Source of the DNA: Corallococcus macrosporus DSM 14697
GTDB taxonomy: Bacteria > Myxococcota > Myxococcia > Myxococcales > Myxococcaceae
Assembly (NCBI RefSeq): GCF_002305895.1
Contig: NZ_CP022203.1
Coordinates: 5,800,001 to 5,864,000, forward strand
Length of the DNA stretch: 64,000 bases
Direction of reading: 5' to 3'
Position numbers and translations under genes: made by a program
Part shown: piece after piece, positions 1 through 64,000 of the stretch
Layout: the number at the start of each line of letters is the position of its first letter
How positions within the stretch are numbered: the first letter of the stretch is position 1
The notes under the pieces: model-generated
What the model saw: only the letters and a program-made list of their open reading frames with translations
Databases searched by the model: none
What the model was told of the DNA's origin: nothing

Positions 1-66
1 CCGCGACTTCTTGTTACCGTTTTCTTCGCTGCTGCCTCGCCGTCTTTTCGTTCGGCGGGGCGTCAG

Positions 67-96
67 CTTCTATTTCAGTCCGGCGTCTTCTGTCAA
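67..96 (-). promoter_or_regulatory. Tandem promoter P4 (nearest the left edge)
   Basis: The minus strand reads TTGACA at 96-91, an 18-base spacer, and TAGAAG at 72-67. The downstream discriminator (CTGACGCCCC) is the most diverged of the four copies. It is the last promoter before the window edge, so it would lie nearest the transcribed unit. Confidence 0.65.
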
Positions 97-181
97 GCTG
101 CTCTTTTTCGCCGTCCTGCTGGCTTCCGGAGTCTTCAGCGCCGCCCAGTGGCTTCCGCTGCTTTCTTCCGGAGGGGCGCGG

Positions 182-211
182 CTTCTACCGCTTCGCCGCC
201 CTCCCTGTCAA
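182..211 (-). promoter_or_regulatory. Tandem promoter P3
   Basis: The minus strand reads TTGACA at 211-206, an 18-base spacer, and TAGAAG at 187-182. CCGCGCCCC again follows. The spacer is two bases longer than in P1 and P2. Confidence 0.7.
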
Positions 212-278
212 CCACTGCTTCGTTGACTCCCTCGACTCGTCCGCCCTTTCCTTCCGGGCTTCTTCGTCGGGGGCGCGG

Positions 279-306
279 CTTCTACCACCACCGCGTCTTC
301 TGTCAA
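279..306 (-). promoter_or_regulatory. Tandem promoter P2
   Basis: The minus strand reads TTGACA at 306-301, a 16-base spacer, and TAGAAG at 284-279. The discriminator CCGCGCCCC is the same as in P1 and P3. The spacer sequence is close to that of P1, so the copies look duplicated. Confidence 0.7.
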
Positions 307-400
307 CCCGCTGCGTTGACCGCCGTATTCCTCGTTGTCGTACTGACTCGCTCGAAGTGCCTTCCGCGCCAGTGCGCGGGCTTCTTCGCGAGGGGCGCGG

Positions 401-428
401 CTTCTACCACTGCCGCGCTTCCTGTCAA
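401..428 (-). promoter_or_regulatory. Tandem promoter P1 (most upstream)
   Basis: The minus strand reads TTGACA at 428-423, a 16-base spacer, and TAGAAG at 406-401. A CCGCGCCCC discriminator follows. The -35 hexamer is a perfect housekeeping-sigma match. The GC-rich discriminator is the kind found at stringently controlled rRNA promoters. Confidence 0.7.
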
Positions 429-642
429 CCGCCCGAGCGTCCTGCTCCCGAGAACCGACCGACACCCCAGTTCCATCGCCCCTTGGAGATGGCTCCCACA
501 CACCTACCGCCCGCCCGCTGGTCTACTTCACTTCGGTCGACCGCTTCGAACCCGACGCTCCGCATCCATTGGAGTGAACGCGCCAGGTTCGCGGTCTTAT
601 TTCGACGTCGTTCAGAGAACCAGGGCACTCGCGCGACAGATT

Positions 643-662
643 CCGCTCCCAATCAGGAGCGG
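643..662 (-). terminator. Hairpin downstream of gmk
   Basis: CCGCTCC (643-649) pairs with GGAGCGG (656-662) around a 6-base loop. It lies 130 bases past the gmk stop, between gmk and the tandem promoters. The tail on the minus strand (AATCTGT) is only weakly T-rich, so intrinsic termination is uncertain. Confidence 0.4.
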
Positions 663-791
663 ACACGCAGGTGGCCGCCGTGCTCCCGAGCGCCTTTGTG
701 ACGCCCGCGCAACGCGGCGAGGTGGACCGCTTGTCCACCGAGGGTTCAGCCTGCGCAAGAAGTTTGATTCCGGGCACTTCCTGCCTGGAGG

Positions 792-1421
792 TCAGCCGCC
801 GATTCCCAGGCCCAGCTTCGACACATCCACCCTGCCCCGTCGGCAGCGCTCCGCCACCACGACCGAGCGCAGCTCTCCATATGCGCGCTCGAAATCATCA
901 TTCACGACGACGTAGTCGTAGGACGCGATTCCCCGCTCGATCTCCGAGCGGGCCGCCAGCATGCGGCGCCGGATGGTTTCGTCGGAGTCCGTCTGGCGGT
1001 CCCGCAGGCGCCGCTCCAACTCCTCCATGGAAGGCGGCAGCACGAAAATCGTCACCGCGTCCGGGTGCTTGCGCTTGATGGCCTGCCCGCCCTGCACGTC
1101 GATGTCGAAGATGGCGGCGCTCTTACGCGAACGCGCCTCGTCCACCACCGACTGGGGGCTTCCGTAGAAGTGGCCGTGGACTTCCGCCCACTCCACGAAC
1201 TCGCCGCGCTCGATCTTCGACTGGAAGGTCGCGACATCAACGAAGTTGTAATCCACCCCCTCGCGCTCCTTCCCCCGAGGCCGGCGGGTGGTGACGCTGA
1301 TGGAGAACACCGCATCCGGCGTCTCCTTGAGGAGCCGGTGCGCAAGGGTGGTCTTCCCCGCCCCAGACGGCGCGGAGAGCACGAGCAACAAGCCAGGCGG
1401 GAGCACGATATTCGCGTTCAT
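792..1421 (-). CDS. gmk: Guanylate kinase
   Basis: Cytosolic enzyme that phosphorylates GMP to GDP with ATP, an essential step of purine nucleotide supply. The 209-residue length is normal for the family. A P-loop, SAPSGAGKTT, sits at about residues 16-25. The GMP-binding segment follows (SVTTRRPRGKEREGVDYNFV). The lid arginines are in the RRRM/R-rich stretch near residues 130-140. The ATG overlaps the yicC stop by four bases (ATGA), so the two genes are translationally coupled. yicC-gmk is a common order in proteobacteria; rpoZ, often next, is not seen here. No odd features. Confidence 0.97.
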   Translation of the reverse strand: MNANIVLPPGLLLVLSAPSGAGKTTLAHRLLKETPDAVFSISVTTRRPRGKEREGVDYNFVDVATFQSKIERGEFVEWAEVHGHFYGSPQSVVDEARSRKSAAIFDIDVQGGQAIKRKHPDAVTIFVLPPSMEELERRLRDRQTDSDETIRRRMLAARSEIERGIASYDYVVVNDDFERAYGELRSVVVAERCRRGRVDVSKLGLGIGG

Positions 1422-2296
1422 TCGACGTTCTGCACCTGTTCGCGGATGCGCTCGACCTCGGCCTTCATCGCCACCACCCGGACGGAAATCTCGGCGTGCT
1501 GGCTCTTGGAGCCGGTCGTGTTCACCTCGCGGTGCATCTCCTGCACGAGGAAGTCCATTCGACGGCCAGCGGGCTCGGTGCTGGCCATGAGGGCCCGGAA
1601 CTGCTCCAGGTGGCTCGCCAGGCGGGTCACCTCTTCGGCGATGTCCGTGCGCTCGGCGAAGAGCGCCACTTCCTGGGCCAGGCGCTGCGGGTCCACCGCG
1701 ACGCCACTGGCGAGCTCGGCGATGCGGTCAGTGAGCCGCTGCTGGTACTCCTGCACGGCCTTCGGCGCGAGCTGAGCGACCTCCCTGCTCCACCCCTCCA
1801 GCAGCTTCACCCGGGCATCGAGGTCCGCATGGATGGCCTCACCCTCGATGCGGCGCATCTTCTCCAGCGCCGTCAGCGCCTGGTCCAGGGCCGCCTGGAG
1901 CGCCTGGGAGGCGGACTCCAGCTCCACGCCCTTCTCCTCCAGCCGCACCACCCCTGGTTGGTTCGCCACCTGCGACCAGGCGACGTCTCCCGGGAGGCCC
2001 AGCTCGCTGGCCAGCTCTCGGAACGCGCGCACGTACTCACGCGCCAGGCCCAGGTCCACGGTGGGGACCGTCCCGGAGGCGGTGGGGGCCTGCCGTTTCA
2101 CCAGCAGTTCCACCGAGCCCCGGGCGAGCCGGTCCTTCACCTGCTTGGTCACCAGGCTTTCCTGGGACGAAAGTTCCCGGGGAAGGCGTGCCTTCACCTC
2201 ACAGAACTTGTGATTGAGCGAGCGAAGCTCGACGGAGACTTCCTCGTCCCCCACGCGCGCGCGGCCCGCGCCAAACCCGGTCATGCTCTTCAACAT
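1418..2296 (-). CDS. yicC: YicC-family endoribonuclease
   Basis: Member of the YicC/YloC family, which is known to act as an RNA endonuclease affecting small-RNA and mRNA stability. The start was set at 2296, where the protein begins MLKSMTGFG, the conserved family N-terminus. A longer frame reaches 2392 but runs through promoter-like DNA. The resulting 292 residues match the usual 287-292. The C-terminal part holds the conserved RMDFLVQEMHREVNT motif. A TTGACC-N17-TAGCAA promoter lies directly before the ATG with no ribosome-binding site, suggesting a nearly leaderless mRNA. It overlaps gmk by four bases. Confidence 0.93.
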   Translation of the reverse strand: MLKSMTGFGAGRARVGDEEVSVELRSLNHKFCEVKARLPRELSSQESLVTKQVKDRLARGSVELLVKRQAPTASGTVPTVDLGLAREYVRAFRELASELGLPGDVAWSQVANQPGVVRLEEKGVELESASQALQAALDQALTALEKMRRIEGEAIHADLDARVKLLEGWSREVAQLAPKAVQEYQQRLTDRIAELASGVAVDPQRLAQEVALFAERTDIAEEVTRLASHLEQFRALMASTEPAGRRMDFLVQEMHREVNTTGSKSQHAEISVRVVAMKAEVERIREQVQNVE

Positions 2297-2303
2297 TGGG
2301 CGG

Positions 2304-2332
2304 TTGCTAGGGGCTTTCGGGTCCGAGGTCAA
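2304..2332 (-). promoter_or_regulatory. Candidate promoter of yicC-gmk
   Basis: On the minus strand TTGACC (2332-2327), a 17-base spacer and TAGCAA (2309-2304) form a good housekeeping promoter. The -10 element ends eight bases before the yicC ATG. Transcription would therefore start at or next to the start codon. Confidence 0.5.
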
Positions 2333-2341
2333 GCCGCGCGC

Positions 2342-2369
2342 TTGCACCGCCCCCAGTTCTGTGTAGGGT
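2342..2369 (+). promoter_or_regulatory. Candidate promoter of the GT9 gene
   Basis: TTGCAC (2342-2347), a 16-base spacer and TAGGGT (2364-2369) lie 11 bases before the ATG at 2381. This promoter and the yicC promoter are divergent within an 84-base gap. Confidence 0.4.
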
Positions 2370-2380
2370 CCGGCCGCGAG

Positions 2381-3478
2381 ATGTCCTGGCACAAGCGGCT
2401 CGAGTCATGGGCGAAGCTGACACTGGCGTTCGTGGCGTCCGCCCTGCTGTGGCGCCCGCGCCGCCGGCGGCGTCCTGGCACCCCACTCCCCCATCCTCGC
2501 AAGGTCCTGCTCGTGCGGCCCGACAACCGCGTGGGCGAGGCGCTCCTCACCACCCCGTTGATGCGGACACTCAAGGCGAACCTCCAGCCCGCGCCCGAGG
2601 TCCATGTCCTGGTGCATGCGAAGGTCGCTCGCGTCCTGACCGGTCATCCGGACGCGGACGCCATCATCCCCTTTGACCGGCGGCGCATCTGGCTCGGTGC
2701 CCTGGCGCCCGGCATCGCAGCGCTGCGGCGCGCCCGGTATGACGTGGTGGTCGACTGCGCCAACTGGGAATCGCCCTCCGTCACGAGCGCGCTCGTGTCC
2801 CGGCTCGCGGGCCCCGAGGCCGTCGTCATTGGCCCCGACCTCTGGCCGGTGTCCCGGCTGCACTCCCTGCCCGTTCCGGCCCGCTCGGACACGCGGAACG
2901 AAGCCGTGCAGCGGACGCACCTGCTGACGCCGCTCACGAATGGCACCCCCATGGCGCGCGGATTGTCCTTCCGGGAGCCCGCTGTGGGCCCGGCCATCCA
3001 CGCCTATCTGGAGTCACTCGCTGGAAAGCCCGCCGCCGTCATCAATCCCGGTGGGCGTCTGGGGCCCCGGCGCATCCCCCCCATGGCCTTCGCCGCCGCG
3101 GCCCGGGCGCTGGTGGCGCTGGGGCGCGTGCCCATTGTCACATGGGGGCCTGGGGAGGAAGCGCTCGCGCGCAGCGTGGTCGACGCGGCGCCTGGCGCCG
3201 AGTTCGCGCCCGCCACCAACCTGGACGAACTGGCGGCGCTGATGCGCGCCGCGGGCCTCACCGTCTGCAACAACACCGGCCCCATGCATCTGTCCGTCGC
3301 CGTGGGCGCTCCCACCCTGGCCTTCTTCCTCCGGATGGACATGGAGCGCTGGGGCCATGCCTACGCCCCCCACCGCATGGTCGACCTCACGCCCCTGGTA
3401 GACGGCGCGGGGGGCCAGGGGCTGGAAGCGCGCGCTGCGGACGAGGCCCGGGCGTTCGCCGCGGCCCTCTCCTCCTGA
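2381..3478 (+). CDS. Glycosyltransferase family 9 (heptosyltransferase-like)
   Basis: Likely adds an ADP-heptose-type sugar to the LPS core on the cytoplasmic face of the inner membrane. The 365-residue protein starts MSWHKRLESW. An N-terminal hydrophobic/basic stretch precedes the GT9 opening VLLVRPDNRVGEALLTTP. The nucleotide-sugar motif near the C-terminus reads TVCNNTGPMHLSVAVGAPT, close to the DTGPMH signature of WaaC/WaaF. The ATG at 2381 was chosen because the long upstream frame runs through yicC on the other strand. The gene is convergent with the LPS operon, with only four bases between stop codons. Which heptosyltransferase it is cannot be told from sequence alone. Confidence 0.85.
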   Translation: MSWHKRLESWAKLTLAFVASALLWRPRRRRRPGTPLPHPRKVLLVRPDNRVGEALLTTPLMRTLKANLQPAPEVHVLVHAKVARVLTGHPDADAIIPFDRRRIWLGALAPGIAALRRARYDVVVDCANWESPSVTSALVSRLAGPEAVVIGPDLWPVSRLHSLPVPARSDTRNEAVQRTHLLTPLTNGTPMARGLSFREPAVGPAIHAYLESLAGKPAAVINPGGRLGPRRIPPMAFAAAARALVALGRVPIVTWGPGEEALARSVVDAAPGAEFAPATNLDELAALMRAAGLTVCNNTGPMHLSVAVGAPTLAFFLRMDMERWGHAYAPHRMVDLTPLVDGAGGQGLEARAADEARAFAAALSS

Positions 3479-3482
3479 GACG

Positions 3483-3671
3483 TCAATCGCCGGGCGGCTG
3501 CGGCTCCACCCATGCCCGTTCCGGAGTGAGCCTGGGGATGCCGTCCTCCACGGGCCAGTTCCCCCCACACCGCCGGCATGAGAGCCGGGGCGGGGCCTCG
3601 TGTTCGTCCAGGGCGCCCTTGCAGAGCGGACACCCCAGGACGGCGCGCACCCGCGGGTCCAGCAAGGGCAC
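3483..3671 (-). CDS. Trm112-like small zinc-ribbon protein
   Basis: A 62-residue protein of the Trm112/YcaR family. It has two cysteine pairs, CPLC near residue 14 and CRRC near residue 32, and the family ending VEDGIPRLTPERA. Eukaryotic Trm112 activates methyltransferases, and bacterial YcaR-type proteins often sit among LPS genes such as lpxK and kdsB. Here it closes the LPS operon three bases after rfaE2. Its partner in bacteria is unclear. The length is normal, and a second small domain is not present. Confidence 0.8.
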   Translation of the reverse strand: MPLLDPRVRAVLGCPLCKGALDEHEAPPRLSCRRCGGNWPVEDGIPRLTPERAWVEPQPPGD

Positions 3672-3674
3672 CGT

Positions 3675-4163
3675 CTACCCCGCGCCCTCGCGGCCCAGCC
3701 GCCGCGCCAGGTCCGTGGTGCTGTGGTCCTTCGGGTCCCCGGAGACGGCCGTCCGCCCGCCGTAGGCGCGGACTTCATCCGCCTCCGGGATGCTGTCCGG
3801 CGTGTAGTCCGTGCCCTTCACGTGGACGTCCGGTTTCAGCGCCCGGATGATGACGCGGACGTTGGACTCGTCGAAGACGATGACCCGGTCGGTGCAGGCC
3901 AGCGCGGCCACCAGTTCGGCCCGCTCACCCTCGGGGATATAGGGACGGCCCGGGCCCTTGTAGGCCCGTGTCGAGGCGTCCGAGTTCACCGCCACCACGA
4001 GCACGTCCGCCAGGGCCCGCGCCCCTTCCAGGTAGCGGACATGGCCCACGTGCAGCAGGTCGAACACGCCGTTGGCCAGCGCCACCGTGCGCCCTTCGGC
4101 CCGCCAGCGCTCACGCTCCTCCGCCACCTTCGCGAGCGGTTGGATTTTCTCGAGGGTGCTCAT
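3675..4163 (-). CDS. rfaE2: D-glycero-beta-D-manno-heptose 1-phosphate adenylyltransferase
   Basis: Transfers AMP from ATP to heptose 1-phosphate, giving the ADP-heptose precursor of the LPS core. The 162 residues form one nucleotidyltransferase domain. It carries the HxGH motif in ANGVFDLLHVGHVRYL (about residues 30-45) and the family segment VKGTDYTPDS. In enterobacteria this domain is the C-terminal half of HldE; here it is a separate gene. It follows rfaE1 with a four-base overlap, so the two halves are probably made together. Confidence 0.93.
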   Translation of the reverse strand: MSTLEKIQPLAKVAEERERWRAEGRTVALANGVFDLLHVGHVRYLEGARALADVLVVAVNSDASTRAYKGPGRPYIPEGERAELVAALACTDRVIVFDESNVRVIIRALKPDVHVKGTDYTPDSIPEADEVRAYGGRTAVSGDPKDHSTTDLARRLGREGAG

Positions 4164-5173
4164 CGCGCGCTCCGAAGCTCTTCGAGCAGTTCATCGCGGG
4201 ACACCGTCGCGGTGCCCGGCTTCTGCACCACCAACGAACCCGCCACGTTCGCCAGCCGCGCCGCATCACCGAACGAGGCCTTCGCGGCCAACGCCAGGGC
4301 GAACGTCGCAATCACCGTGTCTCCCGCCCCAGTCACGTCCACCGCGGCCTTCGCGCCATGGACGGGGATGAGGTCCACGCCCCCGTCCGCGTCGAAGAGC
4401 GCCATGCCGTGACGGCCTCGCGTCACCAGGAGCGCGCGACACGCCAGCCGCTTCAACGCGGCGGCCCCCGCCGCCAACAAGTCCTCTTGCGTCCGCACCG
4501 GGTGCCCCGCGAGCGCCTCCAGCTCCGGCTCGTTGGGCTTGCAGACCGTCAGCCCCGAGAAGGAAGACAGGTCGTAGCGGCTGTCCACGCAGACGGGCAT
4601 GCCAGCCGCGGCCAGGCGCCGAAGCACGTCACGAACCTCGTCCCCCAGCACACCGGCGCCGTAGTCGGACACCACCACCGCGTCCACGCCCTGGGCGGAG
4701 GACTCGACCTGCCGGGCCAGCGCCCTGCGCATCTTCGGAGGGAGCGAGCCACGCTGGCCCCGGTCCAGCCGCAGCATCTGTTGCCGCGTGGTGCTCACGC
4801 CACCGGCGAGGATGCGCGTCTTCGTCTCCGTTTCGATGCCGCGCCCGCTCACCGCGTCCAACTGGATGCCGGACTCCGTGCACAGGCGCCGCAGCTCCTT
4901 CCCCATCTCGTCCTGCCCCAACGCCCCGACGGCGGAGACCTGCCCGGACAGGGCTCGCACGTTGGCCGCGACGTTGGCGCCACCGCCGAGCTTCACCTCC
5001 GCGGACTCGTAGCGGACGATGAGCACCGGGGCCTCCCGGCTCACCCGGTCCGTCTGTCCGTAGATGTAGTGGTCGGCAACGAGGTCGCCCACCAGCAACA
5101 CCTTTCGGCGTGCGAACGCGAGCGGCAGGCGGGAGAGCGACGGCATCGAACGAGCGGGCGAGACTGCGGCCAT
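4160..5173 (-). CDS. rfaE1: D-glycero-beta-D-manno-heptose-7-phosphate kinase
   Basis: A PfkB-family sugar kinase that phosphorylates heptose 7-phosphate at C1 in the ADP-heptose pathway. The ribokinase signature DVTGAGDTVIATF lies near the C-terminus, and the substrate-binding KLGGGANVAANV near the N-terminus. The start was placed at ATG 5173 (MAAVSPARS), giving 337 residues. A frame reaching 5260 would overlap lpxK by 56 bases. ATG 5146 is another possible start. It is the kinase half of a split HldE and overlaps rfaE2 by four bases. Confidence 0.92.
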   Translation of the reverse strand: MAAVSPARSMPSLSRLPLAFARRKVLLVGDLVADHYIYGQTDRVSREAPVLIVRYESAEVKLGGGANVAANVRALSGQVSAVGALGQDEMGKELRRLCTESGIQLDAVSGRGIETETKTRILAGGVSTTRQQMLRLDRGQRGSLPPKMRRALARQVESSAQGVDAVVVSDYGAGVLGDEVRDVLRRLAAAGMPVCVDSRYDLSSFSGLTVCKPNEPELEALAGHPVRTQEDLLAAGAAALKRLACRALLVTRGRHGMALFDADGGVDLIPVHGAKAAVDVTGAGDTVIATFALALAAKASFGDAARLANVAGSLVVQKPGTATVSRDELLEELRSAR

Positions 5174-5204
5174 GGCGGCGGTTTGTCCCACAGGCGTCCC
5201 CACC

Positions 5205-6422
5205 TCACAAGCCGCGCGGTACATCCTCCAGCCCAAGCGCTCGGCGCAAATGGGATTCACCTTCCAGAATCTCGACGCCCAGGCGGACCACCCAGGCCTC
5301 GAAGCCCTGAGGCAGACGCACCGCGTCCTTTTCCGTCGTCACCACCCTCGCCCCCTGGCGCACCGCCCGCGCCTGGACGTCACGCAGCTCATCCGCCGTG
5401 AAGCGATGGTGGTCCGGGAACAGCGCGGCCTCACGCAGCTCGGTCCCCAGCGACCGCAGCGTCTGCAGGAAGCCCCCTGGACGGGCGAGGCCGGCCAGCG
5501 CCAGCACGGGCTGCGCGGTCATCGCCGTCACGGGATGCAGGACGCCCTCCGGGTCGACCCAGGCCGTGGGCCGGTAGCGAGTCCGGACCCTGGGAATCCC
5601 CTGGCTCGCGGGCAACCACCCGCCCAGCGTGTCCGCGAAGCGTTCCGGGCTGTCGCCTGTCGGCACCCACCGGTGCGTATCGCCTTGATGAGCGTGTGCG
5701 TGCGGTTCCTGAGCGACGGCATCGACGCCACGGGCCAGGCGCGGAGAGGGGGTCGCCGCCGCCGATGTCGCGGTGGCCCTCAGCCAGAAGAGGGTCGCGC
5801 GCCGGAGGGAGCCACGCGGCTCGCGCAAAGGCCCCCGCGGCAGCATGTGGCCGTTCCCCAGCCCCACGGACTCGTCCACCACGACGAAGTCCTCGTCACG
5901 CGCGAGCCGGCGATGCTGGAACCCATCGTCGAGCAACACCGTGTCCAGGCCGAACTCATCACGTGCACGGTAGGCGCTGGCGACGCGGTCCGAGCCCACG
6001 AAGAGCCGGACCTGGGGACACCGACGTGCCAGCAGCAGCGGCTCATCGCCCGCGACGTCCGCCGACGGAAGCGGCTCCGTCCCAATGAAGGTCAACGGCT
6101 CCCGAGTGGCGCGACCGTACCCTCGCGTGAGGATTCCGACCTTGCGGCCTGATTGGACCAGTTGCTCGGCCAGGTGGAGGACCGCGGGCGTCTTGCCCGT
6201 GCCCCCCACGTTGACGTTGCCCACGGAGAGGACCTTGAGCCCTTCGACCCGCTCCGCGCGCAAGAGCCCGGCGTCGTAGAGCGCTCCCCTCACATGCACC
6301 GCGGCCGCGTACGGCCATGACAGCACGGTGAGCGGCGACAAGAGCACGCGCCGCTCCCAGGGCTCCGGGGACGGCGGGTAGAAGACGCGTTCAATGGCCG
6401 TGGGGGCATCGGCGGGCGTCAC
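5205..6422 (-). CDS. lpxK: Tetraacyldisaccharide 4'-kinase LpxK
   Basis: Phosphorylates the 4' position of the tetraacyldisaccharide to form lipid IVA at the inner membrane. The P-loop sits in GNVNVGGTGKTP, about residue 60. Conserved LpxK blocks follow: ILTRGYGR, GDEPLLLA and LDDGFQHRRLARD. The C-terminus holds FPDHHRFT and TTEKDAVRLP. The start is GTG 6422, where GTGA overlaps the stop of the preceding glycosyltransferase. This gives 405 residues, slightly longer than the E. coli enzyme (328), partly from loops around residues 220-280. Confidence 0.93.
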   Translation of the reverse strand: MTPADAPTAIERVFYPPSPEPWERRVLLSPLTVLSWPYAAAVHVRGALYDAGLLRAERVEGLKVLSVGNVNVGGTGKTPAVLHLAEQLVQSGRKVGILTRGYGRATREPLTFIGTEPLPSADVAGDEPLLLARRCPQVRLFVGSDRVASAYRARDEFGLDTVLLDDGFQHRRLARDEDFVVVDESVGLGNGHMLPRGPLREPRGSLRRATLFWLRATATSAAATPSPRLARGVDAVAQEPHAHAHQGDTHRWVPTGDSPERFADTLGGWLPASQGIPRVRTRYRPTAWVDPEGVLHPVTAMTAQPVLALAGLARPGGFLQTLRSLGTELREAALFPDHHRFTADELRDVQARAVRQGARVVTTEKDAVRLPQGFEAWVVRLGVEILEGESHLRRALGLEDVPRGL

Positions 6423-7447
6423 GGCACACGCCTCGCTCGCGCGTAGAGCGCGAGGACATCCGCGGCGACCTGCTCGTTCGTCGGGTGCTTCACCGGCGAA
6501 CGCTGGCCAGAGAGCGCCGCGGAGACCACCGCCTCCGGTGTGGGCTTCTCCACTCGCGCGTCCGCGAGGTCCGGCAACGCGCCCTCGTCCACCGCCACCA
6601 CGCGGACACCGCACGCGCGGGCCTGCGCCGCCGCTCGGGCGCTCCAGTCATTGCCCAACCCGAGCAGCCAGACCTCGTCGAGCGCCCTCAGCCACCGCGC
6701 GAACGCGTCTCCTTGCTGGTAGCCCGCGAAGGTGACGGCGTCCGCCAGCCCCAGGGATTGGACCTGCGCGCGCGTCGGCTCCAGCAGGGCGCCATCCCCC
6801 ACCAGGACCAGGCGCGCACCCGGCCGCTGCTTCCGGTACAGGGCGAAGGCCTCCACCCCCACGGCGTGCCTGCGGGAGGGCTGAAACGTGGAGACCATGC
6901 CGATGAGGGGCTCGCCTTCGAGCCCCAGCTCCGCTCGCAGGGCGCGCGCGGCCGTCGCCGGATGGAACCGGGCGTCCACCAACGCGGGCAGGACCTGGGC
7001 TGTCGCGCCCTTCTCCAGCAAGCGAGGCAGCAGCGCGCTCGCGGGGACGGTGTAGGCGTCCGCCGCGGGGAGCGAGGCCCGCAACGAGCGTGGGGCATGC
7101 AGCGAGCGGACCAGGATGGCGCCCGCGGGCCGCCCCCACCGCGCCAGCAGATGGTCGTGGCTGAAGTGCGAGTGCACCACATCCACCGTTCGTGCCTTCA
7201 AGCGGCGCAGGTCGCGCAACATCCGCCAGGGCGGTGACTTCACGGACAGCTCCAGGCCTCCCTCGTCCAACAAGCCGAGTTCCTGGAAGCGCGGAGCGGC
7301 GGGCTCCTCCGCCAGCACCTCCTTGCGCCGGCGGTCCACGGCCACCGTGACGTCATGGCCCGCGGCTCGCTGTGCCTGAGCCAGGAGCGCCACGTTCTCT
7401 GCCGGACCGCTGAAGAAGGGGCTCGCGAGGAGATGGAGAATTCGCAT
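6419..7447 (-). CDS. Glycosyltransferase family 4 (GT-B), LPS operon
   Basis: A 342-residue GT-B glycosyltransferase, probably adding a sugar to the LPS core. The N-terminal acceptor domain begins MRILHLLASPFFSGPAENV, and a HSHFSHDHLLARW segment follows. The C-terminal donor domain has GMVSTFQPSRRHAVGVEAF and LVLVGDGALLEPT. The usual EGFG motif of GT4 enzymes is weak here (WLLGLGNDWSARAAAQARACG), which may mark a divergent subgroup. It sits four bases after another GT4 gene and overlaps lpxK by four bases. The sugar specificity cannot be read from the sequence. Confidence 0.8.
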   Translation of the reverse strand: MRILHLLASPFFSGPAENVALLAQAQRAAGHDVTVAVDRRRKEVLAEEPAAPRFQELGLLDEGGLELSVKSPPWRMLRDLRRLKARTVDVVHSHFSHDHLLARWGRPAGAILVRSLHAPRSLRASLPAADAYTVPASALLPRLLEKGATAQVLPALVDARFHPATAARALRAELGLEGEPLIGMVSTFQPSRRHAVGVEAFALYRKQRPGARLVLVGDGALLEPTRAQVQSLGLADAVTFAGYQQGDAFARWLRALDEVWLLGLGNDWSARAAAQARACGVRVVAVDEGALPDLADARVEKPTPEAVVSAALSGQRSPVKHPTNEQVAADVLALYARARRVP

Positions 7448-7451
7448 CCGG

Positions 7452-8453
7452 TCAGCGCTCCACGGTGGACCGGTAGACGTCGGAGAGCGCCCGCGCCTCG
7501 TGCTCCACGCCGCAGCGCCGACGGGCCTCCTCCGCCGCGTTGCGGCCTATCTCCCGGGCGCGCTCGGGCTCTCGCATCAACATGTCCAGCAGCTCGCGCA
7601 GGCCCTGGACGTCTCCAGGCTCGAAGAAGAAGCCCGTGCGGCCGTGCTCGATGAGCGTGTCCAGATACGGCAGCTTCGAGGCCACCACGCAGCAGCCCGA
7701 GGCCATGGCCTCGACGTGGACCAGGGAGTAGCCTTCCGCGTACGAGGGGTGCACCAGCACGCTCAGGCCCTGGTACCAGGGCTCGATGACCGACTGCTCG
7801 CCGGGCAACGCGAGGTGGTCCTCGATGCCCGCCATCTCCTGGTTCAGCCAGTCCAGGTCCGGCCCCTTCGCGAGCCCGACGAGGACGGGCTGCCATTCGG
7901 GGTGCTGGGACAGCAGCGGCCGGATGGCCTGGACGAAGTCCCCCTGCCCCTTCTCCTTCCGGATGCGTCCGATGACGCCGATGCCGTAACGCCCCCCCAG
8001 GCCGAGCTTGCGCCACGCCAGGTCCCGATTCTCTGGCGGGTGGAAGCGCGTCAGGTCGATGCCGTGGGAGACCACCGTGGACGGCAGCGCGATGACGTCC
8101 GCGACCTGCTTCGTCAACGAGACGAGCGCATCCGCGCCCCTCGCGATGAAGCGGGTGAAGCCGCTGGGCGCCATCGAGGTGTGCCGGGTGAAGACGAGCC
8201 GGACCTGCCGGCCCAGGAGCTTCAGCAGCATGCCCACCAGCAGCTCGTTGTTCCGGTGCGCATGCCACACCACCGGCTCCTGGCGCAGGCGGCGCAGCAG
8301 CTCCGGCCACGTGATTCTTGGGAGCCCCTCGCTCAAGCCCGAGCCGATGACGCGCGTCTCCGAATCCCGGGCCAGCGCGGGCACCACCGACTCCACGTGG
8401 CGCGTCACGCCCGTGTAGCGGTGGTGGAAGTGCGGGTGGATGATGAGGGTCAT
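7452..8453 (-). CDS. Glycosyltransferase family 4
   Basis: A 333-residue cytosolic or membrane-associated GT-B glycosyltransferase. It has the classic GT4 donor-site motif PSYAEGYSLVHVEAMASG at about residues 237-254, and IGVIGRIRKEKGQGDFVQA in the middle. The N-terminal HAHRNNELL and TRHTSMAP segments fit the LPS-core glycosyltransferases related to RfaG/WaaB. It overlaps waaA by four bases (ATGA), which links it to core assembly. A mannosyl- or glucosyltransferase is possible; specificity is unknown. Confidence 0.85.
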   Translation of the reverse strand: MTLIIHPHFHHRYTGVTRHVESVVPALARDSETRVIGSGLSEGLPRITWPELLRRLRQEPVVWHAHRNNELLVGMLLKLLGRQVRLVFTRHTSMAPSGFTRFIARGADALVSLTKQVADVIALPSTVVSHGIDLTRFHPPENRDLAWRKLGLGGRYGIGVIGRIRKEKGQGDFVQAIRPLLSQHPEWQPVLVGLAKGPDLDWLNQEMAGIEDHLALPGEQSVIEPWYQGLSVLVHPSYAEGYSLVHVEAMASGCCVVASKLPYLDTLIEHGRTGFFFEPGDVQGLRELLDMLMREPERAREIGRNAAEEARRRCGVEHEARALSDVYRSTVER

Positions 8454-9733
8454 CGCGGGTCCGGTCTCCCATGCGGGAACAACGTCGTCATCGCCTCCGC
8501 GTTCCTTTCACTGGCGCCCGAAATCCCGCGCACCGTCTCCAATGCCTGGGCGCCCAGGCTCGCGAGCCGGTCCGGTGAGTCGAGCAGCGATACGAGCGCT
8601 TCCTCCAAGGCCGCGGCGTCCCGCACCTGGAGCCCTCCCTGCCCTGTCAGCAACGCCACGCTGTCCCGGAAGTTGTCCATGTGCGGCCCGTAGAGCACCG
8701 GCTTCCCCTGCCCCGCGGGCTCCAGGATGTTCTGGCCACCCCGCGCCGTGAAGGAGCCCCCGACGAACACCACCGTCGCCAGCCGGTAGGCCCTCGACAG
8801 CTCGCCGATGGTGTCCAGGACCACCACCTGGCCCCGCTCGGGGTTGCCCTGCGAACGAAGCCCCACGCCCAGCCCCGCCTCCCGCGCGAGCGACACGATT
8901 CGCGCCGCCCTGTCCACATACCGGGGCGCAATCACCAGCCGCAGGTCCGGCCACCGCTGGAGCAGTCGCTGATACACCCCCAGGAGCGGGGCCTCCTCCC
9001 CCTCGTGCGTGCTGCCGGCAATCCATACGCGCTCGCCCGCCGCCAGCCCCAGCGCCGCGCGGAGGGCTTCGTCCTCGGCCACGGGGCCCGCGGCCAGTGC
9101 GTCGAACTTCGTGTTCCCCGTCACCTTCACCCAGTCCGGCCTCGCGCCGAGCCGCCGCGCGCGGACGGCCTCGTCCTCCTCGCGCATCAGGAGGAGGTCC
9201 AGGTCTTTCAGCGGGTTGCCGATGAGGCGGAACAACGTCTGGTACTTCCCCACGTTCGCCGGTGAGAAGCGCCCGTTCGTCATCACCACCCGCGCCCCGC
9301 CCCGCTTCGCCGCGCGGATGAGGTTGGGCCAGATTTCGGTGTACTCCAACACCAGCACGTCCGGACGGATGGCCCGGACGGCCCGCCGCGTCGCGCCCCA
9401 GAGGTCGTAGGGGACGTAGATGACCCCGTCGATGTCGTTCGCCAGCCGCCCCTTCGCCATCGCATAGCCGCTGTCCGTCATCGTCGACAGGAGCAGCCGG
9501 CAGCCCGGGAAGCGGGCTCGCAGCGGGCCGAACATCGGCGAGAGGGCCAGCAGGTCCCCGGCGCTCGCGCCATGCAGCCAGAGGACGGGCCCGTCACCGG
9601 GGGGCAGGTGGCTGTCCGGGCCATAGAAGCCCAGGCGCTCCATCAGCCCATGGCGCGTCTTCCGGTGCAGTGCGAGCACCGGGAACAGGGCTGCGAAGAG
9701 CAGGTAGGTGGCGAGGACGTAGAGGACGCGCAT
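8450..9733 (-). CDS. waaA: WaaA (KdtA)-type Kdo transferase
   Basis: Family that transfers Kdo from CMP-Kdo to lipid IVA at the inner membrane. Start ATG 9733 (MRVLYVLATY) gives 427 residues with an N-terminal membrane anchor at about 5-22. Visible family blocks are LWLHGASAGD, LEYTEIWPNL, VTGNTKFD, WIAGSTHEGEE, VIAPRYVDRA and VFVGGSF. The ending of the first block is unusual. In E. coli and other characterised enzymes this position, residue 60, is the catalytic Glu of VSVGE; here it is Asp. The substitution is conservative but may change activity or mark a subfamily. The gene overlaps the next GT4 gene by four bases. Confidence 0.9.
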   Translation of the reverse strand: MRVLYVLATYLLFAALFPVLALHRKTRHGLMERLGFYGPDSHLPPGDGPVLWLHGASAGDLLALSPMFGPLRARFPGCRLLLSTMTDSGYAMAKGRLANDIDGVIYVPYDLWGATRRAVRAIRPDVLVLEYTEIWPNLIRAAKRGGARVVMTNGRFSPANVGKYQTLFRLIGNPLKDLDLLLMREEDEAVRARRLGARPDWVKVTGNTKFDALAAGPVAEDEALRAALGLAAGERVWIAGSTHEGEEAPLLGVYQRLLQRWPDLRLVIAPRYVDRAARIVSLAREAGLGVGLRSQGNPERGQVVVLDTIGELSRAYRLATVVFVGGSFTARGGQNILEPAGQGKPVLYGPHMDNFRDSVALLTGQGGLQVRDAAALEEALVSLLDSPDRLASLGAQALETVRGISGASERNAEAMTTLFPHGRPDPR

Positions 9734-9755
9734 GGGCGGCTGAACGCGCCGTCTA

Positions 9756-10925
9756 TCAGATGCCCGGCCCGCGGGGCAGCACGCGCACGGGGCCAGGCAC
9801 CAGCCAGGGCCGCCATTCCGTCCCGAAGAAGCGCCCGGGCGCACGCACCCACACCTCCACCTGCACCACGCCCGGCTCCGTCAGCTCGACGGACCGGCCA
9901 TCCGCCCCCAGGCGGCCGCTTCCCCACACCCGCACCCGCGCCGAGTCCGCTTCGGGGAGCCCTGGGAGACGGACTGTCAGCCGGTCTCCCTCGCGGGCCT
10001 CGCGCCGCACGGCGTCCATACCCTCCAACACGAAGCCCCCGGGCTCTCCCAGCGCCCGGAAGGCGCACAGCGCCTGGCCGCTGCCCAGGGCCCGGCTGAC
10101 CCGCACCGCCGCGTCCTTCGCGTCCTCGGGCAGCGGGAAGGGCAGCGTCTCCGAGGGCAGGTACATGGCCAGGGACGCGAACACCGCCCCGTAGGGTGGC
10201 AGGCCGTGTGCGTCATGGGCGCAGAACGCCAGGCGCGGGCGCTCACGCGACAGTTCCAGGAAGCGGGCCATGGGCTCCGGCTCCGGCGCGACGAGCAACA
10301 TCACGCCATGCACCGCGTTGGTCAACGACGCGCCCACCGCGGGCAACAAGCGGCTGAACGGGTTGCGCACCGCGTGCCGGAAGAAGGTGTCCGCCGAGTA
10401 CAGCTCGAAGCCGGGCGCCTCCTTCGCGCTCGCGTCATCCTTCCAGGGGTTGCGCTTCTGGACGGGGTGGGCCAGCACCGCCGTGCCCCCCGCGGCCTCC
10501 ACGGCGCGCACCGCGTCCCCTGGAGGCATCCACGCGCGCATGCCCTCCAGCGGGCGCGCCATGCCGAACGCCACGAGGTGCCCGTGCGACGTGGAGATCT
10601 CCACGCCGTGCACCAACAGCACGCCGTGGACGAAGGCCGGCTCGCGGGGCGCGAAGTCGTTGTGGTCGGTGAGCACCACGAAGTCCAGGCCCGCCGCCCG
10701 GGCCGCCGCCGCCACCGCCTCCGGCGTGCCTCGCCCGTCCGAACGCGTGGTGTGGACGTGGAAGGCGCCCCGCACCCAGCGAGGCGCATCCTCTTTCGGG
10801 AGCACCACCGGGTAGGTGGCGAAGGACGCGGAGAGCGCGAAGAAGCCCGCGACGCCCAGCACCAGGACCGCCAGCCCCAGCGCCGCCCGCCCCCCCTTCC
10901 CCGCCGCTGTCTTCAACCGGCTCAC
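9756..10925 (-). CDS. Membrane-anchored PHP-domain metallohydrolase
   Basis: A 389-residue protein with one N-terminal membrane segment (about residues 13-31) followed by a PHP domain. Metal-binding motifs are visible: HVHTTRSDG (56-64), LTDHND (85-90), HGVEIS near 107 and HPVQKRNPW near 150. CAHDAHG lies further on. PHP enzymes hydrolyse phosphoesters or act in related hydrolyses; the substrate is unknown. The GTG start at 10925 overlaps the stop of the ABC exporter gene (GTGA), and waaA follows 22 bases later. Co-transcription with LPS genes suggests a role at the membrane. The final 90 residues look like a beta-sandwich extension. Confidence 0.8.
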   Translation of the reverse strand: MSRLKTAAGKGGRAALGLAVLVLGVAGFFALSASFATYPVVLPKEDAPRWVRGAFHVHTTRSDGRGTPEAVAAAARAAGLDFVVLTDHNDFAPREPAFVHGVLLVHGVEISTSHGHLVAFGMARPLEGMRAWMPPGDAVRAVEAAGGTAVLAHPVQKRNPWKDDASAKEAPGFELYSADTFFRHAVRNPFSRLLPAVGASLTNAVHGVMLLVAPEPEPMARFLELSRERPRLAFCAHDAHGLPPYGAVFASLAMYLPSETLPFPLPEDAKDAAVRVSRALGSGQALCAFRALGEPGGFVLEGMDAVRREAREGDRLTVRLPGLPEADSARVRVWGSGRLGADGRSVELTEPGVVQVEVWVRAPGRFFGTEWRPWLVPGPVRVLPRGPGI

Positions 10926-12706
10926 GCCGCGCCTCGCTCCGAGGAGCCCTCCGTCTGCATCCGCCACAGCGCCGCGTAGCGCCCATCCCGCTTCAGCAGC
11001 TCCGCGTGCGAGCCGCTCTCGACGACGCGCCCCGCCTCCATCACGTTGAGGACGTCCGCGGTCACCACCGTCGACAGCCGGTGCGCAATCACCAGGGCCG
11101 TGCGGCCCGGGAGCACCGCCGCCAACGCGGCCTGGACCTCGCGCTCGCTCTCGGGGTCGAGGCTGCTCGTCGCCTCGTCCAGCACCAGCACCGGGGCCCG
11201 CGCCAGCACCGCGCGGGCGATGCACAGCCGCTGACGCTGGCCGCCGCTGAGCGCCACGCCCCGCTCGCCGATGCGCGTGTCATAGCCCTCCGGCAGCGCG
11301 CGGATGAAGCCGTCCGCGTGCGCCACCTTCGCCGCCGCCTCCACCTCTTCCCGCGTGGCGTCCGGCCGCGCGTAGCGCAGGTTGTCCAGCACCGTGCCGT
11401 GGAACAGCAGCGGCTCCTGCGTCACCAGCGCGAACTGCGCGCGGACGCTCGCGGCCGTGTACCGGTCCGCGTCCACCCCATCCACGAGGAGCTGGCCCTT
11501 CTGGGGCTTCTCGAAGCGCAGCAACAGCGACGTCACCGTGCTCTTGCCGCCGCCGCTGCCACCCACCAGCGCCGTCACCTGGCCCGCCTTCAGCTCCAGC
11601 GCCAGGCCGTCCAGCGCGGGGCGCTCTCCGTAGGCGAAGCGCACGCCCTCGAACTGGATGCTCCGGGACAGGGGCGGCGCGGGCACCGCGTCCGGCGCGT
11701 CCTCCACCGGGTGCTTCATGTCGAGCAGCGCGAAGAGGCGCTCGCCCGCCGCGCCCGCCTGCACCGCGAACTGCGTCACCCGGCCCAGGTCCTTCACCGG
11801 CTGGTACACCAGGATGACCGCCGTCAGCAGCGACAGCAGCGCCTCCGGCTCCAGCAGCTTCGCCCCCGCGGCATAGGCCAGCGCCCCCGCCAGGGCCGCC
11901 GCGGCCAGCACCTCCATCAACCCCGGCACCGCGCCCCGCGCCCACGCCGCGCTCACCACGGCCTTCTCGTGCGCCTTCGCGAAGACCGAGAAGCGGGCCA
12001 GCTCCGCCTCCTGGCCATTGAAGGCCTGGATGGTGCGCAGGCCGCCCAGGCCCTCGTGGAGCTGCCCGGCCAGGTTGCCGAGCTGCGTCTGGCCTTCCCG
12101 CGTGCGCTTGAGCACCTTGCGCGTCAGCTTCGAGGCCGGGAGCGCCGCGAGCGGTATCACCAGCAACATGAGGCCGCCCAGCAAGGGGCTCATGGAGAGC
12201 GCCACGCCCGCCAGGATGATGACCTGGAGGCTGTCGCGCAGGTACGAGCCCACCGTGTACATGGCCGCCGCTTCCACGGCGCTGACGTCCGAGGTGAAGC
12301 GGCTGAGCAGGTCACCCATCCGCTCGCGCGCGAGCTGGGCTGGCGACAGCGCGGTGAGCCGCCGGAACAGGTCGCGCCGCAGGTCCTTCACCACGCGCTG
12401 CGCGAACAGGCCCATGAAGTAGAACTGCGCCAGGTACCCCACGCCCTTCACCGCGCCGACGAGGACCATCACCAGCGGGAAGCCCCACAGCGCCGCCTCG
12501 CGCGGCAGGTCCGCCAGCCAGGGCACGTGCTGGGCGCTGGCGAAGCCCTCTTCACCGCCCGACAGCAGGAAGCGCAGCGCCGGGCCCGTGAGGTAGGCAT
12601 ACGCGCCCGTCGTGAGGCCCACCGCCGCCATGCCGACGAAGGCCAGGAGGAGCACACCGAAATGCGGGCGCGCATAGCGCAGCAGCCGCCAGAGAACCGT
12701 CTGCAT
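10922..12706 (-). CDS. MsbA-like ABC exporter (fused permease-ATPase)
   Basis: A 594-residue half transporter with six membrane segments in the first 310 residues and a C-terminal ATPase. The ATPase has Walker A VGGSGGGKST, signature LSGGQRQRL, Walker B LVLDEATSSLD and H-loop IAHRLS. The location between lipid A/core genes makes lipid A-core flipping (MsbA role) the best guess. The family also contains drug and peptide exporters. The start is ATG 12706, two bases after the stop of the preceding gene; a long frame upstream to 13519 is only overlap. The partial sequence does not prove MsbA identity. Confidence 0.85.
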   Translation of the reverse strand: MQTVLWRLLRYARPHFGVLLLAFVGMAAVGLTTGAYAYLTGPALRFLLSGGEEGFASAQHVPWLADLPREAALWGFPLVMVLVGAVKGVGYLAQFYFMGLFAQRVVKDLRRDLFRRLTALSPAQLARERMGDLLSRFTSDVSAVEAAAMYTVGSYLRDSLQVIILAGVALSMSPLLGGLMLLVIPLAALPASKLTRKVLKRTREGQTQLGNLAGQLHEGLGGLRTIQAFNGQEAELARFSVFAKAHEKAVVSAAWARGAVPGLMEVLAAAALAGALAYAAGAKLLEPEALLSLLTAVILVYQPVKDLGRVTQFAVQAGAAGERLFALLDMKHPVEDAPDAVPAPPLSRSIQFEGVRFAYGERPALDGLALELKAGQVTALVGGSGGGKSTVTSLLLRFEKPQKGQLLVDGVDADRYTAASVRAQFALVTQEPLLFHGTVLDNLRYARPDATREEVEAAAKVAHADGFIRALPEGYDTRIGERGVALSGGQRQRLCIARAVLARAPVLVLDEATSSLDPESEREVQAALAAVLPGRTALVIAHRLSTVVTADVLNVMEAGRVVESGSHAELLKRDGRYAALWRMQTEGSSERGAA

Positions 12707-12708
12707 GG

Positions 12709-14592
12709 CTAACGTCCCACCTTGCGCAGCGCCGCCTTCGCGAGCTGGGAGTACGGGTTGTACTCCAGCACCCGCAGCAGCTTCTTCCGCGCCAGCGGCG
12801 CGTCGCCCAGGTCCATGTCGATGATGGCGGAGATGAGGTGCAACCGCTCCACGTACGGGCCCAGCGACAGCGCCCGCTTCAACACCTGCTGTGCCTTCTG
12901 CGCCCGAACCACCAGCGCCCCCGTGGGCCTCCGGTACGTCGCCCAGGCGAGGAAGGGGTAGTACTCCGGCTCGTCCGGGTTGAGCGACACCGCTTCCTCG
13001 AAGGCCTTGGCCGCCGTGGGATAGTCCTGGCGCTTCAGGGCGGACGTTCCCCGGCGCAGGGCAATCTCCGCGTCCACCACCACCGCCGTGTTCCGCCCCA
13101 CGTCCATCCGGCTGAAGAGGTACTGGAGGTACGCCTTGCGCTTCTCCTCCACGCTCAGCACCCGGTAGGACGCGGACAGCCGGTCCTGCACCGACTCCAG
13201 CAGGTCCTTCAGGTCGGAGATGTCGAACTCGGCGTAGGTGTCCGGGTGAAAGCGCATCGCCGTCTCGTGGTAGGCGCGCTCCACCGCCTCCGCGTCCGCC
13301 GCGATGTCCAGGCCCAGGCCTCCGAAGTAGCTGCGGGTGATGATGCGCAGCGCCTCCTCGCGCAAGGAGGCCGCCGTCTCGGGAGGCAGCGTCTTGCGCT
13401 TGCGCGGGGCAATCCGGTCCGGCAACACCGCCGCGGACAGCACGTCCGAGCCCGTGGCCACGGGCGTGGCGGAGAACGTCACCCCGCCCGTCAGCTTCAG
13501 GAACCACAGCAGCGAGCACGCCATGCGCAGCTCGCCGCGCCCGTGCGCCAGCAGGTCCTTCAGCGCGATGCGGCCGTTGACCTGCATCACGACCTTCAGG
13601 TCATCCGTGTCCAGCGCCATGGCCTGCAGGTCGCGCCCGAACTCCTGCGAGCGCACCGGGTAGTCGCTCATGTGCGCGCGCAGCGAGGCCGCCATCACCT
13701 TCATGGGAAAGCAGCGGCGCGCGCCGTCCAGCACGGGGGCCAGCGGCGGCACCTCCACGGAGGCGACCTCCGACGTGAAGTCGTCGCCCGCGTAGAAGGC
13801 GTAGCGCCCCTCGCGCATGCCCAGCACGCGCTCCACCCGGTCGCGGTTGAAGTCGCGCAGGAGCTGCAGCAGCTCCTCGCCCGCCGCCTCCACGCCCGCG
13901 TCCGCGAGCGCCGCGCCAATGCGCAGCCCCGAGTCCAGCGCCTCCGCCACCCGCTGCGCCTGCTGCGCGTCCAGCGCGTTCCGGGCGAGCAGGAAGGCCG
14001 GCAGCGAGTCCGCCTTCGCCGTGGAGTCGTAGCTCACCGGCCCGCCACGGAGGAAGTACACGCGCCGGCTCAGGCCCCGGTGCGCCACCACGAGCACGCC
14101 GTCCCGGCGCAGCCGGTAGATGGAGTGCATCAGCGCGGGCAGGGGGTAGCCCTTCAGCTCGCCCGAGTTGACGGCGGGCCTGGACAGCGTGGCCGCCAGC
14201 CCGGAGAGCGGCACCGCCTGCGCCGCGCGCACCAGCGACTCCAGCCGGGGAACCAGCTCCCCCGGCTTGAGCGGGTCCGCGACGTAGGCGTTCACCTTGA
14301 GGTCCAGCACCGAGCTCACGCCGCGCGCGCGCCCCAGGTGCCCCTTGTCGATGGCGACGATGGGCACCCTGCCGCCCTGCCCGTGCCCGCGGATGAGGTG
14401 CACCACGTGCGCGCCCTCCACCCGCGGCAGGTCCACCGACAGCACCACCACGTCCGGGTTGTCCGCCGCGAAGTGCTCCAGCGCCGTCACCGGATCATTC
14501 ACCGCGCGAACGGTGTACCCTGCCTGGGAGAGCAGGCCTTTGAGGTGCTCGAGCGTGGGGGGATGGCTCTCGGCGAGCAGAAGCGTCTTCAA
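12709..14592 (-). CDS. Degenerate receiver + DUF4388 (PATAN) + J-like + TPR protein
   Basis: A 627-residue multidomain protein of a myxobacterial type. Residues 1-120 fold like a CheY receiver, but the phospho-acceptor position reads VVVLSVDLP, with Ser52 in place of Asp. The acidic pair near the N-terminus is reduced to AESHP. It is therefore probably not phosphorylated. A DUF4388/PATAN-like segment follows at about 145-230. At about 430-500 a J-like helix pair contains RFHPDTY (an HPD motif). The C-terminal 130 residues look like TPRs. The start is TTG 14592. It heads the LPS operon, so it may regulate or scaffold it; function is not known. Confidence 0.7.
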   Translation of the reverse strand: MKTLLLAESHPPTLEHLKGLLSQAGYTVRAVNDPVTALEHFAADNPDVVVLSVDLPRVEGAHVVHLIRGHGQGGRVPIVAIDKGHLGRARGVSSVLDLKVNAYVADPLKPGELVPRLESLVRAAQAVPLSGLAATLSRPAVNSGELKGYPLPALMHSIYRLRRDGVLVVAHRGLSRRVYFLRGGPVSYDSTAKADSLPAFLLARNALDAQQAQRVAEALDSGLRIGAALADAGVEAAGEELLQLLRDFNRDRVERVLGMREGRYAFYAGDDFTSEVASVEVPPLAPVLDGARRCFPMKVMAASLRAHMSDYPVRSQEFGRDLQAMALDTDDLKVVMQVNGRIALKDLLAHGRGELRMACSLLWFLKLTGGVTFSATPVATGSDVLSAAVLPDRIAPRKRKTLPPETAASLREEALRIITRSYFGGLGLDIAADAEAVERAYHETAMRFHPDTYAEFDISDLKDLLESVQDRLSASYRVLSVEEKRKAYLQYLFSRMDVGRNTAVVVDAEIALRRGTSALKRQDYPTAAKAFEEAVSLNPDEPEYYPFLAWATYRRPTGALVVRAQKAQQVLKRALSLGPYVERLHLISAIIDMDLGDAPLARKKLLRVLEYNPYSQLAKAALRKVGR

Positions 14593-14636
14593 GGGGGCCG
14601 CAGTCTACACCTTCATCCGCTCCCGCATCAGGTACG
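14593..14636. promoter_or_regulatory. Divergent gap between LPS operon and lpxB
   Basis: Only 44 bases separate the two divergent start codons. On the minus strand a TAGACT -10-like element lies about nine bases before the TTG start, but no good -35 is seen. On the plus strand AGGTACG precedes the lpxB ATG as a weak ribosome-binding site. Confidence 0.35.
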
Positions 14637-15803
14637 ATGCGCGCCCCTCTCATGACGACCCCACCCCGCATCCTCGTCGTCGCCGGCGAGGCGTCAGGCG
14701 ATACCCACGCCGCCGAGCTCGTCGCCGCCCTCCGGGCTCGCCGTCCCGACCTCACCTTCTTTGGCATGGGCGGTGCCCGCCTGGCCGCCCAGGGGGTGGA
14801 GCAGCTCTTCGATGCCCGGGAGGTGTCCGTCATGGGCATCACCGAGGTGCTGCCCCGGATTCCCCGCATCCTCCAGATTCTGAAGGGGCTGGCCCAGGCC
14901 GCCGCCGACCGGAGGCCGGACGTGGCCATCCTGGTGGACATCCCGGACTTCAACCTGCGCCTGGCCAAGAAGCTCAAGGCGCTGGGCATCCCCGTCGCCT
15001 ACTACGTGTCCCCGATGATCTGGGCCTGGCGCCGGGGCCGGGTGCGCACCATCAAACGGTTGGTGGACCGGATGCTCTGCATCCTCCCGTTCGAGGAGGA
15101 GTTCTACCGGGAGGCCGGGGTCAGCGCCCGCTACGTCGGCAGCCCGGTGGTGGAGCAGGTGCCCGCGTCCGACACCGCCACCGCCTTCCGCGAGCGGCTG
15201 GGGTTGGCGAAGGAGGCGCCGACGCTCGCGCTGTTGCCGGGCAGCCGGATGAGCGAAATCCGCCGTCTGCTTCCCGACATGGTGGAGGCGACGAAGCGGC
15301 TGGCCGCCGAGAGGCCCGGGCTCCAGGTGGTGGTCCCCGTCGCGCCCACCATCGACCGGGCGGAGATCACGTCCCGCTTCGAGGGCAGCGGCGTGACACC
15401 CATCCTGGTGGAGGGCCGCGCGCCCGAGGTGGTGGGCGCCAGCGACGCCGCGGTGGTGGCCTCGGGTACAGCCGTCCTGGAAGCCGGGCTGATGCAGCGC
15501 CCGCTGGTGGTCGTCTACCGCGTGTCGCTCATCACGTACTGGGTGGGCCGGTTGATGCTGAAGGTGGCCTTCGTGTCCCTCATCAACCTGCTGGCGGGCC
15601 GGCGCGTCGTCCCCGAGCTGCTCCAGGGGGAGATGACGCCCGAGCGCATCGCCGAGGAGGTCCGCCGCGTCTGGATGCCCGGGGCGCCTCGGGAGGAGAT
15701 GCTCCAGGGGCTGGCGGAGATGCGCGGCCGGCTGGGAGAGACGGGCGCGGCCGCCCGCGCGGCGGAGTCCGTACTGGAGCTGCTGCCCCCGGGCCGCGTT
15801 TAG
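14637..15803 (+). CDS. lpxB: Lipid-A-disaccharide synthase
   Basis: Joins UDP-diacylglucosamine and lipid X into the lipid A disaccharide at the inner membrane. The protein opens with VVAGEASGDTHAA, the hallmark of LpxB. FFGMGG, VSVMGITEVLP, ILVDIPDFNLRLAK and YYVSPMIWAWRRGR follow. SGTAVLEAGL lies near the C-terminus. The length of 388 residues is typical. ATG 14637 has a weak AGG upstream; ATG 14652 (MTTPPRIL) is an alternative. It stands apart from lpxA/lpxD at 27-29 kb but is divergent from the operon holding lpxK and waaA. Confidence 0.96.
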   Translation: MRAPLMTTPPRILVVAGEASGDTHAAELVAALRARRPDLTFFGMGGARLAAQGVEQLFDAREVSVMGITEVLPRIPRILQILKGLAQAAADRRPDVAILVDIPDFNLRLAKKLKALGIPVAYYVSPMIWAWRRGRVRTIKRLVDRMLCILPFEEEFYREAGVSARYVGSPVVEQVPASDTATAFRERLGLAKEAPTLALLPGSRMSEIRRLLPDMVEATKRLAAERPGLQVVVPVAPTIDRAEITSRFEGSGVTPILVEGRAPEVVGASDAAVVASGTAVLEAGLMQRPLVVVYRVSLITYWVGRLMLKVAFVSLINLLAGRRVVPELLQGEMTPERIAEEVRRVWMPGAPREEMLQGLAEMRGRLGETGAAARAAESVLELLPPGRV

Positions 15804-15820
15804 GGTATGTCGGCCGGGTG

Positions 15821-16531
15821 ATGAACCCTGCCCTGGTCTGCATCCCCACGTACAACGAGCGGGAAAACATCGAGGCCATCGTCCGGGCGGTGCTGGAGGC
15901 CGACCCCCGGGTCGACATCCTCATCGTGGACGACAACTCGCCCGATGGCACGGGGCAGCTCGCGGACGGGCTCGCCCAGCAGGATGCGCGGGTGCGCGTG
16001 CTCCACCGGGAGAAGAAGGAGGGCCTGGGCCGCGCCTACCTCGCCGCGTTCCGCTGGGCCCTGGCCGAGCAGTACACGTACATCCTGGAGATGGACGCGG
16101 ACTTCAGCCATGACCCGCGCTACCTGCCGGGCATCCTGGACGCGGCCGAGGCGGGCGCGGACCTGGTGCTGGGCTCGCGCTACGTCACGGGCGGCGGCAC
16201 GGTGAACTGGGGCGTGGGCCGGCAGCTCATCAGCCGCGGCGGCAGCCTCTACGCGCGGTCGATTCTGGGCGTGGGCATCCAGGACCTCACCGGCGGCTTC
16301 AAGTGCTTCCACCGGCGGGTGCTGGAGGCCATCGACCTGGACGCGGTGAAGAGCACCGGGTACGCATTCCAGATTGAGCTGACCTACCGCGCGCTGCGCA
16401 AGGGCTTCACCGTGCGCGAGGTGCCCATCGTCTTCGAGGACCGGCGCGTGGGCCACTCCAAGATGAGCAAGAAAATCTTCGCCGAGGCTCTCACCATGGT
16501 GTGGAAGCTGCGGCTCACTGTCCGAGCCTGA
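15821..16531 (+). CDS. Glycosyltransferase family 2, polyprenol-phosphate mannosyltransferase-like
   Basis: A 236-residue GT2 enzyme resembling dolichol/polyprenol monophosphomannose synthases. N-terminal CIPTYNERENIEAIV and the metal-binding DADFSHDP (near residue 90) are present. GSRYVTGGG, DLTGGFKCF and the C-terminal ELTYRALRKGFTVREVPI are all family features. It has no membrane tail of its own, like the short bacterial Ppm1-type catalytic unit. Start ATG 15821 follows lpxB by 17 bases; a longer frame upstream runs over lpxB. It probably supplies lipid-linked sugars for envelope glycans; the donor sugar is inferred. Confidence 0.88.
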   Translation: MNPALVCIPTYNERENIEAIVRAVLEADPRVDILIVDDNSPDGTGQLADGLAQQDARVRVLHREKKEGLGRAYLAAFRWALAEQYTYILEMDADFSHDPRYLPGILDAAEAGADLVLGSRYVTGGGTVNWGVGRQLISRGGSLYARSILGVGIQDLTGGFKCFHRRVLEAIDLDAVKSTGYAFQIELTYRALRKGFTVREVPIVFEDRRVGHSKMSKKIFAEALTMVWKLRLTVRA

Positions 16532-16537
16532 GCTGTC

Positions 16538-17164
16538 ATGCCGGAATACGCCTCGCTGTTCCTCGTCTCGCTGTCGGCCATCTTCTTCGTGGTGGACCCC
16601 ATTGGCGTCGTCCCGCTGTTCCTGGCGATGACGGCCGGGGACACGCAGGAGAAGGTGCGCCGCACCGCCATGCGCGCCTGCCTGGTGGCCTGCGGGATGA
16701 TGCTGTTCTTCGCCCTCTTCGGCGGCGTCATCTTCAAGGTGTTTGGCGTGTCGCTGGGCGCCTTCCGCGTGGCCGGCGGCATCCTGCTGCTCATCACCGC
16801 GCTGGACATGCTGCGCGCCCGCCCGTCCGAGACGCGCACCACGCCGTCCGAGGAGCAGGAGGGCGTGGTGAAGGAGGACGTGGCCATCGTCCCCCTCGCG
16901 ATTCCGCTGCTGGCGGGCCCGGGCGCCATCGCCACCGCCATGGTGCTGATGGCCAAGGGCGACACGCTCACCTCCGCCATCCCCGTGCTGGCCGCCGTGG
17001 TGCTGACCTTCGTCGCCAGCTACTTCATCCTCCGCGCCTCCGGGCTCATCCAGCGCGTGCTGCGCCAGTCCGGCGTGGCCATTGTCGAGCGGGTGATGGG
17101 GCTCATCCTGGCCGCCATCGCGGTGCAGTTCATCGCGGACGGCGGCAAGGAGCTGCTCAGGTAG
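16538..17164 (+). CDS. MarC-family integral membrane protein
   Basis: A 208-residue protein with about six membrane segments. It contains the family motifs FFVVDPIGVVPLFLAMT near the N-terminus and PLAIPLLAGPGAIATAMVLM in the middle. The MarC/UPF0056 family has no settled function; links to multiple antibiotic resistance were not confirmed for E. coli MarC. It follows the GT2 gene after six bases and may be co-transcribed with lpxB. Its stop codon overlaps the 3' end of the convergent lipoprotein gene by eight bases. Confidence 0.9.
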   Translation: MPEYASLFLVSLSAIFFVVDPIGVVPLFLAMTAGDTQEKVRRTAMRACLVACGMMLFFALFGGVIFKVFGVSLGAFRVAGGILLLITALDMLRARPSETRTTPSEEQEGVVKEDVAIVPLAIPLLAGPGAIATAMVLMAKGDTLTSAIPVLAAVVLTFVASYFILRASGLIQRVLRQSGVAIVERVMGLILAAIAVQFIADGGKELLR

Positions 17165-17624
17165 GGCCGGGGACGGCCACCCAGTCCAGGCCCTTGCGCT
17201 TCAGCATGCCCTGCGGCCTGCCCTCCAGGGACAGCTCGTCGTGGCTGGCCCGGCGCGCGTCGTACGCGTAGCCGCCCTGGACCTCCTGCAGGTACACCAC
17301 CACCGCGTCCAGCACGTTCTCCTGCACCACCTTGAAGGTGGCGTCGCCGCAGCTTGGCGCGTCGCCGGAGAAGAAGCGCTCCAGCATCGCTTCTTCCGGA
17401 CGGCGCACGTACACCACCACCGGCGCGGGCTCGTCGCGTCCGGCCGCGACGACCTCACGGACGACCTGGGATGGCACCGGCTCCCGCAGCAGCCGGTGCA
17501 CGAGCTCGCACTTCTCCGCCTCCACGCCCTGCCGCTCCGCGAGGCGCGCCTGATGCGCGCATCCCGTGCCCCCCAGCATCCCCAGCCCGAGCAACGCCCA
17601 CGCCTTCCGGTGGAACCGGTCCAT
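17157..17624 (-). CDS. Small hypothetical lipoprotein
   Basis: A 155-residue protein of no recognised family. The N-terminus MDRFHRKAWALLGLGM plus GGTGCAHQ looks like a lipoprotein signal with a cysteine near residue 22. Two further cysteines (CELVHRLL and PSCGDATF) could pair. The rest is alternating helix and strand. ATG 17624 was chosen because it sets up the signal sequence. It is downstream of the OmpA-like gene by 29 bases on the same strand and may be its partner. It overlaps marC convergently by eight bases. Confidence 0.65.
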   Translation of the reverse strand: MDRFHRKAWALLGLGMLGGTGCAHQARLAERQGVEAEKCELVHRLLREPVPSQVVREVVAAGRDEPAPVVVYVRRPEEAMLERFFSGDAPSCGDATFKVVQENVLDAVVVYLQEVQGGYAYDARRASHDELSLEGRPQGMLKRKGLDWVAVPGPT

Positions 17625-17653
17625 GCGTCCTCTCCTCTCCCTCGGTGACTGCG

Positions 17654-18676
17654 CTACAGCTTTCGCCAGCGCGGGGGGCGAGGCGCGTGCTGAAGCACCG
17701 GGTCCTCCACCGCGATGATGTATTCCGCGCGGCGGTTTCCCGCCTCCGCCGTCTCGTCGGGCGTCGCGACGGCCGGGGCCTCTTCTCCCAGCCCTTCGTA
17801 GAACACCGGCACCCGTAGTCCCTTCTTCCGGAAATAGGCCGCCAGGCGCTTCGCCCGGCGCACCGACAGCTCGCGGTTCTCCGCCGCCGGCCCCACGGTG
17901 TCCGTGTGGCCGATGACATAGAGCCGCAGCGACGCGAAGCGCCCGTACTTCGCCAGCGCGTCCGCGATGAGCGCGTGGCTCTTGTCGAGCTTGCCCCGCT
18001 CCGCCGCTGGGATGTCCGCGCGGCCCGAGGCGAAGTTCACCTCCTCGTGCGGAATGTCCACCTGCCAGGGATACAGGTCCACGCCCGTGTAGAACTCCGC
18101 CGTGTCGAACGCCCGGAGGGAGATCTTCATCACCCGCCCCTCCTCCGCCGGCCATGTCAGCTCCAGCGGCGTCCCCGCCGCCTCGCCCTTGAAGGGCACC
18201 TCGCCCTCGAAGGCCTTCTTCCCGGTGTCCATCAACACCGTCAGCTCCGCGCGCTTCGCGGGCCGGTTCAGGACGAAGCGCAGCCGGCGCGCCGCCACGT
18301 CCACGTCCTCCTTGCGCACATCCAGCCTCAGCGCGCCGTACAGCTCCGTGTCGAAGGACAACGGCAGCTCGCCGGATTCCGCATCCGGGAAGCGCACCGT
18401 GAGCGCTCCCTCGTAGTGGAAGCGGCCCTCCGGCTGCGCGAGCTCGATGCGGCGCGTGAGCCCCGGATTGCCGCCGCCCTTCACCGCCACCTCGTGGCCG
18501 TCGCTGCGCTTCAGCTTCACCTCGAAGCCCGCGATGGGCTCCTCGATGTGGACCAGGAGCGCCGGGAGCTTCTCTCCCAGCACCGCGCGCCCTTCCAAGG
18601 ACACTCGGATGGCGTCCGCGAGCACTGGCGTCGGCGAAGACAAAGCGAAGGTGAGCAGCAGCAGGCGGGCGTTCAT
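17654..18676 (-). CDS. OmpA-family cell-envelope protein
   Basis: A 340-residue exported protein. The signal peptide is MNARLLLLTFALSSPTPVLA with cleavage after about residue 20. A beta-rich middle follows. An OmpA-C domain lies at about 210-320, with VNFASGRADIP at its start and VIGHTDTVGPAAENRELSVRRAKRL at the peptidoglycan-binding site. Start ATG 18676 was set by the signal peptide. The domain anchors the protein to peptidoglycan in the periplasm. The middle region may bind another envelope component; it resembles no family I can name. Confidence 0.85.
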   Translation of the reverse strand: MNARLLLLTFALSSPTPVLADAIRVSLEGRAVLGEKLPALLVHIEEPIAGFEVKLKRSDGHEVAVKGGGNPGLTRRIELAQPEGRFHYEGALTVRFPDAESGELPLSFDTELYGALRLDVRKEDVDVAARRLRFVLNRPAKRAELTVLMDTGKKAFEGEVPFKGEAAGTPLELTWPAEEGRVMKISLRAFDTAEFYTGVDLYPWQVDIPHEEVNFASGRADIPAAERGKLDKSHALIADALAKYGRFASLRLYVIGHTDTVGPAAENRELSVRRAKRLAAYFRKKGLRVPVFYEGLGEEAPAVATPDETAEAGNRRAEYIIAVEDPVLQHAPRPPRWRKL

Positions 18677-18815
18677 GGCGCGGTGCGGGCCTCGGGCGTC
18701 ACGGGCCGCGACCAACCGCGGCACGTGTGGGTGGATTCCTCCGCGAGGGTAGGACGAGGTGGCGTGCAGGGAAACGCTCCCCGCGGGGGACGTTGGAGGT
18801 GCGACGGTATTCAAT

Positions 18816-18852
18816 CGCCCCCCGTCCCAGGGGAGTACCGGCCGGGGGGGCG
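18816..18852 (-). terminator. Candidate terminator of the sigma-54 activator gene
   Basis: CGCCCCCC (18816-18823) pairs with GGGGGGCG (18845-18852) across a 21-base loop, 17 bases past the activator stop on the minus strand. The following ATTGAATACC is only mildly AT-rich. The rest of the 192-base gap to the OmpA-like gene shows nothing else clear. Confidence 0.35.
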
Positions 18853-18868
18853 AGGCGACTCCTTTCCG

Positions 18869-20233
18869 TCAGCCCTCCCGGGGACCTGAGAGGCCATGGC
18901 GCTCGAGCAGGCGGCGGAGCTGCGTCCGGTGGAGGCCCATCGCCCGGGCCGTGGCGGCGACGTTCCCCCCGTTCTCCCGGAGCGCCGTCTCCAGCCGGGT
19001 CCGCTCGGCCTCGTCCAGCGGCTTGCCCTGGAGCGCGGCCCGACCTGGGGTGGCCGCGGACGCCACCTGTGGCTCCGCGAGCGGCGGGCCGAACACCGCG
19101 CCGGCGGTGGGGCTCAGGTGTCTCGCCTCGAGACGCGGCGCCTCGTGAAGCAGCGCCTCCTGGGCGGCGCTGCGCACCTCCACCCGGAGCTCGCGCACGT
19201 TGCCCGGCCAGGCCCTCAACAGGCAGGCCTCGTGGAAGCCCACGTGCACGGGCAGGCGCGGTGCGAGTTCCTCCAGGAAGCGCTCCACCAGGAAGGGCAC
19301 CTCCTCGGGGCGGCGGCGCATTGGCGGCAAGCCAACCTCCGGCCTGCCGAGGCGGAAGTAGAGGTCCTCGCGCATCCGGCCGCTGGCCACCTGCGCGCGC
19401 AGGTCCTTGTTCCCGGCGGAGCACACCCGCACGTCCACCTTCCGCGGCCGGGAGCCCCCCAGGGGGAGGACCTCTCCCGTCTCCAGCGCGCGCAGCAGCT
19501 TGGCCTGCACGGCCAGCTCCAGCTCGGCCACCTCGTCCAGGAACAACGTCCCGCCGTCCGCGGCCTGGAGGTAGCCCTCCGCGTCATCCGCGCCGGAGAA
19601 GGCGCCGCGCCGCGCGCCGAAGAGGAGCCTTTCGGCGAGCCCCTGCGGAATGGCCGCGCAGTTGACGGCCACGAAGGGCCCCGACGCGCGCGGCCCGCGC
19701 TCATGGAACGCGCGGGCCACGCCTTCCTTGCCGGTGCCGCTCTCCCCGTGGACGTGCAACGTGAAGCCGTGCTCCGCCGTGCGCGCGACCTGGTCCAGCA
19801 GCCGCTGCATCGCGGGCCCGCGCACGAAGTCGCGCGTCCTGACGACGCCGCGCCGGGCCACCGGCCCCACGTCCGCGCAGGGAACAAAGAGCGAGTCCCC
19901 CATGCGGATGACACGCTGGGCCTCGCGGGGCGCTCCCGCCACCAGGGGTGCCCCGTCCACGAACGTGCCATTCTGGCTGCCCTGGTCGGTGACCCAGAAG
20001 CGGCGGCCGTCGTACCGGACCTGTGCGTGGCTGCGAGACATCCGAGGGTCCTGGTGCGTCCCCAGCGAAGCGGCGCCCCGCCCCAGCAACAGCTCGCCGT
20101 CGAGCGGCAGGGCCTCGGCCATCGCGCTCCCCGCGCACAGGACGCGCAGCAGGCCCGGCACCGGGGCCTCGCCGGAGTCCGCCCCCCGCCCCGTGGCGTC
20201 GCTCTGCTGCAAGGTCGACCGGTCGTGTTCCAT
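18869..20233 (-). CDS. FHA-domain sigma-54 enhancer-binding activator
   Basis: A 454-residue transcription activator. Residues 30-120 form an FHA domain (GRGAASLG, RMSRSHAQV, GSQNGTFVDG) that in this family binds phospho-threonine. The AAA+ domain has Walker A GESGTGKE (163-170), GAFSGA (210-215) in place of GAFTGA, Walker B TLFLDE, and the arginine-rich REDLYFRL. A Fis-type helix-turn-helix lies at 423-445. A good GGAGG site precedes ATG 20233. FHA activators are a recognised myxobacterial class linking Ser/Thr kinases to sigma-54 genes. Both neighbouring plus-strand lipoprotein genes have GG-N10-GC promoters, so they are likely targets. Confidence 0.92.
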   Translation of the reverse strand: MEHDRSTLQQSDATGRGADSGEAPVPGLLRVLCAGSAMAEALPLDGELLLGRGAASLGTHQDPRMSRSHAQVRYDGRRFWVTDQGSQNGTFVDGAPLVAGAPREAQRVIRMGDSLFVPCADVGPVARRGVVRTRDFVRGPAMQRLLDQVARTAEHGFTLHVHGESGTGKEGVARAFHERGPRASGPFVAVNCAAIPQGLAERLLFGARRGAFSGADDAEGYLQAADGGTLFLDEVAELELAVQAKLLRALETGEVLPLGGSRPRKVDVRVCSAGNKDLRAQVASGRMREDLYFRLGRPEVGLPPMRRRPEEVPFLVERFLEELAPRLPVHVGFHEACLLRAWPGNVRELRVEVRSAAQEALLHEAPRLEARHLSPTAGAVFGPPLAEPQVASAATPGRAALQGKPLDEAERTRLETALRENGGNVAATARAMGLHRTQLRRLLERHGLSGPREG

Positions 20234-20259
20234 GTGCCTCCATCCTACGCGTGTGTCAC

Positions 20260-20292
20260 TGGCACACGGCACCGTGCCACGGGCCGTGCCAC
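20260..20292. promoter_or_regulatory. GGCAC/GTGCC inverted-repeat cluster (candidate activator site)
   Basis: TGGCACA (20260-20266), CGTGCCA (20273-20279) and GTGCCAC (20286-20292) lie in the 186-base divergent gap. The embedded GGCACCGTGCC is a perfect 11-base palindrome with a central C. It is about 60-95 bases upstream of the sigma-54-type promoter, where activators bind, and 27 bases before the activator's own ATG. A similar set lies at 24804-24848. Confidence 0.6.
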
Positions 20293-20353
20293 CCGGGCCT
20301 CCGCCTCCGCGGCGCTCCGCCGTGACGCCCCGTGTACAGGACCGGGCCGCTGC

Positions 20354-20369
20354 TGGCATGCCCCTCGCT
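20354..20369 (+). promoter_or_regulatory. Sigma-54-type promoter of the lipoprotein gene
   Basis: TGGCATGCCCCTCGCT has GG at 20355-20356 and GC at 20367-20368 with exactly 10 bases between. It differs from TGGCAYRNNNNTTGCW at one position (TC instead of TT). It lies 51 bases before the GTG start at 20420. Confidence 0.6.
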
Positions 20370-20419
20370 ATGGCGCGGAGCCGGACCACGGCACGCGCCG
20401 TCACTTCGAGGAGACACCT

Positions 20420-21535
20420 GTGCTCAACACCTTCCCCATCTGGCTCATGGGCCCGCTGCTGCTGGCCTTCGCCGCGGGCTGCACCCTCCCCCTGAAGGAT
20501 GCAAAGCCCCCCATCGGCGCCCGCCCGGATTCCCCGTCCGGCGGCGGGAGCTGTCCGACGGGACAGTGCGACCCCGACCCGAACGGCCTGGGCATCTATG
20601 TCGCCGAGGGGCACAACTACTGCTTCTTGCATGAGAGGACGCCAGCGGCGTGCCTGGAGGGCTTCGTCAATACCCCCGAGGGCGTGGCGCTGCGCGTGCG
20701 CTCCATGTACCAGAAGGACCAGACGCTCCAGTTGCCCCTGCACCTCCGGAATCCGACCAGGCCCGCCGGCGGTGAGGCCCCTCCGGCGCTGGAAGCCATT
20801 CACGGCAACGTCGGCGACTTCTTCGTCGCCATCCGTCAGGGGGACAAGGCCCTGAAGCTGCGAGGCGAGGCGGTGTCGGGGCTGGTGTTCGGGTTCAGGC
20901 TCCCGGTGGACCTGGACGGCACCGGCAACCTGGAGGGCCTCCTCTATGAGCTGGCGCTGGAGCCCGTGTCCGGCAACCGCCTCGCCGTGCGCTACCGGGC
21001 CGCTCCCAGCACCGGCTGGCTGGAGCAGTGCCTGTCGCCAGAGGGACGGGCCGTCGCGTCCGTCCTCCTCCCCCAGCGCCAGGTCGACGGGCTGAACGCC
21101 GCGGTGCGGCCCCACGACGAAACCCTCACCGTGGCCTGTGAGACGGGCGCGATCGCCACCTGCATGGATTGGGGCTACCAGCCGTGGACACCCGACACGC
21201 GCCAGACCGACCCGGACCGGGAGTTCGTCTTCGGCGCCTGCCTCCAGGCCAAGCGCGCCGCCTACTTCGTGGGCCAGGGAGACCTGCGCACGTACACCGT
21301 CAGCGGCACGGAGATTCTCCGGCGCGACGCCCACGGGTTCGGGCGAGACAGCAACGACGATTTGCAGGAGCTCGAGTACCTGGAGGCCCTGTGGAGCCCC
21401 CGGGGCGCGGAGTGCCTCAACCTGGCGAACCGTCGCGGCAAGGCGCCCATCCCGAATGGCCTCACGCTCCCTTCCTGCGCGCCGTCGCCCAAGTGGAGTT
21501 CCCAGGCGCGGCTCGCGACGGGCGTGGGGCAGCCC

Positions 21536-21547
<12 letters not shown>
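20420..21547 (+). CDS. Large hypothetical lipoprotein (ADYC-like layout)
   Basis: A 375-residue exported protein. GTG 20420 follows a CGAGGAG ribosome-binding site. The signal ends in LLLAFAAGC, a clear lipobox with cysteine 21. A glycine/proline linker with SCPTGQC follows. The body has about ten more cysteines, including NYCFLHE, VACETGAIATCMDWGYQPW and FGACLQAKRAAYFVGQGDL. The last segment resembles the myxobacterial ADYC-domain family, although ADYC itself reads AAYF here; this match is from memory and is tentative. Its promoter is sigma-54-like and next to the FHA activator gene, so expression is probably controlled by it. Function unknown. Confidence 0.8.
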
Positions 21548-24766
<3,219 letters not shown>

Positions 24767-24803
24767 GGACAAAGCCTATCAAACGCATACATGCGGAGCA
24801 CGG

Positions 24804-24848
24804 TGGCACACCGCGGCCTGTGCCAACGTGCCACGCGCGGCGGTGCCA
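24804..24848. promoter_or_regulatory. Palindromic TGGCACA-N8-TGTGCCA plus extra half-sites
   Basis: TGGCACA (24804-24810) and TGTGCCA (24819-24825) form a perfect inverted repeat with an 8-base GC spacer. Further half-sites are GTGCCAC (24828-24834) and GTGCCA (24843-24848). It lies 75 bases before the sigma-54-type element and 38 bases before the kinase ATG. It shares its half-site with 20260-20292, so one protein may bind both. Confidence 0.65.
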
Positions 24849-24908
24849 TCGCCGTGGGCCGCGCCCCGCCCCAGACGGAGCCGCGAGGCCGCACGGCCCA
24901 GGCGCGGA

Positions 24909-24924
24909 CGGCATGCGCATTGCT
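24909..24924 (+). promoter_or_regulatory. Sigma-54-type promoter of the tri-repeat lipoprotein gene
   Basis: CGGCATGCGCATTGCT matches TGGCAYRNNNNTTGCW at all fixed positions except the first. GG at 24910-24911 and GC at 24922-24923 are 10 bases apart. It lies 89 bases before the ATG at 25013. Confidence 0.65.
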
Positions 24925-25012
24925 CATGGGGAGACACGGCCAGGACGCGTGCATGGCCCTTCGCCACATGCGCCACGCCGTTTCAACCACTCACCCAACA
25001 GGAAGCCCCACC

Positions 25013-25792
25013 ATGTCCAAGCTGCGTCACGCACTCATCGCCCTGTCCATGCCCGCCGTCCTCTGGGGCTGCGGCCCCGAGGACCTGACGGACGTCACCG
25101 CCGAGCCGCCGGCCGCGCAGGACCTGCTCACGCAGGGGCAGGAGCTGACCACGGCCAACATCTACACGTGGTCGCAGGGCAACATCGCCACGCCCATGGG
25201 CACGACGACGAACCGGACCTGCTACCTCATGCGCGTGGGCGGCGACTTCGAGGGGGGCGGTGAGCGGGTCGACATCTTCCAGACGGGCGGCTCCTGGTAC
25301 CTGGGCGGCAACTCGTCGCAGACGGGCATCAACGGCGCCGCGGGCTGCATCAACGTGGCGGACACGGGCACCGAGTACACGTGGACCCAATCGTCGAGCT
25401 ACCCCACCTACCTGGGCTCTTCGACCAACCGCGTGTGCTACCTGACGGGCGTCGCGGGCAAGTTCCACGGCTCCGGCGAGTGGGTCCACGTCTATGAGAC
25501 GGCCGGGAGCTGGTACATGACGGGCAACTCCAGCCAGAGCGGCGTGCGGGCGCGCGCGCGCTGCATCAACCTGGGCGCTGGCGGCACGTTCAGCTCGGAG
25601 TACACGTGGAGCCAGGGCAACTCGGCCACGGCGCTGGGTGGCACCTCGAACCGCTCCTGCGCCCTGACGTTCGTCCGGGGCAAGTTCGAGGGCGGCGGGG
25701 AGTACGTCCGCACCTACCAGGCGGGCGGCTCGTGGTACCTCGGCGGCGCCTCGGGGCAGAAGGACGTGTCCGCCCGCGCGCGCTGCTTCTAG
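25013..25792 (+). CDS. Tri-repeat cysteine-paired lipoprotein
   Basis: A 259-residue exported protein of no recognised family. The signal ends LWGC, with lipobox cysteine 20. Three repeats follow at about 50-113, 121-186 and 196-259. Each has the pattern YTWSQ, then TNRxCxL, GxFxGxGE, GSWYxxG and ARC. Each holds exactly two cysteines 42 residues apart: 70/112, 142/184 and 216/258. This strongly suggests one disulphide per repeat and a beta-rich fold. AGGAAG precedes the ATG. The promoter is sigma-54-like. It stands beside the kinase gene on the opposite strand. A binding or surface role is plausible; no function is assigned. Confidence 0.85.
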   Translation: MSKLRHALIALSMPAVLWGCGPEDLTDVTAEPPAAQDLLTQGQELTTANIYTWSQGNIATPMGTTTNRTCYLMRVGGDFEGGGERVDIFQTGGSWYLGGNSSQTGINGAAGCINVADTGTEYTWTQSSSYPTYLGSSTNRVCYLTGVAGKFHGSGEWVHVYETAGSWYMTGNSSQSGVRARARCINLGAGGTFSSEYTWSQGNSATALGGTSNRSCALTFVRGKFEGGGEYVRTYQAGGSWYLGGASGQKDVSARARCF

Positions 25793-25817
25793 TCCCCACG
25801 GCGTAGGGGGCCGGGGC

Positions 25818-26648
25818 TCAGGGCACGCCGACGATGGTGATGCCCGCGGCCTCGGCGCCCTTGAAGAGGGCCGGGGCGTCCAGCAGCACCGTGCGCCCCA
25901 CCTCCAGCGCCAGCACCCGCGCGCCCACCTCCTGCATGACCTCCAGGGTGCGCGGGCCCACGGCCGGCAAATCGAAGCGGAGGTCCTGCTGGGGCTTGCA
26001 GCGCTTCACCACCACGGCGCCGCTGTTGCCGCCCAGCCGGCCGCCCCGGCGGATGGCCTCGTCCGTGCCTTCCACCGCCTCCAGCGCCAGGACGTGGCCG
26101 TTGTGGACCACCACCGTCTGGCCCACGTCCGCCTGGCCCAGCAGCACCGCGACCTCGCGGCCCAGGGCGACGTCCTTCTGCTGCGCCGGGTGCAGCCGGG
26201 GCCCGGCCAGGTGCCCCTCCGGGCACAGCACCTCGCCCAGGAAGTCCGTGGGGGCGATGATGGTGACGCCGCGGGACTCGAAGTCCGAGGCCACCGCGCG
26301 CAGCAGCGCGTCATCCCGGAAGCTGCGCAGCCGGGAGATGATGCGCACCGCGCCCAGGTCCGGCCGCGCCTCCGCCAGCGCCCGCACCCGGCCGATGCCG
26401 CCCGCCATGGCCGCCTGCTTCACGCCCGCGTCGCGGAAGGCCTTCTGGATGCGGTCCACCTGCCCGACGCGGACCCACGTCAGGCGGTCCACCTCCGAGG
26501 CCAGCGCCGGGTCTGTCTCTCCCCGGTGGGCCACGGCGACGACTTCCAGGCCCTTCTTCCGCGCGGCGCGCGCGAACAGAAAGGGCAGCCGGCCGTTGCC
26601 CGCGATGAGGCCAATCCGCTCCACCGCCGACTCCCCTCCGTCACTCAC
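25818..26648 (-). CDS. lpxI: UDP-2,3-diacylglucosamine pyrophosphatase LpxI
   Basis: Cleaves UDP-2,3-diacylglucosamine to lipid X in lipid A synthesis, the step done by LpxH in E. coli. The 276-residue protein has the DUF1009 blocks GLIAGNGRLPFLFARAA, MAGGIGR, SDFESRGVTIIAPTDFL and TVVVHNGHVLALEAVEGTDEAI. The C-terminus has RFDLPAVGPRTLEVM. It follows lpxA by four bases at the end of the bamA-lpxA operon. No lpxH gene is seen in the window, so this organism probably uses the LpxI route. Confidence 0.95.
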   Translation of the reverse strand: MSDGGESAVERIGLIAGNGRLPFLFARAARKKGLEVVAVAHRGETDPALASEVDRLTWVRVGQVDRIQKAFRDAGVKQAAMAGGIGRVRALAEARPDLGAVRIISRLRSFRDDALLRAVASDFESRGVTIIAPTDFLGEVLCPEGHLAGPRLHPAQQKDVALGREVAVLLGQADVGQTVVVHNGHVLALEAVEGTDEAIRRGGRLGGNSGAVVVKRCKPQQDLRFDLPAVGPRTLEVMQEVGARVLALEVGRTVLLDAPALFKGAEAAGITIVGVP

Positions 26649-26652
26649 GGCG

Positions 26653-27429
26653 TCAGCGCGTGAGGCCGCGCTTGCTCTGCTGGATGAACTGGATGAGGTG
26701 GTCCACCTCGGGATGGCCCGCCAGCTCCGCGCGCAGCCGCACCATGGCCTCCTGGAGCGTCAGCTTGGAGCGGAACAGGATGCGGTGGGCTTCCTTCACC
26801 CGCTCGATCTGCTCCTTGGAGAAGCCGCTGCGCTCCAGGCCCACGGTGTTGAGGCCCACCAGCTCCGCCCGGTCTCCCTGGGCGGTGGCGTACGGCGGGA
26901 TGTCCATGGTCACCATGGCGCCGCCGGAGATGAAGGCGTGCTTGCCCAGGCGGGTGAACTGATGCACCGCCGCCAGGCCGCTGATGATGACGTGGTCCTC
27001 CATCGTCACGTGGCCCGCCAGCGCGGAGCCATTGCCGATGCGGCAGCCGTTGCCCACCACGCAGTCATGCGCGACGTGACAGTTGGCCATGAAGAGGTTG
27101 CCGCTGCCGACGCGGGTGGCGCCGCCGCCGCCCGCGGTGCCCTTGTGCAGGGACACGAACTCGCGAATCTGGTTGTCGTCCCCGAGCACCAGCGCCGTGT
27201 CCTCGCCCGCGTACTTGAGGTCCTGCGGGTCCGCGCCCACGGAGGCGAACTGGAAGATGCGGTTGCGCTCGCCGAGCGTGGTGCGCCCTTCGATGACGAC
27301 GTGGGGCCCCACGCGGGTGCCCGCGCCGAGCGTCACCTGGGGACCGATGATGGAGTAGGGGCCAACCTCCACGGTTTCGTGGAGGCGGGCGCCGGAATGG
27401 ACCACCGCGGTGGGATGAACCTGAGCCAT
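26653..27429 (-). CDS. lpxA: UDP-N-acetylglucosamine acyltransferase
   Basis: First step of lipid A synthesis: transfers a hydroxyacyl chain from ACP to UDP-GlcNAc. The 258 residues form a left-handed beta-helix with regular hexapeptide repeats. The catalytic histidine sits in MANCHVAHDC near residue 125. GGAMVTMDIPPYATAQGDRAELVGLN is the conserved turn before the C-terminal helices. ATG 27429 lies 29 bases after fabZ. Gene order lpxD-fabZ-lpxA is the classic one; lpxB is located elsewhere. Confidence 0.97.
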   Translation of the reverse strand: MAQVHPTAVVHSGARLHETVEVGPYSIIGPQVTLGAGTRVGPHVVIEGRTTLGERNRIFQFASVGADPQDLKYAGEDTALVLGDDNQIREFVSLHKGTAGGGGATRVGSGNLFMANCHVAHDCVVGNGCRIGNGSALAGHVTMEDHVIISGLAAVHQFTRLGKHAFISGGAMVTMDIPPYATAQGDRAELVGLNTVGLERSGFSKEQIERVKEAHRILFRSKLTLQEAMVRLRAELAGHPEVDHLIQFIQQSKRGLTR

Positions 27430-27458
27430 GAAGTCTCCTCGTGCTCGCGGGGCGCGCT

Positions 27459-27920
27459 TCAGGAAGCGGCGCTCTCCGCCGCGTTGGCGTCCTTGTCCAC
27501 GACGGTCGCCAGGAACTCGCCTTCGGCGACACGCGCGCCGTCGACCGTCGCCAGGCCCTTCGTCTTCCAGACGGCGCCCTTGTGCCGCACCACTTCGATT
27601 TCCAGTTGGAGCCGGTCGCCCGGGAGCACCGGCTTGCGGAAGCGCGCGCCGTCCACGCCCATCAGGTACGTGAGCTTGCGCGCCGGGTCCATGTTCTCGC
27701 TCTTGTAGGCGAGGATGGCCGTCGCTTGCGCCAGCGCCTCCAGGATGAGCACGCCCGGCATCACCGGGTGCCCGGGGAAGTGGCCGTTGAAGAAGGGCTC
27801 GTTGATGGTGACGTTCTTGTAGGCCGTCAGCTTCTGGCCGGGGACGATCTCCACCACCCGGTCCACCAGCAGGAACGGGTACCGGTGCGGCAGCAGATTG
27901 AGAATCTCGCCGATGTCCAT
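27459..27920 (-). CDS. fabZ: 3-hydroxyacyl-ACP dehydratase FabZ
   Basis: Dehydrates 3-hydroxyacyl-ACP in fatty-acid elongation, using the same hydroxyacyl pool as LpxA and LpxD. ATG 27920 ([22 protein letters not shown]) gives 153 residues, the usual size. The hot-dog active site reads [21 protein letters not shown], with the catalytic His in FPGHPVMPG and Glu in LEALAQ. The start overlaps the lpxD stop by one base (TGATG), a translational coupling signal. A longer frame upstream runs through the end of lpxD and is not used. Confidence 0.97.
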
Positions 27921-28969
27921 CACTGCCCCTTTTCCTTCTCGAGCGTCTCCACCCGGCGCTTCAGGGCGCGGACGTCCTTGAGCAGATCCGCCATCTGCCC
28001 CGCCGCCGCGCTGGCCCGCAGCCACTCGCGGTGGGGGACGGCCGGACTGCCGCTCACCACCTGGCCGTCCTCCACGTCGTGCGCCACGCCGGACTGCGCG
28101 CCCACCTTGGCCAGGTCACCCACGCGGATGTGTCCGACCACGCCGACCTGCCCCGCCAGCACGACGCCCGTGCCAATCTCCGCCGAGCCGGACACGCCGG
28201 CCTGGGCGCAGATGAGCGACAGCGGGCCCACCCGGACGTTGTGGGCAACCTGCACCAGGTTGTCGAGCTTCGCGCCGCGCCCCACCACCGTCTCACCCAC
28301 CGTCGCGCGGTCGATGCAGGTGCAGGCGCCCACCTCGACGTCGTCCTCGATGCGGACGATGCCGACCTGGGGAATCTTGAAGTGCTCCGGCCCCGCCTCG
28401 CCCTCCGGGTTGAAGGCGAAGCCGAAGCCGTCCGCGCCCACCACGCTGGACGCGTGGAGGATGACGCGGGCGCCCACGATGCAGCGCTCGCGCACCGTGA
28501 CGTTGGGGTACAGGACGCAGTCCTCCCCCACCTCGGCCTGCTCGCCCACGTAGGCGCCCGGATACAGCACCGTGCGGGCCCCCACGCGTCCGCCCCGGTC
28601 CACCGAGGCGCCGGGCAGGAGCACGGCCTCCGGATGGACGGTGGCCTCGGGGTGCACCCACGCCCCCGGCCTCACGCCCGCGGCGGGGCGCTCCGGCGGG
28701 TGGAACAGGCGCAGCAGCTTCGCGTACGCCAGGTGGGGGTTGGCCACCCGGACCAGCGCCACGCCCTCGCGGGGCGGCACGTCGGCGCCCACCAGCACGG
28801 CCGAGGCACGGGTGGCCTCGAACTGGCGGCGGTAGCGCGGGTTTCCGTAGAAGGACACGTCTCCCGGGCCGGCTTCTTCAAGCCCGTTGAGTCCGTGGAT
28901 GAGCTGCGCGGGATCACCGAGGAGCTCTCCGCCCACATGGGCGGCGAGCTCCCCGAGCTGGCGGGGCAT
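27920..28969 (-). CDS. lpxD: UDP-3-O-acylglucosamine N-acyltransferase
   Basis: Third step of lipid A synthesis: adds a second hydroxyacyl chain to UDP-acyl-glucosamine. Start ATG 28969 (MPRQLGELAAHVGGE) gives 349 residues. The N-terminal uridine-binding domain includes DVSFYGNPRYR. A hexapeptide beta-helix follows with SSVVGADGFGFAF and KLDNLVQVAHNVRVG, the second of which holds the catalytic His. A C-terminal helix (VRALKRRVETLEKEKGQ) completes the trimer. It lies 31 bases after ompH and one base overlaps fabZ. Confidence 0.96.
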   Translation of the reverse strand: MPRQLGELAAHVGGELLGDPAQLIHGLNGLEEAGPGDVSFYGNPRYRRQFEATRASAVLVGADVPPREGVALVRVANPHLAYAKLLRLFHPPERPAAGVRPGAWVHPEATVHPEAVLLPGASVDRGGRVGARTVLYPGAYVGEQAEVGEDCVLYPNVTVRERCIVGARVILHASSVVGADGFGFAFNPEGEAGPEHFKIPQVGIVRIEDDVEVGACTCIDRATVGETVVGRGAKLDNLVQVAHNVRVGPLSLICAQAGVSGSAEIGTGVVLAGQVGVVGHIRVGDLAKVGAQSGVAHDVEDGQVVSGSPAVPHREWLRASAAAGQMADLLKDVRALKRRVETLEKEKGQ

Positions 28970-29000
28970 GGGCGTGGCCTGCACGAGTTGGGAGTGACGG

Positions 29001-29555
29001 CTACTTCTTCGTCGGGGCGTCCTTCGCCACCGTCTTCTTCGAGCTGTTGTAGGCCCGGATGACCTCGTTGGAGATGTCGTTCGACGAGCGGGCGTAGACG
29101 ATGCCCGAGTCGCGGCGCTCCAGGACGAAGCCCAGGTCATCGCGCTCGGCGATGTTGGAGATGATGGTGTCGATCTTGTCGATGATCGGCTTCATCTCCT
29201 GCTGCTCCTTGTTGGCGGCCTCGGCGCGGCTCTTCTCCCACTTCTGGGCGAGCAGCATCACCTTGCGCTGGAGCTCGGCCTCCTTCTGGGCCTTGACCTC
29301 CGCCGTCATGGCGCTCGCCTGCTTGTCGAGCGTCTCCTTCTCGGCGCGGAGCGCGGTCTGCTCCTTGTCGATCTCCTTCTGGCGGTCGTTGAGCCACTTC
29401 TGGAGGCGGGCCTTGGCGGCCTTCCCGTCGTCCACCTCCAGCATGACTTTCTGGAGGTCCACGTAGGCGACCTTCAACTCGGCGGCCGAGGCGGCCACCG
29501 GGAGGGCGAGCGACAGAGCGGCGGCCGTGGCCGCGATGGTGGTGCGAAGCGACAT
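29001..29555 (-). CDS. OmpH/Skp-like periplasmic chaperone
   Basis: Periplasmic chaperone expected to hold outer-membrane proteins on their way to BamA. ATG 29555 has a strong GAGGAG site and a signal peptide cut after VAASA at about residue 25. AAELKVAYVDLQKVMLEVDD opens the mature protein as in the OmpH family. Long charged coiled-coil helices at about 50-130 form the tentacles. The C-terminus LGFVLERRDSGIVYA matches the family's closing strand. The 184-residue length is normal. It lies between bamA and lpxD, the standard position for skp. Confidence 0.92.
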   Translation of the reverse strand: MSLRTTIAATAAALSLALPVAASAAELKVAYVDLQKVMLEVDDGKAAKARLQKWLNDRQKEIDKEQTALRAEKETLDKQASAMTAEVKAQKEAELQRKVMLLAQKWEKSRAEAANKEQQEMKPIIDKIDTIISNIAERDDLGFVLERRDSGIVYARSSNDISNEVIRAYNSSKKTVAKDAPTKK

Positions 29556-29619
29556 GTTCAGCAACTCCTCAGGAAGGTTACAGGCTCCGACGTACGCCTG
29601 TCGGGCATCTTCAATTCCC

Positions 29620-29637
29620 TCCGCCCGTGGGGGCGGA
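29620..29637 (-). terminator. Hairpin between bamA and ompH
   Basis: TCCGCCC (29620-29626) and GGGCGGA (29631-29637) pair around GTGG. It lies in the 107-base gap between the two genes on the minus strand. The tail is not T-rich, so it may attenuate or stabilise the message instead of ending it. Confidence 0.4.
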
Positions 29638-29662
29638 CGCCGGACAACGGGCCAAGGGCTTA

Positions 29663-32128
29663 TCAGAAGAAGTTGCCGATAGTGAACTCGAACAGGATGT
29701 TGTCGTCCTCTGGCCGCCTGGTCAGCGGGATACCCCACTCGAAGCGCAGGGGGCCGATGGGCGAGAACCAACGGAAGCCAAAGCCCGCGGCGTGGAAGAG
29801 ACCGAGCGGCAGCCGGTCCTGCCGGTCCTGGAAGAAACGCTCGTTGGCGGCGAAAGCGTTACCCGCGTCATAGAAGACGACGCCGCGCAGGCCGGCCTTC
29901 TCGAAGATGGGGAACTCCAGCTCGAAGTTGAAGATGAGCTGCTTGTTGCCACCCACCCGGAAGTCGGTGACGGTGGCGTCCGGACTGCCGGAGCGAGGCA
30001 CCTTCACGGAGGGGCTGATGCTGCGCAGGAAGTAACCGCGGACGCTGTTGATGCCGCCCACGTAGTAGAGCTCGGAGATGGGCAGCGGCTTGTTGGCATC
30101 CAACTGCTGGATGTAGCCAATGGTGGCGTTCGTCTTGAAGACGAAGCCCAGCGGCATGGGGAAGTAGAGCCGCGAGTAGGCCGTGTACCGGTTGTAGAGG
30201 AAGGTGCCGCCCAGGAAGTCCGGGGCGAGCTCCACCGAGCCGTAGTGGATGAAGCCGTTCGACGGGAAGAGGCGGTTGTTGCGCCGGTCGAAGGACAGCG
30301 ACAGGCGCGCCGCGCTCGTCGTGCCCGACAGGAACTGGTTGGCCAGCAGCACCGCGCCCAGGTTCTGCCCCGCCTCCACGTTCACCCACTCACGCGAGTA
30401 GCCGATGGTGCCCAGCAGGTCGTCGATGAACTGGTAGCCGATGGACACCGTGCCACCGGTGGAGCTGCGGATGAAGCCCTCGTAGTCCGCCTGGATGCGG
30501 AAGAACTCCGCCGACAGCAGGTAGCGCGTGTCCAGGAAGTACGGGTCATAGAAGGACAACTGCACCAGGGAGCGCAGGCCGGAGATCTGCGCGGACGCGG
30601 AGACGCTCTGGCCCCACCCCAGGAAGTTGTTCTGGGCGATCTGCGCCGTGAAGATGAAGTTCTCCACGTTGGAGAAGCCGAGGCCGACCTGGAAGGTACC
30701 GGTGGCCTTCTCCTGCACCTCCACCTGGAGGACGATGGTGTCGTCCGCGGAGCCCGGGCGCTGGGTGATTTCCACCGTCTCGAAGAAGCCCAGCGCGGTG
30801 ACGCGCTCCTTGCTGCGGCGCACGCCGGTGCCGCTGTAGAGCTCGCCTTCGTAGACGCGCAGCTCGCGGCGGATGACCTTGTCCCGCGTCTTGCTGTTGC
30901 CCACCACGTCGATGCGCTCGATGGTGACCTGGGGGCCCTTCTGCACGTCGAAGGTCAGGTCCACCGTGCGGTCGTCCGCGTTGACGCTGGTGATGGGGTT
31001 GATGTTGGCGTAGGCGTAGCCGCGGTCGTAGTAGACGTCCGAGACGGAGAGGATGTCCTGCGAGAGCTGCGAGCGGTTGAAGCGCTCGCCGGAGCGGGAC
31101 TGCATCAGCACCGCCATCTGCTCCTTGGTGACGTCGTCGAGCAGGTCACCGGAGAAGTCGATCTTCCCGATGTCGTAGGGCTCGCCTTCCGTCACCCGGA
31201 GGGTGATGAAGATGAAACGCTTGTCCGCGGAGAGCTGGACGGTGGGCTTGTCCACCCGGACGTTGATGAAGCCCTTGTCGTAGTAGGCCATCTGGATGAC
31301 GGCCAGGTCGCGCTGGAAGGCCTCCTCGCGGTAGGTGCCCTCGCCGGTGAAGAAGGAGAGGAACCCGCCCTCGCGGGTGATCATGGTCTCCTTCAGCTCC
31401 GCGGCGGTCACCTTCTCCGCCCCGAGGATGGTGATCTGCTTCACCATCACCTTGGCGCGCTCGTTGATGTTGAACACCACATCCACGTTGGCGCCGCCCT
31501 CGACGGGCTTGAGCTGGTGGCTGACCTCGGCGAGGAAGTAGCCCTTCTCCACGTACTTCGCCTGGATCTTCTGCACGCTGGAGCGCACCAGCTCCATGTC
31601 CAGGATGGTGGAGGGCTTGACGTCAATCTCCTCCTTCAGGTCGTCCTTGCTCAGTTCCTCGTTGCCGTTGAGCTGGACGAGCCGGACGGTGGGCCGCTCT
31701 TCCACGCGCACCACGTAGGCGACGCCGCGGGCCAGCCGTTGGACGAGCAGCTCCACGTCCTGGAAGTAGCCCAGCGCCCACACCGCCCGCAGGTCCTGGG
31801 CGGTGCGCGTGGGGTTCAGCTCATCCCCGACGCGGGTCCGGAGGGCGCGGCGGATGGCCTCGGACTCCACGCGCCGGTTGCCCTCGACGCGGATTTCGAC
31901 CACGCGGCGGGCGTCCTCGGGGGAGACCGGGGCGTCTTCGGGGAGTTCAGGCTCGGAGGCCTGGTCAGCGGGAGCGGCGGCCTCGGGCACGACCGCGCCC
32001 GCGTCCTCCTGCGCCAGCACGGGGCCAGGCACGAGGGACCACATGGCGACCGCCAGCAGCGGGAGCAGTGACTTGCGCGACAGAACGGGGTGCCTCAAGG
32101 GGAGACCGGCCAGGAAAAGGCGGGGCAA
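29663..32128 (-). CDS. bamA: Outer-membrane assembly factor BamA
   Basis: Core of the BAM complex that folds beta-barrel proteins into the outer membrane. The protein is about 820 residues with a signal peptide ending VLAQED near residue 40. Five POTRA repeats run from about 75 to 420. A 16-strand barrel follows with the VRGYF motif near residue 690 in place of VRGF. The chain ends in Phe (TIGNFF), as in barrel signals. The start is uncertain: TTG 32128 and TTG 32098 are both in frame and neither has a clear ribosome-binding site. It follows lolD by 46 bases. Confidence 0.93.
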   Translation of the reverse strand: MPRLFLAGLPLRHPVLSRKSLLPLLAVAMWSLVPGPVLAQEDAGAVVPEAAAPADQASEPELPEDAPVSPEDARRVVEIRVEGNRRVESEAIRRALRTRVGDELNPTRTAQDLRAVWALGYFQDVELLVQRLARGVAYVVRVEERPTVRLVQLNGNEELSKDDLKEEIDVKPSTILDMELVRSSVQKIQAKYVEKGYFLAEVSHQLKPVEGGANVDVVFNINERAKVMVKQITILGAEKVTAAELKETMITREGGFLSFFTGEGTYREEAFQRDLAVIQMAYYDKGFINVRVDKPTVQLSADKRFIFITLRVTEGEPYDIGKIDFSGDLLDDVTKEQMAVLMQSRSGERFNRSQLSQDILSVSDVYYDRGYAYANINPITSVNADDRTVDLTFDVQKGPQVTIERIDVVGNSKTRDKVIRRELRVYEGELYSGTGVRRSKERVTALGFFETVEITQRPGSADDTIVLQVEVQEKATGTFQVGLGFSNVENFIFTAQIAQNNFLGWGQSVSASAQISGLRSLVQLSFYDPYFLDTRYLLSAEFFRIQADYEGFIRSSTGGTVSIGYQFIDDLLGTIGYSREWVNVEAGQNLGAVLLANQFLSGTTSAARLSLSFDRRNNRLFPSNGFIHYGSVELAPDFLGGTFLYNRYTAYSRLYFPMPLGFVFKTNATIGYIQQLDANKPLPISELYYVGGINSVRGYFLRSISPSVKVPRSGSPDATVTDFRVGGNKQLIFNFELEFPIFEKAGLRGVVFYDAGNAFAANERFFQDRQDRLPLGLFHAAGFGFRWFSPIGPLRFEWGIPLTRRPEDDNILFEFTIGNFF

Positions 32129-32174
32129 TCTACGGGAAGGGCCCCAAGGGCCTCAATGCAAAATTGCCAGGACA

Positions 32175-32849
32175 TCACGCCTCCGACACCTCGCCCCCGG
32201 ACAACCTGAGGCGGCGGGGCATGGAGCGGGCAAGCGTCTCATTGTGGGTGACGACCACGGCGGTGATGCCCTGCTCGCGGTTCACCTCCCGCAGGAGCTG
32301 GTGGATGCCCTCGCCGGTGGCCGGGTCCAGGTTGCCGGTGGGCTCGTCCGCCAGCAACACCGCGGGCTTGAGCACCAGGGCCCGCGCCAGGGCCACGCGC
32401 TGGGCCTCGCCGCCGGACAGCTCGCCGGGCCGGTGGTCCACGCGGTGTCCCAGGCCGACCCGCTCCAGCAGTTCACGGGCGTAGGCGTAGGCGCCGGTGC
32501 GGTCCTGTCGCCGGATGAGCGCGGGCATGGCCACGTTCTCCAGGGCGGTGAACTCCGGCAGCAGGAAGTGGCTCTGGAAGACGAAGCCGATGGTCTGGTT
32601 CCGGAACTCGGCGATCTCCGCGTCGTTCATGGCGAACACGGAGCGGCCCTCGAACATGACCTCGCCGGCGGCCGGGGCGTCCAGCGTCCCCAGGACGTGG
32701 AGGAAGGTGCTCTTCCCCGCCCCGGACGCGCCCACCAGCGAGACGAGCTCGCCCCGCTGGATGTCCAGCGACACGCCCCGGAGGATGTCGATGCGCTTGC
32801 CGTGCAGGAAGTAGCTCTTGAAGACGTTGCGGATGGACAAGAGCGCCAT
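32175..32849 (-). CDS. lolD: Lipoprotein-releasing ATPase LolD
   Basis: Cytosolic ATPase that powers release of lipoproteins from the inner membrane to LolA. The 224 residues include Walker A VGASGAGKSTFLH, the LolD-type signature LSGGEAQRVALARAL, Walker B LLADEPTGNLD and VVVTHNE. ATG 32849 lies two bases after the lolC/E stop, so both genes are coupled. MacB-type ATPases look similar, but the partner permease decides for LolD. Length is normal. Confidence 0.93.
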   Translation of the reverse strand: MALLSIRNVFKSYFLHGKRIDILRGVSLDIQRGELVSLVGASGAGKSTFLHVLGTLDAPAAGEVMFEGRSVFAMNDAEIAEFRNQTIGFVFQSHFLLPEFTALENVAMPALIRRQDRTGAYAYARELLERVGLGHRVDHRPGELSGGEAQRVALARALVLKPAVLLADEPTGNLDPATGEGIHQLLREVNREQGITAVVVTHNETLARSMPRRLRLSGGEVSEA

Positions 32850-32851
32850 GG

Positions 32852-35221
32852 CTACTCCGCCTTGAGGCCTTCCACCGGCTCCACGCTGCTGGCCTTGAGG
32901 GCCGGGTAGATGGAGGCGAGGTAGGTGACGAGCACCGCGATGACGACGGCGAGCACGGTCTGCACCGGCTCGACGCGCACCGGCACCGCCGGGATGTAAT
33001 AGACGTCCGGGTCCAGCTTGATGCCGACCTTCTCGATGAAGACGCACCAGGACAGGCCGGAAATCAGTCCGAGGAAGCCGCCCGCCACGCCAATCTGCAG
33101 GCCCTCCGCGAGGAATATCTTCACGATGCCGCCATCGGGGACGCCCAGCGCCTTGAGCACGGAGATCTCCTTCCGCTTCTCCAGCACCAGCATGATGACG
33201 GTGGCGACGATGAGGCCCGCGGCCACGATGATGATGATGGAGAGGATGATGCCCATCACCAGCTTCTCCAGGCGGAGCGCGGAGAAGAGGTTCTTGTTCA
33301 TCTCTCCCCAGTCCCGCGCCCGGTAGGGGTAGCCGCCCAGCACCTTCACCACCTGGGAGGCGATGCGGCGCGCGTCGTCGATGTCCGCCACCTTCAGCTC
33401 GATGCCCGTGGCGCCCTTCACGCCGAAGAAGTCCTGGGCCTCCTTGAGCAGGATGTAGACGAACTTGGAGTCGTACTCGTACATGCCCGAGTAGAAGACG
33501 GCCGCCACGCGGAAGGCGCGGCTCTTCGGAATCGGGCCGGAGGGGCTCAGCTCGGTGCCCAGCGGGGAGACGACGTTCACCCGGTCCCCCACCACCACGC
33601 GCAGCGAGGCCGCCAGCTCACGGCCAATGACGATGCCCGGCAGCACCTGCGCCTTCTTCGACGTCCCGGAGCGGCGGATGATGTCGTCCTCCACCACCCC
33701 GCTCTCCTCCTCGGGCTCCTCGTCCGTCAGGCCGCGGTGGACGATCTTCTCCGGCGTATAGAGGATGTCGAGCGACCCGCCGCCGAGGATGTTCTTGGGC
33801 AGGTCCGTCACCTCGCCCACCGTGTCCGGGTCGATGCCCTTGATGATGACGCCATCCACGTTGCCCTCGGAGGCGATCATCACCTGGTTGATGATGAAGG
33901 GCGTCTGCCCCACCACGCCGGGCACCTTGCGGACGGACTCCATCACCTTGGCGTACTCGGGCAGGTCCCCCGCGTACTTGGACACCACGGCGTGCGCGTT
34001 GGTGCCCAATATCTTCTGCTGGAGGTCCGCCTCGAAGCCGCTCATCACCGACAGCACGATGATGAGCGCCATGACGCCCACGCCCACGCCGCCCACGGAC
34101 AGGGCAGTCATCATCATGGTGGGCGACTGCTCGCGCAGCTTGAGGCGGTTGAGGTCGGAGGCGGCCGCCAGCGGGTCCTTCAGGCCCAGCTTGCGGATGC
34201 GCGTGCGCTCCACCGCGGCTTCCGTGGAGCGGATGATGAAGTAGATGAGCAGCGGCGGGATGATGCCGAGCATCAGCACCGCCAGCGTCCCCAGCAGCAG
34301 GGACGGCCGGAACACCATCACGTGCCGGCGGGCGACGAAGAGCTCGAAGCCCAGCTTCAGGTCCACCCGGCCGCTGCCGGCGGCGATGAAGCCGGTGTTG
34401 ATGCCCAGCACCAGCGCCAGCACCAGGAAGGTGAAGACGAGCCAGTACCCCAGCTCCGGGCGGCCAATCAGCCCGGCGACGTACGTCACCTCGCGCAGCC
34501 GGTAGCCCAGCGCGAGCTGCAGCCCGGGCAGCCGCTCCATCAGCGTGAGGACGATGGGGATGGGCAGGCCCAGGTACAGCACGCCGATGGTGGCCTCGGG
34601 CAGCGACAGCCGCTGCGCGCGCGAGGCCCCGATGAAGCCGGAGATGAAGGCCACCATGCCGCCGGCCAGCAGCGCGATGGCGAACGCGCCGGTGGGCGGC
34701 AGCGACAGCCCGCCGCCCGCGCCCTTCCCCGCCGCGCCCAGGTCCGTGGCCGACACCCCGCTGGAAAGCACCGTCTGCAGGAGGATGAGGACCACCTCCG
34801 CCAGCAGCATGCCGCCGCCGTAGGCGCCCAGGGTGCTCCAGTAGAAGTCCCGGTAGCGCGCCAGGCGCGGATACAGCGTGGCGCCCGCGGCGGGGCTGGG
34901 CCCTTCAGTGGGCTCCGGCGCGCGGCGGATGCCGGCGGCGATGAGCGCCCACCCCGCGAGCCAGACGAGGGCGCCCGCCACGAGCAGGCCCGTGTTCTGC
35001 ACTGGCGCGACGGGCTGCTCGGACGCGAGCAGCGCCGCGTTCAGGAGTTGGATCAGCCCGCCCCACCCCAGCACGGACAGCCCCAGGGAGGAGCTGGTCT
35101 CCAGCCAGGCCTGGGAGGACGTGAGCGCCACGCCCAGGAGGCTGAAGCCCACCAGGGCGACCAGGGCCCCAATCCAGATGAAGGTCCAGCGATGGATGGT
35201 CTGCCGTTCGGCGGAGTGCAC
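32852..35221 (-). CDS. Enlarged LolC/E-family permease with extra N-terminal membrane domain
   Basis: Inner-membrane permease of the lipoprotein-releasing system, partner of LolD. The GTG start has an AGGAGG site. At 789 residues it is almost twice the usual 400. Residues 1-290 hold about seven additional membrane segments with no recognised family. The LolC opening FELFVARRHV is at 292-301. A further helix and basic loop (about 305-368) separate it from the LolC core that resumes at VLSVMSGF (389-396). The C-terminal half has the periplasmic domain and the last three helices, with LEKRKEISVLKALGV. No second LolE gene is nearby, so a homodimer is likely. Confidence 0.87.
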   Translation of the reverse strand: MHSAERQTIHRWTFIWIGALVALVGFSLLGVALTSSQAWLETSSSLGLSVLGWGGLIQLLNAALLASEQPVAPVQNTGLLVAGALVWLAGWALIAAGIRRAPEPTEGPSPAAGATLYPRLARYRDFYWSTLGAYGGGMLLAEVVLILLQTVLSSGVSATDLGAAGKGAGGGLSLPPTGAFAIALLAGGMVAFISGFIGASRAQRLSLPEATIGVLYLGLPIPIVLTLMERLPGLQLALGYRLREVTYVAGLIGRPELGYWLVFTFLVLALVLGINTGFIAAGSGRVDLKLGFELFVARRHVMVFRPSLLLGTLAVLMLGIIPPLLIYFIIRSTEAAVERTRIRKLGLKDPLAAASDLNRLKLREQSPTMMMTALSVGGVGVGVMALIIVLSVMSGFEADLQQKILGTNAHAVVSKYAGDLPEYAKVMESVRKVPGVVGQTPFIINQVMIASEGNVDGVIIKGIDPDTVGEVTDLPKNILGGGSLDILYTPEKIVHRGLTDEEPEEESGVVEDDIIRRSGTSKKAQVLPGIVIGRELAASLRVVVGDRVNVVSPLGTELSPSGPIPKSRAFRVAAVFYSGMYEYDSKFVYILLKEAQDFFGVKGATGIELKVADIDDARRIASQVVKVLGGYPYRARDWGEMNKNLFSALRLEKLVMGIILSIIIIVAAGLIVATVIMLVLEKRKEISVLKALGVPDGGIVKIFLAEGLQIGVAGGFLGLISGLSWCVFIEKVGIKLDPDVYYIPAVPVRVEPVQTVLAVVIAVLVTYLASIYPALKASSVEPVEGLKAE

Positions 35222-35233
35222 GCGGCCTCCTGG

Positions 35234-36787
35234 CTACTTCGCCAGTGGCTTGAGGAGGGGAAACAGGATGACGTCCCGGATGCTCTGCGAATCCGTGAAC
35301 AGCATGGCGAGCCGATCAATCCCGATGCCTTCACCGGCCGTGGGCGGCATGCCGTGCTCGAGGGCCCGGATGTAGTCCTCGTCGTAGTCCATGGTCTCCT
35401 GCTGGCCCCGCTGCTTCGCGTCCAGCTGGGCCTGGAAGCGGCCCTTCTGGTCCAGCGGGTCGTTCAGCTCGGAGAAGGCGTTCGCGATCTCCCGCCCCGC
35501 CACGTACAGCTCGAAGCGGTCCGTCACGTCCGGGTTCGCGTCGTTGCGCCGGGCCAGCGGCGAGACGGCGGTAGGGAAATGGGTGATGAAGGTGGGATGG
35601 ATGAGCGTGTGCTCGACGTGGTGCTCGAAGAGCGCGCCCACCAGCTCACCGTGGTTCATGGTGTCGATGGCCCGCCGCTCGGCCTCCGAGTGGCGCGTCT
35701 TGAGCAGCTCGTGGCGCAGCCGGTCCGCGTCCACCATGTCCTTGTCGGACAGGCCGCTCACCGCCTCGCGGATGGCCTCCGCCATGGAGATGCGCTTCCA
35801 GCCCTTGCCGAAGTCGAGCACGTGCTCGCCGTACTTCACCTTCGTGTCGCCGGTGACGGCCCTGGCGGCCTCCGAAATCATCTCCTCGGAGAGGTCCATC
35901 AGGTCCTCGTACGTGGCGTACGCCTGATAGAACTCCAGCATCGTGAACTCGGGGTTGTGCCGGGTGCTGATGCCTTCGTTGCGGAAGTTGCGGTTGACCT
36001 CGTAGACGCGCTCCAGGCCGCCCACCACCAGGCGCTTGAGATACAGCTCCGGGGCGATGCGCATGTACAGGTCGATGTCGAGCGCGTTGTGGTGCGTGGT
36101 GAAGGGCCGCGCCGCCGCGCCGGACACGAGCGGGTGCATCATCGGCGTCTCCACCTCGACGAAGTCACGCGTGTCGAGGAAGTCGCGGATGAAGCGGATG
36201 AGCTTGTTGCGCCGGAGGAAGGTCTGCTTCACGTCCGGGTTGGACACCAGGTCCAGGTAGCGCTGACGGTAGCGGATCTCCACGTCCGTCAGGCCGTGCC
36301 ACTTCTCCGGCAGGGGCCGCAGGGACTTGGTCAGCGGCGTGAACTTCGTGGCGGACAGCGTCAACTCGCCCGTCTTGGAACGGAACACCGGGCCGGTGGC
36401 GGCCAGGAAGTCGCCCAGGTCACAGAGCTTGAACGCCTCGTAGGCGTCACCCAGGGCGTCCTTCTTCATGTGGACCTGGATTTCGCCCGAGCGGTCGCGC
36501 AGCTTGATGAAGGCGGCCTTGCCGAAGGAGCGCATGGCGACGACGCGGCCGGCGACGTCGTACGGCGGGGGGGCGGCCTGTTCAATCTCCTCGGCCGTCT
36601 GGGCGCCGTGCTTCGCGTGGATTTCGGCGGCCTGGTGCTGGGGACGGTAGCCGTTGCCGTACGGATTGAAGCCGGCCTCGCGCCACTTCGCGGCCTTCTC
36701 CAGCCGCTGGTCGTAGATTTCCTGTTCCTTCGTCCCGAGGTCGCCCTCGCCCGCACTCTTGTCGCTCTTGTTTTCGGTCTCGGCCAT
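35234..36787 (-). CDS. lysS: Lysyl-tRNA synthetase (class II)
   Basis: Charges tRNA-Lys in the cytosol. The 517-residue protein has an N-terminal OB-fold (about 75-180). The class II motifs are visible: motif 2 [23 protein letters not shown] and motif 3 [27 protein letters not shown] 36787 (MAETENKSD) was chosen over TTG 36802 because GGGAAAG lies just before it. It is 12 bases upstream of lolC/E on the same strand and may be co-transcribed. No unusual features. Confidence 0.97.
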
Positions 36788-36861
36788 GACGCGCTTTCCC
36801 AAAGGCGCGGCACCGTAGCCAAGCCTCCCCCGGGAAGCAACGCAACACAGCGGATGGCCGC

Positions 36862-37245
36862 TCAGGGAGCGACCAGCATCAGGAAGGCGGCCACCGCGGC
36901 GGCCAGGAGCAGCGGGATGAGGACCTCCACCGGGAGCCGGTGGTTCATATGCGCCGTGTGAAGGCCGCGCAGCCCGAAGCGGCGCTTGCGGCGCACGCGG
37001 TGCATCACCAGGGAGGCGAGCGCGGGCGGCGCCTGCTCACGCGCCACGCGCTGGAGCCGCTGCACCGTGCTGGAATAGCGCTGCCAGCCCTGGCGGCAGT
37101 CCTCGCAGCCGTCCAGGTGGGTGCGAACCTCCTGCGCCTTGGGGGCGGGGAGCTCGTCGTCGGCGAGCGCGAGGAACAGGGCCCTCGCCTCGCGGTGGTT
37201 CATCCGCGGTTCCACGCCCCGCAGTCTGCGATGAATGCCGTTCAT
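36862..37245 (-). CDS. Anti-sigma factor with zinc-binding HxxxCxxC motif
   Basis: A 127-residue inner-membrane protein. The cytosolic N-terminus has a zinc anti-sigma motif, HLDGCEDC, near residues 43-50. One membrane segment lies near the C-terminus (about 105-125). The ATG overlaps the sigma-factor stop by four bases, so it is the likely partner that holds the ECF sigma inactive. The periplasmic tail is almost absent, so sensing probably involves the membrane or another protein. Specific signal unknown. Confidence 0.82.
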   Translation of the reverse strand: MNGIHRRLRGVEPRMNHREARALFLALADDELPAPKAQEVRTHLDGCEDCRQGWQRYSSTVQRLQRVAREQAPPALASLVMHRVRRKRRFGLRGLHTAHMNHRLPVEVLIPLLLAAAVAAFLMLVAP

Positions 37246-37871
37246 GGCTCAAGCCGCCCCAGGAGGTCCGCCAGCTTTTCCCGGGCCCGGTGGAGCCGGC
37301 TCTTCACCGTGCCCTCCGGTAGCTCGGTGATGTCGATGATTTCGTCGTAGCTGAGGCCTTCGATGTCGCGCAGCGCCACCAGCAGGCGCGCGTCCGGCTC
37401 CAGTTGGGAGATGGCCCACTGCACCCGGGCGCGCTCGCGCGCCGTCTCCAGCGCGGCGTCCGGGCCGGGCGCGGTGCCCCCGCCTTCGGTGAAGAGGGCC
37501 GTGGCCTCGTCGTATTCCTCGGAGCGCCCCCGGCCCCGGCGCTTGAGGTACTTGAGCCGGTTGATGCAGTGGTTGCGGGTGATGCGGAACAGCCAGGTGG
37601 ACAGCTTCGCGTCCTCGCGGAAGCGCCGGATGTTCTGGTGCACGCTGACGAAAATCTCCTGCACCAGGTCGTGGGCTTCCTCACGGTCTCCCACCATGCG
37701 GACGCAGAAGTCGTAGAGCCGGTCCTGGTGGGTACGCACCAGCAGCTCGAAGGCGTCCGGGTCGCCCCGGCGCAGGCGGACCAGCAAGGCCGCGTCCTGA
37801 CGGCGCGACTCGGACGCGTCCGCGGCGGCAGCCCCTCCCTGTCCGATTCCGAGCACGCCGCCCGATGACAC
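37242..37871 (-). CDS. ECF-type RNA polymerase sigma factor
   Basis: A 209-residue extracytoplasmic-function sigma factor. The sigma-2 region has the DLVQEIFVSVHQNIRRFRED core and WLFRITRNHCINRL. The sigma-4 helix-turn-helix reads LSYDEIIDITELPEGTVKSRLHRARE. An acidic linker of about 35 residues separates them. The GTG start has a strong GGGAGG site. It is coupled to the anti-sigma gene. The RpoE-like group is likely; the target regulon cannot be read here. Confidence 0.92.
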   Translation of the reverse strand: MSSGGVLGIGQGGAAAADASESRRQDAALLVRLRRGDPDAFELLVRTHQDRLYDFCVRMVGDREEAHDLVQEIFVSVHQNIRRFREDAKLSTWLFRITRNHCINRLKYLKRRGRGRSEEYDEATALFTEGGGTAPGPDAALETARERARVQWAISQLEPDARLLVALRDIEGLSYDEIIDITELPEGTVKSRLHRAREKLADLLGRLEP

Positions 37872-37939
37872 CGGTGTCCTCCCGCGACAGCCCCTCCGCA
37901 GGAGGTGCCACCGTCCCTCAGCCTACCCTGTCCCCTGCC

Positions 37940-37967
37940 CCGCGGCCCACCGACAGCGGGGCCGCGG
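37940..37967 (-). terminator. Hairpin downstream of prfB
   Basis: CCGCGGCCC (37940-37948) pairs perfectly with GGGCCGCGG (37959-37967) around a 10-base loop. It lies in the 145-base gap between prfB and the ECF sigma gene. A T tract is lacking on the minus strand. A second palindrome GCGCCCGGGCGC lies at 37994-38005. Confidence 0.45.
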
Positions 37968-38016
37968 AAAAGGTTCCGGGTGAAGGCGAAGCAGCGCCCG
38001 GGCGCCGGTGGAGGGC

Positions 38017-39139
38017 CTAATCCGCGCCCGCGCCGCGGTTGGGGTTCTTCACGCCCAGGAGCTGCGCGGTGACGAACTCCTCCAGGTCACCGTCCAGCAC
38101 CGAGTCCACGTTGCCCGTCTCGATGCCGGTGCGCAGGTCCTTGACCATGCGGTACGGCGCCAGCACGTAGGAGCGGATCTGCGAGCCGAAGGAGATGTCC
38201 TTCTTCTGCGCCTCCGCGGCGTCGCGCGCGGCCTCGCGCTTCTTCATCTCCAGTTCGTAGAGGCGGCCGCGCAGGATCTTGAAGGCCATGTCCTTGTTGG
38301 CCGACTGCGAGCGCTCCGTCTGGCAGGTGATGATGATGCCCGTGGGCAGGTGGCGGAGCTGCGCGGTGGACGACGTCTTGTTCACCTTCTGGCCGCCCGC
38401 GCCGCCACCGCGGATGAACTTCAGCTCGATGTCCTTCTCCGGGATGTCGATCTGGATGGTGTCATCCACCTCCGGGTAGACGTCCACGGACGCGAAGGCC
38501 GTCTGGCGGCGCGCGTTGGCGTCGAAGGGGGAGATGCGCACCAGCCGGTGCACGCCCACCTCCGCCTTCAGGTAGCCGTAGGCGAAGTCACCCTCGATGC
38601 GCAGGGAGACGTTCTTGAAGCCCGCCTCTTCCCCGGGCACCTCGTCGTTGATTTCGACCTTCCAGCCCTTGCTCTCGCAGTAGCGGGTGTACATGCGCAG
38701 GAGCATGGCCGCCCAGTCCATGGAGTCCGTGCCACCGGCGCCGGCGTTGATGTCCATGAAGCAGCTGCTGCGGTCCTGCTCGCCGGAGAGCATGCGCGCC
38801 AGCTCCAGCTTGGCGACCTCGCCCTCCAGCCCCGTGAGCGAGCCCTCCGCCTCCTGGGTGGTGGCCTCGTCGTTGGCCTCGGCGGCCAGCTCGAAGAGCA
38901 CCTGCGCGTCATCCAGGCCGCGCATCACCTTGTCGTAGGCGCCGACGCTGGCCTCCAGCGTGGACTTCTCCTTCAGGAGCGCCTGCGCCTTGGTGTTGTC
39001 GTCCCAGAAGGTGGGCAGCGTGGAGTCGCGTTCAATCAGCGCGATGCGGGACCGCTTGCGGTCGAGGTCAAAGATGCCCCCGGAGCGCCAGCACGCGCTC
39101 TCTGAGGCCGTTGATCTTCTCCATCGAGTCGTTCGCCAT
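38017..39139 (-). CDS. prfB: Peptide chain release factor 2 with programmed +1 frameshift
   Basis: Recognises UGA and UAA stops and releases the peptide on the ribosome. Translation starts at ATG 39139 (MANDSMEKINGLRERV), reads 23 codons to CTT (39073-39071) and meets TGA at 39070-39068. A +1 shift skips one base and continues at GAC, giving about 373 residues. The site CATCTTTGACC with upstream GGGGG matches the E. coli RF2 slip site CUU-UGA-C. Downstream are SPF (RISPFDANA) and GGQ (GGAGGQKVNKTSS). RF2 therefore controls its own level through UGA read-through efficiency. Confidence 0.95.
39067..39082 (-). other. RF2 programmed frameshift site
   Basis: The minus strand reads GGGGGCATCTTTGAC. 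CTT is the P-site codon, TGA (39070-39068) the in-frame stop and the following C completes the slip context. A purine-rich GGGGG lies at the spacing of the internal Shine-Dalgarno-like stimulator known from E. coli prfB. Confidence 0.92.
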
Positions 39140-39159
39140 GGGTTCTTTCCGTGTCCTCG

Positions 39160-40482
39160 TCAGGGAGTCTTCAGCGATGCGACGGCATCCCGCCGACCGG
39201 CTGACGCGCGGTCCGCCCCGGGAAGGCGCGCCAGCACCCGGTCCAATCCGAACGCGCCCGCCATGCCCAGGTTGATGGGCAGGATGAGCGCGATGAGCCG
39301 CCAGTTGTCCTGGTCGAAGGGCGGCAGCACCTTGAGCACCACGCCCAGCACGCCCAGGGCCGCGAGCACCACCCACACCTTGAGCAGGCGCGCGCGGGCC
39401 TTCTGGCTGTTCCACAGGAGCGCGACGCCGAAGGGCAGCGCCAGCAGCGTCAGCGGGTTGGCCAGGAGGAGATTCTCATTGCGGTGCGTCACCGTGTGGT
39501 CCGTCACCAGGCCCATGATGAGCAGCGCGGTACCGGGGAGGCCCAGGGCCAGGCCCACGATGATGTTCTCCAGCCCGAGCAGCAGGCGGGCCACGCGGCT
39601 GCGCCGCTGACGCTCCCAGCAGGCCAGCCCCACCGCCAGGCCGCCCAGGGCCAGGCCCAGGGCCAGGATCCACGGCCCCCAGGCCGGAGGCTCCGCGGGC
39701 GGGCGCTGACGCCTGGTGGATTCGTAGTGGTTCCAGCTCTTCGCCGCGAGCGACTCCACCTTCCCGTCCGCGCCCTTCACCTGGAGCGCCGCGACCTGGG
39801 CCTCCAGCTCGTCCGGGAGGAAGGCCTCCTCCCACTTCGTGACGGGACGGTCGATTTCGTCGTTCATCATGAAGTCGAGCAGCACGCTCATGGGCGCGTT
39901 CACCGCGGTGTAGCGCCGGGTGTGCTCGCGCAGCGTCATCCGGCCCGGCGCGCGGTCCGCCTCGCGGAGCTGGCCGCCGGTGGCCACGTCAATCATGTCC
40001 CGCAGCCGGGTGACGCAGTTGTCGTTGTAGTGGTGATACAGGTACTCGCGATTCTCCGGCAGCACGTTCTCCGCCAGCCGCTTCGCCACGAGGACGCGCT
40101 GCTCGGGCGTGAGGTTGAGCTCCTGCACGCGGATGTCGCGGTCCTCGGATTCGTAGTGGCGGAAGGTGCCGCCCACCGACGACTGGCCCACCCAGAACTC
40201 CAGCCGGCCCATGGCGAAGCGGGCGAGCATGGCCTCGTCGAAGGAGAACATGCCGTAGTTGTAGAGGCGCGACATCCGCAGCCGCCGGTCCTCCACCACC
40301 AGGGAGCCATGCCCCCACCACGAGGGCACGTCGTCCCCGGGGCTGAACGTCACCAGGAGGATGGCCAGGTCCTCGCCCTGGCTCTCGCCCGTGCCCCACG
40401 GCGGCATGGAGGCCGCGCGCGCGGGCGCCGCCGTCAACAGCAGGCCAAGCAGGCAGGAGGCGATGAGTGAAGGGCGGTGCAT
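39160..40482 (-). CDS. DUF4105-type envelope membrane protein
   Basis: A 440-residue protein with a signal peptide (MHRPSLIASCLLGLLLTAAPARA). The periplasmic part carries the DUF4105 blocks WWGHGSLVVED, LYNYGMFSFD, MGRLEFWVG and YHHYNDNCVTRLRD. It may be a papain-like cysteine hydrolase (His in GHG and Cys in DNC), but this is an inference. Four or five membrane helices follow from about residue 270. ATG 40482 was chosen for the signal peptide. It lies 20 bases before prfB on the same strand. Biological role unknown. Confidence 0.78.
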   Translation of the reverse strand: MHRPSLIASCLLGLLLTAAPARAASMPPWGTGESQGEDLAILLVTFSPGDDVPSWWGHGSLVVEDRRLRMSRLYNYGMFSFDEAMLARFAMGRLEFWVGQSSVGGTFRHYESEDRDIRVQELNLTPEQRVLVAKRLAENVLPENREYLYHHYNDNCVTRLRDMIDVATGGQLREADRAPGRMTLREHTRRYTAVNAPMSVLLDFMMNDEIDRPVTKWEEAFLPDELEAQVAALQVKGADGKVESLAAKSWNHYESTRRQRPPAEPPAWGPWILALGLALGGLAVGLACWERQRRSRVARLLLGLENIIVGLALGLPGTALLIMGLVTDHTVTHRNENLLLANPLTLLALPFGVALLWNSQKARARLLKVWVVLAALGVLGVVLKVLPPFDQDNWRLIALILPINLGMAGAFGLDRVLARLPGADRASAGRRDAVASLKTP

Positions 40483-40582
40483 GGCTGGGTCCAACACGCG
40501 GGAGGGCGCCTACCTATCACGCACGCCGCCCGGCTCAACGGGATGGATGCCGGATTGTCCGGCGGGGAGCCAGCCCAGGGGC

Positions 40583-41467
40583 CTACATGAGGCTGCGGGC
40601 GCGCCGGGCCCGGGCGTCCACCTGGAGCGAGTCCGCCACCATGCCCCGCTCGCCCAGGAGCTGCTCCTCCAGGGCCGCCATGCGCTTGGCGTCCCGGGGG
40701 CGCTCGTGGTCATGCCCCAGCAGGTGAAGCAGGCCGTGCGCCAGGTAGCGCGCCATCTCCGACTCCAGCGTGCGGCCGTACTCCTTGGCCTGCCGCTTCG
40801 CCGTGTCCAGGGAGATGACCACGTCCCCCAGCGGGCGCGGCCCGGGCGTGCCCTTGGGCAGCTCGCCCGCGGGGAAGCTGAGCACGTCCGTCGCCTTGTC
40901 CTTCTGGCGCCAGGTGCGGTTGAGCCGGCGGATGGCCCGGTCATCCACCAGGGACAGGGACAGCTCCACGCCAGCCAGCTCGAGCTGCCGCAGGTAGTCC
41001 CTGGCCCAGGAAGTCAGCAGGCGCGCGAAGTCCCGGCCCTGGCCGTGGGCCACCTGGATGGTGACGTGGTTCTCCTGCACGCGAGGCTTGGGCGCCTCCA
41101 TGTGCGCCAGCTCCGGGCGGAAGGCGGGCGCGCACACCGACCAGTAGTCACACGCGCCCTGCCCGTCATTGCGGTACACCACGCGCTTGCCGCGCGGCAC
41201 CAGGCCCACCTCGCCCGCGGCGACGCGCTCGCGGCGGCCCTCCACCACGATGGTCAGCTCGCCGGTGAGGACGATGACGACCTCGTCGAACTCGGGCCGC
41301 TGCGCGGGCTCCGACCACCCCGGGGGCGCCAGCATCCGCGCGACGGACGCGGAGTCCGTGCTGGTGGTGGCCGCGCCCACGAACTCCTCGATGCGCTTGC
41401 CGTCGTCACGGGGAATCAGCTTCCCCTTGCGCAATCTCACGCCAGTGCCCTTCCGTGCCCCGCTCAT
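40583..41467 (-). CDS. ybeY: Cupin-YbeY fusion: rRNA maturation endonuclease
   Basis: A 294-residue protein. Residues 133-285 are YbeY, the metal-dependent endonuclease used in 16S rRNA maturation and ribosome quality control. Its HGLLHLLGHDH (244-254) supplies the three metal-binding histidines. Residues 48-115 are a cupin-like beta-barrel (PEFDEVVIVLTGELTIVVEG) not usual in YbeY. ATG 41467 overlaps the 3' end of the HD-phosphodiesterase gene by 62 bases. GTG 41440 is an alternative with less overlap; either keeps the cupin. phoH-HD protein-ybeY is the classic order. Confidence 0.88.
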   Translation of the reverse strand: MSGARKGTGVRLRKGKLIPRDDGKRIEEFVGAATTSTDSASVARMLAPPGWSEPAQRPEFDEVVIVLTGELTIVVEGRRERVAAGEVGLVPRGKRVVYRNDGQGACDYWSVCAPAFRPELAHMEAPKPRVQENHVTIQVAHGQGRDFARLLTSWARDYLRQLELAGVELSLSLVDDRAIRRLNRTWRQKDKATDVLSFPAGELPKGTPGPRPLGDVVISLDTAKRQAKEYGRTLESEMARYLAHGLLHLLGHDHERPRDAKRMAALEEQLLGERGMVADSLQVDARARRARSLM

Positions 41468-43964
41468 GCCCCCCCGCGGTCCGTGCCTTGTCCTTGCCTT
41501 CCACCGGGCGCGGCGCCGCGCCGGCCACCACCAGCGGCGGCGCCTTGCCCCCGCCCACCGCGCCCGCCGGGTACGCCGGACGCGTGTGGTAGATGCCCTC
41601 CAGCGTGTGCAGAAAGGACTGGGTGATGAGGTTGAGGTCCTTCAGCGTCAGGTCACACTCGTCGAGCTGCCCCTCGGAGAAGATGAGGTTGATGATCTTC
41701 TGCACCTGCGCGTGGAGCTTGGGCGAGGTGGGGTCTGACATGGAGCGCGTGGAGGCCTCCACCGCGTCGGCGATCATCACCAGCGCCGCCTCGCGGAACT
41801 GCGGCTTGGGCCCCGGGTAGCGGTAGATGCTCTCGTCGATGGGCGGAGCGCCTTCCTTGCCCTCCTGCTCCTTCAATGCCTTGTGGTAGAAGTAGCCCAC
41901 CGTGCGCGTGCCGTGGTGCTGCGGAATCGCGTCCGCCACCAGCTTGGGCAGCCGGTACTGGCGGGCCATCTCCAGGCCTTCCGTCACGTGGCGCTTGATG
42001 ATGACCGCGCTCATCGCGGGCGCGAGCGCGTCATGGCGATTCTCGCCCTTCTGGTTCTCACCGAAGTAGAGCGGGTTCCGGCCCTTGCCGATGTCGTGGT
42101 AGTACGCACACGAGCGCGCCAGCAGCGGGTTGGCGCCAATCGTCTCCGCCGCGTTCTCCACCAGCGAGCCGATGATGATGGAGTGGTGGTAGGTGCCGGG
42201 CGCCTGGACGATGAGCTCCTTGAGCGCCGGGTGGTTGAGGTTGGCCAGCTCCAGCAGCTTGATGTCCGACGCGTAGCCGAACGTCGCCTCGATGAGCGGC
42301 GTGAGCGCCATCACCATCACCGGCACCGCCAGCGAGGAGCCGATGAAGGCGCTCACCGCGGTGAGGAGGGTGTCGGCCGCCAGGCCCTTGCCCTCCACCA
42401 GGAACAGGAAGAGCACCGCCACCAGGTTCACCGTGCCCGTCACCAGGCCGGCGCGGAAGATGCCCACGCGGTCCTTGGCCTTGACGATGCGGTCGGCGGC
42501 CACCAGGGAGCCCACCAGGGTGAAGACGCCGAAGGCCAGGGAGTTGCCCAGCATCACGCCGGTGAGGCAGGCGAAGACGAGCGCGAAGAAGAGCGCCATC
42601 TCCTGGGTGAGGATGAAGCGCACCAGCATGGCGCCGGCCGCCACCGGGAAGGCGTAATAGAAGGCCTCGATGGGCAGCGCGGTGTAGCGGTCCTGCACCG
42701 CGTCCGCGATGGACACCCAGACCTGCAGCAGGCCCAGCAGGCCCAGCAGCAGCAGGCCCAGCAGCACCCCGTCCTTGCGCGTGGGCCGGAAGCGCCGGAA
42801 GGCGGCGCGGCAGAAGAAGTACGTGGCGACGATGAGCAGGCCCACCAGGCCGGTGCCGCCCACCTGGAGCTGGACCAGGTCCAGGCGGTCCGTCTCCGCG
42901 CGCATGCCACGCAGGATGACCAGGTGTGACTCGTTGACCAGCTCGCCGTCGCCGATGACGCGCTGGCCCTTCTTGATGGAGATGACGGCGTCCTTCACCG
43001 CCTGGGCCGCCTGGTTCCGCCGCGCGTCCGTCTCCGCGATGTTGATGGTGAGGTTGGGCCGCACCAGCCGCTGGGCCAGCCGGAGGATGGCGCGGCGCTG
43101 GACGCCGGGCGCGTCCGGCATCAGGTTGCCGGGCACGGAGGCGAAGCGCTCCATCTCCTGGTGCGCCTCGGGGACGTCCACCACCTGCGAGGAGCCGCCG
43201 GAGAGGGACTCCTCGGCCTTGTTCACCACGTCGCGGACGGTGAGGCCCTGGCCCGCCTCCCGCGCCAGCTCCTCCCGGGAGCCCGCCACGTGGACCGGGC
43301 CGCGCTCGGAGCGGTACGCCCGCTCCAGCACCAGCAGCGTGGCCGTCTCCGCCTCCTGGGAGAAGCGGGTGGCGTACAGCGCCTGGAAGTCCTCGGCCTC
43401 CAGCACGGCGTCACGCTTGCCGAAGAAGCGCTCCTGGAGCTCCGCCCGCATCTTCTCGCGGGTGGCGCGCTCCAGCTCCAGCATCTCCGGAGACGCCGCG
43501 GGCTTGCGCTTGCGGGCCGTCTCCTTCTCCTCGGGCTCCGAGTCGGACTGGGCCTCCGCCAGCTCATCCAGGTGCAGGCGCATGGACGAGAAGGCGGAGC
43601 TCACCGTCGCCCGGAGCTGGCCGAGCACGGCCGGGTTCAAATCGTAGACGGGCTTGACGGCCGAGCGCGCATCCTGACGCCGCTGCTGCGTCATGGCGCG
43701 GTGCACCACCTCGTAGTCCCGCGCGGCCTTGAAGCCCGCGGGCGAGCTGGCGCGGAAGGGCTTGCCGAGGTGCTCCTCCTCGAGCGCCGGAATCTGCTGG
43801 CTGTAGAGGCCCGGCGAGATGACGAAGCCCGCGCCAACGGAGACGGCCAGCAGCAGGAGGACCTGGATGGCGCGCCGCCCCCAGACGCCATTGTCCAGTC
43901 CGAGGCGTTCGGCGAGCGCGTCCAATGGACTGCGCCCAGGGGGCTGCGTTTCCGATTCGGCCAT
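41406..43964 (-). CDS. PgpH-type 7TM-HD phosphodiesterase
   Basis: An 852-residue inner-membrane protein. One N-terminal helix is followed by a large periplasmic 7TMR-HDED-like domain (about 50-370), seven membrane segments (about 375-580) and a cytosolic HD domain. The catalytic motif reads YYHDIGKGRNPLYF near residue 622, and NRHDALAP follows. The family cleaves c-di-AMP to pApA in Firmicutes; the nucleotide used here is not proven. ATG 43964 with GAGGA upstream was chosen over GTG 43976. It lies between phoH and ybeY. Confidence 0.88.
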   Translation of the reverse strand: MAESETQPPGRSPLDALAERLGLDNGVWGRRAIQVLLLLAVSVGAGFVISPGLYSQQIPALEEEHLGKPFRASSPAGFKAARDYEVVHRAMTQQRRQDARSAVKPVYDLNPAVLGQLRATVSSAFSSMRLHLDELAEAQSDSEPEEKETARKRKPAASPEMLELERATREKMRAELQERFFGKRDAVLEAEDFQALYATRFSQEAETATLLVLERAYRSERGPVHVAGSREELAREAGQGLTVRDVVNKAEESLSGGSSQVVDVPEAHQEMERFASVPGNLMPDAPGVQRRAILRLAQRLVRPNLTINIAETDARRNQAAQAVKDAVISIKKGQRVIGDGELVNESHLVILRGMRAETDRLDLVQLQVGGTGLVGLLIVATYFFCRAAFRRFRPTRKDGVLLGLLLLGLLGLLQVWVSIADAVQDRYTALPIEAFYYAFPVAAGAMLVRFILTQEMALFFALVFACLTGVMLGNSLAFGVFTLVGSLVAADRIVKAKDRVGIFRAGLVTGTVNLVAVLFLFLVEGKGLAADTLLTAVSAFIGSSLAVPVMVMALTPLIEATFGYASDIKLLELANLNHPALKELIVQAPGTYHHSIIIGSLVENAAETIGANPLLARSCAYYHDIGKGRNPLYFGENQKGENRHDALAPAMSAVIIKRHVTEGLEMARQYRLPKLVADAIPQHHGTRTVGYFYHKALKEQEGKEGAPPIDESIYRYPGPKPQFREAALVMIADAVEASTRSMSDPTSPKLHAQVQKIINLIFSEGQLDECDLTLKDLNLITQSFLHTLEGIYHTRPAYPAGAVGGGKAPPLVVAGAAPRPVEGKDKARTAGGHERGTEGHWREIAQGEADSP

Positions 43965-44096
43965 GGGGGTCCTCACCCTAGATAAGGCGTCGCGGATCCT
44001 TCAAGGACGCAGCGCCTGGGAATATTCGCAAGGGTGGGATGGAGTACGCCCGCCCGGCAGGGTATGCGCGGGTGGGCGCACGTGGGTCCAGGTCCG

Positions 44097-45233
<1,137 letters not shown>

Positions 45234-45281
45234 CAACGTAACGCCGCCACCAGGGCCGCGAAAGACGACTTTGTGTCAGGA

Positions 45282-46397
45282 CTAGCGCAAGGGTGGCAGG
45301 AGAATGAACTGCCGAGCGGCCAACCGCCGGTAATAGTACTCTTCCCGCCAGGGGTATTTCAGTTCGCCCGGTTTCAACAGTCCAGCCTGCACCAAAGAAT
45401 CCAGACGTTCAGGCAGCTCTCCGCGTTCCAGGCGAAAGACCTCGAGCGCGGCCTCGATGCGGACGCGCTGCGCCTGGGAAACATGACGTTGGGCCGCTGA
45501 ATCCGCAAACACCTCGGGCGCAAGGCCTTCATGGCCGGCGCTCATCGCGCGGAACACCACGCCCCCCACCGCCGCCAGCACCACCGTGGTGGCGACCAGC
45601 CGCCCCAAGGGCCCCGCCATCCGGGCGAGCAGGCGCTGGTCTCCCGGGACGGGCGCCGGGGCCCCCTTCGGGAGGACGGAGCGCACGTACTCGCCCTTCA
45701 CCAGGTTGTAGAGCGCCTTGCAGGTCTCGAACTCGCCCAGGCAGGAGATGTCCACCAGCTTGCGCAAGTCCCTCCCGGGAGAGAGCTCGTCATAGATGCG
45801 CCGCTCGGAGGGACCGATGGCGCCCAGCTCCCCACCCTCCTCGCCGCGGGGCTGCGGCAGGGCCTTGATGCGCTCGAAGACGAGGTCGTCGCGGTGGATC
45901 TTCTGCCGGATGACGGGCCACTCATCGACCATCCGGAAGCCCTCCATGAGCACCGTCTCGGCGCGCAGGGGCTGGATGGCCTCCGCGTCCGGCTCCACGG
46001 GCTCCTGGACGAACTCATAGGTGCCCGACGTCCAGGTGAAGAGACGGTAGAGGGTCTCCGTGGCCTGCAACTGCATCATCGCCTGGAAGCGCTCGGCGGT
46101 GAGGGCCTGACTGGAGACGAGCACGTCCCCCAGTCGCTTGAGGGTGCGGCGCTGCGTCTCCAGGGCCGCCTCGAGCTGCGTTTCGGTGATGAGCTCCGAG
46201 CGCACCAGCATGGCGCCGATGAGCTCCTTGCGCTTCCGGGTGACGCTCTCCGCCTTGATGATGTGGCCCTCACTGAAGCCGATGCGCACTTCCTGGTCCC
46301 TGGCGCGGACGTGGAGCGTGCCCGTCTTCTGCTGCTGCCCGATGAGCTGCAGGATGTCGCCGATTCCAAAATCCTTCAGGGTGCCTTGCAGGGACAT
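45282..46397 (-). CDS. DUF4388 (PATAN) protein with GspG-like C-terminal tail
   Basis: A 371-residue protein. The N-terminal DUF4388 domain (MSLQGTLKDFGIGDILQLIG, then GTLHVR and GFSEGHIIKAES) occupies about 1-60. Its fold continues to 170, often with a helical module about 60-160. One membrane helix lies at 265-286. The last 65 residues (RIEAALEVFRLERGELPERL) resemble the C-terminal part of type II pseudopilins such as GspG; this is a tentative likeness. PATAN domains are common in Deinococcus and myxobacterial signalling. It is six bases after a TPR membrane protein. Confidence 0.75.
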   Translation of the reverse strand: MSLQGTLKDFGIGDILQLIGQQQKTGTLHVRARDQEVRIGFSEGHIIKAESVTRKRKELIGAMLVRSELITETQLEAALETQRRTLKRLGDVLVSSQALTAERFQAMMQLQATETLYRLFTWTSGTYEFVQEPVEPDAEAIQPLRAETVLMEGFRMVDEWPVIRQKIHRDDLVFERIKALPQPRGEEGGELGAIGPSERRIYDELSPGRDLRKLVDISCLGEFETCKALYNLVKGEYVRSVLPKGAPAPVPGDQRLLARMAGPLGRLVATTVVLAAVGGVVFRAMSAGHEGLAPEVFADSAAQRHVSQAQRVRIEAALEVFRLERGELPERLDSLVQAGLLKPGELKYPWREEYYYRRLAARQFILLPPLR

Positions 46398-46403
46398 CGC
46401 CGT

Positions 46404-48641
46404 TCACTCCCCCCGCCGCAGACGGCGCAGGCCGCGCAGTGAGAGCAGGTGGACGCCCAGCAGCAGCAACGCCGCGGGCGCGAGCTTGAGATACAGGGGG
46501 GCTTCACCGTAGGGGCCGCGCACCAGCCCCTGGTGCAGGAGCACCGCGGCCAGCGCGAAGAGGAAGCCGAAGGCATAGAGCGCGCCCCGGACCGGCACCC
46601 CTGAAGCCACGTGGCCCGCGCCGGAGAGCACCGCGCCCAGCGCGTACACCAGCCGCCCCGACCACGCCTGATGCCGGTCCACCTGGAGCTGCTTGCGCGC
46701 CTTCAACTGCTGCGGCACCAGCCCCCGGCGGGAGAAGACGTTGACGCACTGGCCACACTGCTTGGTGCCCACGCCCAGCTCCGGGTCGCAGCGCACGCAC
46801 ACCGGCCGGCCACAGCGCTCGCAGACCTTGGCGGCCTTCAAGCGGCTCCCCGCGAAGCCCCACAGTGCCAGCAGCACCGCCAGGGCCGCGGCCCCCGCGG
46901 GGGCCAGCGGCCCGGGCGGCAATCCCGGGAGCAGCCAGCGCGCGAGCTGCGCCTCCACCTGGCGCCCCGCCTCGGCGCCATCCGCCAACGGGAGCCAGTC
47001 GGCCTCCCCCAGCGACGGAGCCAGCAGCAGCAGGTTGAGGAGCAGCCGGTCCTCGGGCGGCGGGTCGCGGCCGATGAGCGAGCCATCCAGCGCCTGCGCG
47101 GACGCCATGGCCGTGGCGGCGCGGTCCAGCTCCCTGCCCACCTCGGCATCCGGCAGCGTCTTCGCCCTCCGGCGGACCACCTGCGCCAGGTTGTAGTGCG
47201 GGGCCGCCAGGCCAGGCGCGGACTGGGAGGCCTGCACGTAGAGCAGCGCGGCGCCGTCCGCGTCCCCCAGCCCCACCAGGGTGTTGCCGAAGCGCGTGAG
47301 CAGCCGCGCATCCGCGCTCTTCAGCGCCGAGGCCGCCTTGAAGTGCGCCTTGGCCTCCTCCAGCAAGCCCCGGCGGGATTCGAAGTACGCCAGCGACAGC
47401 ACCTCGGCGAACGTCGCGGTGCGGGCCTCCAGGCGCGTCAGCACACGCGCCCGCGCCTCCTCCGCGGACACGCCGCCCCGCTCCAGGAGGTACACGTCCT
47501 CGGCGGGCGTCCCCGCGAAGGCCGTCACACGGGCGAGCTGTCCCGCCGCCAGCGGGAGGAGCCCCACGCCCGCCACCAGCACCGCCGCCACCACCCGCTC
47601 CGCGCGAGACAGGTAGAGCGACACCGCGGCCAGCATGAGGAGCAGCGTGGGGAGCACGCCCAGCCCCAGCACCCACGGCAGGCTCAACAGCAACACGCCC
47701 AGCACCAGGGACTGCCACCGCGACACGACCCGCGGCAGCAGGTGGTGGAAGTCATGCAGCGCGTAGCGGAGCTTGCGCAGGAAGAACAGCCCCATCAGCA
47801 GCACCGCGGTGGCGCCCCAGGCCAGCAGCACCAGCGCCCCCAGGTCCGCCAGCGCGGGCCGGCGGTAGCGGGCATCCGCCACCAGCGTGGTCAGCGCCTG
47901 CCGCGCCTGGCCCAGGGCGCGGGACACGTCCCCCGGCTTCTCCCGCGCGTACAGCTCCGCCAGCTCGAAGCGCGCGTAGGGCAGCCCGGGCGACAGCTCC
48001 ACGGCCACCTCCGCCAGCCGCACCGCGCCGGCCACGTCCCCCGCCCGCTGGCGCACCGCCGCCTCGCGGAGGAAGCCGGCGCTCAGGGGCTCCAGGTCCG
48101 AGGCGGCCAGCTCGACGCGCAACGTCCGCAGCGCCTTGAGCGCCGCCGCCGCCGCGTCCCGGTCGTTGGTCGCCCGGGCCTGACGCCACCGGTTCCAGAC
48201 GGCTTCCAGGTCCGCGTCCGTGACCTGGGGCGCCAACACCGGGCTCAGCGTCACCGGACGCGGCGTGATGACCGTGGGCTCCTCCACCGCCGGAGGACTG
48301 GCGGACGCGGGCGTCCGGCCCTCCCCGGGGGGCGACTGCGCGGCCCTGGCGTCGCGCGCGGGCGCCTCCGGCGCTTCGTAGACGTCCTCGGAGTCGGTGG
48401 AGGCGTCCTCCGCCGCGGCGACGTCCTCCTCCGCGGGGACGTCCTCCTCCGGCGCGTCGTCCAGATAGGCGCCGTCATCCACCATCGGCGGATCCATGGA
48501 CTCATCCCGCAGGTCGGGCTCCATGGGGCCCGGATCCACCTCCGGAAGGCGCGTGGGGGCCTCGAGCTGCGCGGATGCCACGACGGGCATCAGGAGCGTG
48601 AAGCCACTGAGAAGGAGGGCGAGGAGCGGCAGGCGGATCAT
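46404..48641 (-). CDS. TPR membrane protein with zinc-ribbon
   Basis: A 745-residue protein of no recognised family. It has a signal peptide to about residue 23, an acidic Glu/Asp-rich stretch (about 40-90), and a TPR-like segment at about 165-260. Membrane helices follow at about 270-360. A second TPR-like block lies at 400-520. A cysteine cluster, CERCGRPVCVRCD and KQCGQC near 630-650, is a zinc-ribbon candidate, and further helices close the protein. ATG 48641 was chosen over TTG 48674. It is followed closely by the PATAN protein gene, so they may function together. Confidence 0.7.
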   Translation of the reverse strand: MIRLPLLALLLSGFTLLMPVVASAQLEAPTRLPEVDPGPMEPDLRDESMDPPMVDDGAYLDDAPEEDVPAEEDVAAAEDASTDSEDVYEAPEAPARDARAAQSPPGEGRTPASASPPAVEEPTVITPRPVTLSPVLAPQVTDADLEAVWNRWRQARATNDRDAAAAALKALRTLRVELAASDLEPLSAGFLREAAVRQRAGDVAGAVRLAEVAVELSPGLPYARFELAELYAREKPGDVSRALGQARQALTTLVADARYRRPALADLGALVLLAWGATAVLLMGLFFLRKLRYALHDFHHLLPRVVSRWQSLVLGVLLLSLPWVLGLGVLPTLLLMLAAVSLYLSRAERVVAAVLVAGVGLLPLAAGQLARVTAFAGTPAEDVYLLERGGVSAEEARARVLTRLEARTATFAEVLSLAYFESRRGLLEEAKAHFKAASALKSADARLLTRFGNTLVGLGDADGAALLYVQASQSAPGLAAPHYNLAQVVRRRAKTLPDAEVGRELDRAATAMASAQALDGSLIGRDPPPEDRLLLNLLLLAPSLGEADWLPLADGAEAGRQVEAQLARWLLPGLPPGPLAPAGAAALAVLLALWGFAGSRLKAAKVCERCGRPVCVRCDPELGVGTKQCGQCVNVFSRRGLVPQQLKARKQLQVDRHQAWSGRLVYALGAVLSGAGHVASGVPVRGALYAFGFLFALAAVLLHQGLVRGPYGEAPLYLKLAPAALLLLGVHLLSLRGLRRLRRGE

Positions 48642-48757
48642 CCAGGGGGTGGATTGTAGGCGACCCAGCGCCAACCGCGAAAACGAACGCCACCCCGGCT
48701 GCCCACCTGCCGCGTTTGCCGGACAGCGCCAGACCCGCGCGTGCTACAGGAACGTCC

Positions 48758-49948
48758 ATGGCGGACACGACGCTGAACCCCGGAGCCGAGCTGGAGCGAC
48801 TGGTCGACATCATGCGGCAACTGCGCGCCGAAGGCGGCTGCCCGTGGGACCGGGAACAGGACCTGCGCTCGCTGCGGCCCTACCTGCTGGAAGAAGCCTT
48901 CGAAGTCCTGGAAGAGATGGACCGGGTGGCCCACGGCGGCTCCTGGCGGACCTTCTGTGAAGAGCTGGGAGACCTGCTCTTCCAGATTGTCTTCCACGCC
49001 CAGCTCGCGACGGAGCTGGGGGAGTTCACCCTGGCGGACGTGGCCAAGGCGATTGGCGACAAGCTGGTCAGCCGGCACCCGCACGTCTTTGGCGGCGGCC
49101 AGCGGATGGAGGGCGCCGAGCAGGTCCTGGACAACTGGGCCAAGCTGAAGGCGGCGGAGAAGAAGCGGAAGACGGGCCGGGAGGGCTCGGTGCTGGACGG
49201 CGTGCCCGTGGCCGCCCCCGCGCTGATGCGGGCCGAGCGGCTGACGGAGAAGGCCAGCCGCATCGGCTTCGACTGGGCGGACGTGGCCAGCGTGCGCGCC
49301 AAGCTCACCGAGGAGCTGGGCGAACTGGACGAGGCCATCGCCGCGAAGGACCGGGACGCCATCGAGCACGAGCTCGGCGACGTGCTCTTCTCGCTCGCCA
49401 ACCTGGCGCGCTTCGTGGGGGCCCCGGCCGAGGACGCGCTGCGCATGGCCATCCGCCGCTTCACCGCCCGCTTTCAGCACATCGAATCCGCGCTGCGGAC
49501 CGAGGGCGTCGCCCTGGGAGACGCCACGCTGGCGCACCTGGAGCGCCACTGGCAGGACGCCAAGGCCCGGGAGAAGGCCCTGCCCCCTCCCACCTGGGTT
49601 CCCCGCGCGCCCGTCACCACGCTGCGGCTGGGCGTGGCGGACCTCCCCGCGCAGCGCGCCTTCTGGGATGCCCTGGCCCCCCGGCTGGGATGGACCACCC
49701 GGCGGGCTCCGGCGGCGGATCAGGCCATCTATGAGGAGGGCGGCCTGCGACTCACCTTCGAGGCGTCCGCCACCCCCACGGCGGGCCTTCGGCTGGTCCT
49801 CACGGCCCCCTCCCCGGCGGCGGTGGAGCGGCTGCCCGCCATCCTGGCGGCGCTTCCCGGGGCCCGGCTGATCCAGCACCAGGCCGGTCACCTCACCTTC
49901 CAGGACCCCTCCGGGCTGGTGTGGGAATATGCGACTCCGGTAGAGTGA
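48758..49948 (+). CDS. mazG: MazG nucleoside triphosphate pyrophosphohydrolase with C-terminal VOC-like domain
   Basis: Cleaves NTPs to NMP and pyrophosphate, a housecleaning enzyme. The 396-residue protein has two MazG repeats: LLEEAFEVLEEM with EELGDLLFQIVFHA (about 43-81), and KLTEELGELDEA with HELGDVLFSLAN (about 182-215). The metal-binding ExxE and ExxD patterns are present in both. Residues 286-393 form a VOC/glyoxalase-like module ending DPSGLVWEY, not part of the usual MazG. ATG 48758 has CAGGA upstream. It is divergent from the TPR membrane protein gene. Confidence 0.9.
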   Translation: MADTTLNPGAELERLVDIMRQLRAEGGCPWDREQDLRSLRPYLLEEAFEVLEEMDRVAHGGSWRTFCEELGDLLFQIVFHAQLATELGEFTLADVAKAIGDKLVSRHPHVFGGGQRMEGAEQVLDNWAKLKAAEKKRKTGREGSVLDGVPVAAPALMRAERLTEKASRIGFDWADVASVRAKLTEELGELDEAIAAKDRDAIEHELGDVLFSLANLARFVGAPAEDALRMAIRRFTARFQHIESALRTEGVALGDATLAHLERHWQDAKAREKALPPPTWVPRAPVTTLRLGVADLPAQRAFWDALAPRLGWTTRRAPAADQAIYEEGGLRLTFEASATPTAGLRLVLTAPSPAAVERLPAILAALPGARLIQHQAGHLTFQDPSGLVWEYATPVE

Positions 49949-50017
49949 TTTTCCTCGCAGGTGCGCTCGGCGCGGCGTCCAGAGCCTGGAAATCCCGGCT
50001 GGAGGTCCACACCCGCC

Positions 50018-50046
50018 TTGACGCCTGCGAGGCGTCGCAGTAAGGA
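50018..50046 (+). promoter_or_regulatory. Candidate rpsT promoter with inverted repeat in the spacer
   Basis: TTGACG (50018-50023), a 17-base spacer and TAAGGA (50041-50046) lie 41 bases before the TTG start. Within it GACGCCT (50020-50026) pairs with AGGCGTC (50030-50036) around GCG. The repeat could be an operator, or the terminator of mazG. Confidence 0.4.
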
Positions 50047-50087
50047 CGGCCCCTCTTTTAGCCTGCCATTACCGCTGGAGATTTCTC

Positions 50088-50363
50088 TTGGCCAACACCA
50101 AGTCCGCAGAGAAGCGTCACCGTCAGTCCCTGAAGCGCCGTGCGCGCAACATCACCGTGCGCGGTGAGGTGAAGACCGCCGTGAAGTCCGCCCGCGAGGC
50201 GCTCGGCACCAAGGATGGGGCGAAGATGACGGACGCCATCAAGTCGGCCGCCAAGGCGCTGAACAAGGCCGCCACCAAGGGCGTGCTGCACAAGCGCACC
50301 GCTTCCCGCCGCATCTCCCGCCTCGCCAAGGCCGCCACCAAGGCCGCCCGCGCGCAGGCCTAG
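50088..50363 (+). CDS. rpsT: 30S ribosomal protein S20
   Basis: A 91-residue RNA-binding protein of the small ribosomal subunit. It is highly basic and helical, and opens MANTKSAEKRHRQSLKRRARN as expected. The start is TTG at 50088 with CTGGAG upstream, a rare start often used in rpsT genes as an autoregulatory device. The stop is followed by hairpin terminators. It is a single-gene unit between mazG and the convergent lptE. Confidence 0.97.
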   Translation: MANTKSAEKRHRQSLKRRARNITVRGEVKTAVKSAREALGTKDGAKMTDAIKSAAKALNKAATKGVLHKRTASRRISRLAKAATKAARAQA

Positions 50364-50374
50364 TCGAAGCCCCG

Positions 50375-50393
50375 GGGCCACCTCGCGTGGCCC
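50375..50393 (+). terminator. rpsT terminator hairpin
   Basis: GGGCCAC (50375-50381) and GTGGCCC (50387-50393) form a 7-pair stem around CTCGC, twelve bases past the stop. TGCTTCATCC follows, so the T run is weak. Confidence 0.6.
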
Positions 50394-50417
50394 TGCTTCA
50401 TCCGTGCAGGCTGCCGG

Positions 50418-50437
50418 GAGGAGGCGCTTGCCTCCTC
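50418..50437. terminator. Convergent rpsT/lptE terminator hairpin
   Basis: GAGGAGGC (50418-50425) and GCCTCCTC (50430-50437) form a perfect 8-pair stem with a GCTT loop. The right arm overlaps the lptE stop (50436-50438). It can end transcription on either strand. Confidence 0.5.
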
Positions 50438-50972
50438 ACCAGGCGCCGGCCAGCCGATCGTACCCGTCCCGCATCAAGACCTCCGCGAGGCGCTCGAGCG
50501 CGACCTGCCGGTTCGCCTCCGCCTCCAGGATGTCTCCGCTCCCCAGCAGATAGTCCTCCGTGCCGGCGACCTCCGTCTGCTTGAGGACCTGCCCGTCCTT
50601 CACCACGCGGATGCGGGCCCGGGCGGAGACCCGGAAGAAGAAGCCGGGGCTGGACGTCTTGCCCACCACGGTCGTCGGCGTGTTCGCCACCCACGACACC
50701 GTGCCCTCCACGCGCGCGTCACAGGACTCCGCGCTGCCCAGCCGGCCCACGCGGATCAGCTCCTGGCGCAGGAAGCGCGTGAAGACGACCTCCAGCGTGG
50801 GCTCGGCCGTCTCGTTGATGAAGACAGGCGCGCAGAGGGACGTCACGCCCGCCGGCAGGCCATCACCCCGAGGCGTCAGGCGGTAGCCACACCCCGCGCC
50901 CGCGGCCACCCACATTCCCACGGCCACGCCAATCCGAAGGCGGCGGGCGACGACAGCGCAGGGTCGCGACAT
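50436..50972 (-). CDS. lptE: LPS-assembly lipoprotein LptE
   Basis: Outer-membrane lipoprotein that plugs the LptD channel for LPS insertion. Start ATG 50972 (MSRPCAVVARRL) gives 178 residues, with the lipobox AAGAGCGYRL. GYRLTPRG, the segment after the cysteine, matches the LptE/RlpB N-terminus. The rest is a strand-helix domain with FTRFLRQELIRVGRL and the terminal EALERLAEVLMRDGYDRL-type helix. It is downstream of leuS and a zinc-ribbon protein, as leuS-lptE is in many proteobacteria. holA is not present. Confidence 0.88.
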   Translation of the reverse strand: MSRPCAVVARRLRIGVAVGMWVAAGAGCGYRLTPRGDGLPAGVTSLCAPVFINETAEPTLEVVFTRFLRQELIRVGRLGSAESCDARVEGTVSWVANTPTTVVGKTSSPGFFFRVSARARIRVVKDGQVLKQTEVAGTEDYLLGSGDILEAEANRQVALERLAEVLMRDGYDRLAGAW

Positions 50973-51003
50973 GCGCGGCACCCTACCCGGCCGGATCCGC
51001 CCG

Positions 51004-51573
51004 TCAAGCGCTTGGGCCGCCGTCGGAGTCCCGGGGAGGCGGCGTCTCACGGGTGACGGCCACGCCCCGCACGCGCAGGGCCTCCGCCAGCGAGGCCCAC
51101 GTGGCCAGCAGCCGGGTGTCTCGCGAGGAGCCTCGCCGCGCCAGCCCCAGGGCCCAGCGCACCTCGGGCCCTCGCCGAGGCACCAGGACGAGCCCGTGCG
51201 AGCGGCACGTCGCGGCCAGCAGCACCCCCAGCGCCGCCATGCCGAACCCCAGCACCTTCAGCGCCGGGGGCTGCGCGAGCAGGCCCAGCAAGGCGAAGGC
51301 CGCCAGCGCCAGCGCCTCCCGGAAGAAGCGGGACTCCAGCCGCGCCTCCCGCAGCGAGTCCAGCTCCACGGGAGGCACCATCACCGACGGGTGCGGCTGG
51401 TAGAAGAGCCGCGTCCCGTGGCCGGAGAGCATGCGCCCTCCGCCCAGGTCCGCGACGAAGAAGGGCTCCCCGGGAGCCGGGCCCCCGGGGAGCGGGGCTT
51501 CCGGCAACACCGCCTCGCAGGCAACGCACCGCGGGCGGCCCGCCGGTTGGGACCGCCCACAGGCACCGCACAT
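51004..51573 (-). CDS. Zinc-ribbon membrane protein, hypothetical
   Basis: A 189-residue protein. The N-terminus has two cysteine pairs, CGAC and CVAC, forming a zinc-ribbon (residues 2-20). Two membrane helices follow near residues 85-125 (FALLGLLAQPPALKVLGFGMAALGVLLAAT). The C-terminus is basic then charged. ATG 51573 with a GAGG site was chosen over GTG 51594. It sits between leuS and lptE on the same strand and may be co-transcribed. No function known; a role in sensing or membrane assembly is only a guess. Confidence 0.65.
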   Translation of the reverse strand: MCGACGRSQPAGRPRCVACEAVLPEAPLPGGPAPGEPFFVADLGGGRMLSGHGTRLFYQPHPSVMVPPVELDSLREARLESRFFREALALAAFALLGLLAQPPALKVLGFGMAALGVLLAATCRSHGLVLVPRRGPEVRWALGLARRGSSRDTRLLATWASLAEALRVRGVAVTRETPPPRDSDGGPSA

Positions 51574-51606
51574 GACGAGGACCTCGGCCGGCACCCGGGG
51601 GCTCGC

Positions 51607-54108
51607 TCAGGTGGCGACGAAGTTCACGAGGCGCTTGGGGACGAAGACGAACTTGCGCAGCGTCTTCCCCGCCAGGGCCGCCTGGACCTTCTCATCCGCC
51701 TCCGCGGCGGCGCGCACGTCCGCCTCCGCCGCGTCCGCCGGAACGCGAATCTCCGCGCGCAGCTTGCCGTTCACCTGCACGGCGTAGGGGATGACGTCGT
51801 CCACCACCAGCGCCGGGTCGAACGCCGGCCAGGACTGGGCGACGGTGAAGTCCTTGCCGCCGTAGGCCTCCGCGATTTCGTCCGCGATGTGCGGCGCGAA
51901 CGGGGTGAGCACCACCGTCAGCAGCCGCACGGCCTCCGCCATGGCGGCCTTCTCCGCGGCCGTCTCCGGCGTCCCCTGCGCGTAGAGCGCGTTCACGCCC
52001 TCCATGATGCCGGCGATGGCGGTGTTGAAGGACAGGCGCTCGATGGCCTCCCCCACCCGCTTCAGCGTCTTGTGCGCCGCGCGGCGGATCTCCAGCGCCT
52101 TGCCCTCGTAGGGCCCGTCATGGGTGGCGGTCGCCGTGGCCGCCTGGTGCGTGGCGGCCAGCGTCCAGACGCGCTTGAGGAAGCGGAACACGCCCTCCAC
52201 CTGGTCGTCGGACCAGTCGAAGTCGCGCTCCGGCGGGCCCGCGAACAGCACGTAGGCCCGCGCCGTGTCCGCGCCGTACTTCTGGACGATGGAGGAAGGC
52301 GCCACCACGTTGCCCCAGCGCTTGGACATCTTCCGGGCATCCGGACCGTTGACGATGCCCTGGGTGATGAGCCGCGTGACGGGCTCGTCCACGGGGCTCA
52401 GGCCCAGCAGCTTCATCACCCGCGTCCAGAAGCGGAAGTAGAGCAGGTGCATCACCGCGTGCTCGGGCCCGCCGACGTAGATGTCCACGGGCAGGAAGCG
52501 CTGGGCCTCCTTCGGGTCGAACGGCGCGGCGTCGTAGTGCGGCGACAGGTAGCGCGCGAAGTACCAGCAGGAGTCGACGAAGGTGTCCATCGTCTCCGCC
52601 TCGCGCCGGGCAGGCCCGCCGCACTTCGGACACGGGGTGTTCACCCACGAGGCCACCTTCGCCAGCGGCGGCTCGCCCTTGCCGGTGAGCACCGCCTGGG
52701 TGTCGATCTCCGGCAGGCGCACGGGGAGCTGGTCCACCGGCACCGGGATGCCTTGGCGCTCCGGGTCGCACTTCTCGCAGTAGACGATGGGGATGGGCGT
52801 GCCCCAGTAGCGCTGGCGGCTGAAGCCCCAGTCCTTCTGGCGGTACGTCACCGTCGCCTTGCCCTTGCCGTCCTTCTCCAGCGACGCGGCCATGGCCTGG
52901 CGCGCCTGCTCGGAGGTCTGCCCCGTGTAGGCGCCGGAATCCTCCAGCACGCCGTACTCCGTATAGGCCGCCTCCAGCTTGTCGCCCGGCGGCAGCTTGT
53001 CACCGGACGCCGGCTGGATGACGACCTTGACGGGGAGGCTGTACTTGCGCGCGAAGGCGAAGTCGCGCTCGTCGTGCGCGGGCACGCTCATCACCGCGCC
53101 GGTGCCGTAGTCGCTCAGCACGAAGTTGGCGATCCAGATGGGGACGGCCTGCCCGGTGAACGGGTTCTCCGCGTAGGCGCCGGTGAAGACGCCCTCCTTC
53201 TCCGTGCCCTCACCCAGGCGCTCCGTCTTGGACTGGGCGGCCATGCGCCTGGCGAAGGCCTCCACCTCCGCGCGGCGCTCCGGCGTCGTCACCTGGGCCA
53301 CCAGCTTGTGGTCCGGCGCCAGCACCACGTAGGTGCAGCCGAAGATGGTGTCGACGCGGGTGGTGAACACACGCAGCGCGGCGTCGTGCCCCTGGACGCG
53401 GAAGTCGGCCTCGGCGCCGTCCGAACGGCCAATCCAGTTCCGCTGCGCGGCGGTGATGCGGTGGGGCCACTCCTTGAGCGTGTCCAGCGCCTCCAGCAGC
53501 TCCTGCGAGTACCGGGTGATGCGGAACGCCCATTCGGGCATCTCCTTGTCCACCACCGGAGAGTCGCAGCGCTCGCAGACGCCGTCCTTCACCTGCTCGT
53601 TGGCGATGACGGTGTGGCAGCCGGTACACCAGTTCACCTTGCTGAAGCGGCGATAGACGAGCCCACGCTCCAGCATCTGGATGAAGAACCACTGATTCCA
53701 GCGGTAGTACTCGGGATCGCTGGTGTTGACCTCGCGTTCCCAGTCGTAGCTGTAGCCCAGGCTCTTCACTTCCTTCTTGAAGGAAGCGATGTTCTCCGCC
53801 GTGCGCACCGCCGGGTGCACGCCGTCCTTGATGGCCGCGTTCTCCGCCGGCAGGCCGAGCGCATCCCAGCCCAGGGGATGCAGCACGTCGAAGCCCTGCA
53901 TCCAGTAGTAGCGCGCGTACACGTCCCCGAGCAGGTAGTTGCGCACATGCCCCATGTGCATCTTCCCGCTGGGGTACGGCAGCATCTCGAGCACGTACTT
54001 CTTGGGTGCACCGGGGCGCCTGCCTGCCCGGAAGATGCCCGCGTCGTCCCAACGGGTCTGCCACTTACCTTCAATCGCCTGCGGCTCGTAACGCTCGTTC
54101 ATCGCCAT
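51607..54108 (-). CDS. leuS: Leucyl-tRNA synthetase
   Basis: Charges tRNA-Leu. The 833-residue class I enzyme has HIGH as YPSGKMHMGHVRNY (about residues 45-58), an editing domain in the 230-420 range and KMSKRWGN near 600. The first zinc cluster CTGC/CERC and the second CEKC/CPKC are both present. Start ATG 54108 (MAMNERYEP); ATG 54102 is equally possible. No T-box or leader peptide is visible in the 363-base gap upstream. Length is standard. Confidence 0.97.
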   Translation of the reverse strand: MAMNERYEPQAIEGKWQTRWDDAGIFRAGRRPGAPKKYVLEMLPYPSGKMHMGHVRNYLLGDVYARYYWMQGFDVLHPLGWDALGLPAENAAIKDGVHPAVRTAENIASFKKEVKSLGYSYDWEREVNTSDPEYYRWNQWFFIQMLERGLVYRRFSKVNWCTGCHTVIANEQVKDGVCERCDSPVVDKEMPEWAFRITRYSQELLEALDTLKEWPHRITAAQRNWIGRSDGAEADFRVQGHDAALRVFTTRVDTIFGCTYVVLAPDHKLVAQVTTPERRAEVEAFARRMAAQSKTERLGEGTEKEGVFTGAYAENPFTGQAVPIWIANFVLSDYGTGAVMSVPAHDERDFAFARKYSLPVKVVIQPASGDKLPPGDKLEAAYTEYGVLEDSGAYTGQTSEQARQAMAASLEKDGKGKATVTYRQKDWGFSRQRYWGTPIPIVYCEKCDPERQGIPVPVDQLPVRLPEIDTQAVLTGKGEPPLAKVASWVNTPCPKCGGPARREAETMDTFVDSCWYFARYLSPHYDAAPFDPKEAQRFLPVDIYVGGPEHAVMHLLYFRFWTRVMKLLGLSPVDEPVTRLITQGIVNGPDARKMSKRWGNVVAPSSIVQKYGADTARAYVLFAGPPERDFDWSDDQVEGVFRFLKRVWTLAATHQAATATATHDGPYEGKALEIRRAAHKTLKRVGEAIERLSFNTAIAGIMEGVNALYAQGTPETAAEKAAMAEAVRLLTVVLTPFAPHIADEIAEAYGGKDFTVAQSWPAFDPALVVDDVIPYAVQVNGKLRAEIRVPADAAEADVRAAAEADEKVQAALAGKTLRKFVFVPKRLVNFVAT

Positions 54109-54471
54109 ATCTATCGAGTCTCTTAGAGGAGGGACGTGCCCCGGGCAACTAGTCTTGCCGGGACAAATCCGCCCCGAACGGACGGCGGCCCTGGAGGCGA
54201 CTGACGCGGTGCCCCCGGGGCCCCGGCCCCATCGTCGGACCTCCAAGCATGGCCCTCACCGTCTGCGCGGGGAACGCGCCTCCGCCCCGCTGATGACAGA
54301 CGTCACTTGAGGGGTCCAACGGCGGCCAAACATTCTCGCCAACCTGCATTCAAAGATTAGCCATAAAAGTGAGGATATGCCGTTGACGCCCAATCGTTGA
54401 CCCAGTGACGATTCGCCTCACCGGCATCCTGCCTTGGGGGGAGCCGTCCATCCGCAGCGAGTGAGGACCGA
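54109..54471. promoter_or_regulatory. Divergent gap between leuS and the SusC-like gene
   Basis: This 363-base stretch has no gene. CGTTGAC occurs twice, at 54381-54387 and 54395-54401, a 14-base direct repeat that could be a -35 pair or operator for the SusC-like gene; no matching -10 is clear. An imperfect inverted repeat, CCGGGCAA-N6-TTGCCGGG, lies at 54141-54162 near the leuS start. GAGGA at 54462-54466 is the ribosome-binding site of the plus-strand gene. Confidence 0.4.
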
Positions 54472-57400
54472 ATGACGCTGAGAAGGGCGTTGATTCCGGG
54501 GTGCGTGTTTGCACTCTTCTCGTTGGAAACGCTGGCGCAGGACGCGAATATCGCACCGCCTGCCGCCGAAACACAGACACCGGCACCCGCGCCAGCGGTT
54601 ACGCCACAACCGGCGGCCACGGCTCCAGCGCCAGCGCCGGCGCCCGCCAACGTGCGCACGGTGAAGGGCCGCGTGGCCGACCGGCTCACCAACGAGGGAT
54701 TGCCCCTGGTGCGTGTCATCATCAAGGGCACGACCCAGGGCGTTGAGACGGAGCTGGACGGCACCTTCACCCTGCCCAACGTCCCCGCCCGCGCGGTGAC
54801 GCTGCTCTTCTCCAGCCAGGACTACGGCGAGCGGGAGGTCCAGGTGGGCCCCAACCAGCGCACCGTGGAGGTGGCGCTGGAGAACATCTTCGCGGAGGAG
54901 ATGGTGGTGGTGGGCCGCGCCAGTGAAGTGGCCCGGAAGAACCTGGCCAACTCGGTGGCCTCGGTGAACAGCGAGGAGATCAACCGCGCCCCCGCCCAGA
55001 CGGTGGACCAGGCGCTCCAGGGCAAGGTCGCCGGCGCCAACATCCAGAGCAACGGCGGCGCGCCCGGCGGCGGCCTCCAGCTCCGGCTGCGCGGCGTGTC
55101 CACCATCAACGGCTCGTCCGCCCCGCTGTACGTCATCGACGGCGTGCTCGTCAGCGACGTGGCCATCGCCTCCGGTGTGTTCGCCATCACCGAGTCCGTG
55201 GCCGGCGCCAACGCGAACCCCACCCAGGACAACCAGGTCAACCGCATCGCGGACATCAACCCCAACGACATCGAGAGCATCGAGGTCCTCAAGGGCGCGT
55301 CCGCCGCCGCCATCTACGGTTCCAAGGCCGCCAACGGCGTGGTCATCATCAACACCAAGCGGGGCCGCTCCAGCGAGCCGGAGTTCGCGGTGACGCAGCG
55401 CCTGGGCATGTACACGCTGGCCAACAAGATTGGCACCCGCCGCTTCAGGAACGAGCAGGAGGTCATCGACACCTTCGGCGAGGCCGCGGCCCAGTACTAC
55501 GTGCGTGGGCGCCGGTACGACCACGAGTCCGCCCTGGCCGGCCGCCGCGACCTGTCCTCGGAGACGCTGGCCAGCGTCAGCGGCATGACGGGCAACACGA
55601 AGTACTTCGCGTCGGCGATGATCAAGAACGACGAAGGCATCATCGCCAACACCGGGTACGAGAAGCAGTCGTTCCGCCTGAACCTGGGCCAGAAGCTGGG
55701 TGAGGCGGTGGAGGTCAACGTCGCCACCAACCTGGTCCACTCCCTGGGGCAGCGCGGCCTGACGAACAACGACAACGCGAGCATCAGCAACTACATGGTG
55801 CTGCCGTACTCGCCGGAGTTCCTCCCGCTGGGAGCCAGCTCGGACGGGGTGTACCCGCAGAACCCCTTCCTCCCCAACCGCGCCAACCCGCTTCAGACGG
55901 CCGCGCTGGTGAAGAACGACGAGAACGTGTGGCGCTTCATCGGGTCCGGAGACCTGACGTGGCACCTGTGGAAGACGGACGCCCACCACCTGCGCGTGCT
56001 GGCCAACGCCGGCGTGGACCGGTTCCAGCAGGAGAACTCGCTCTTCTTCCCGCCCGAGCTGAACTTCGAGCCCATCGATGACGGCCTGCCGGGCTCGTCA
56101 CTCTTCGGCACCAGCCAGGTGCGCAACCTGAACTCCGGCCTGAACCTGGTGCACACGTACAAGCCCGCGTCCGGCGGCATCGTGGCGACCACGTCCGGCG
56201 GTCTCCAATTCGAAGAGCGCAACATCGACTCCGTCTACATCGTCAGCGAGAACCTGAACGCCGGCCAGCAGAACGTGGACAGCGGCACCGTGGTCAACCT
56301 GCGGCAGAACCGCTCGCTGGTGAGGGATAGGGGCTACTACGTCCAGGAGGAGCTGCTCATGCTGGACGAGCGGCTGACGCTGGTGGGCGCGCTGCGCGCC
56401 GAGCAGAGCAGCGCCAACGGCAACCCCAACGCGCTGTTCCTGTACCCGAAGCTGGCCACCGCCTACCGCATCCCCTCGTTCCACCCGACGGTGAACGAGT
56501 TCAAGGTCCGCGCGGCCTACGGCGAGACGGGCAACCTGCCGCTCTACGGCATGAAGTTCACCGGCCTGCGCGCCACCGGCAACATCGCCGGCAGCCCGGG
56601 CCTGGTGGGCACCGGCATCGCGGGTGACCCGAACATCAAGCCGGAGCGGCAGCGCGAGGTCGAAGCCGGCGTGGACGCCCTCCTGTTCGGCGGCGACCTG
56701 GTCGCCGAGGTGTCCATCTACCAGCGCAACATCAGCGACCTGCTGCTGCAGCGCGCCCTGGCCCCGTCCGGCGGCTTCGCCACGCAGATCTTCAACGGAG
56801 GCTCGCTGCGCAACCGCGGCGTCGAGGCCATGCTCCAGGTGACGCCCGTGCGCGGCGAGTTCGAGTGGACCAGCGGCGCGACGTTCGCCCTCAACCGCAG
56901 CCGGGTGACGGACCTGCCCGTCCCCGCGTTCCTCGCGGGCGGGTTCGGCACCGGCCTGGGGGCCTTCCGCATCGAGGAAGGCGCGACGGCGACGCAGATT
57001 GTCGGCAACGCCGGCGTCGACGAGAACGGCCGCCCGATTGTCCGGAAGATTGGCGACACCGAGCCCACCTTCCGCATGTCCTTCACCAACGGCTTCAAGT
57101 ACCGGGACTTCAGCCTGTCCTTCCTGTTCGACTGGCAGCAGGGAAGCGACGTCATCAACCTGACGCGGTACATCTACGACGGCGCAGGGACGTCACCGGA
57201 CTTCACGACGGGTGGCCGCGAGCGGCTCGCACGGCGCCGCACCCACGCGGACGCGTACCTCGAGGACGCCAGCTTCCTCAAGCTGCGTGAGGTGACCTTC
57301 ATGTACCAGCTCCCCAAGGAGTGGGTCTCCATGGTCCCCGCGGTGAAGTCCGCCCGCCTCAGCCTGAGCGGCCGCAACCTCCTCATGCTCACCGGCTACT

Positions 57401-57516
57401 CCGGGTTGGACCCGGAGGTGAGCAACTTCGGCAACCAGGCCATCGCCCGCAACGTGGACGTAGCCCCCTTCCCTCCCAGCCGCAGCTTCTGGACCTCCAT
57501 CGACGTCGGGTTCTGA
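54472..57516 (+). CDS. SusC/RagA-type TonB-dependent outer-membrane transporter
   Basis: A 1014-residue outer-membrane importer. A signal peptide (to about residue 22) and a Pro/Ala-rich linker (37-60) precede a carboxypeptidase-D-like regulatory domain (about 62-136). The plug starts with EEMVVVGRA, a TonB-box-like region, and carries LQGKVAGANIQSNGG and PLYVIDGVLV, the SusC/RagA signature. A 22-strand barrel follows. SusC-type proteins pair with SusD lipoproteins; one follows three bases later. This pair is typical of Bacteroidota and rare elsewhere, so horizontal origin is likely. Substrate unknown; no sugar hydrolase lies nearby. Confidence 0.94.
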   Translation: MTLRRALIPGCVFALFSLETLAQDANIAPPAAETQTPAPAPAVTPQPAATAPAPAPAPANVRTVKGRVADRLTNEGLPLVRVIIKGTTQGVETELDGTFTLPNVPARAVTLLFSSQDYGEREVQVGPNQRTVEVALENIFAEEMVVVGRASEVARKNLANSVASVNSEEINRAPAQTVDQALQGKVAGANIQSNGGAPGGGLQLRLRGVSTINGSSAPLYVIDGVLVSDVAIASGVFAITESVAGANANPTQDNQVNRIADINPNDIESIEVLKGASAAAIYGSKAANGVVIINTKRGRSSEPEFAVTQRLGMYTLANKIGTRRFRNEQEVIDTFGEAAAQYYVRGRRYDHESALAGRRDLSSETLASVSGMTGNTKYFASAMIKNDEGIIANTGYEKQSFRLNLGQKLGEAVEVNVATNLVHSLGQRGLTNNDNASISNYMVLPYSPEFLPLGASSDGVYPQNPFLPNRANPLQTAALVKNDENVWRFIGSGDLTWHLWKTDAHHLRVLANAGVDRFQQENSLFFPPELNFEPIDDGLPGSSLFGTSQVRNLNSGLNLVHTYKPASGGIVATTSGGLQFEERNIDSVYIVSENLNAGQQNVDSGTVVNLRQNRSLVRDRGYYVQEELLMLDERLTLVGALRAEQSSANGNPNALFLYPKLATAYRIPSFHPTVNEFKVRAAYGETGNLPLYGMKFTGLRATGNIAGSPGLVGTGIAGDPNIKPERQREVEAGVDALLFGGDLVAEVSIYQRNISDLLLQRALAPSGGFATQIFNGGSLRNRGVEAMLQVTPVRGEFEWTSGATFALNRSRVTDLPVPAFLAGGFGTGLGAFRIEEGATATQIVGNAGVDENGRPIVRKIGDTEPTFRMSFTNGFKYRDFSLSFLFDWQQGSDVINLTRYIYDGAGTSPDFTTGGRERLARRRTHADAYLEDASFLKLREVTFMYQLPKEWVSMVPAVKSARLSLSGRNLLMLTGYSGLDPEVSNFGNQAIARNVDVAPFPPSRSFWTSIDVGF

Positions 57517-57519
57517 GCC

Positions 57520-58863
57520 ATGACCATCCAATTGACCAAGAAGGCATTCGTGGGGCTCTTCACCGTCCTGGGCCTGAGCGGCTGCGGGAGCATGGACGTC
57601 CCAGACCTGAACAACCCCAGCCTCGATGACTTCCGCGAGCGGCCCACGCGCCCCGCGGTGCTCACCGCCGCCACGGGCCTGCTCGTCGGCCACCGCGCGG
57701 GCGTCGCCGCGCCCAACGGCTACGTGGCGCAGCTCGGCATCATCGGGCGCGAGGCGTACGTCATCGACGCCGCGGACCCCCGCTCCATCGACGAGCTGCT
57801 GGGCCCCACGCTGGACCCCGGCGGCCCGGCGTTCGGCGGCAACCACTGGACCAACCCCTACCTGAACATCCGCAACGCCAACGCGCTGCTGGACTCCCTG
57901 GACAAGGTCCCCAACACGCCTGACGCCGAGAAGGAGGGCCTCCGCGGCTTCGCGAAGACGATGCAGGCCCTGGACTTCCTCGTCGTCATCAACACGCGGG
58001 ACACCCACGGGGCGCCCATCGACGTCAACCTGCCCATTGGCCAGCTGGCCCCCATCGTCGGCAAGGAGGCGGTGTTCGAGCGCATCGCCGCGCTGCTCGA
58101 TGAGGGCGCAGCCCACCTGGAGAACGGAGGGGAGAGCTTCCCCTTCCAGCTCAGCCCGGGCTTCGCCGGCTTCAACACGCCCACGACGTTCCGGCAGTTC
58201 AACCGGGCGATCGCCGCGCGGGTGGCCGTGTACCGGGGACGCTACGCCGAGGCGCTCACCGCCCTGAGCCAGTCCTTCCTCAACCAGAACGCGTCGTTGG
58301 ACCTGGGCGTCTACCACTCCTTCGGCACGAACTCCGGCGACACGGACAACGGGCTCATCAGCGTCAACGTCTACGCGCACCCGTCCATCGTCACCGACGC
58401 GGAGTTCCAGGAGAACGGCACGGTGGATGACCGCGTCGTCCGGAAGCTCACGCGCCTGCCCGAGGCGAGGACGGCGGCGGACGGAAAGGTGTCCACGGAG
58501 TGGCGCTTCCGCATCTATCCCTCGAACAACTCGCCCGTGCCCATCATCCGCAACGAGGAGCTCATCCTCCTGCGCGCGGAGGCCAACATCGGTGAGCGGT
58601 TCTACGGACCGGCCGCGGACGACCTCAACTTCATCCGCACCACCTCCGGCCGGCTGGCCCCGCGCCTGGACATCGATGAGAGCAATGCCCTGGACGAGCT
58701 GCTGAAGCAGAAGCGGTACTCGCTCCTGTTCGAAGGCGGCCACCGGTGGATTGACCTGCGGCGCTACGGGCGGCTCGACACGCTTCCCCGCGTGCTGGAC
58801 CCGAACTTCGCGCCCCACGAGCGCTTCCCCATCCCGGCGGCGGAGATGAACGCGCGGCAGTAG
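57520..58863 (+). CDS. SusD/RagB-type outer-membrane lipoprotein
   Basis: Surface lipoprotein that captures substrate for the SusC-type channel. A 447-residue protein with signal peptide and lipobox LGLSGCGS. SusD features are PDLNNPSL after the signal, the helical TPR core, and the C-terminal LLKQKRYSLLFEGGHRWIDLRRYGRL, the family hallmark. ATG 57520 follows the susC stop by three bases without a ribosome-binding site, so translation is probably coupled. No glycan-specific genes are visible near; the ligand is unknown. Confidence 0.92.
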   Translation: MTIQLTKKAFVGLFTVLGLSGCGSMDVPDLNNPSLDDFRERPTRPAVLTAATGLLVGHRAGVAAPNGYVAQLGIIGREAYVIDAADPRSIDELLGPTLDPGGPAFGGNHWTNPYLNIRNANALLDSLDKVPNTPDAEKEGLRGFAKTMQALDFLVVINTRDTHGAPIDVNLPIGQLAPIVGKEAVFERIAALLDEGAAHLENGGESFPFQLSPGFAGFNTPTTFRQFNRAIAARVAVYRGRYAEALTALSQSFLNQNASLDLGVYHSFGTNSGDTDNGLISVNVYAHPSIVTDAEFQENGTVDDRVVRKLTRLPEARTAADGKVSTEWRFRIYPSNNSPVPIIRNEELILLRAEANIGERFYGPAADDLNFIRTTSGRLAPRLDIDESNALDELLKQKRYSLLFEGGHRWIDLRRYGRLDTLPRVLDPNFAPHERFPIPAAEMNARQ

Positions 58864-58884
58864 GCGCGCCTCGCGGTCCCTGAA

Positions 58885-58921
58885 GCTCCAGGTGCACGGC
58901 GGACAGGCGTGCACCTGGAGC
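58885..58921. terminator. Perfect 14-base inverted repeat, bidirectional terminator
   Basis: GCTCCAGGTGCACG (58885-58898) and CGTGCACCTGGAGC (58908-58921) are perfect inverted copies with a 9-base loop. They lie in the 66-base gap between the SusD-type gene and the convergent oxidoreductase. No T tract is seen on either side, so it may block both polymerases by structure or stabilise 3' ends. Confidence 0.75.
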
Positions 58922-58929
58922 GCGGGCGC

Positions 58930-59820
58930 TCAGCCGCCCTGCTTGAGCCCGGCCCGCTCCGCGACGAGCGCCCCCAGCGCGGACCAGTCCAGGTCGCCAT
59001 GGCCCTGCGCGACGCCGCCCAGGAACTGGTCCTTCACCAGGCTGGCCAGGGGCATCGGCACCTCGGCGGCGCGCGCCGCGCCCAGGACGAGCTCCACGTC
59101 CTTGAGGCCCAGCCGCAGCTTGAAGCCCGCCGGGCTGTACTTCTCCTCCGCGATGAGCTTCGCGTACCCCTCGAAGATGGGCGCGCGCGCGAAGACGGAC
59201 TGGAACACCTCCAGGAAGACGCTCGGCTCGATGCCGGACTTGCGCGTCAGCGCGAAGGACTCGGCGAGCGCCTCCATCATGGAGGCGATGAGGAAGTTGC
59301 CCGACAGCTTCACGACGTTCGCCGCCGAGGCGGTGTCCCCCAGCACGGTGAGGCCCCGCCCCAGCGCCTCCAGCAGGGGACGGCAGCGGTCCACGTCCTG
59401 CTTCGGCCCGGCGGCCACCACCCAGAGCTGCTTCGCCTCCGCCGCGGCGGGGCGGCCGAACACCGGCGCGGAGAGGTACCGCTGGCCCGCGCTCGCGTGC
59501 GTCTCCGCCAGCTTCTCCGAAAGGGCCACGGACAGGGTGCTGGATGAGACGTGCACGGCGCCCGGCGGCAGCCCCGCCTGGAGGCCATCCTGTCCGAAGA
59601 CGGCGGACGTCACGGCCGTGTCGTCCGCCAGCATGGTGAAGACGACCTCCGCGCTCCGGGCCGCCTCCGCGGGCGTGCGGGCGACGCGCGCGCCCTTCTC
59701 CTTCAGGGGCGCGGCCTTGGACCCGGTGCGGTTCCACACCGTGAGCTCGTGCCCCGCCGCGGCCAGGTTCGCCGCCATGTGCAGCCCCATGTTGCCCAGG
59801 CCGATGAATCCCACCTTCAT
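58930..59820 (-). CDS. Beta-hydroxyacid dehydrogenase (HIBADH/GLYR family)
   Basis: An NAD(P)-dependent cytosolic oxidoreductase that acts on small beta-hydroxyacids or semialdehydes. The 296-residue protein opens MKVGFIGLGNMGLHMAANL, the Rossmann dinucleotide-binding loop. Substrate-binding VSSSTLSVALSEKLAE and the catalytic lysine in NVVKLSGNFLIAS near residue 170 are present. The start is ATG 59820 with a strong GGAGGA site. The cofactor preference is not decided. No pathway partner is beside it; it is between the SusCD pair and an ABC exporter. Confidence 0.9.
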   Translation of the reverse strand: MKVGFIGLGNMGLHMAANLAAAGHELTVWNRTGSKAAPLKEKGARVARTPAEAARSAEVVFTMLADDTAVTSAVFGQDGLQAGLPPGAVHVSSSTLSVALSEKLAETHASAGQRYLSAPVFGRPAAAEAKQLWVVAAGPKQDVDRCRPLLEALGRGLTVLGDTASAANVVKLSGNFLIASMMEALAESFALTRKSGIEPSVFLEVFQSVFARAPIFEGYAKLIAEEKYSPAGFKLRLGLKDVELVLGAARAAEVPMPLASLVKDQFLGGVAQGHGDLDWSALGALVAERAGLKQGG

Positions 59821-59919
59821 GCGCGTCTCCTCCTGAAACAGAAGGCAGCCCGGATAATGCGGCCCCGAAGGGCCCACCACCGCAAAGCACGCGCACGTCC
59901 AGGAACGAACGCCCGCCGC

Positions 59920-61650
59920 CTACTCCGGGCGGTCGTCGGAGACGTCCAGCCGCTCGAAGGCGTGGCCCAGCGCCATCACCCCCAGGGCCACTTCGCCCAC
60001 CAGGACAGCCGCCGCGGCGAAGCCCGCCACCGGCAGGGCCCACGGCCCCAGGAACGTCGACACGGCGAGGCCCACCACGAGCGCCACCAGCGCCGCGGGA
60101 ATCAGGCCCACCAGCAACACCACCAACGTGCCCACGACGGCCAGCAGCCGCTGGCCCATGGCCTCCAGCCCGCGCGCCCGCTCCCCCGTGTCCGCTGGCA
60201 CCCAGGCGGGGAAGAGCACCACCGCGGCGTTCTGGACGAAGAGCCCCGCCAGCGACACCGCCGGGAGCAGCAGCGCCAACGTCAGGCCGCCAGGCCACCA
60301 CCAACCGCCCAGCCGGGACGCCTCCACGCCAGGCCCCAGGACGAGCGCCACCGCCAGGAGCGCCAGTTGGAACACCGAGAGGGCCAGCGCGGACGCCGCG
60401 AGCTGGGCGCTCACCACCTGCCGCCCCGTCAACGGCATGGCGCGCAGCAGGTCCAGCTTGGGCAGGTCCATCCGCAGGTCCATGCGGAACGCGCTGGGCC
60501 CCACCACCGTCAGCATCACCGACAGCGCCAGCGCCACCGGCCCCAGTACGCGCCGCGTGTCCGTGAACAGGCGCGTGTCCCCCATCACCGCGGCGATGGC
60601 ACCGCCCAGGACGATGAAGGCGAGGAACACCGCGAAGCCGCCGCCCATCCGCTTCCGCGCGATGAGGTTCTTCCAGATGAGCGCCACCTCCGGGCGGCCT
60701 CGCGGCGGAAGCCGGAAGGGCGGGCGGCTCAGCGTCATCGAGCCCACGCGCGTCATCCGCCCCGAGGCCCGCAGCATCCGCTCCCGGGAACGGGCCTCCG
60801 CGCGCACCACGGCGGTCTCCTCGAAGGGGACCTCGGCCCACAACACCCAGGCATAGTGCGCCGCCAGCAGCGCCAGCACGGGTGGCAGGGCCCGCAGGAA
60901 GTCGCCCACGCTCTGCGCCAGGGCGGGCGCCACCAGCAGCCGGCCCGGCCACAACACCGCCGCGACACCGGGTGAGGCCATCAGCGCCCGCAGCCACCCT
61001 CGCAGGGCCCGGCCGGAGGAGAGGTCCGGCGGCACCGGGTGCTCGCGCAGCGAGGTGAACACCGCCAGCGCCGCGACGGCCAGGACGCCGCCCACCACGC
61101 CCCAGCGCACCACCCGGCCCCAGGGGCCACGCTCCGCCAGCCGCGTGCGCACGAAGGACGCCGCCGTCGAATGCAGGTACAGCGTGCCCAAGCCCAGACA
61201 CGCCCCCACGAAGAACAACACCGGATGCGGGCTGATGGTCCTCCCGAGGAACAGCGTGGCGAACAGCGCGCCCAATGACGTACCCAGCAGTCCGCGCACC
61301 AGCTTGTATTGCAGCAGGGCCCGGCGCGTGACGGGCGCCGGGAAGAGCTGCACCACCTCCGTCTCCGAGAAGGTCAGCGACGGGCGGTCCCTCCCCAGCG
61401 CCCACGCGGCGAACAGCGTGCCCAGCGCGGAGCCCACCAGTGACAGCTCGGCGAACAACCGCACGCCCTCCGACACCGTGCCCACCGCGCCGCGGAAGTC
61501 CAGGCGACGGAAGAAGACGGAGTAGAGGTACGCCGCGCCCACCAGCGCGCCCAGGAGGTAGCGCGGCTTGCGCAGCCGCGCCAACTGCCGCCGGATGCGG
61601 TTGCGCCAGGACGCGGCCCAGAGGAAGGCCACCGCGCGAGGAAAGCTCAC
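59920..61650 (-). CDS. ABC-2-like exporter permease
   Basis: A 576-residue membrane protein with about 12 segments, partner of the ATPase gene whose 3' end it overlaps by four bases. Two similar halves (each with an arginine-rich N-terminal cytoplasmic start and a membrane block) suggest a duplication. The segment LSFSETEVVQLFPAPVTRRALLQYK-like at about residue 95 and KLDLLRAMPLTGRQVV at about 400 resemble each other and are found in large ABC-2 exporters. The transported substrate cannot be told. No helper lipoprotein is near. Confidence 0.75.
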   Translation of the reverse strand: MSFPRAVAFLWAASWRNRIRRQLARLRKPRYLLGALVGAAYLYSVFFRRLDFRGAVGTVSEGVRLFAELSLVGSALGTLFAAWALGRDRPSLTFSETEVVQLFPAPVTRRALLQYKLVRGLLGTSLGALFATLFLGRTISPHPVLFFVGACLGLGTLYLHSTAASFVRTRLAERGPWGRVVRWGVVGGVLAVAALAVFTSLREHPVPPDLSSGRALRGWLRALMASPGVAAVLWPGRLLVAPALAQSVGDFLRALPPVLALLAAHYAWVLWAEVPFEETAVVRAEARSRERMLRASGRMTRVGSMTLSRPPFRLPPRGRPEVALIWKNLIARKRMGGGFAVFLAFIVLGGAIAAVMGDTRLFTDTRRVLGPVALALSVMLTVVGPSAFRMDLRMDLPKLDLLRAMPLTGRQVVSAQLAASALALSVFQLALLAVALVLGPGVEASRLGGWWWPGGLTLALLLPAVSLAGLFVQNAAVVLFPAWVPADTGERARGLEAMGQRLLAVVGTLVVLLVGLIPAALVALVVGLAVSTFLGPWALPVAGFAAAAVLVGEVALGVMALGHAFERLDVSDDRPE

Positions 61651-62396
61651 GGCGCCTGCGTTCCCGCGCTGGTGATGCGGACGAAGAGCTCCTCCAGCGA
61701 GGCGTGCTCCCCTTCCGCGCCGCTCAGCCGCGCGCGGATGTCATCCAGGCTGCCCAGCGCCATGGCCTTGCCCCCCGCGATGACGAGCAGCCGGTGGCAC
61801 AGCTCCTCCACCAGGGGCAGCAGATGCGAGGACAGCACCAGCGCCGCGCCCTCCTCCGCCCGGCGCCGCAGCGACGCCTTCATCCGCCGGATGCCGATGG
61901 GGTCCAGGCCGGTGAGGGGCTCGTCCAGGAGGATGAGCTTCGGCGCGTGCAGGAAGCCACACGCGATGGACAGCTTCTGCTTCATGCCTCGCGACAGCTC
62001 ACCCGGCAGCGCCTTCTCCTTGCCGGACAGCTCCATCTCCTCCAACAGCGCGCGGCCTCGCTCTTCCCAATCCTCCACGCCGTAGAGCCGGGCCGTGAAG
62101 TTCAGGTGCTCCCACACCGTGAGGTATTCGAAGAAGCGGGGCTCGTCCGGCAGGAAGGCCAGCTCGCGCTTCGCGTCCACGGGCGTTCGCGCCAGGTCAT
62201 GCCCCGCCACCAGCACGCGGCCCGAGGTGGGCGGCAGGATGCCCGCGAGGCACCGCAGCGTGGACGTCTTCCCCGCGCCGTTGGGCCCCACCAGCCCGAG
62301 CACCTCGCCGGGCGCCACCTCGAAGGTGAGCCCCTGGACGGCCTTCAGCTCGCCGTAAGCCTTCTCCAGACCCTCCACCCGCAGGACGGAATCCAT
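61647..62396 (-). CDS. ABC exporter ATP-binding protein
   Basis: A 249-residue ATPase for the permease that follows. It has Walker A VGPNGAGKTSTLRCL near residue 40, signature LSRGMKQKLSIACG near 140, Walker B LILLDEPLTGLDP and the switch LSSHLLPL. These match CcmA/NatA-type export ATPases. It overlaps the permease start by four bases and follows the CheY-like regulator. Specificity unknown; co-expression with chemotaxis genes is only possible by distance. Confidence 0.92.
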   Translation of the reverse strand: MDSVLRVEGLEKAYGELKAVQGLTFEVAPGEVLGLVGPNGAGKTSTLRCLAGILPPTSGRVLVAGHDLARTPVDAKRELAFLPDEPRFFEYLTVWEHLNFTARLYGVEDWEERGRALLEEMELSGKEKALPGELSRGMKQKLSIACGFLHAPKLILLDEPLTGLDPIGIRRMKASLRRRAEEGAALVLSSHLLPLVEELCHRLLVIAGGKAMALGSLDDIRARLSGAEGEHASLEELFVRITSAGTQAP

Positions 62397-62414
62397 TCGC
62401 GCGCGCTCTCGCCT

Positions 62415-62795
62415 TCAGTCCAGCTTCAGCAACTCGCGAACGGTATCCAGCACGACCTTCGCCTGCACGGGTTTCACCAGGTACGCGCTCGCGCCCAGCT
62501 TCATCGCGCGCTCCCGGTCCGCCGCCGCGCCCTCCGTGGTGACGACGATGATGGGGACGCCGCGGTGCTCGGCCGTCTGCCGGATGTGGCTGATGAGCTT
62601 CAGCCCGTCCATGAGCGGCATGTTGATGTCCGTGAGCACCAGGTCGAAGCGGCCCTGCGTGAGCTTCTTCAAGCCCTCGGCGCCGTCCTGCGCCTCGGTG
62701 CACACCACGCCGGTGAGGCGCTGCAGCGCGTACATGATGCTGCGCCGCATGGCCTGCGAGTCATCCACCACCAGGGCTCGAATCTGCTGCGTCAT
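62415..62795 (-). CDS. CheY-like response regulator
   Basis: A 126-residue single receiver domain. All catalytic residues are present: DDS near residues 11-13, phosphorylatable Asp in DLVLTDINMP, TTEG and the VKP lysine. It has no output domain, so it should act by protein contact. It lies 41 bases past cheB on the same strand and probably serves the same signalling path, either motor control or a gene-expression Che-like system. It is followed by an ABC exporter. Confidence 0.9.
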   Translation of the reverse strand: MTQQIRALVVDDSQAMRRSIMYALQRLTGVVCTEAQDGAEGLKKLTQGRFDLVLTDINMPLMDGLKLISHIRQTAEHRGVPIIVVTTEGAAADRERAMKLGASAYLVKPVQAKVVLDTVRELLKLD

Positions 62796-62836
62796 GGGCG
62801 GCGGACGTTAGCACCCACGGGGCGGCCGCTGGCGGT

Positions 62837-63874
62837 TCAGCGTCTCCGCCGCGCCAGGGCCGCGAGCGCCGGGCCGATGTCTCCCAGTGGAATCACCCGC
62901 TTCACCGCCCCCGTGGCGATGGCCTCGCCCGGCATGCCGAACACCACCGAGGTCTCCTCCGACTGCGCCCAGACCTCGCCCTCGGCGCGGTGCACCTCGC
63001 GCGCGCCCTCCGCCCCGTCCGCCCCCATGCCCGTCAGCACCACCCCCAGGGCCTTGGCGCCCAGCACCTGCGCCATGCTGGTGAAGAGCCGGTCCACGCT
63101 GGGCGCGTACTTGTCCACGGCGGTGGGCGGCGGCGTGTGCAGCTCCAGCCGGGAGCCGCGCTCGGCCACCACCATGTGCCGCCCGCCGGGCGCGATGTAC
63201 ACGTGCCCGGGCTGCACCAGGTCTCCGTCGCGCGCCTCCGTCACGGTGAAGGGCCCGATGCGGTCCAACCGGTCCGCGAAGGCGCGGGTGAACTGCGGCG
63301 GCATGTGCTGGCAGACCAGCACGCACGGCGTGGGCTCCACGGCCAGGCCCTCCAGCACCCGCTGCACCGCGGGGGGCCCACCCGTGGACGCGCCGATGGC
63401 CACCACCAGCGGCGGCTCGCCCGCGACCGCCATGGCACGCGCCCCCGGCGCCGCGTGCCGGTGGCCGGGGCGCACGTGCCGCGCCGCACGGACCTTCTCC
63501 AGCAGCTCCACGCGGAGCGCCTCCATGGCCTCGAAGGTGGGGTGCTGCGGCTTGGCGATGAAGTCGAAGGCCCCCAGGTCCAGCGCCTTGAAGACGTCCG
63601 AGCGGTGCGAATAGCTGGAGATGACGATGACGGGCGTGGGCGCGGTGCGCATCAGCAGGCGCAGGAACGTGTAGCCGCCGAGCTTCGGCATCTCCAAATC
63701 CAGCGTCACCACGTCGGGCTTCAGCTCCACGACCTTCTTCAGCCCCTCCTCGCCATCCGCCGCGCGGTCCACCACGCGCACGTCCGCGTCCGACTCCAGC
63801 ATGTTGGAGAGGGTGCGCCGGTTGTGCGCCGAGTCGTCGATGACCAACACGGAGATGACGTCCTTGCTGCTCAT
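62837..63874 (-). CDS. cheB: Chemotaxis protein-glutamate methylesterase CheB
   Basis: Removes methyl groups from chemoreceptors and can deamidate glutamine. The 345-residue protein has an N-terminal receiver (VIDDS, Asp in VVTLDLEMP) and a C-terminal methylesterase with catalytic Ser in GASTGGP, His in CQHMPP and Asp in TGMGADG. The linker is alanine/proline/histidine-rich. The ATG overlaps the cheR stop by four bases. Which Che cluster this belongs to is not visible because the rest lies beyond the window. Confidence 0.96.
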   Translation of the reverse strand: MSSKDVISVLVIDDSAHNRRTLSNMLESDADVRVVDRAADGEEGLKKVVELKPDVVTLDLEMPKLGGYTFLRLLMRTAPTPVIVISSYSHRSDVFKALDLGAFDFIAKPQHPTFEAMEALRVELLEKVRAARHVRPGHRHAAPGARAMAVAGEPPLVVAIGASTGGPPAVQRVLEGLAVEPTPCVLVCQHMPPQFTRAFADRLDRIGPFTVTEARDGDLVQPGHVYIAPGGRHMVVAERGSRLELHTPPPTAVDKYAPSVDRLFTSMAQVLGAKALGVVLTGMGADGAEGAREVHRAEGEVWAQSEETSVVFGMPGEAIATGAVKRVIPLGDIGPALAALARRRR

Positions 63875-64000
63875 CGGCGCCCTCCTTCGTCCAGCTCGGG
63901 CCTCCGGTACACCAGGTCGCCCCGCAGGTGAACGAACTCGAAGTCCGCGCCCAGGCTCAGCAGATTCTCCGAGTGTCCCAGCAGCAGGTGCCCCCCCGGC
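63871..64000 (-). CDS. cheR: Chemotaxis methyltransferase CheR, C-terminal end
   Basis: Only the last 42 codons are visible; the gene continues past the right edge. The segment reads PGGHLLLGHSENLLSLGAD and ends RRPELDEGGRR. PGG-L-LGHSE is the conserved C-terminal motif of CheR, which methylates chemoreceptors using SAM. Its stop overlaps the cheB start (ATGA). The beta-subdomain and SAM site are outside the window. Confidence 0.82.
   Translation of the reverse strand, partial: PGGHLLLGHSENLLSLGADFEFVHLRGDLVYRRPELDEGGRR

Follow-up and report, generated by a model that had tools for sequence, protein, structure and literature searches.

Four tandem promoters, very probably of an rRNA operon, in a Myxococcus-clade genome, and variation in their number among Myxococcaceae

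Escherichia coli rrn operons are preceded by two dissimilar promoters, P1 and P2, with an UP element and Fis sites, and rrnB P1 combines a GC-rich discriminator with a 16-bp spacer. Upstream of mycobacterial rrnA, a multiple-promoter region (HMPR, P1-PCL1) has been described that holds two promoters in Mycobacterium tuberculosis and five in M. chelonae, and promoter duplication has been invoked for this operon (PMC10218544). For rrnD of Myxococcus xanthus, P4rrnD was characterised as a sigma-A promoter with a consensus -35 and an 18-bp spacer, which is transcribed with sigma-A in vitro, is enriched for CdnL in vivo, and forms an open complex that CdnL stabilises in vitro, the heparin-resistant complex being absent without CdnL (PMC4182748). 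The numbering of P4rrnD implies at least four promoters at M. xanthus rrnD.

The window (the whole 64,000-nt stretch of DNA analysed) spans 5800001-5864000 of the single-contig genome of a Myxococcus-clade bacterium that is a relative of M. xanthus, and carries at its left end an array of four units on the minus strand (431 to 57). The four TTGACA/TAGAAG pairs reported by the initial annotation were all recovered as exact matches on this strand, with -35 boxes at 423-428, 301-306, 206-211 and 91-96, and -10 boxes at 401-406, 279-284, 182-187 and 67-72, and re-measuring returned the same spacers of 16, 16, 18 and 18 nt from upstream to downstream. The units are designated P1 (most upstream, 401-428), P2 (279-306), P3 (182-211) and P4 (nearest 16S, 67-96); their successive -35 starts lie 122, 95 and 115 nt apart, and each has a counterpart at the same position in relatives. 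Two further parts of the original description hold for some of the units only. The discriminators, which had been called near-identical, are identical in P1-P3 (CCGCGCCCC) and differ in P4 (CTGACGCCCC), so that the GC-rich discriminator expected of stringent promoters is found in P1-P3; and the GAAGAAG tracts are exact after P1 and P2, take the form GAAGAAAG after P3, and give way to a merely A/G-rich stretch after P4. Conserved leader blocks on the minus strand follow P1 (353-374, CACTGGCGCGGAAGGCACTTCG, from alignment) and P3 (136-159, AGCGGAAGCCACTGGGCGGCGCTG, invariant across nine aligned sequences). CACTGG is present in both blocks.

In 20,000 simulations, a first-order Markov model fitted to the neighbouring sequence yielded 0 exact units per 500-nt stretch, which excludes a chance origin of the array. 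Exact TTGACA-N15-20-TAGAAG was found 11 times in the whole 8.97-Mb genome (four in the window array, one in the leader of a sister rrn operon, four at the same place within 23S genes, and two elsewhere), and a reversed control pattern gave 0 occurrences in the same 8.97 Mb; outside rrn operons, exact pairs are thus nearly absent from this genome. A generic sigma-70 scan of the region detected no units, because the -10 ends in G.

The operon served by the array was identified from its left neighbour and from a second copy. Left of the window, and beyond a masked block of 2500 nt, lie a 23S rRNA (L004 1679-4495, minus) and a 5S rRNA (L004 1401-1517, minus), on the same strand as the promoters. 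The start of the rRNA leader occupies window positions 1-56 (minus) and in relatives continues to a boxA-like TCTTTGAAAACC and then to 16S, a stretch that is masked here beyond the window edge. In the sister operon at 6.61-6.62 Mb, the leader shares 91% identity with window 1-213, has the boxA-like element about 110 nt downstream of its last -35, as in relatives, and enters 16S at L005 7094. The expectation of a 16S gene within about 300 bases was therefore matched in the sister operon and in many relatives, where 16S begins about 280-305 nt past the last -35, the operon's own 16S being masked. An Rfam scan of the window returned no matches, because the rRNA sits just past its edge. The absence of rRNA inside the window is what would speak for an array that serves a tRNA or protein operon instead, a reading that deserves hardly any credence given the 23S and 5S genes on the same strand past the masked block and the sister leader that runs into 16S. 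These two observations assign the region to an rRNA operon, one of the neighbours originally proposed, and it is very probably the promoter and leader of one of at least four such operons in the genome (counted from 23S matches), with four tandem sigma-A promoters feeding one 16S-23S-5S transcript. Unit counts in this genome were readable at two of four operons, the leaders at 413 kb and 8.75 Mb being masked. Upstream of the sister operon, an apparent nucleotidyltransferase-like frame (aminoglycoside adenylyltransferase type; L005 9200-8460, minus) was noted by eye from the sequence.

The unit nearest 16S was compared with the tested M. xanthus promoter. The published P4rrnD ChIP primers (PMC4182748) match the window at 134-147 with 0 of 14 mismatches and at 76-95 with 1 of 20, and both are exact in several relatives; window P4 has TTGACA and an 18-nt spacer, as stated for P4rrnD. 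The primer matches identify window P4 as the homologue of P4rrnD, and by analogy with the literature on that homologue P4 would be transcribed by RNAP-sigma-A and stabilised by CdnL.

For the family survey, a DNA search with the leader gave matches in 26 of 27 genus genomes and 66 of 96 family genomes, and leaders from the matched genomes were scored with a position weight matrix (PWM) built on 179 distinct units, which gave 0 matches in 346 kb of Markov sequence. The survey produced 474 units in 122 distinct arrays, with spacers of 16 (209 units), 18 (202), 17 (62) and 19 nt (1). The number of units per array ran from one to eight, arrays cut by contig ends or masks giving lower bounds, and intact arrays ranged from two units (the sister operon of the window genome) to about seven (L072). 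Unit number also differs within single genomes (six and three in G007; four to seven in G061). About 95% of seeds have G as the final base of the -10 and none has T, even though one mismatch was permitted, and this conserved non-consensus G would fit an unstable open complex of the P4rrnD type.

Upstream of the window array lies an ORF for gmk (guanylate kinase; 792-1421, minus), and the gmk-rrn order is conserved across Myxococcaceae, in genera that include Myxococcus, Pyxidicoccus, Corallococcus, Citreicoccus and Archangium, so that the gmk-side arrays compared are orthologous operons. In Anaeromyxobacter oryzisoli (L167 5761-6083), gmk is likewise separated from a boxA-like rrn leader by about four TTGACG-type tandem units, which suggests that the tandem arrangement predates the family Myxococcaceae. 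One contig labelled 'Comamonas sp. KCTC 72670' (L137, BNCN01000006.1) has a clearly Myxococcus gmk-rrn region, and its organism name looks wrong.

To follow individual units, their left and right halves were classified separately against window P1-P4 as references. In close relatives, the halves of P2, P3 and P4 resemble window P2, P3 and P4, respectively, mostly at 80-98%. In the window genome's own 6.617-Mb operon, the right half of unit 1 is P3-like (96%, against 71% for the next best), and its left half is P1-like by a narrower difference (0.73 against 0.66 for the next unit, a modest margin within the upstream stretch that was compared). Unit 2 of the gmk-side rrn in M. xanthus AM003 and Myxococcus sp. 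CA023 has a P2 left half and a P3 right half (96%). Such hybrids point to recombination between units as a process by which copies are lost; exchange between the nearly identical cores (TAGAAGCCGCGCCCC) would alter unit number and leave hybrids behind. The earlier proposal of expansion by duplication accordingly gains support, as duplication and recombination, from the variation in copy number and from the hybrids.

The same instability allows P4, as the P4rrnD homologue, to be seen as the only working promoter, with P1-P3 as decaying or redundant duplicates: the published biochemistry (PMC4182748) concerns the P4 homologue only, copy number varies, units are lost through recombination, and some operons are down to two. 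We consider this improbable, since P4 lies farther from the family consensus than the upstream units do (in the window clade, most arrays give PWM scores of 25-30 for P4 and 37-46 for the upstream units), and since the -35, -10 and discriminator of the upstream units are conserved across genera, where decaying copies would drift. From their sequences, P1-P3 are better read as putatively active. Each of the four promoters has a consensus -35 and a -10 ending in the conserved non-consensus G, joined in P1-P3 by the GC-rich discriminator. With all four in use, each would probably form an open complex of low stability, which CdnL would stabilise and to which ppGpp/DksA would be a threat; with several promoters in a row, a growing cell could initiate transcription of the operon more often. 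The genome has CarD-family frames of 1197, 164 and 318 codons, which are probably Mfd, CdnL and CarD, respectively, as well as DksA-type genes and one RelA/SpoT gene. Growth-rate or stringent control by ppGpp/DksA would fit the GC discriminator and these regulators, a fit that falls short of proof, and promoter strength may be additive and tuned by unit number.

A second conserved element is an inverted repeat built on the -35. In the window, a GTCAAC arm (minus strand) lies upstream of the -35 of P2 (315-320) and of P3 (222-227), facing GTTGAC across loops of 7 and 9 nt, respectively. Because of kinship among the surveyed sequences, and because an arm is multiplied whenever its unit is copied in tandem, the following counts do not represent independent events: a GTCRRC arm lies 12-18 nt upstream of the -35 in 211 of 427 surveyed units; the arm pairs over the full 6 bp with its own -35 (GTTGAC) in 172 of 347 distinct segments (50%), against 1.6% of shuffles; exact GTCRRC arms occur in 92 of 122 middle, 62 of 93 penultimate, 36 of 101 first and 14 of 86 last units (Fisher, internal against first 2e-9, internal against last 7e-19); and 83 of 98 one-mismatch variants of GTCAAC retain RNA pairing via G-U (GTCGAC 69, GTCAGC 13, GTCAAT 1), whereas only 4 of the 18 possible single changes would do so. 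The outer stem positions agree with this, one being paired in 200 of 294 cases against 118 expected, but they belong to a small number of subfamilies. In isolation the stems fold stably, at -7.3 to -8 kcal/mol; in folding of longer transcripts, the P2 stem had a mean probability of 0.93 in the prefix transcript, and the P3 stem 0.18 in the prefix transcript and 0.72 in the full leader. Two roles for the arm were discarded: as the inverted -35 of a divergent promoter, which the commonest variant, GTCGAC, would spoil and for which no opposed -10 was seen, and as an intrinsic terminator, the stem being followed by no T tract.

The arm may be an RNA hairpin, a DNA operator, or mere inheritance. 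One tentative idea, doubtful but plausible, is that the -35 hexamers of internal units in Myxococcaceae tandem rRNA promoters have a second use: in RNA begun at a promoter further upstream, they would supply the 3' arm of a conserved hairpin, GUCRRC-N6..11-GUUGAC. If true, the hairpin would couple adjacent promoters, for instance through the resetting, pausing or protection of a polymerase that crosses the next one. Arms that pair with the -35 mostly in internal units, together with the conserved leader blocks between promoters, could also mean that the repeats act as a structured leader or an RNAP-loading array, with bound polymerase or read-through hairpins outweighing independent starts. 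This is unlikely, given that P1 and P4 of the window are without arms and that tandem duplication alone would copy them. Four promoters starting transcription of the rRNA operon remain the preferred account of the array.

No description of copy-number variation or of the -35 inverted repeat in myxobacteria was found in the openly licensed literature. The arrays form a natural series, with near-identical promoters numbering from two to about eight in an operon, which raises the question of what the extra copies bring to a slow-growing, developmentally complex bacterium; the characterised P4rrnD and its regulator CdnL are already at hand for such questions, and the -35-based inverted repeat is a testable element. 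Compared with E. coli rrn P1-P2, the window array likewise places tandem promoters before rRNA, but shows no AT-rich UP-like stretch. At mycobacterial rrnA, tandem rRNA promoters also vary in number between species. The sequences and the phylum are unrelated, and the mycobacterial multiplicity belongs to rrnA, while in the present case unit number varies between several operons of a single genome. M. xanthus rrnD (P4rrnD; PMC4182748) shares the sequence family, the TTGACA and 18-bp spacer of the last unit, and a ChIP amplicon that matches the window, and belongs to a different strain and a different copy of the operon. The gmk-side array numbers four units in the window and three, including one hybrid, in M. 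xanthus AM003. Since P4 matches the tested P4rrnD, the promoter class is already known from M. xanthus, and what is new, alongside the hybrid units and the -35 inverted repeat, is the survey of how unit number varies between operons and species.

What the first reader, a model, noticed from the sequence alone, without database searches (positions are those of the whole stretch)
18869..25792. Compact FHA-sigma-54/Ser-Thr-kinase module with two dedicated exported proteins
Seen: an FHA + AAA+ + Fis-HTH activator, a complete Hanks kinase with one membrane helix and about 720 residues of TPR-like sequence on the far side, and two lipoprotein genes. Both lipoprotein genes start from GG-N10-GC elements with shared GGCAC/GTGCC repeats upstream. 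Known: FHA domains read phospho-threonine, and FHA activators are a myxobacterial class linked to Ser/Thr kinases. Inference: the kinase senses with its periplasmic tail, phosphorylates itself or a partner, the activator reads that mark and switches on the two surface proteins. The genes alternate strand (activator -, lipoprotein +, kinase -, lipoprotein +), with each regulatory gene divergent from a target.
Basis: partly seen in the sequence, partly recalled or inferred. Interest (0 to 1): 0.82.

Follow-up and report, generated by a model that had tools for sequence, protein, structure and literature searches.

The report
Kinase–activator module controlling exported proteins
In a predatory soil bacterium, a membrane protein kinase, a phosphate-reading gene activator and a lipoprotein are inherited together as one cassette, and DNA conserved across related species predicts that the activator switches on that lipoprotein and one further exported protein that differs from species to species.

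Summary
The window has an FHA-AAA+-Fis activator (EBP, 18869-20233 -), an ADYC-domain lipoprotein (LP1, 20420-21547 +), a Hanks kinase with one membrane helix and a TPR tail (KIN, 21536-24766 -) and a second lipoprotein (LP2, 25013-25792 +). Both lipoprotein genes have GG-N10-GC elements behind GTGCC/GGCAC clusters. In every related locus with enough flank, EBP, LP1 and KIN keep the same order and alternating strands. Operator clusters are 3-4 times above dinucleotide shuffles (85 vs 19; 78 vs 23), and a strict operator+promoter pattern hits this 9-Mb genome three times, twice here.

Corrections: LP2 is not co-conserved. Its slot holds at least three unrelated exported proteins, usually with operator and promoter kept. 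LP1 is probably also the kinase's partner: all 40 other ADYC genes sampled lie beside a Hanks kinase (all six scanned: kinase-nSTAND1-TM-FGE), and most lack sigma-54 sites. Cassette members share two deviations (GAYSGA/GAFSGA for GAFTGA; AAYF for ADYC). LP2 is modelled as a PCSK9 C-terminal-like fold (Z 12.7).

Best reading: a local periplasm-to-promoter circuit, analogous to PpkA-Fha, with a swappable exported output. Phosphorylation, binding and transcription are untested.

The parts
18869..20233 (-). EBP: FHA + AAA+ (sigma-54 interaction) + Fis-type HTH activator, 454 aa; L1 loop GAFSGA
   Evidence: Pfam; FHA motifs GR/SRxH/NGT, Walker A and B intact, GAFSGA or GAYSGA in all 21 cassette orthologues against GAFTGA in three paralogues
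20261..20290 (.). operator cluster 1: GGCAC 20261, GGCAC 20268, GTGCC 20274, GTGCC 20286
   Evidence: conserved in 21 of 21 regions (at least 3 copies within 60 bp), with 12-bp spacing of direct GTGCC copies the commonest; 85 vs 19 expected
20353..20369 (+). -24/-12 element of LP1 (CTGGCATGCCCCTCGCT)
   Evidence: best match of the 64-kb window; 18 of 19 ADYC genes in the cassette loci have a site scoring at least 10 upstream against 4 of 45 other ADYC genes and 418 of 4000 random regions
20420..21547 (+). LP1: ADYC-domain lipoprotein, 375 aa, lipobox ...LLLAFAAGC
   Evidence: PF20032 6.8e-23; next to a Hanks kinase in all loci with enough flank; cassette subfamily signature AAYF in place of ADYC
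21536..24766 (-). KIN: Hanks kinase, one TM (328-346), TPR-like extracytoplasmic region, 1076 aa; overlaps the LP1 3' end by 12 bp
   Evidence: Pfam; TM scan; catalytic motifs conserved
24805..24847 (.). operator cluster 2: GGCAC 24805, GTGCC 24820, GTGCC 24828, GTGCC 24843
   Evidence: conserved in most KIN-side regions, absent or nearly so in L048, L052, L057, L058, where no comparable exported gene was recognised
24908..24924 (+). -24/-12 element of LP2 (ACGGCATGCGCATTGCT)
   Evidence: GG-N10-GC at a score of at least 9 behind an operator cluster in most KIN-side regions
25013..25792 (+). LP2: lipoprotein of three beta repeats, 259 aa, predicted PCSK9 C-terminal-like fold; occupant of the swappable output slot
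   Evidence: orthologues found only in 5 close named loci; model pLDDT 79.8; VIA Z 12.7 to PCSK9, 182 residues, 3.3 A

Best explanation
A self-contained periplasm-to-promoter signalling cassette. The extracytoplasmic TPR region of the membrane kinase, probably together with the ADYC lipoprotein LP1, senses an envelope state. The activated cytoplasmic kinase phosphorylates threonine on itself or on the activator, and the FHA domain of the EBP reads that mark. The EBP binds GTGCCA half-site clusters in the two divergent intergenic regions and drives sigma-54 transcription of LP1 (feedback on the kinase's partner) and of the exported protein in the slot behind the kinase promoter (LP2 here, other proteins in relatives). 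In the window the operators lie about 28-57 bp upstream of the EBP start codon and 39-81 bp upstream of the kinase start codon, so bound EBP may also repress both regulator genes. Shown: genes, domains, synteny, co-divergence, conserved operators and -24/-12 sites, near-absence of the combined pattern elsewhere in the genome, ADYC-kinase linkage, swapping of the fourth gene. Inferred: phosphorylation, FHA binding, operator binding, sigma-54 dependence, LP1-kinase contact, autorepression.
For: EBP-LP1-KIN in the same alternating order in every related locus whose contig covers it, with EBPs down to 61% identity; co-divergence r 0.93 and 0.87; footprints; ADYC genes outside the cassette sit at background for -24/-12 sites, and the one that scores 11 (L114) also has a linked FHA-EBP; strict operator+promoter pattern: 3 places in 9 Mb, 2 of them here, reversed control 6; 40 of 40 further ADYC loci plus one of another genus hold a kinase ORF; the cassette kinases and the six nSTAND1 kinases scanned have one main TM with a large C-terminal region beyond it. 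Established precedent for the logic: periplasmic RtkS or TagR, then kinase PpkA, then FHA protein Fha in T6SS (PMC10482370). GAFSGA is listed among variants expected to keep activity (PMC4641369).
Against: No phosphorylation, binding or expression data. The strict pattern has the same order of hits as its reversed control, so only position makes it evidence, and a wider regulon with looser sites is not excluded. GTGCC spacing in the kinase-side region varies (8-15 bp), so the exact operator is not defined. A kinase's substrates need not be its genomic neighbours. The LP1 model is poor (pLDDT 52), so contact with the kinase rests on linkage alone.
Confidence: 0.6

Rival explanations
1. LP1 is a plain output of the activator, not a kinase partner: both lipoproteins are surface effectors and the kinase senses through its TPR tail alone.
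For: LP1 and LP2 share the same kind of operator and promoter, and LP1 diverges faster than EBP and KIN between species.
Against: ADYC genes lie next to Hanks kinases in all sampled loci, most without an EBP and without sigma-54 sites, which a mere output would not need.
Confidence: 0.18
2. The EBP is governed by other kinases as well, and this cassette is one node of a shared network: the local kinase also acts elsewhere.
For: 14 FHA-EBPs and 116 kinase-domain hits in the genome; 5 of 14 FHA-EBPs have no kinase ORF in the region.
Against: Strict linkage and co-divergence of this EBP with this kinase.
Confidence: 0.15
3. The operator clusters belong to the regulator genes (autoregulation of EBP and KIN) and the lipoproteins are controlled by something else.
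For: The clusters lie very near the EBP and KIN start codons.
Against: The -24/-12 elements point to the lipoproteins and are conserved, no comparable conserved element faces the regulators, and the kinase-side operator is missing where no exported gene was recognised.
Confidence: 0.05

Closest known systems
FHA-domain enhancer-binding proteins of Myxococcus xanthus (Jelsbak et al. 2005, PMC549468; seen only as a reference, text not held)
   Same: FHA + AAA+ + HTH activators of sigma-54 promoters, thought to read Ser/Thr kinase output (class known by title and from memory).
   Different: Here a fixed three-gene cassette with its own footprinted operator, two local targets, a derived GAYSGA/GAFSGA loop and an ADYC lipoprotein; no such cassette was found in the papers searched.
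T6SS threonine-phosphorylation pathway (TagQRST or RtkS - PpkA - Fha1 - PppA; review PMC10482370)
   Same: Extracytoplasmic partner, membrane Hanks kinase, FHA reader.
   Different: The output would be transcription through sigma-54, not secretion-machine assembly; no phosphatase was identified among the four genes; no sequence relation tested.
ADYC (PF20032) + Pkinase-nSTAND1-TM-FGE gene pairs of Myxococcota (this work)
   Same: ADYC lipoprotein gene next to a one-TM Hanks kinase.
   Different: Different kinase architecture, mostly no EBP, no -24/-12 site, canonical ADYC motif where recognised instead of AAYF.
PCSK9 C-terminal domain and apicomplexan APC-beta domain (fold of LP2)
   Same: Three quasi-repeats of beta strands; Z 12.7 (PCSK9) and 5.6-6.2 (APC-beta).
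   Different: 10% identity, bacterial lipoprotein, two conserved Cys per repeat; no evidence of shared function.

Membership tests
sigma-54 enhancer-binding protein | AAA+ sigma-54 interaction domain with Walker A and B | tested here: met
   PF00158 2.6e-55; GESGTGKE and GGTLFLDE conserved
sigma-54 enhancer-binding protein | GAFTGA L1 loop | tested here: inconclusive
   GAFSGA in the window, GAYSGA or GAFSGA in all 21 cassette orthologues; GAFSGA is listed as expected to keep function (PMC4641369); GAYSGA is not mentioned there
sigma-54 enhancer-binding protein | activates a -24/-12 promoter from upstream sites | not testable with these tools
   sites present and conserved; activation needs experiment
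FHA phosphothreonine reader | FHA domain with GR, SRxH, NG(T) residues | tested here: met
   PF00498 9e-11; GR, SRxHA and NGT in 24 of 24 aligned EBPs; binding untested
Hanks Ser/Thr kinase | P-loop, catalytic Lys, HRD, DFG, activation loop | tested here: met
   PF00069 4.4e-41; motifs in 18 of 18 cassette kinases
ADYC domain family (PF20032) | profile match above the curated cut-off | tested here: met
   82.1 bits against 27
ADYC domain family (PF20032) | literal ADYC motif | tested here: not met
   AAYF in 18 of 18 cassette members; ADYC in 32 of 45 others by a simple motif search, 12 without a readable motif. The motif gives the family its name but membership rests on the profile
bacterial lipoprotein | N-terminal signal peptide with lipobox Cys | tested here: met
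   LP1 ...LLLAFAAGC, LP2 ...PAVLWGC, read directly and kept in relatives; processing untested
PCSK9 C-terminal-like fold (LP2) | three beta repeats in the same arrangement | tested here: inconclusive
   predicted model only; VIA Z 12.7, 182 aligned, rmsd 3.3, next unrelated fold Z 3.8; Foldseek E 2e-3 with low TM

The most novel reading that the evidence does not exclude
A duplicating signalling cassette with a built-in cargo slot: sensor kinase, phospho-reading sigma-54 activator and ADYC kinase-partner stay constant, while the regulated exported protein behind the kinase promoter is swapped between species and between paralogous cassettes (three cassettes in G013), with the ADYC lipoprotein closing a feedback loop on the kinase. 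ADYC would then define a general class of extracytoplasmic regulators of Hanks kinases.
Probability: 0.35. Interest if true: 0.75.

Novelty: new variant of a known kind. Interest (0 to 1): 0.6.

Why it matters
Myxobacteria hold about a hundred Hanks kinases and dozens of sigma-54 activators (99 and 53 predicted in M. xanthus, PMC4320627), and for most of them input and output are unknown (general knowledge). This locus gives one complete candidate wire with a defined kinase, reader, operator and two targets, small enough to test in a few strains. The ADYC-kinase linkage offers a family of candidate extracytoplasmic partners for many further kinases.

Tried and rejected
Chance or GC-bias origin of the GTGCC repeats: rejected by shuffles and footprinting. 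A wide regulon with the same strict pattern: not found, hit numbers are at or below the reversed control, which does not exclude looser sites. ADYC genes as sigma-54 targets in general: rejected (4 of 45, background). Sigma-54 control of EBP and KIN themselves: no conserved element facing them. LP1 fold: model too poor, fold search without significant match. Viral structure library for LP2: nothing significant. A paper on the ADYC domain: none in the library. Several paper searches for FHA activators gave no text on a comparable cassette, and the key 2005 paper is not held. The exported protein behind module L115 looked avidin-like by eye, but Pfam does not support it.

Full report
What is there. 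The window is bases 5800001-5864000 of a single 8,973,512-bp contig, from the genus group that holds the named records Myxococcus xanthus AM003, M. vastator and M. eversor. The length equals what I remember for Corallococcus macrosporus DSM 14697; that is memory, not a test.

The cassette is real. A search of 61 related genomes gave close EBP relatives of 61-94% identity, all in the same genus group. Of the loci fetched around them, every one with enough flank has EBP, an ADYC lipoprotein and the TPR kinase side by side on alternating strands. L044 and L045 end inside the cassette, and L063 is a more distant EBP (51%) without LP1. Several genomes of the same genus lack a close EBP relative altogether (best E about 1e-62), so the cassette is not universal. 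Distances of the three proteins co-vary (r 0.93 and 0.87 over 153 pairs), though shared species history contributes to such values. Some genomes hold several cassettes (three in G013: L047, L055, L058).

The fourth gene is a slot. LP2 itself was found only in close relatives, and nowhere else in its own genome. At the same place other loci have an unrelated protein with a signal peptide: 'AYRAYPAAGCTYETD' in L049-L051, 'ARTVAGWHGKPQLHADGAC' in L054, L055, L056, L059 and L062, and another lipoprotein in L060 and L061; the three scanned have no confident Pfam match. An operator cluster and a GG-N10-GC element stand in front of most of them. In L048, L052, L057 and L058 I recognised no comparable exported gene, and there the operator is also gone (0-2 copies). 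L057 and L058 do have a long divergent ORF with a possible signal sequence, so 'no comparable exported gene' is my reading of the ORF lists.

Regulatory DNA. The half-site is GTGCC followed mostly by A (62%) and often preceded by T (45%); the commonest arrangement on the EBP side is two direct copies 12 bp apart behind an inverted GGCAC. Copies exceed dinucleotide shuffles about fourfold on the EBP side and threefold on the KIN side. The LP1 -24/-12 site is the top one of the 64-kb window on a simple consensus score. Upstream of ADYC genes in the cassette loci, 18 of 19 have a site of 10 or more; of 45 other ADYC genes 4 do, equal to the random rate of about 10%. The only one of these at 11 is L114, which also has a linked FHA-EBP. 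A strict pattern of two GTGCC copies plus a promoter finds three places in the own genome, two of them here; the reversed control finds six, so the number of hits alone is not evidence, their position is.

ADYC and kinases. The own genome has four ADYC genes, all next to a kinase: this cassette, L114 (EBP, KIN, ADYC in a row), L115 (EBP, ADYC, KIN) and L113 (KIN, ADYC). Forty further loci from other genomes, chosen from the best-scoring matches on long contigs, all hold a kinase ORF close to ADYC. L135 of another genus does too, while L136 and L137 are cut by contig ends. For scale, 116 kinase-domain hits in 9 Mb mean about 0.2 per 16 kb by chance. Six kinases outside the cassette were scanned: all are Pkinase-nSTAND1-FGE-sulfatase, with a TM between nSTAND1 and FGE (L103 has a second weak segment). 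So two different kinase architectures share the ADYC neighbour, and both place their C-terminal region beyond the membrane. This suggests that ADYC lipoproteins act with the kinase on the far side of the membrane. The sample is not random, and linkage does not show contact.

Derived features. All 21 cassette EBPs have GAYSGA or GAFSGA instead of GAFTGA, which the paralogues L055b, L114 and L115 keep. All 18 readable cassette ADYC proteins have AAYF where most others have ADYC. The LP1 promoters often have TCGC or TGGC where TTGC is the consensus. A link to the altered loop is possible, since activator loops are reported to contact promoter DNA near -12 (PMC7057263), but I did not test it.

LP2. 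The model from six sequences has pLDDT around 90 over residues 50-259. VIA-align gives Z 12.7 to the PCSK9 C-terminal domain over 182 residues and 5.6-6.2 to APC-beta domains, then 3.8. Foldseek's own E-value is weak (2e-3) with low TM-scores, so this is a good lead, not a proven fold.

How it probably works is given in the best explanation. The nearest known logic is the T6SS pathway with periplasmic RtkS or TagR, kinase PpkA and FHA protein Fha (PMC10482370). FHA activators are a known class in Myxococcus (Jelsbak 2005, cited in PMC4320627; not readable here). As far as the held library shows, the fixed cassette, its footprinted operator, the swappable slot and the ADYC link are new; papers outside that library could not be checked.

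Limits. No experiment backs any step. Gene starts are chosen from ORFs.

Noticed in passing
window 25013-25792 (LP2): Predicted three-repeat beta fold matching the PCSK9 C-terminal domain (Z 12.7) and, weaker, apicomplexan APC-beta domains, in a bacterial lipoprotein.
   Followed up: partly
L115 5975-12862 (genome 7388974-7395861): Second FHA-EBP, ADYC, kinase module in one row, followed by the strongest -24/-12 match of that stretch (12355, score 12) and a small exported protein (12425-12862) without Pfam match.
   Followed up: partly
L114 7606-15194: Third module: FHA-EBP, kinase (nSTAND1-FGE), ADYC, with a -24/-12 match (9095, score 11) just before ADYC.
   Followed up: partly
L104 6435-8950 and L110 6465-9014: Two ADYC genes in tandem beside one kinase.
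   Followed up: no
   Followed up: no
L083 4285-5907: Kinase ORF near ADYC is only 541 aa, apparently interrupted compared with its relatives.
   Followed up: no
genome 2014848-2014928: Third hit of the strict operator+promoter pattern in the genome; surroundings not examined, may be chance.
   Followed up: no
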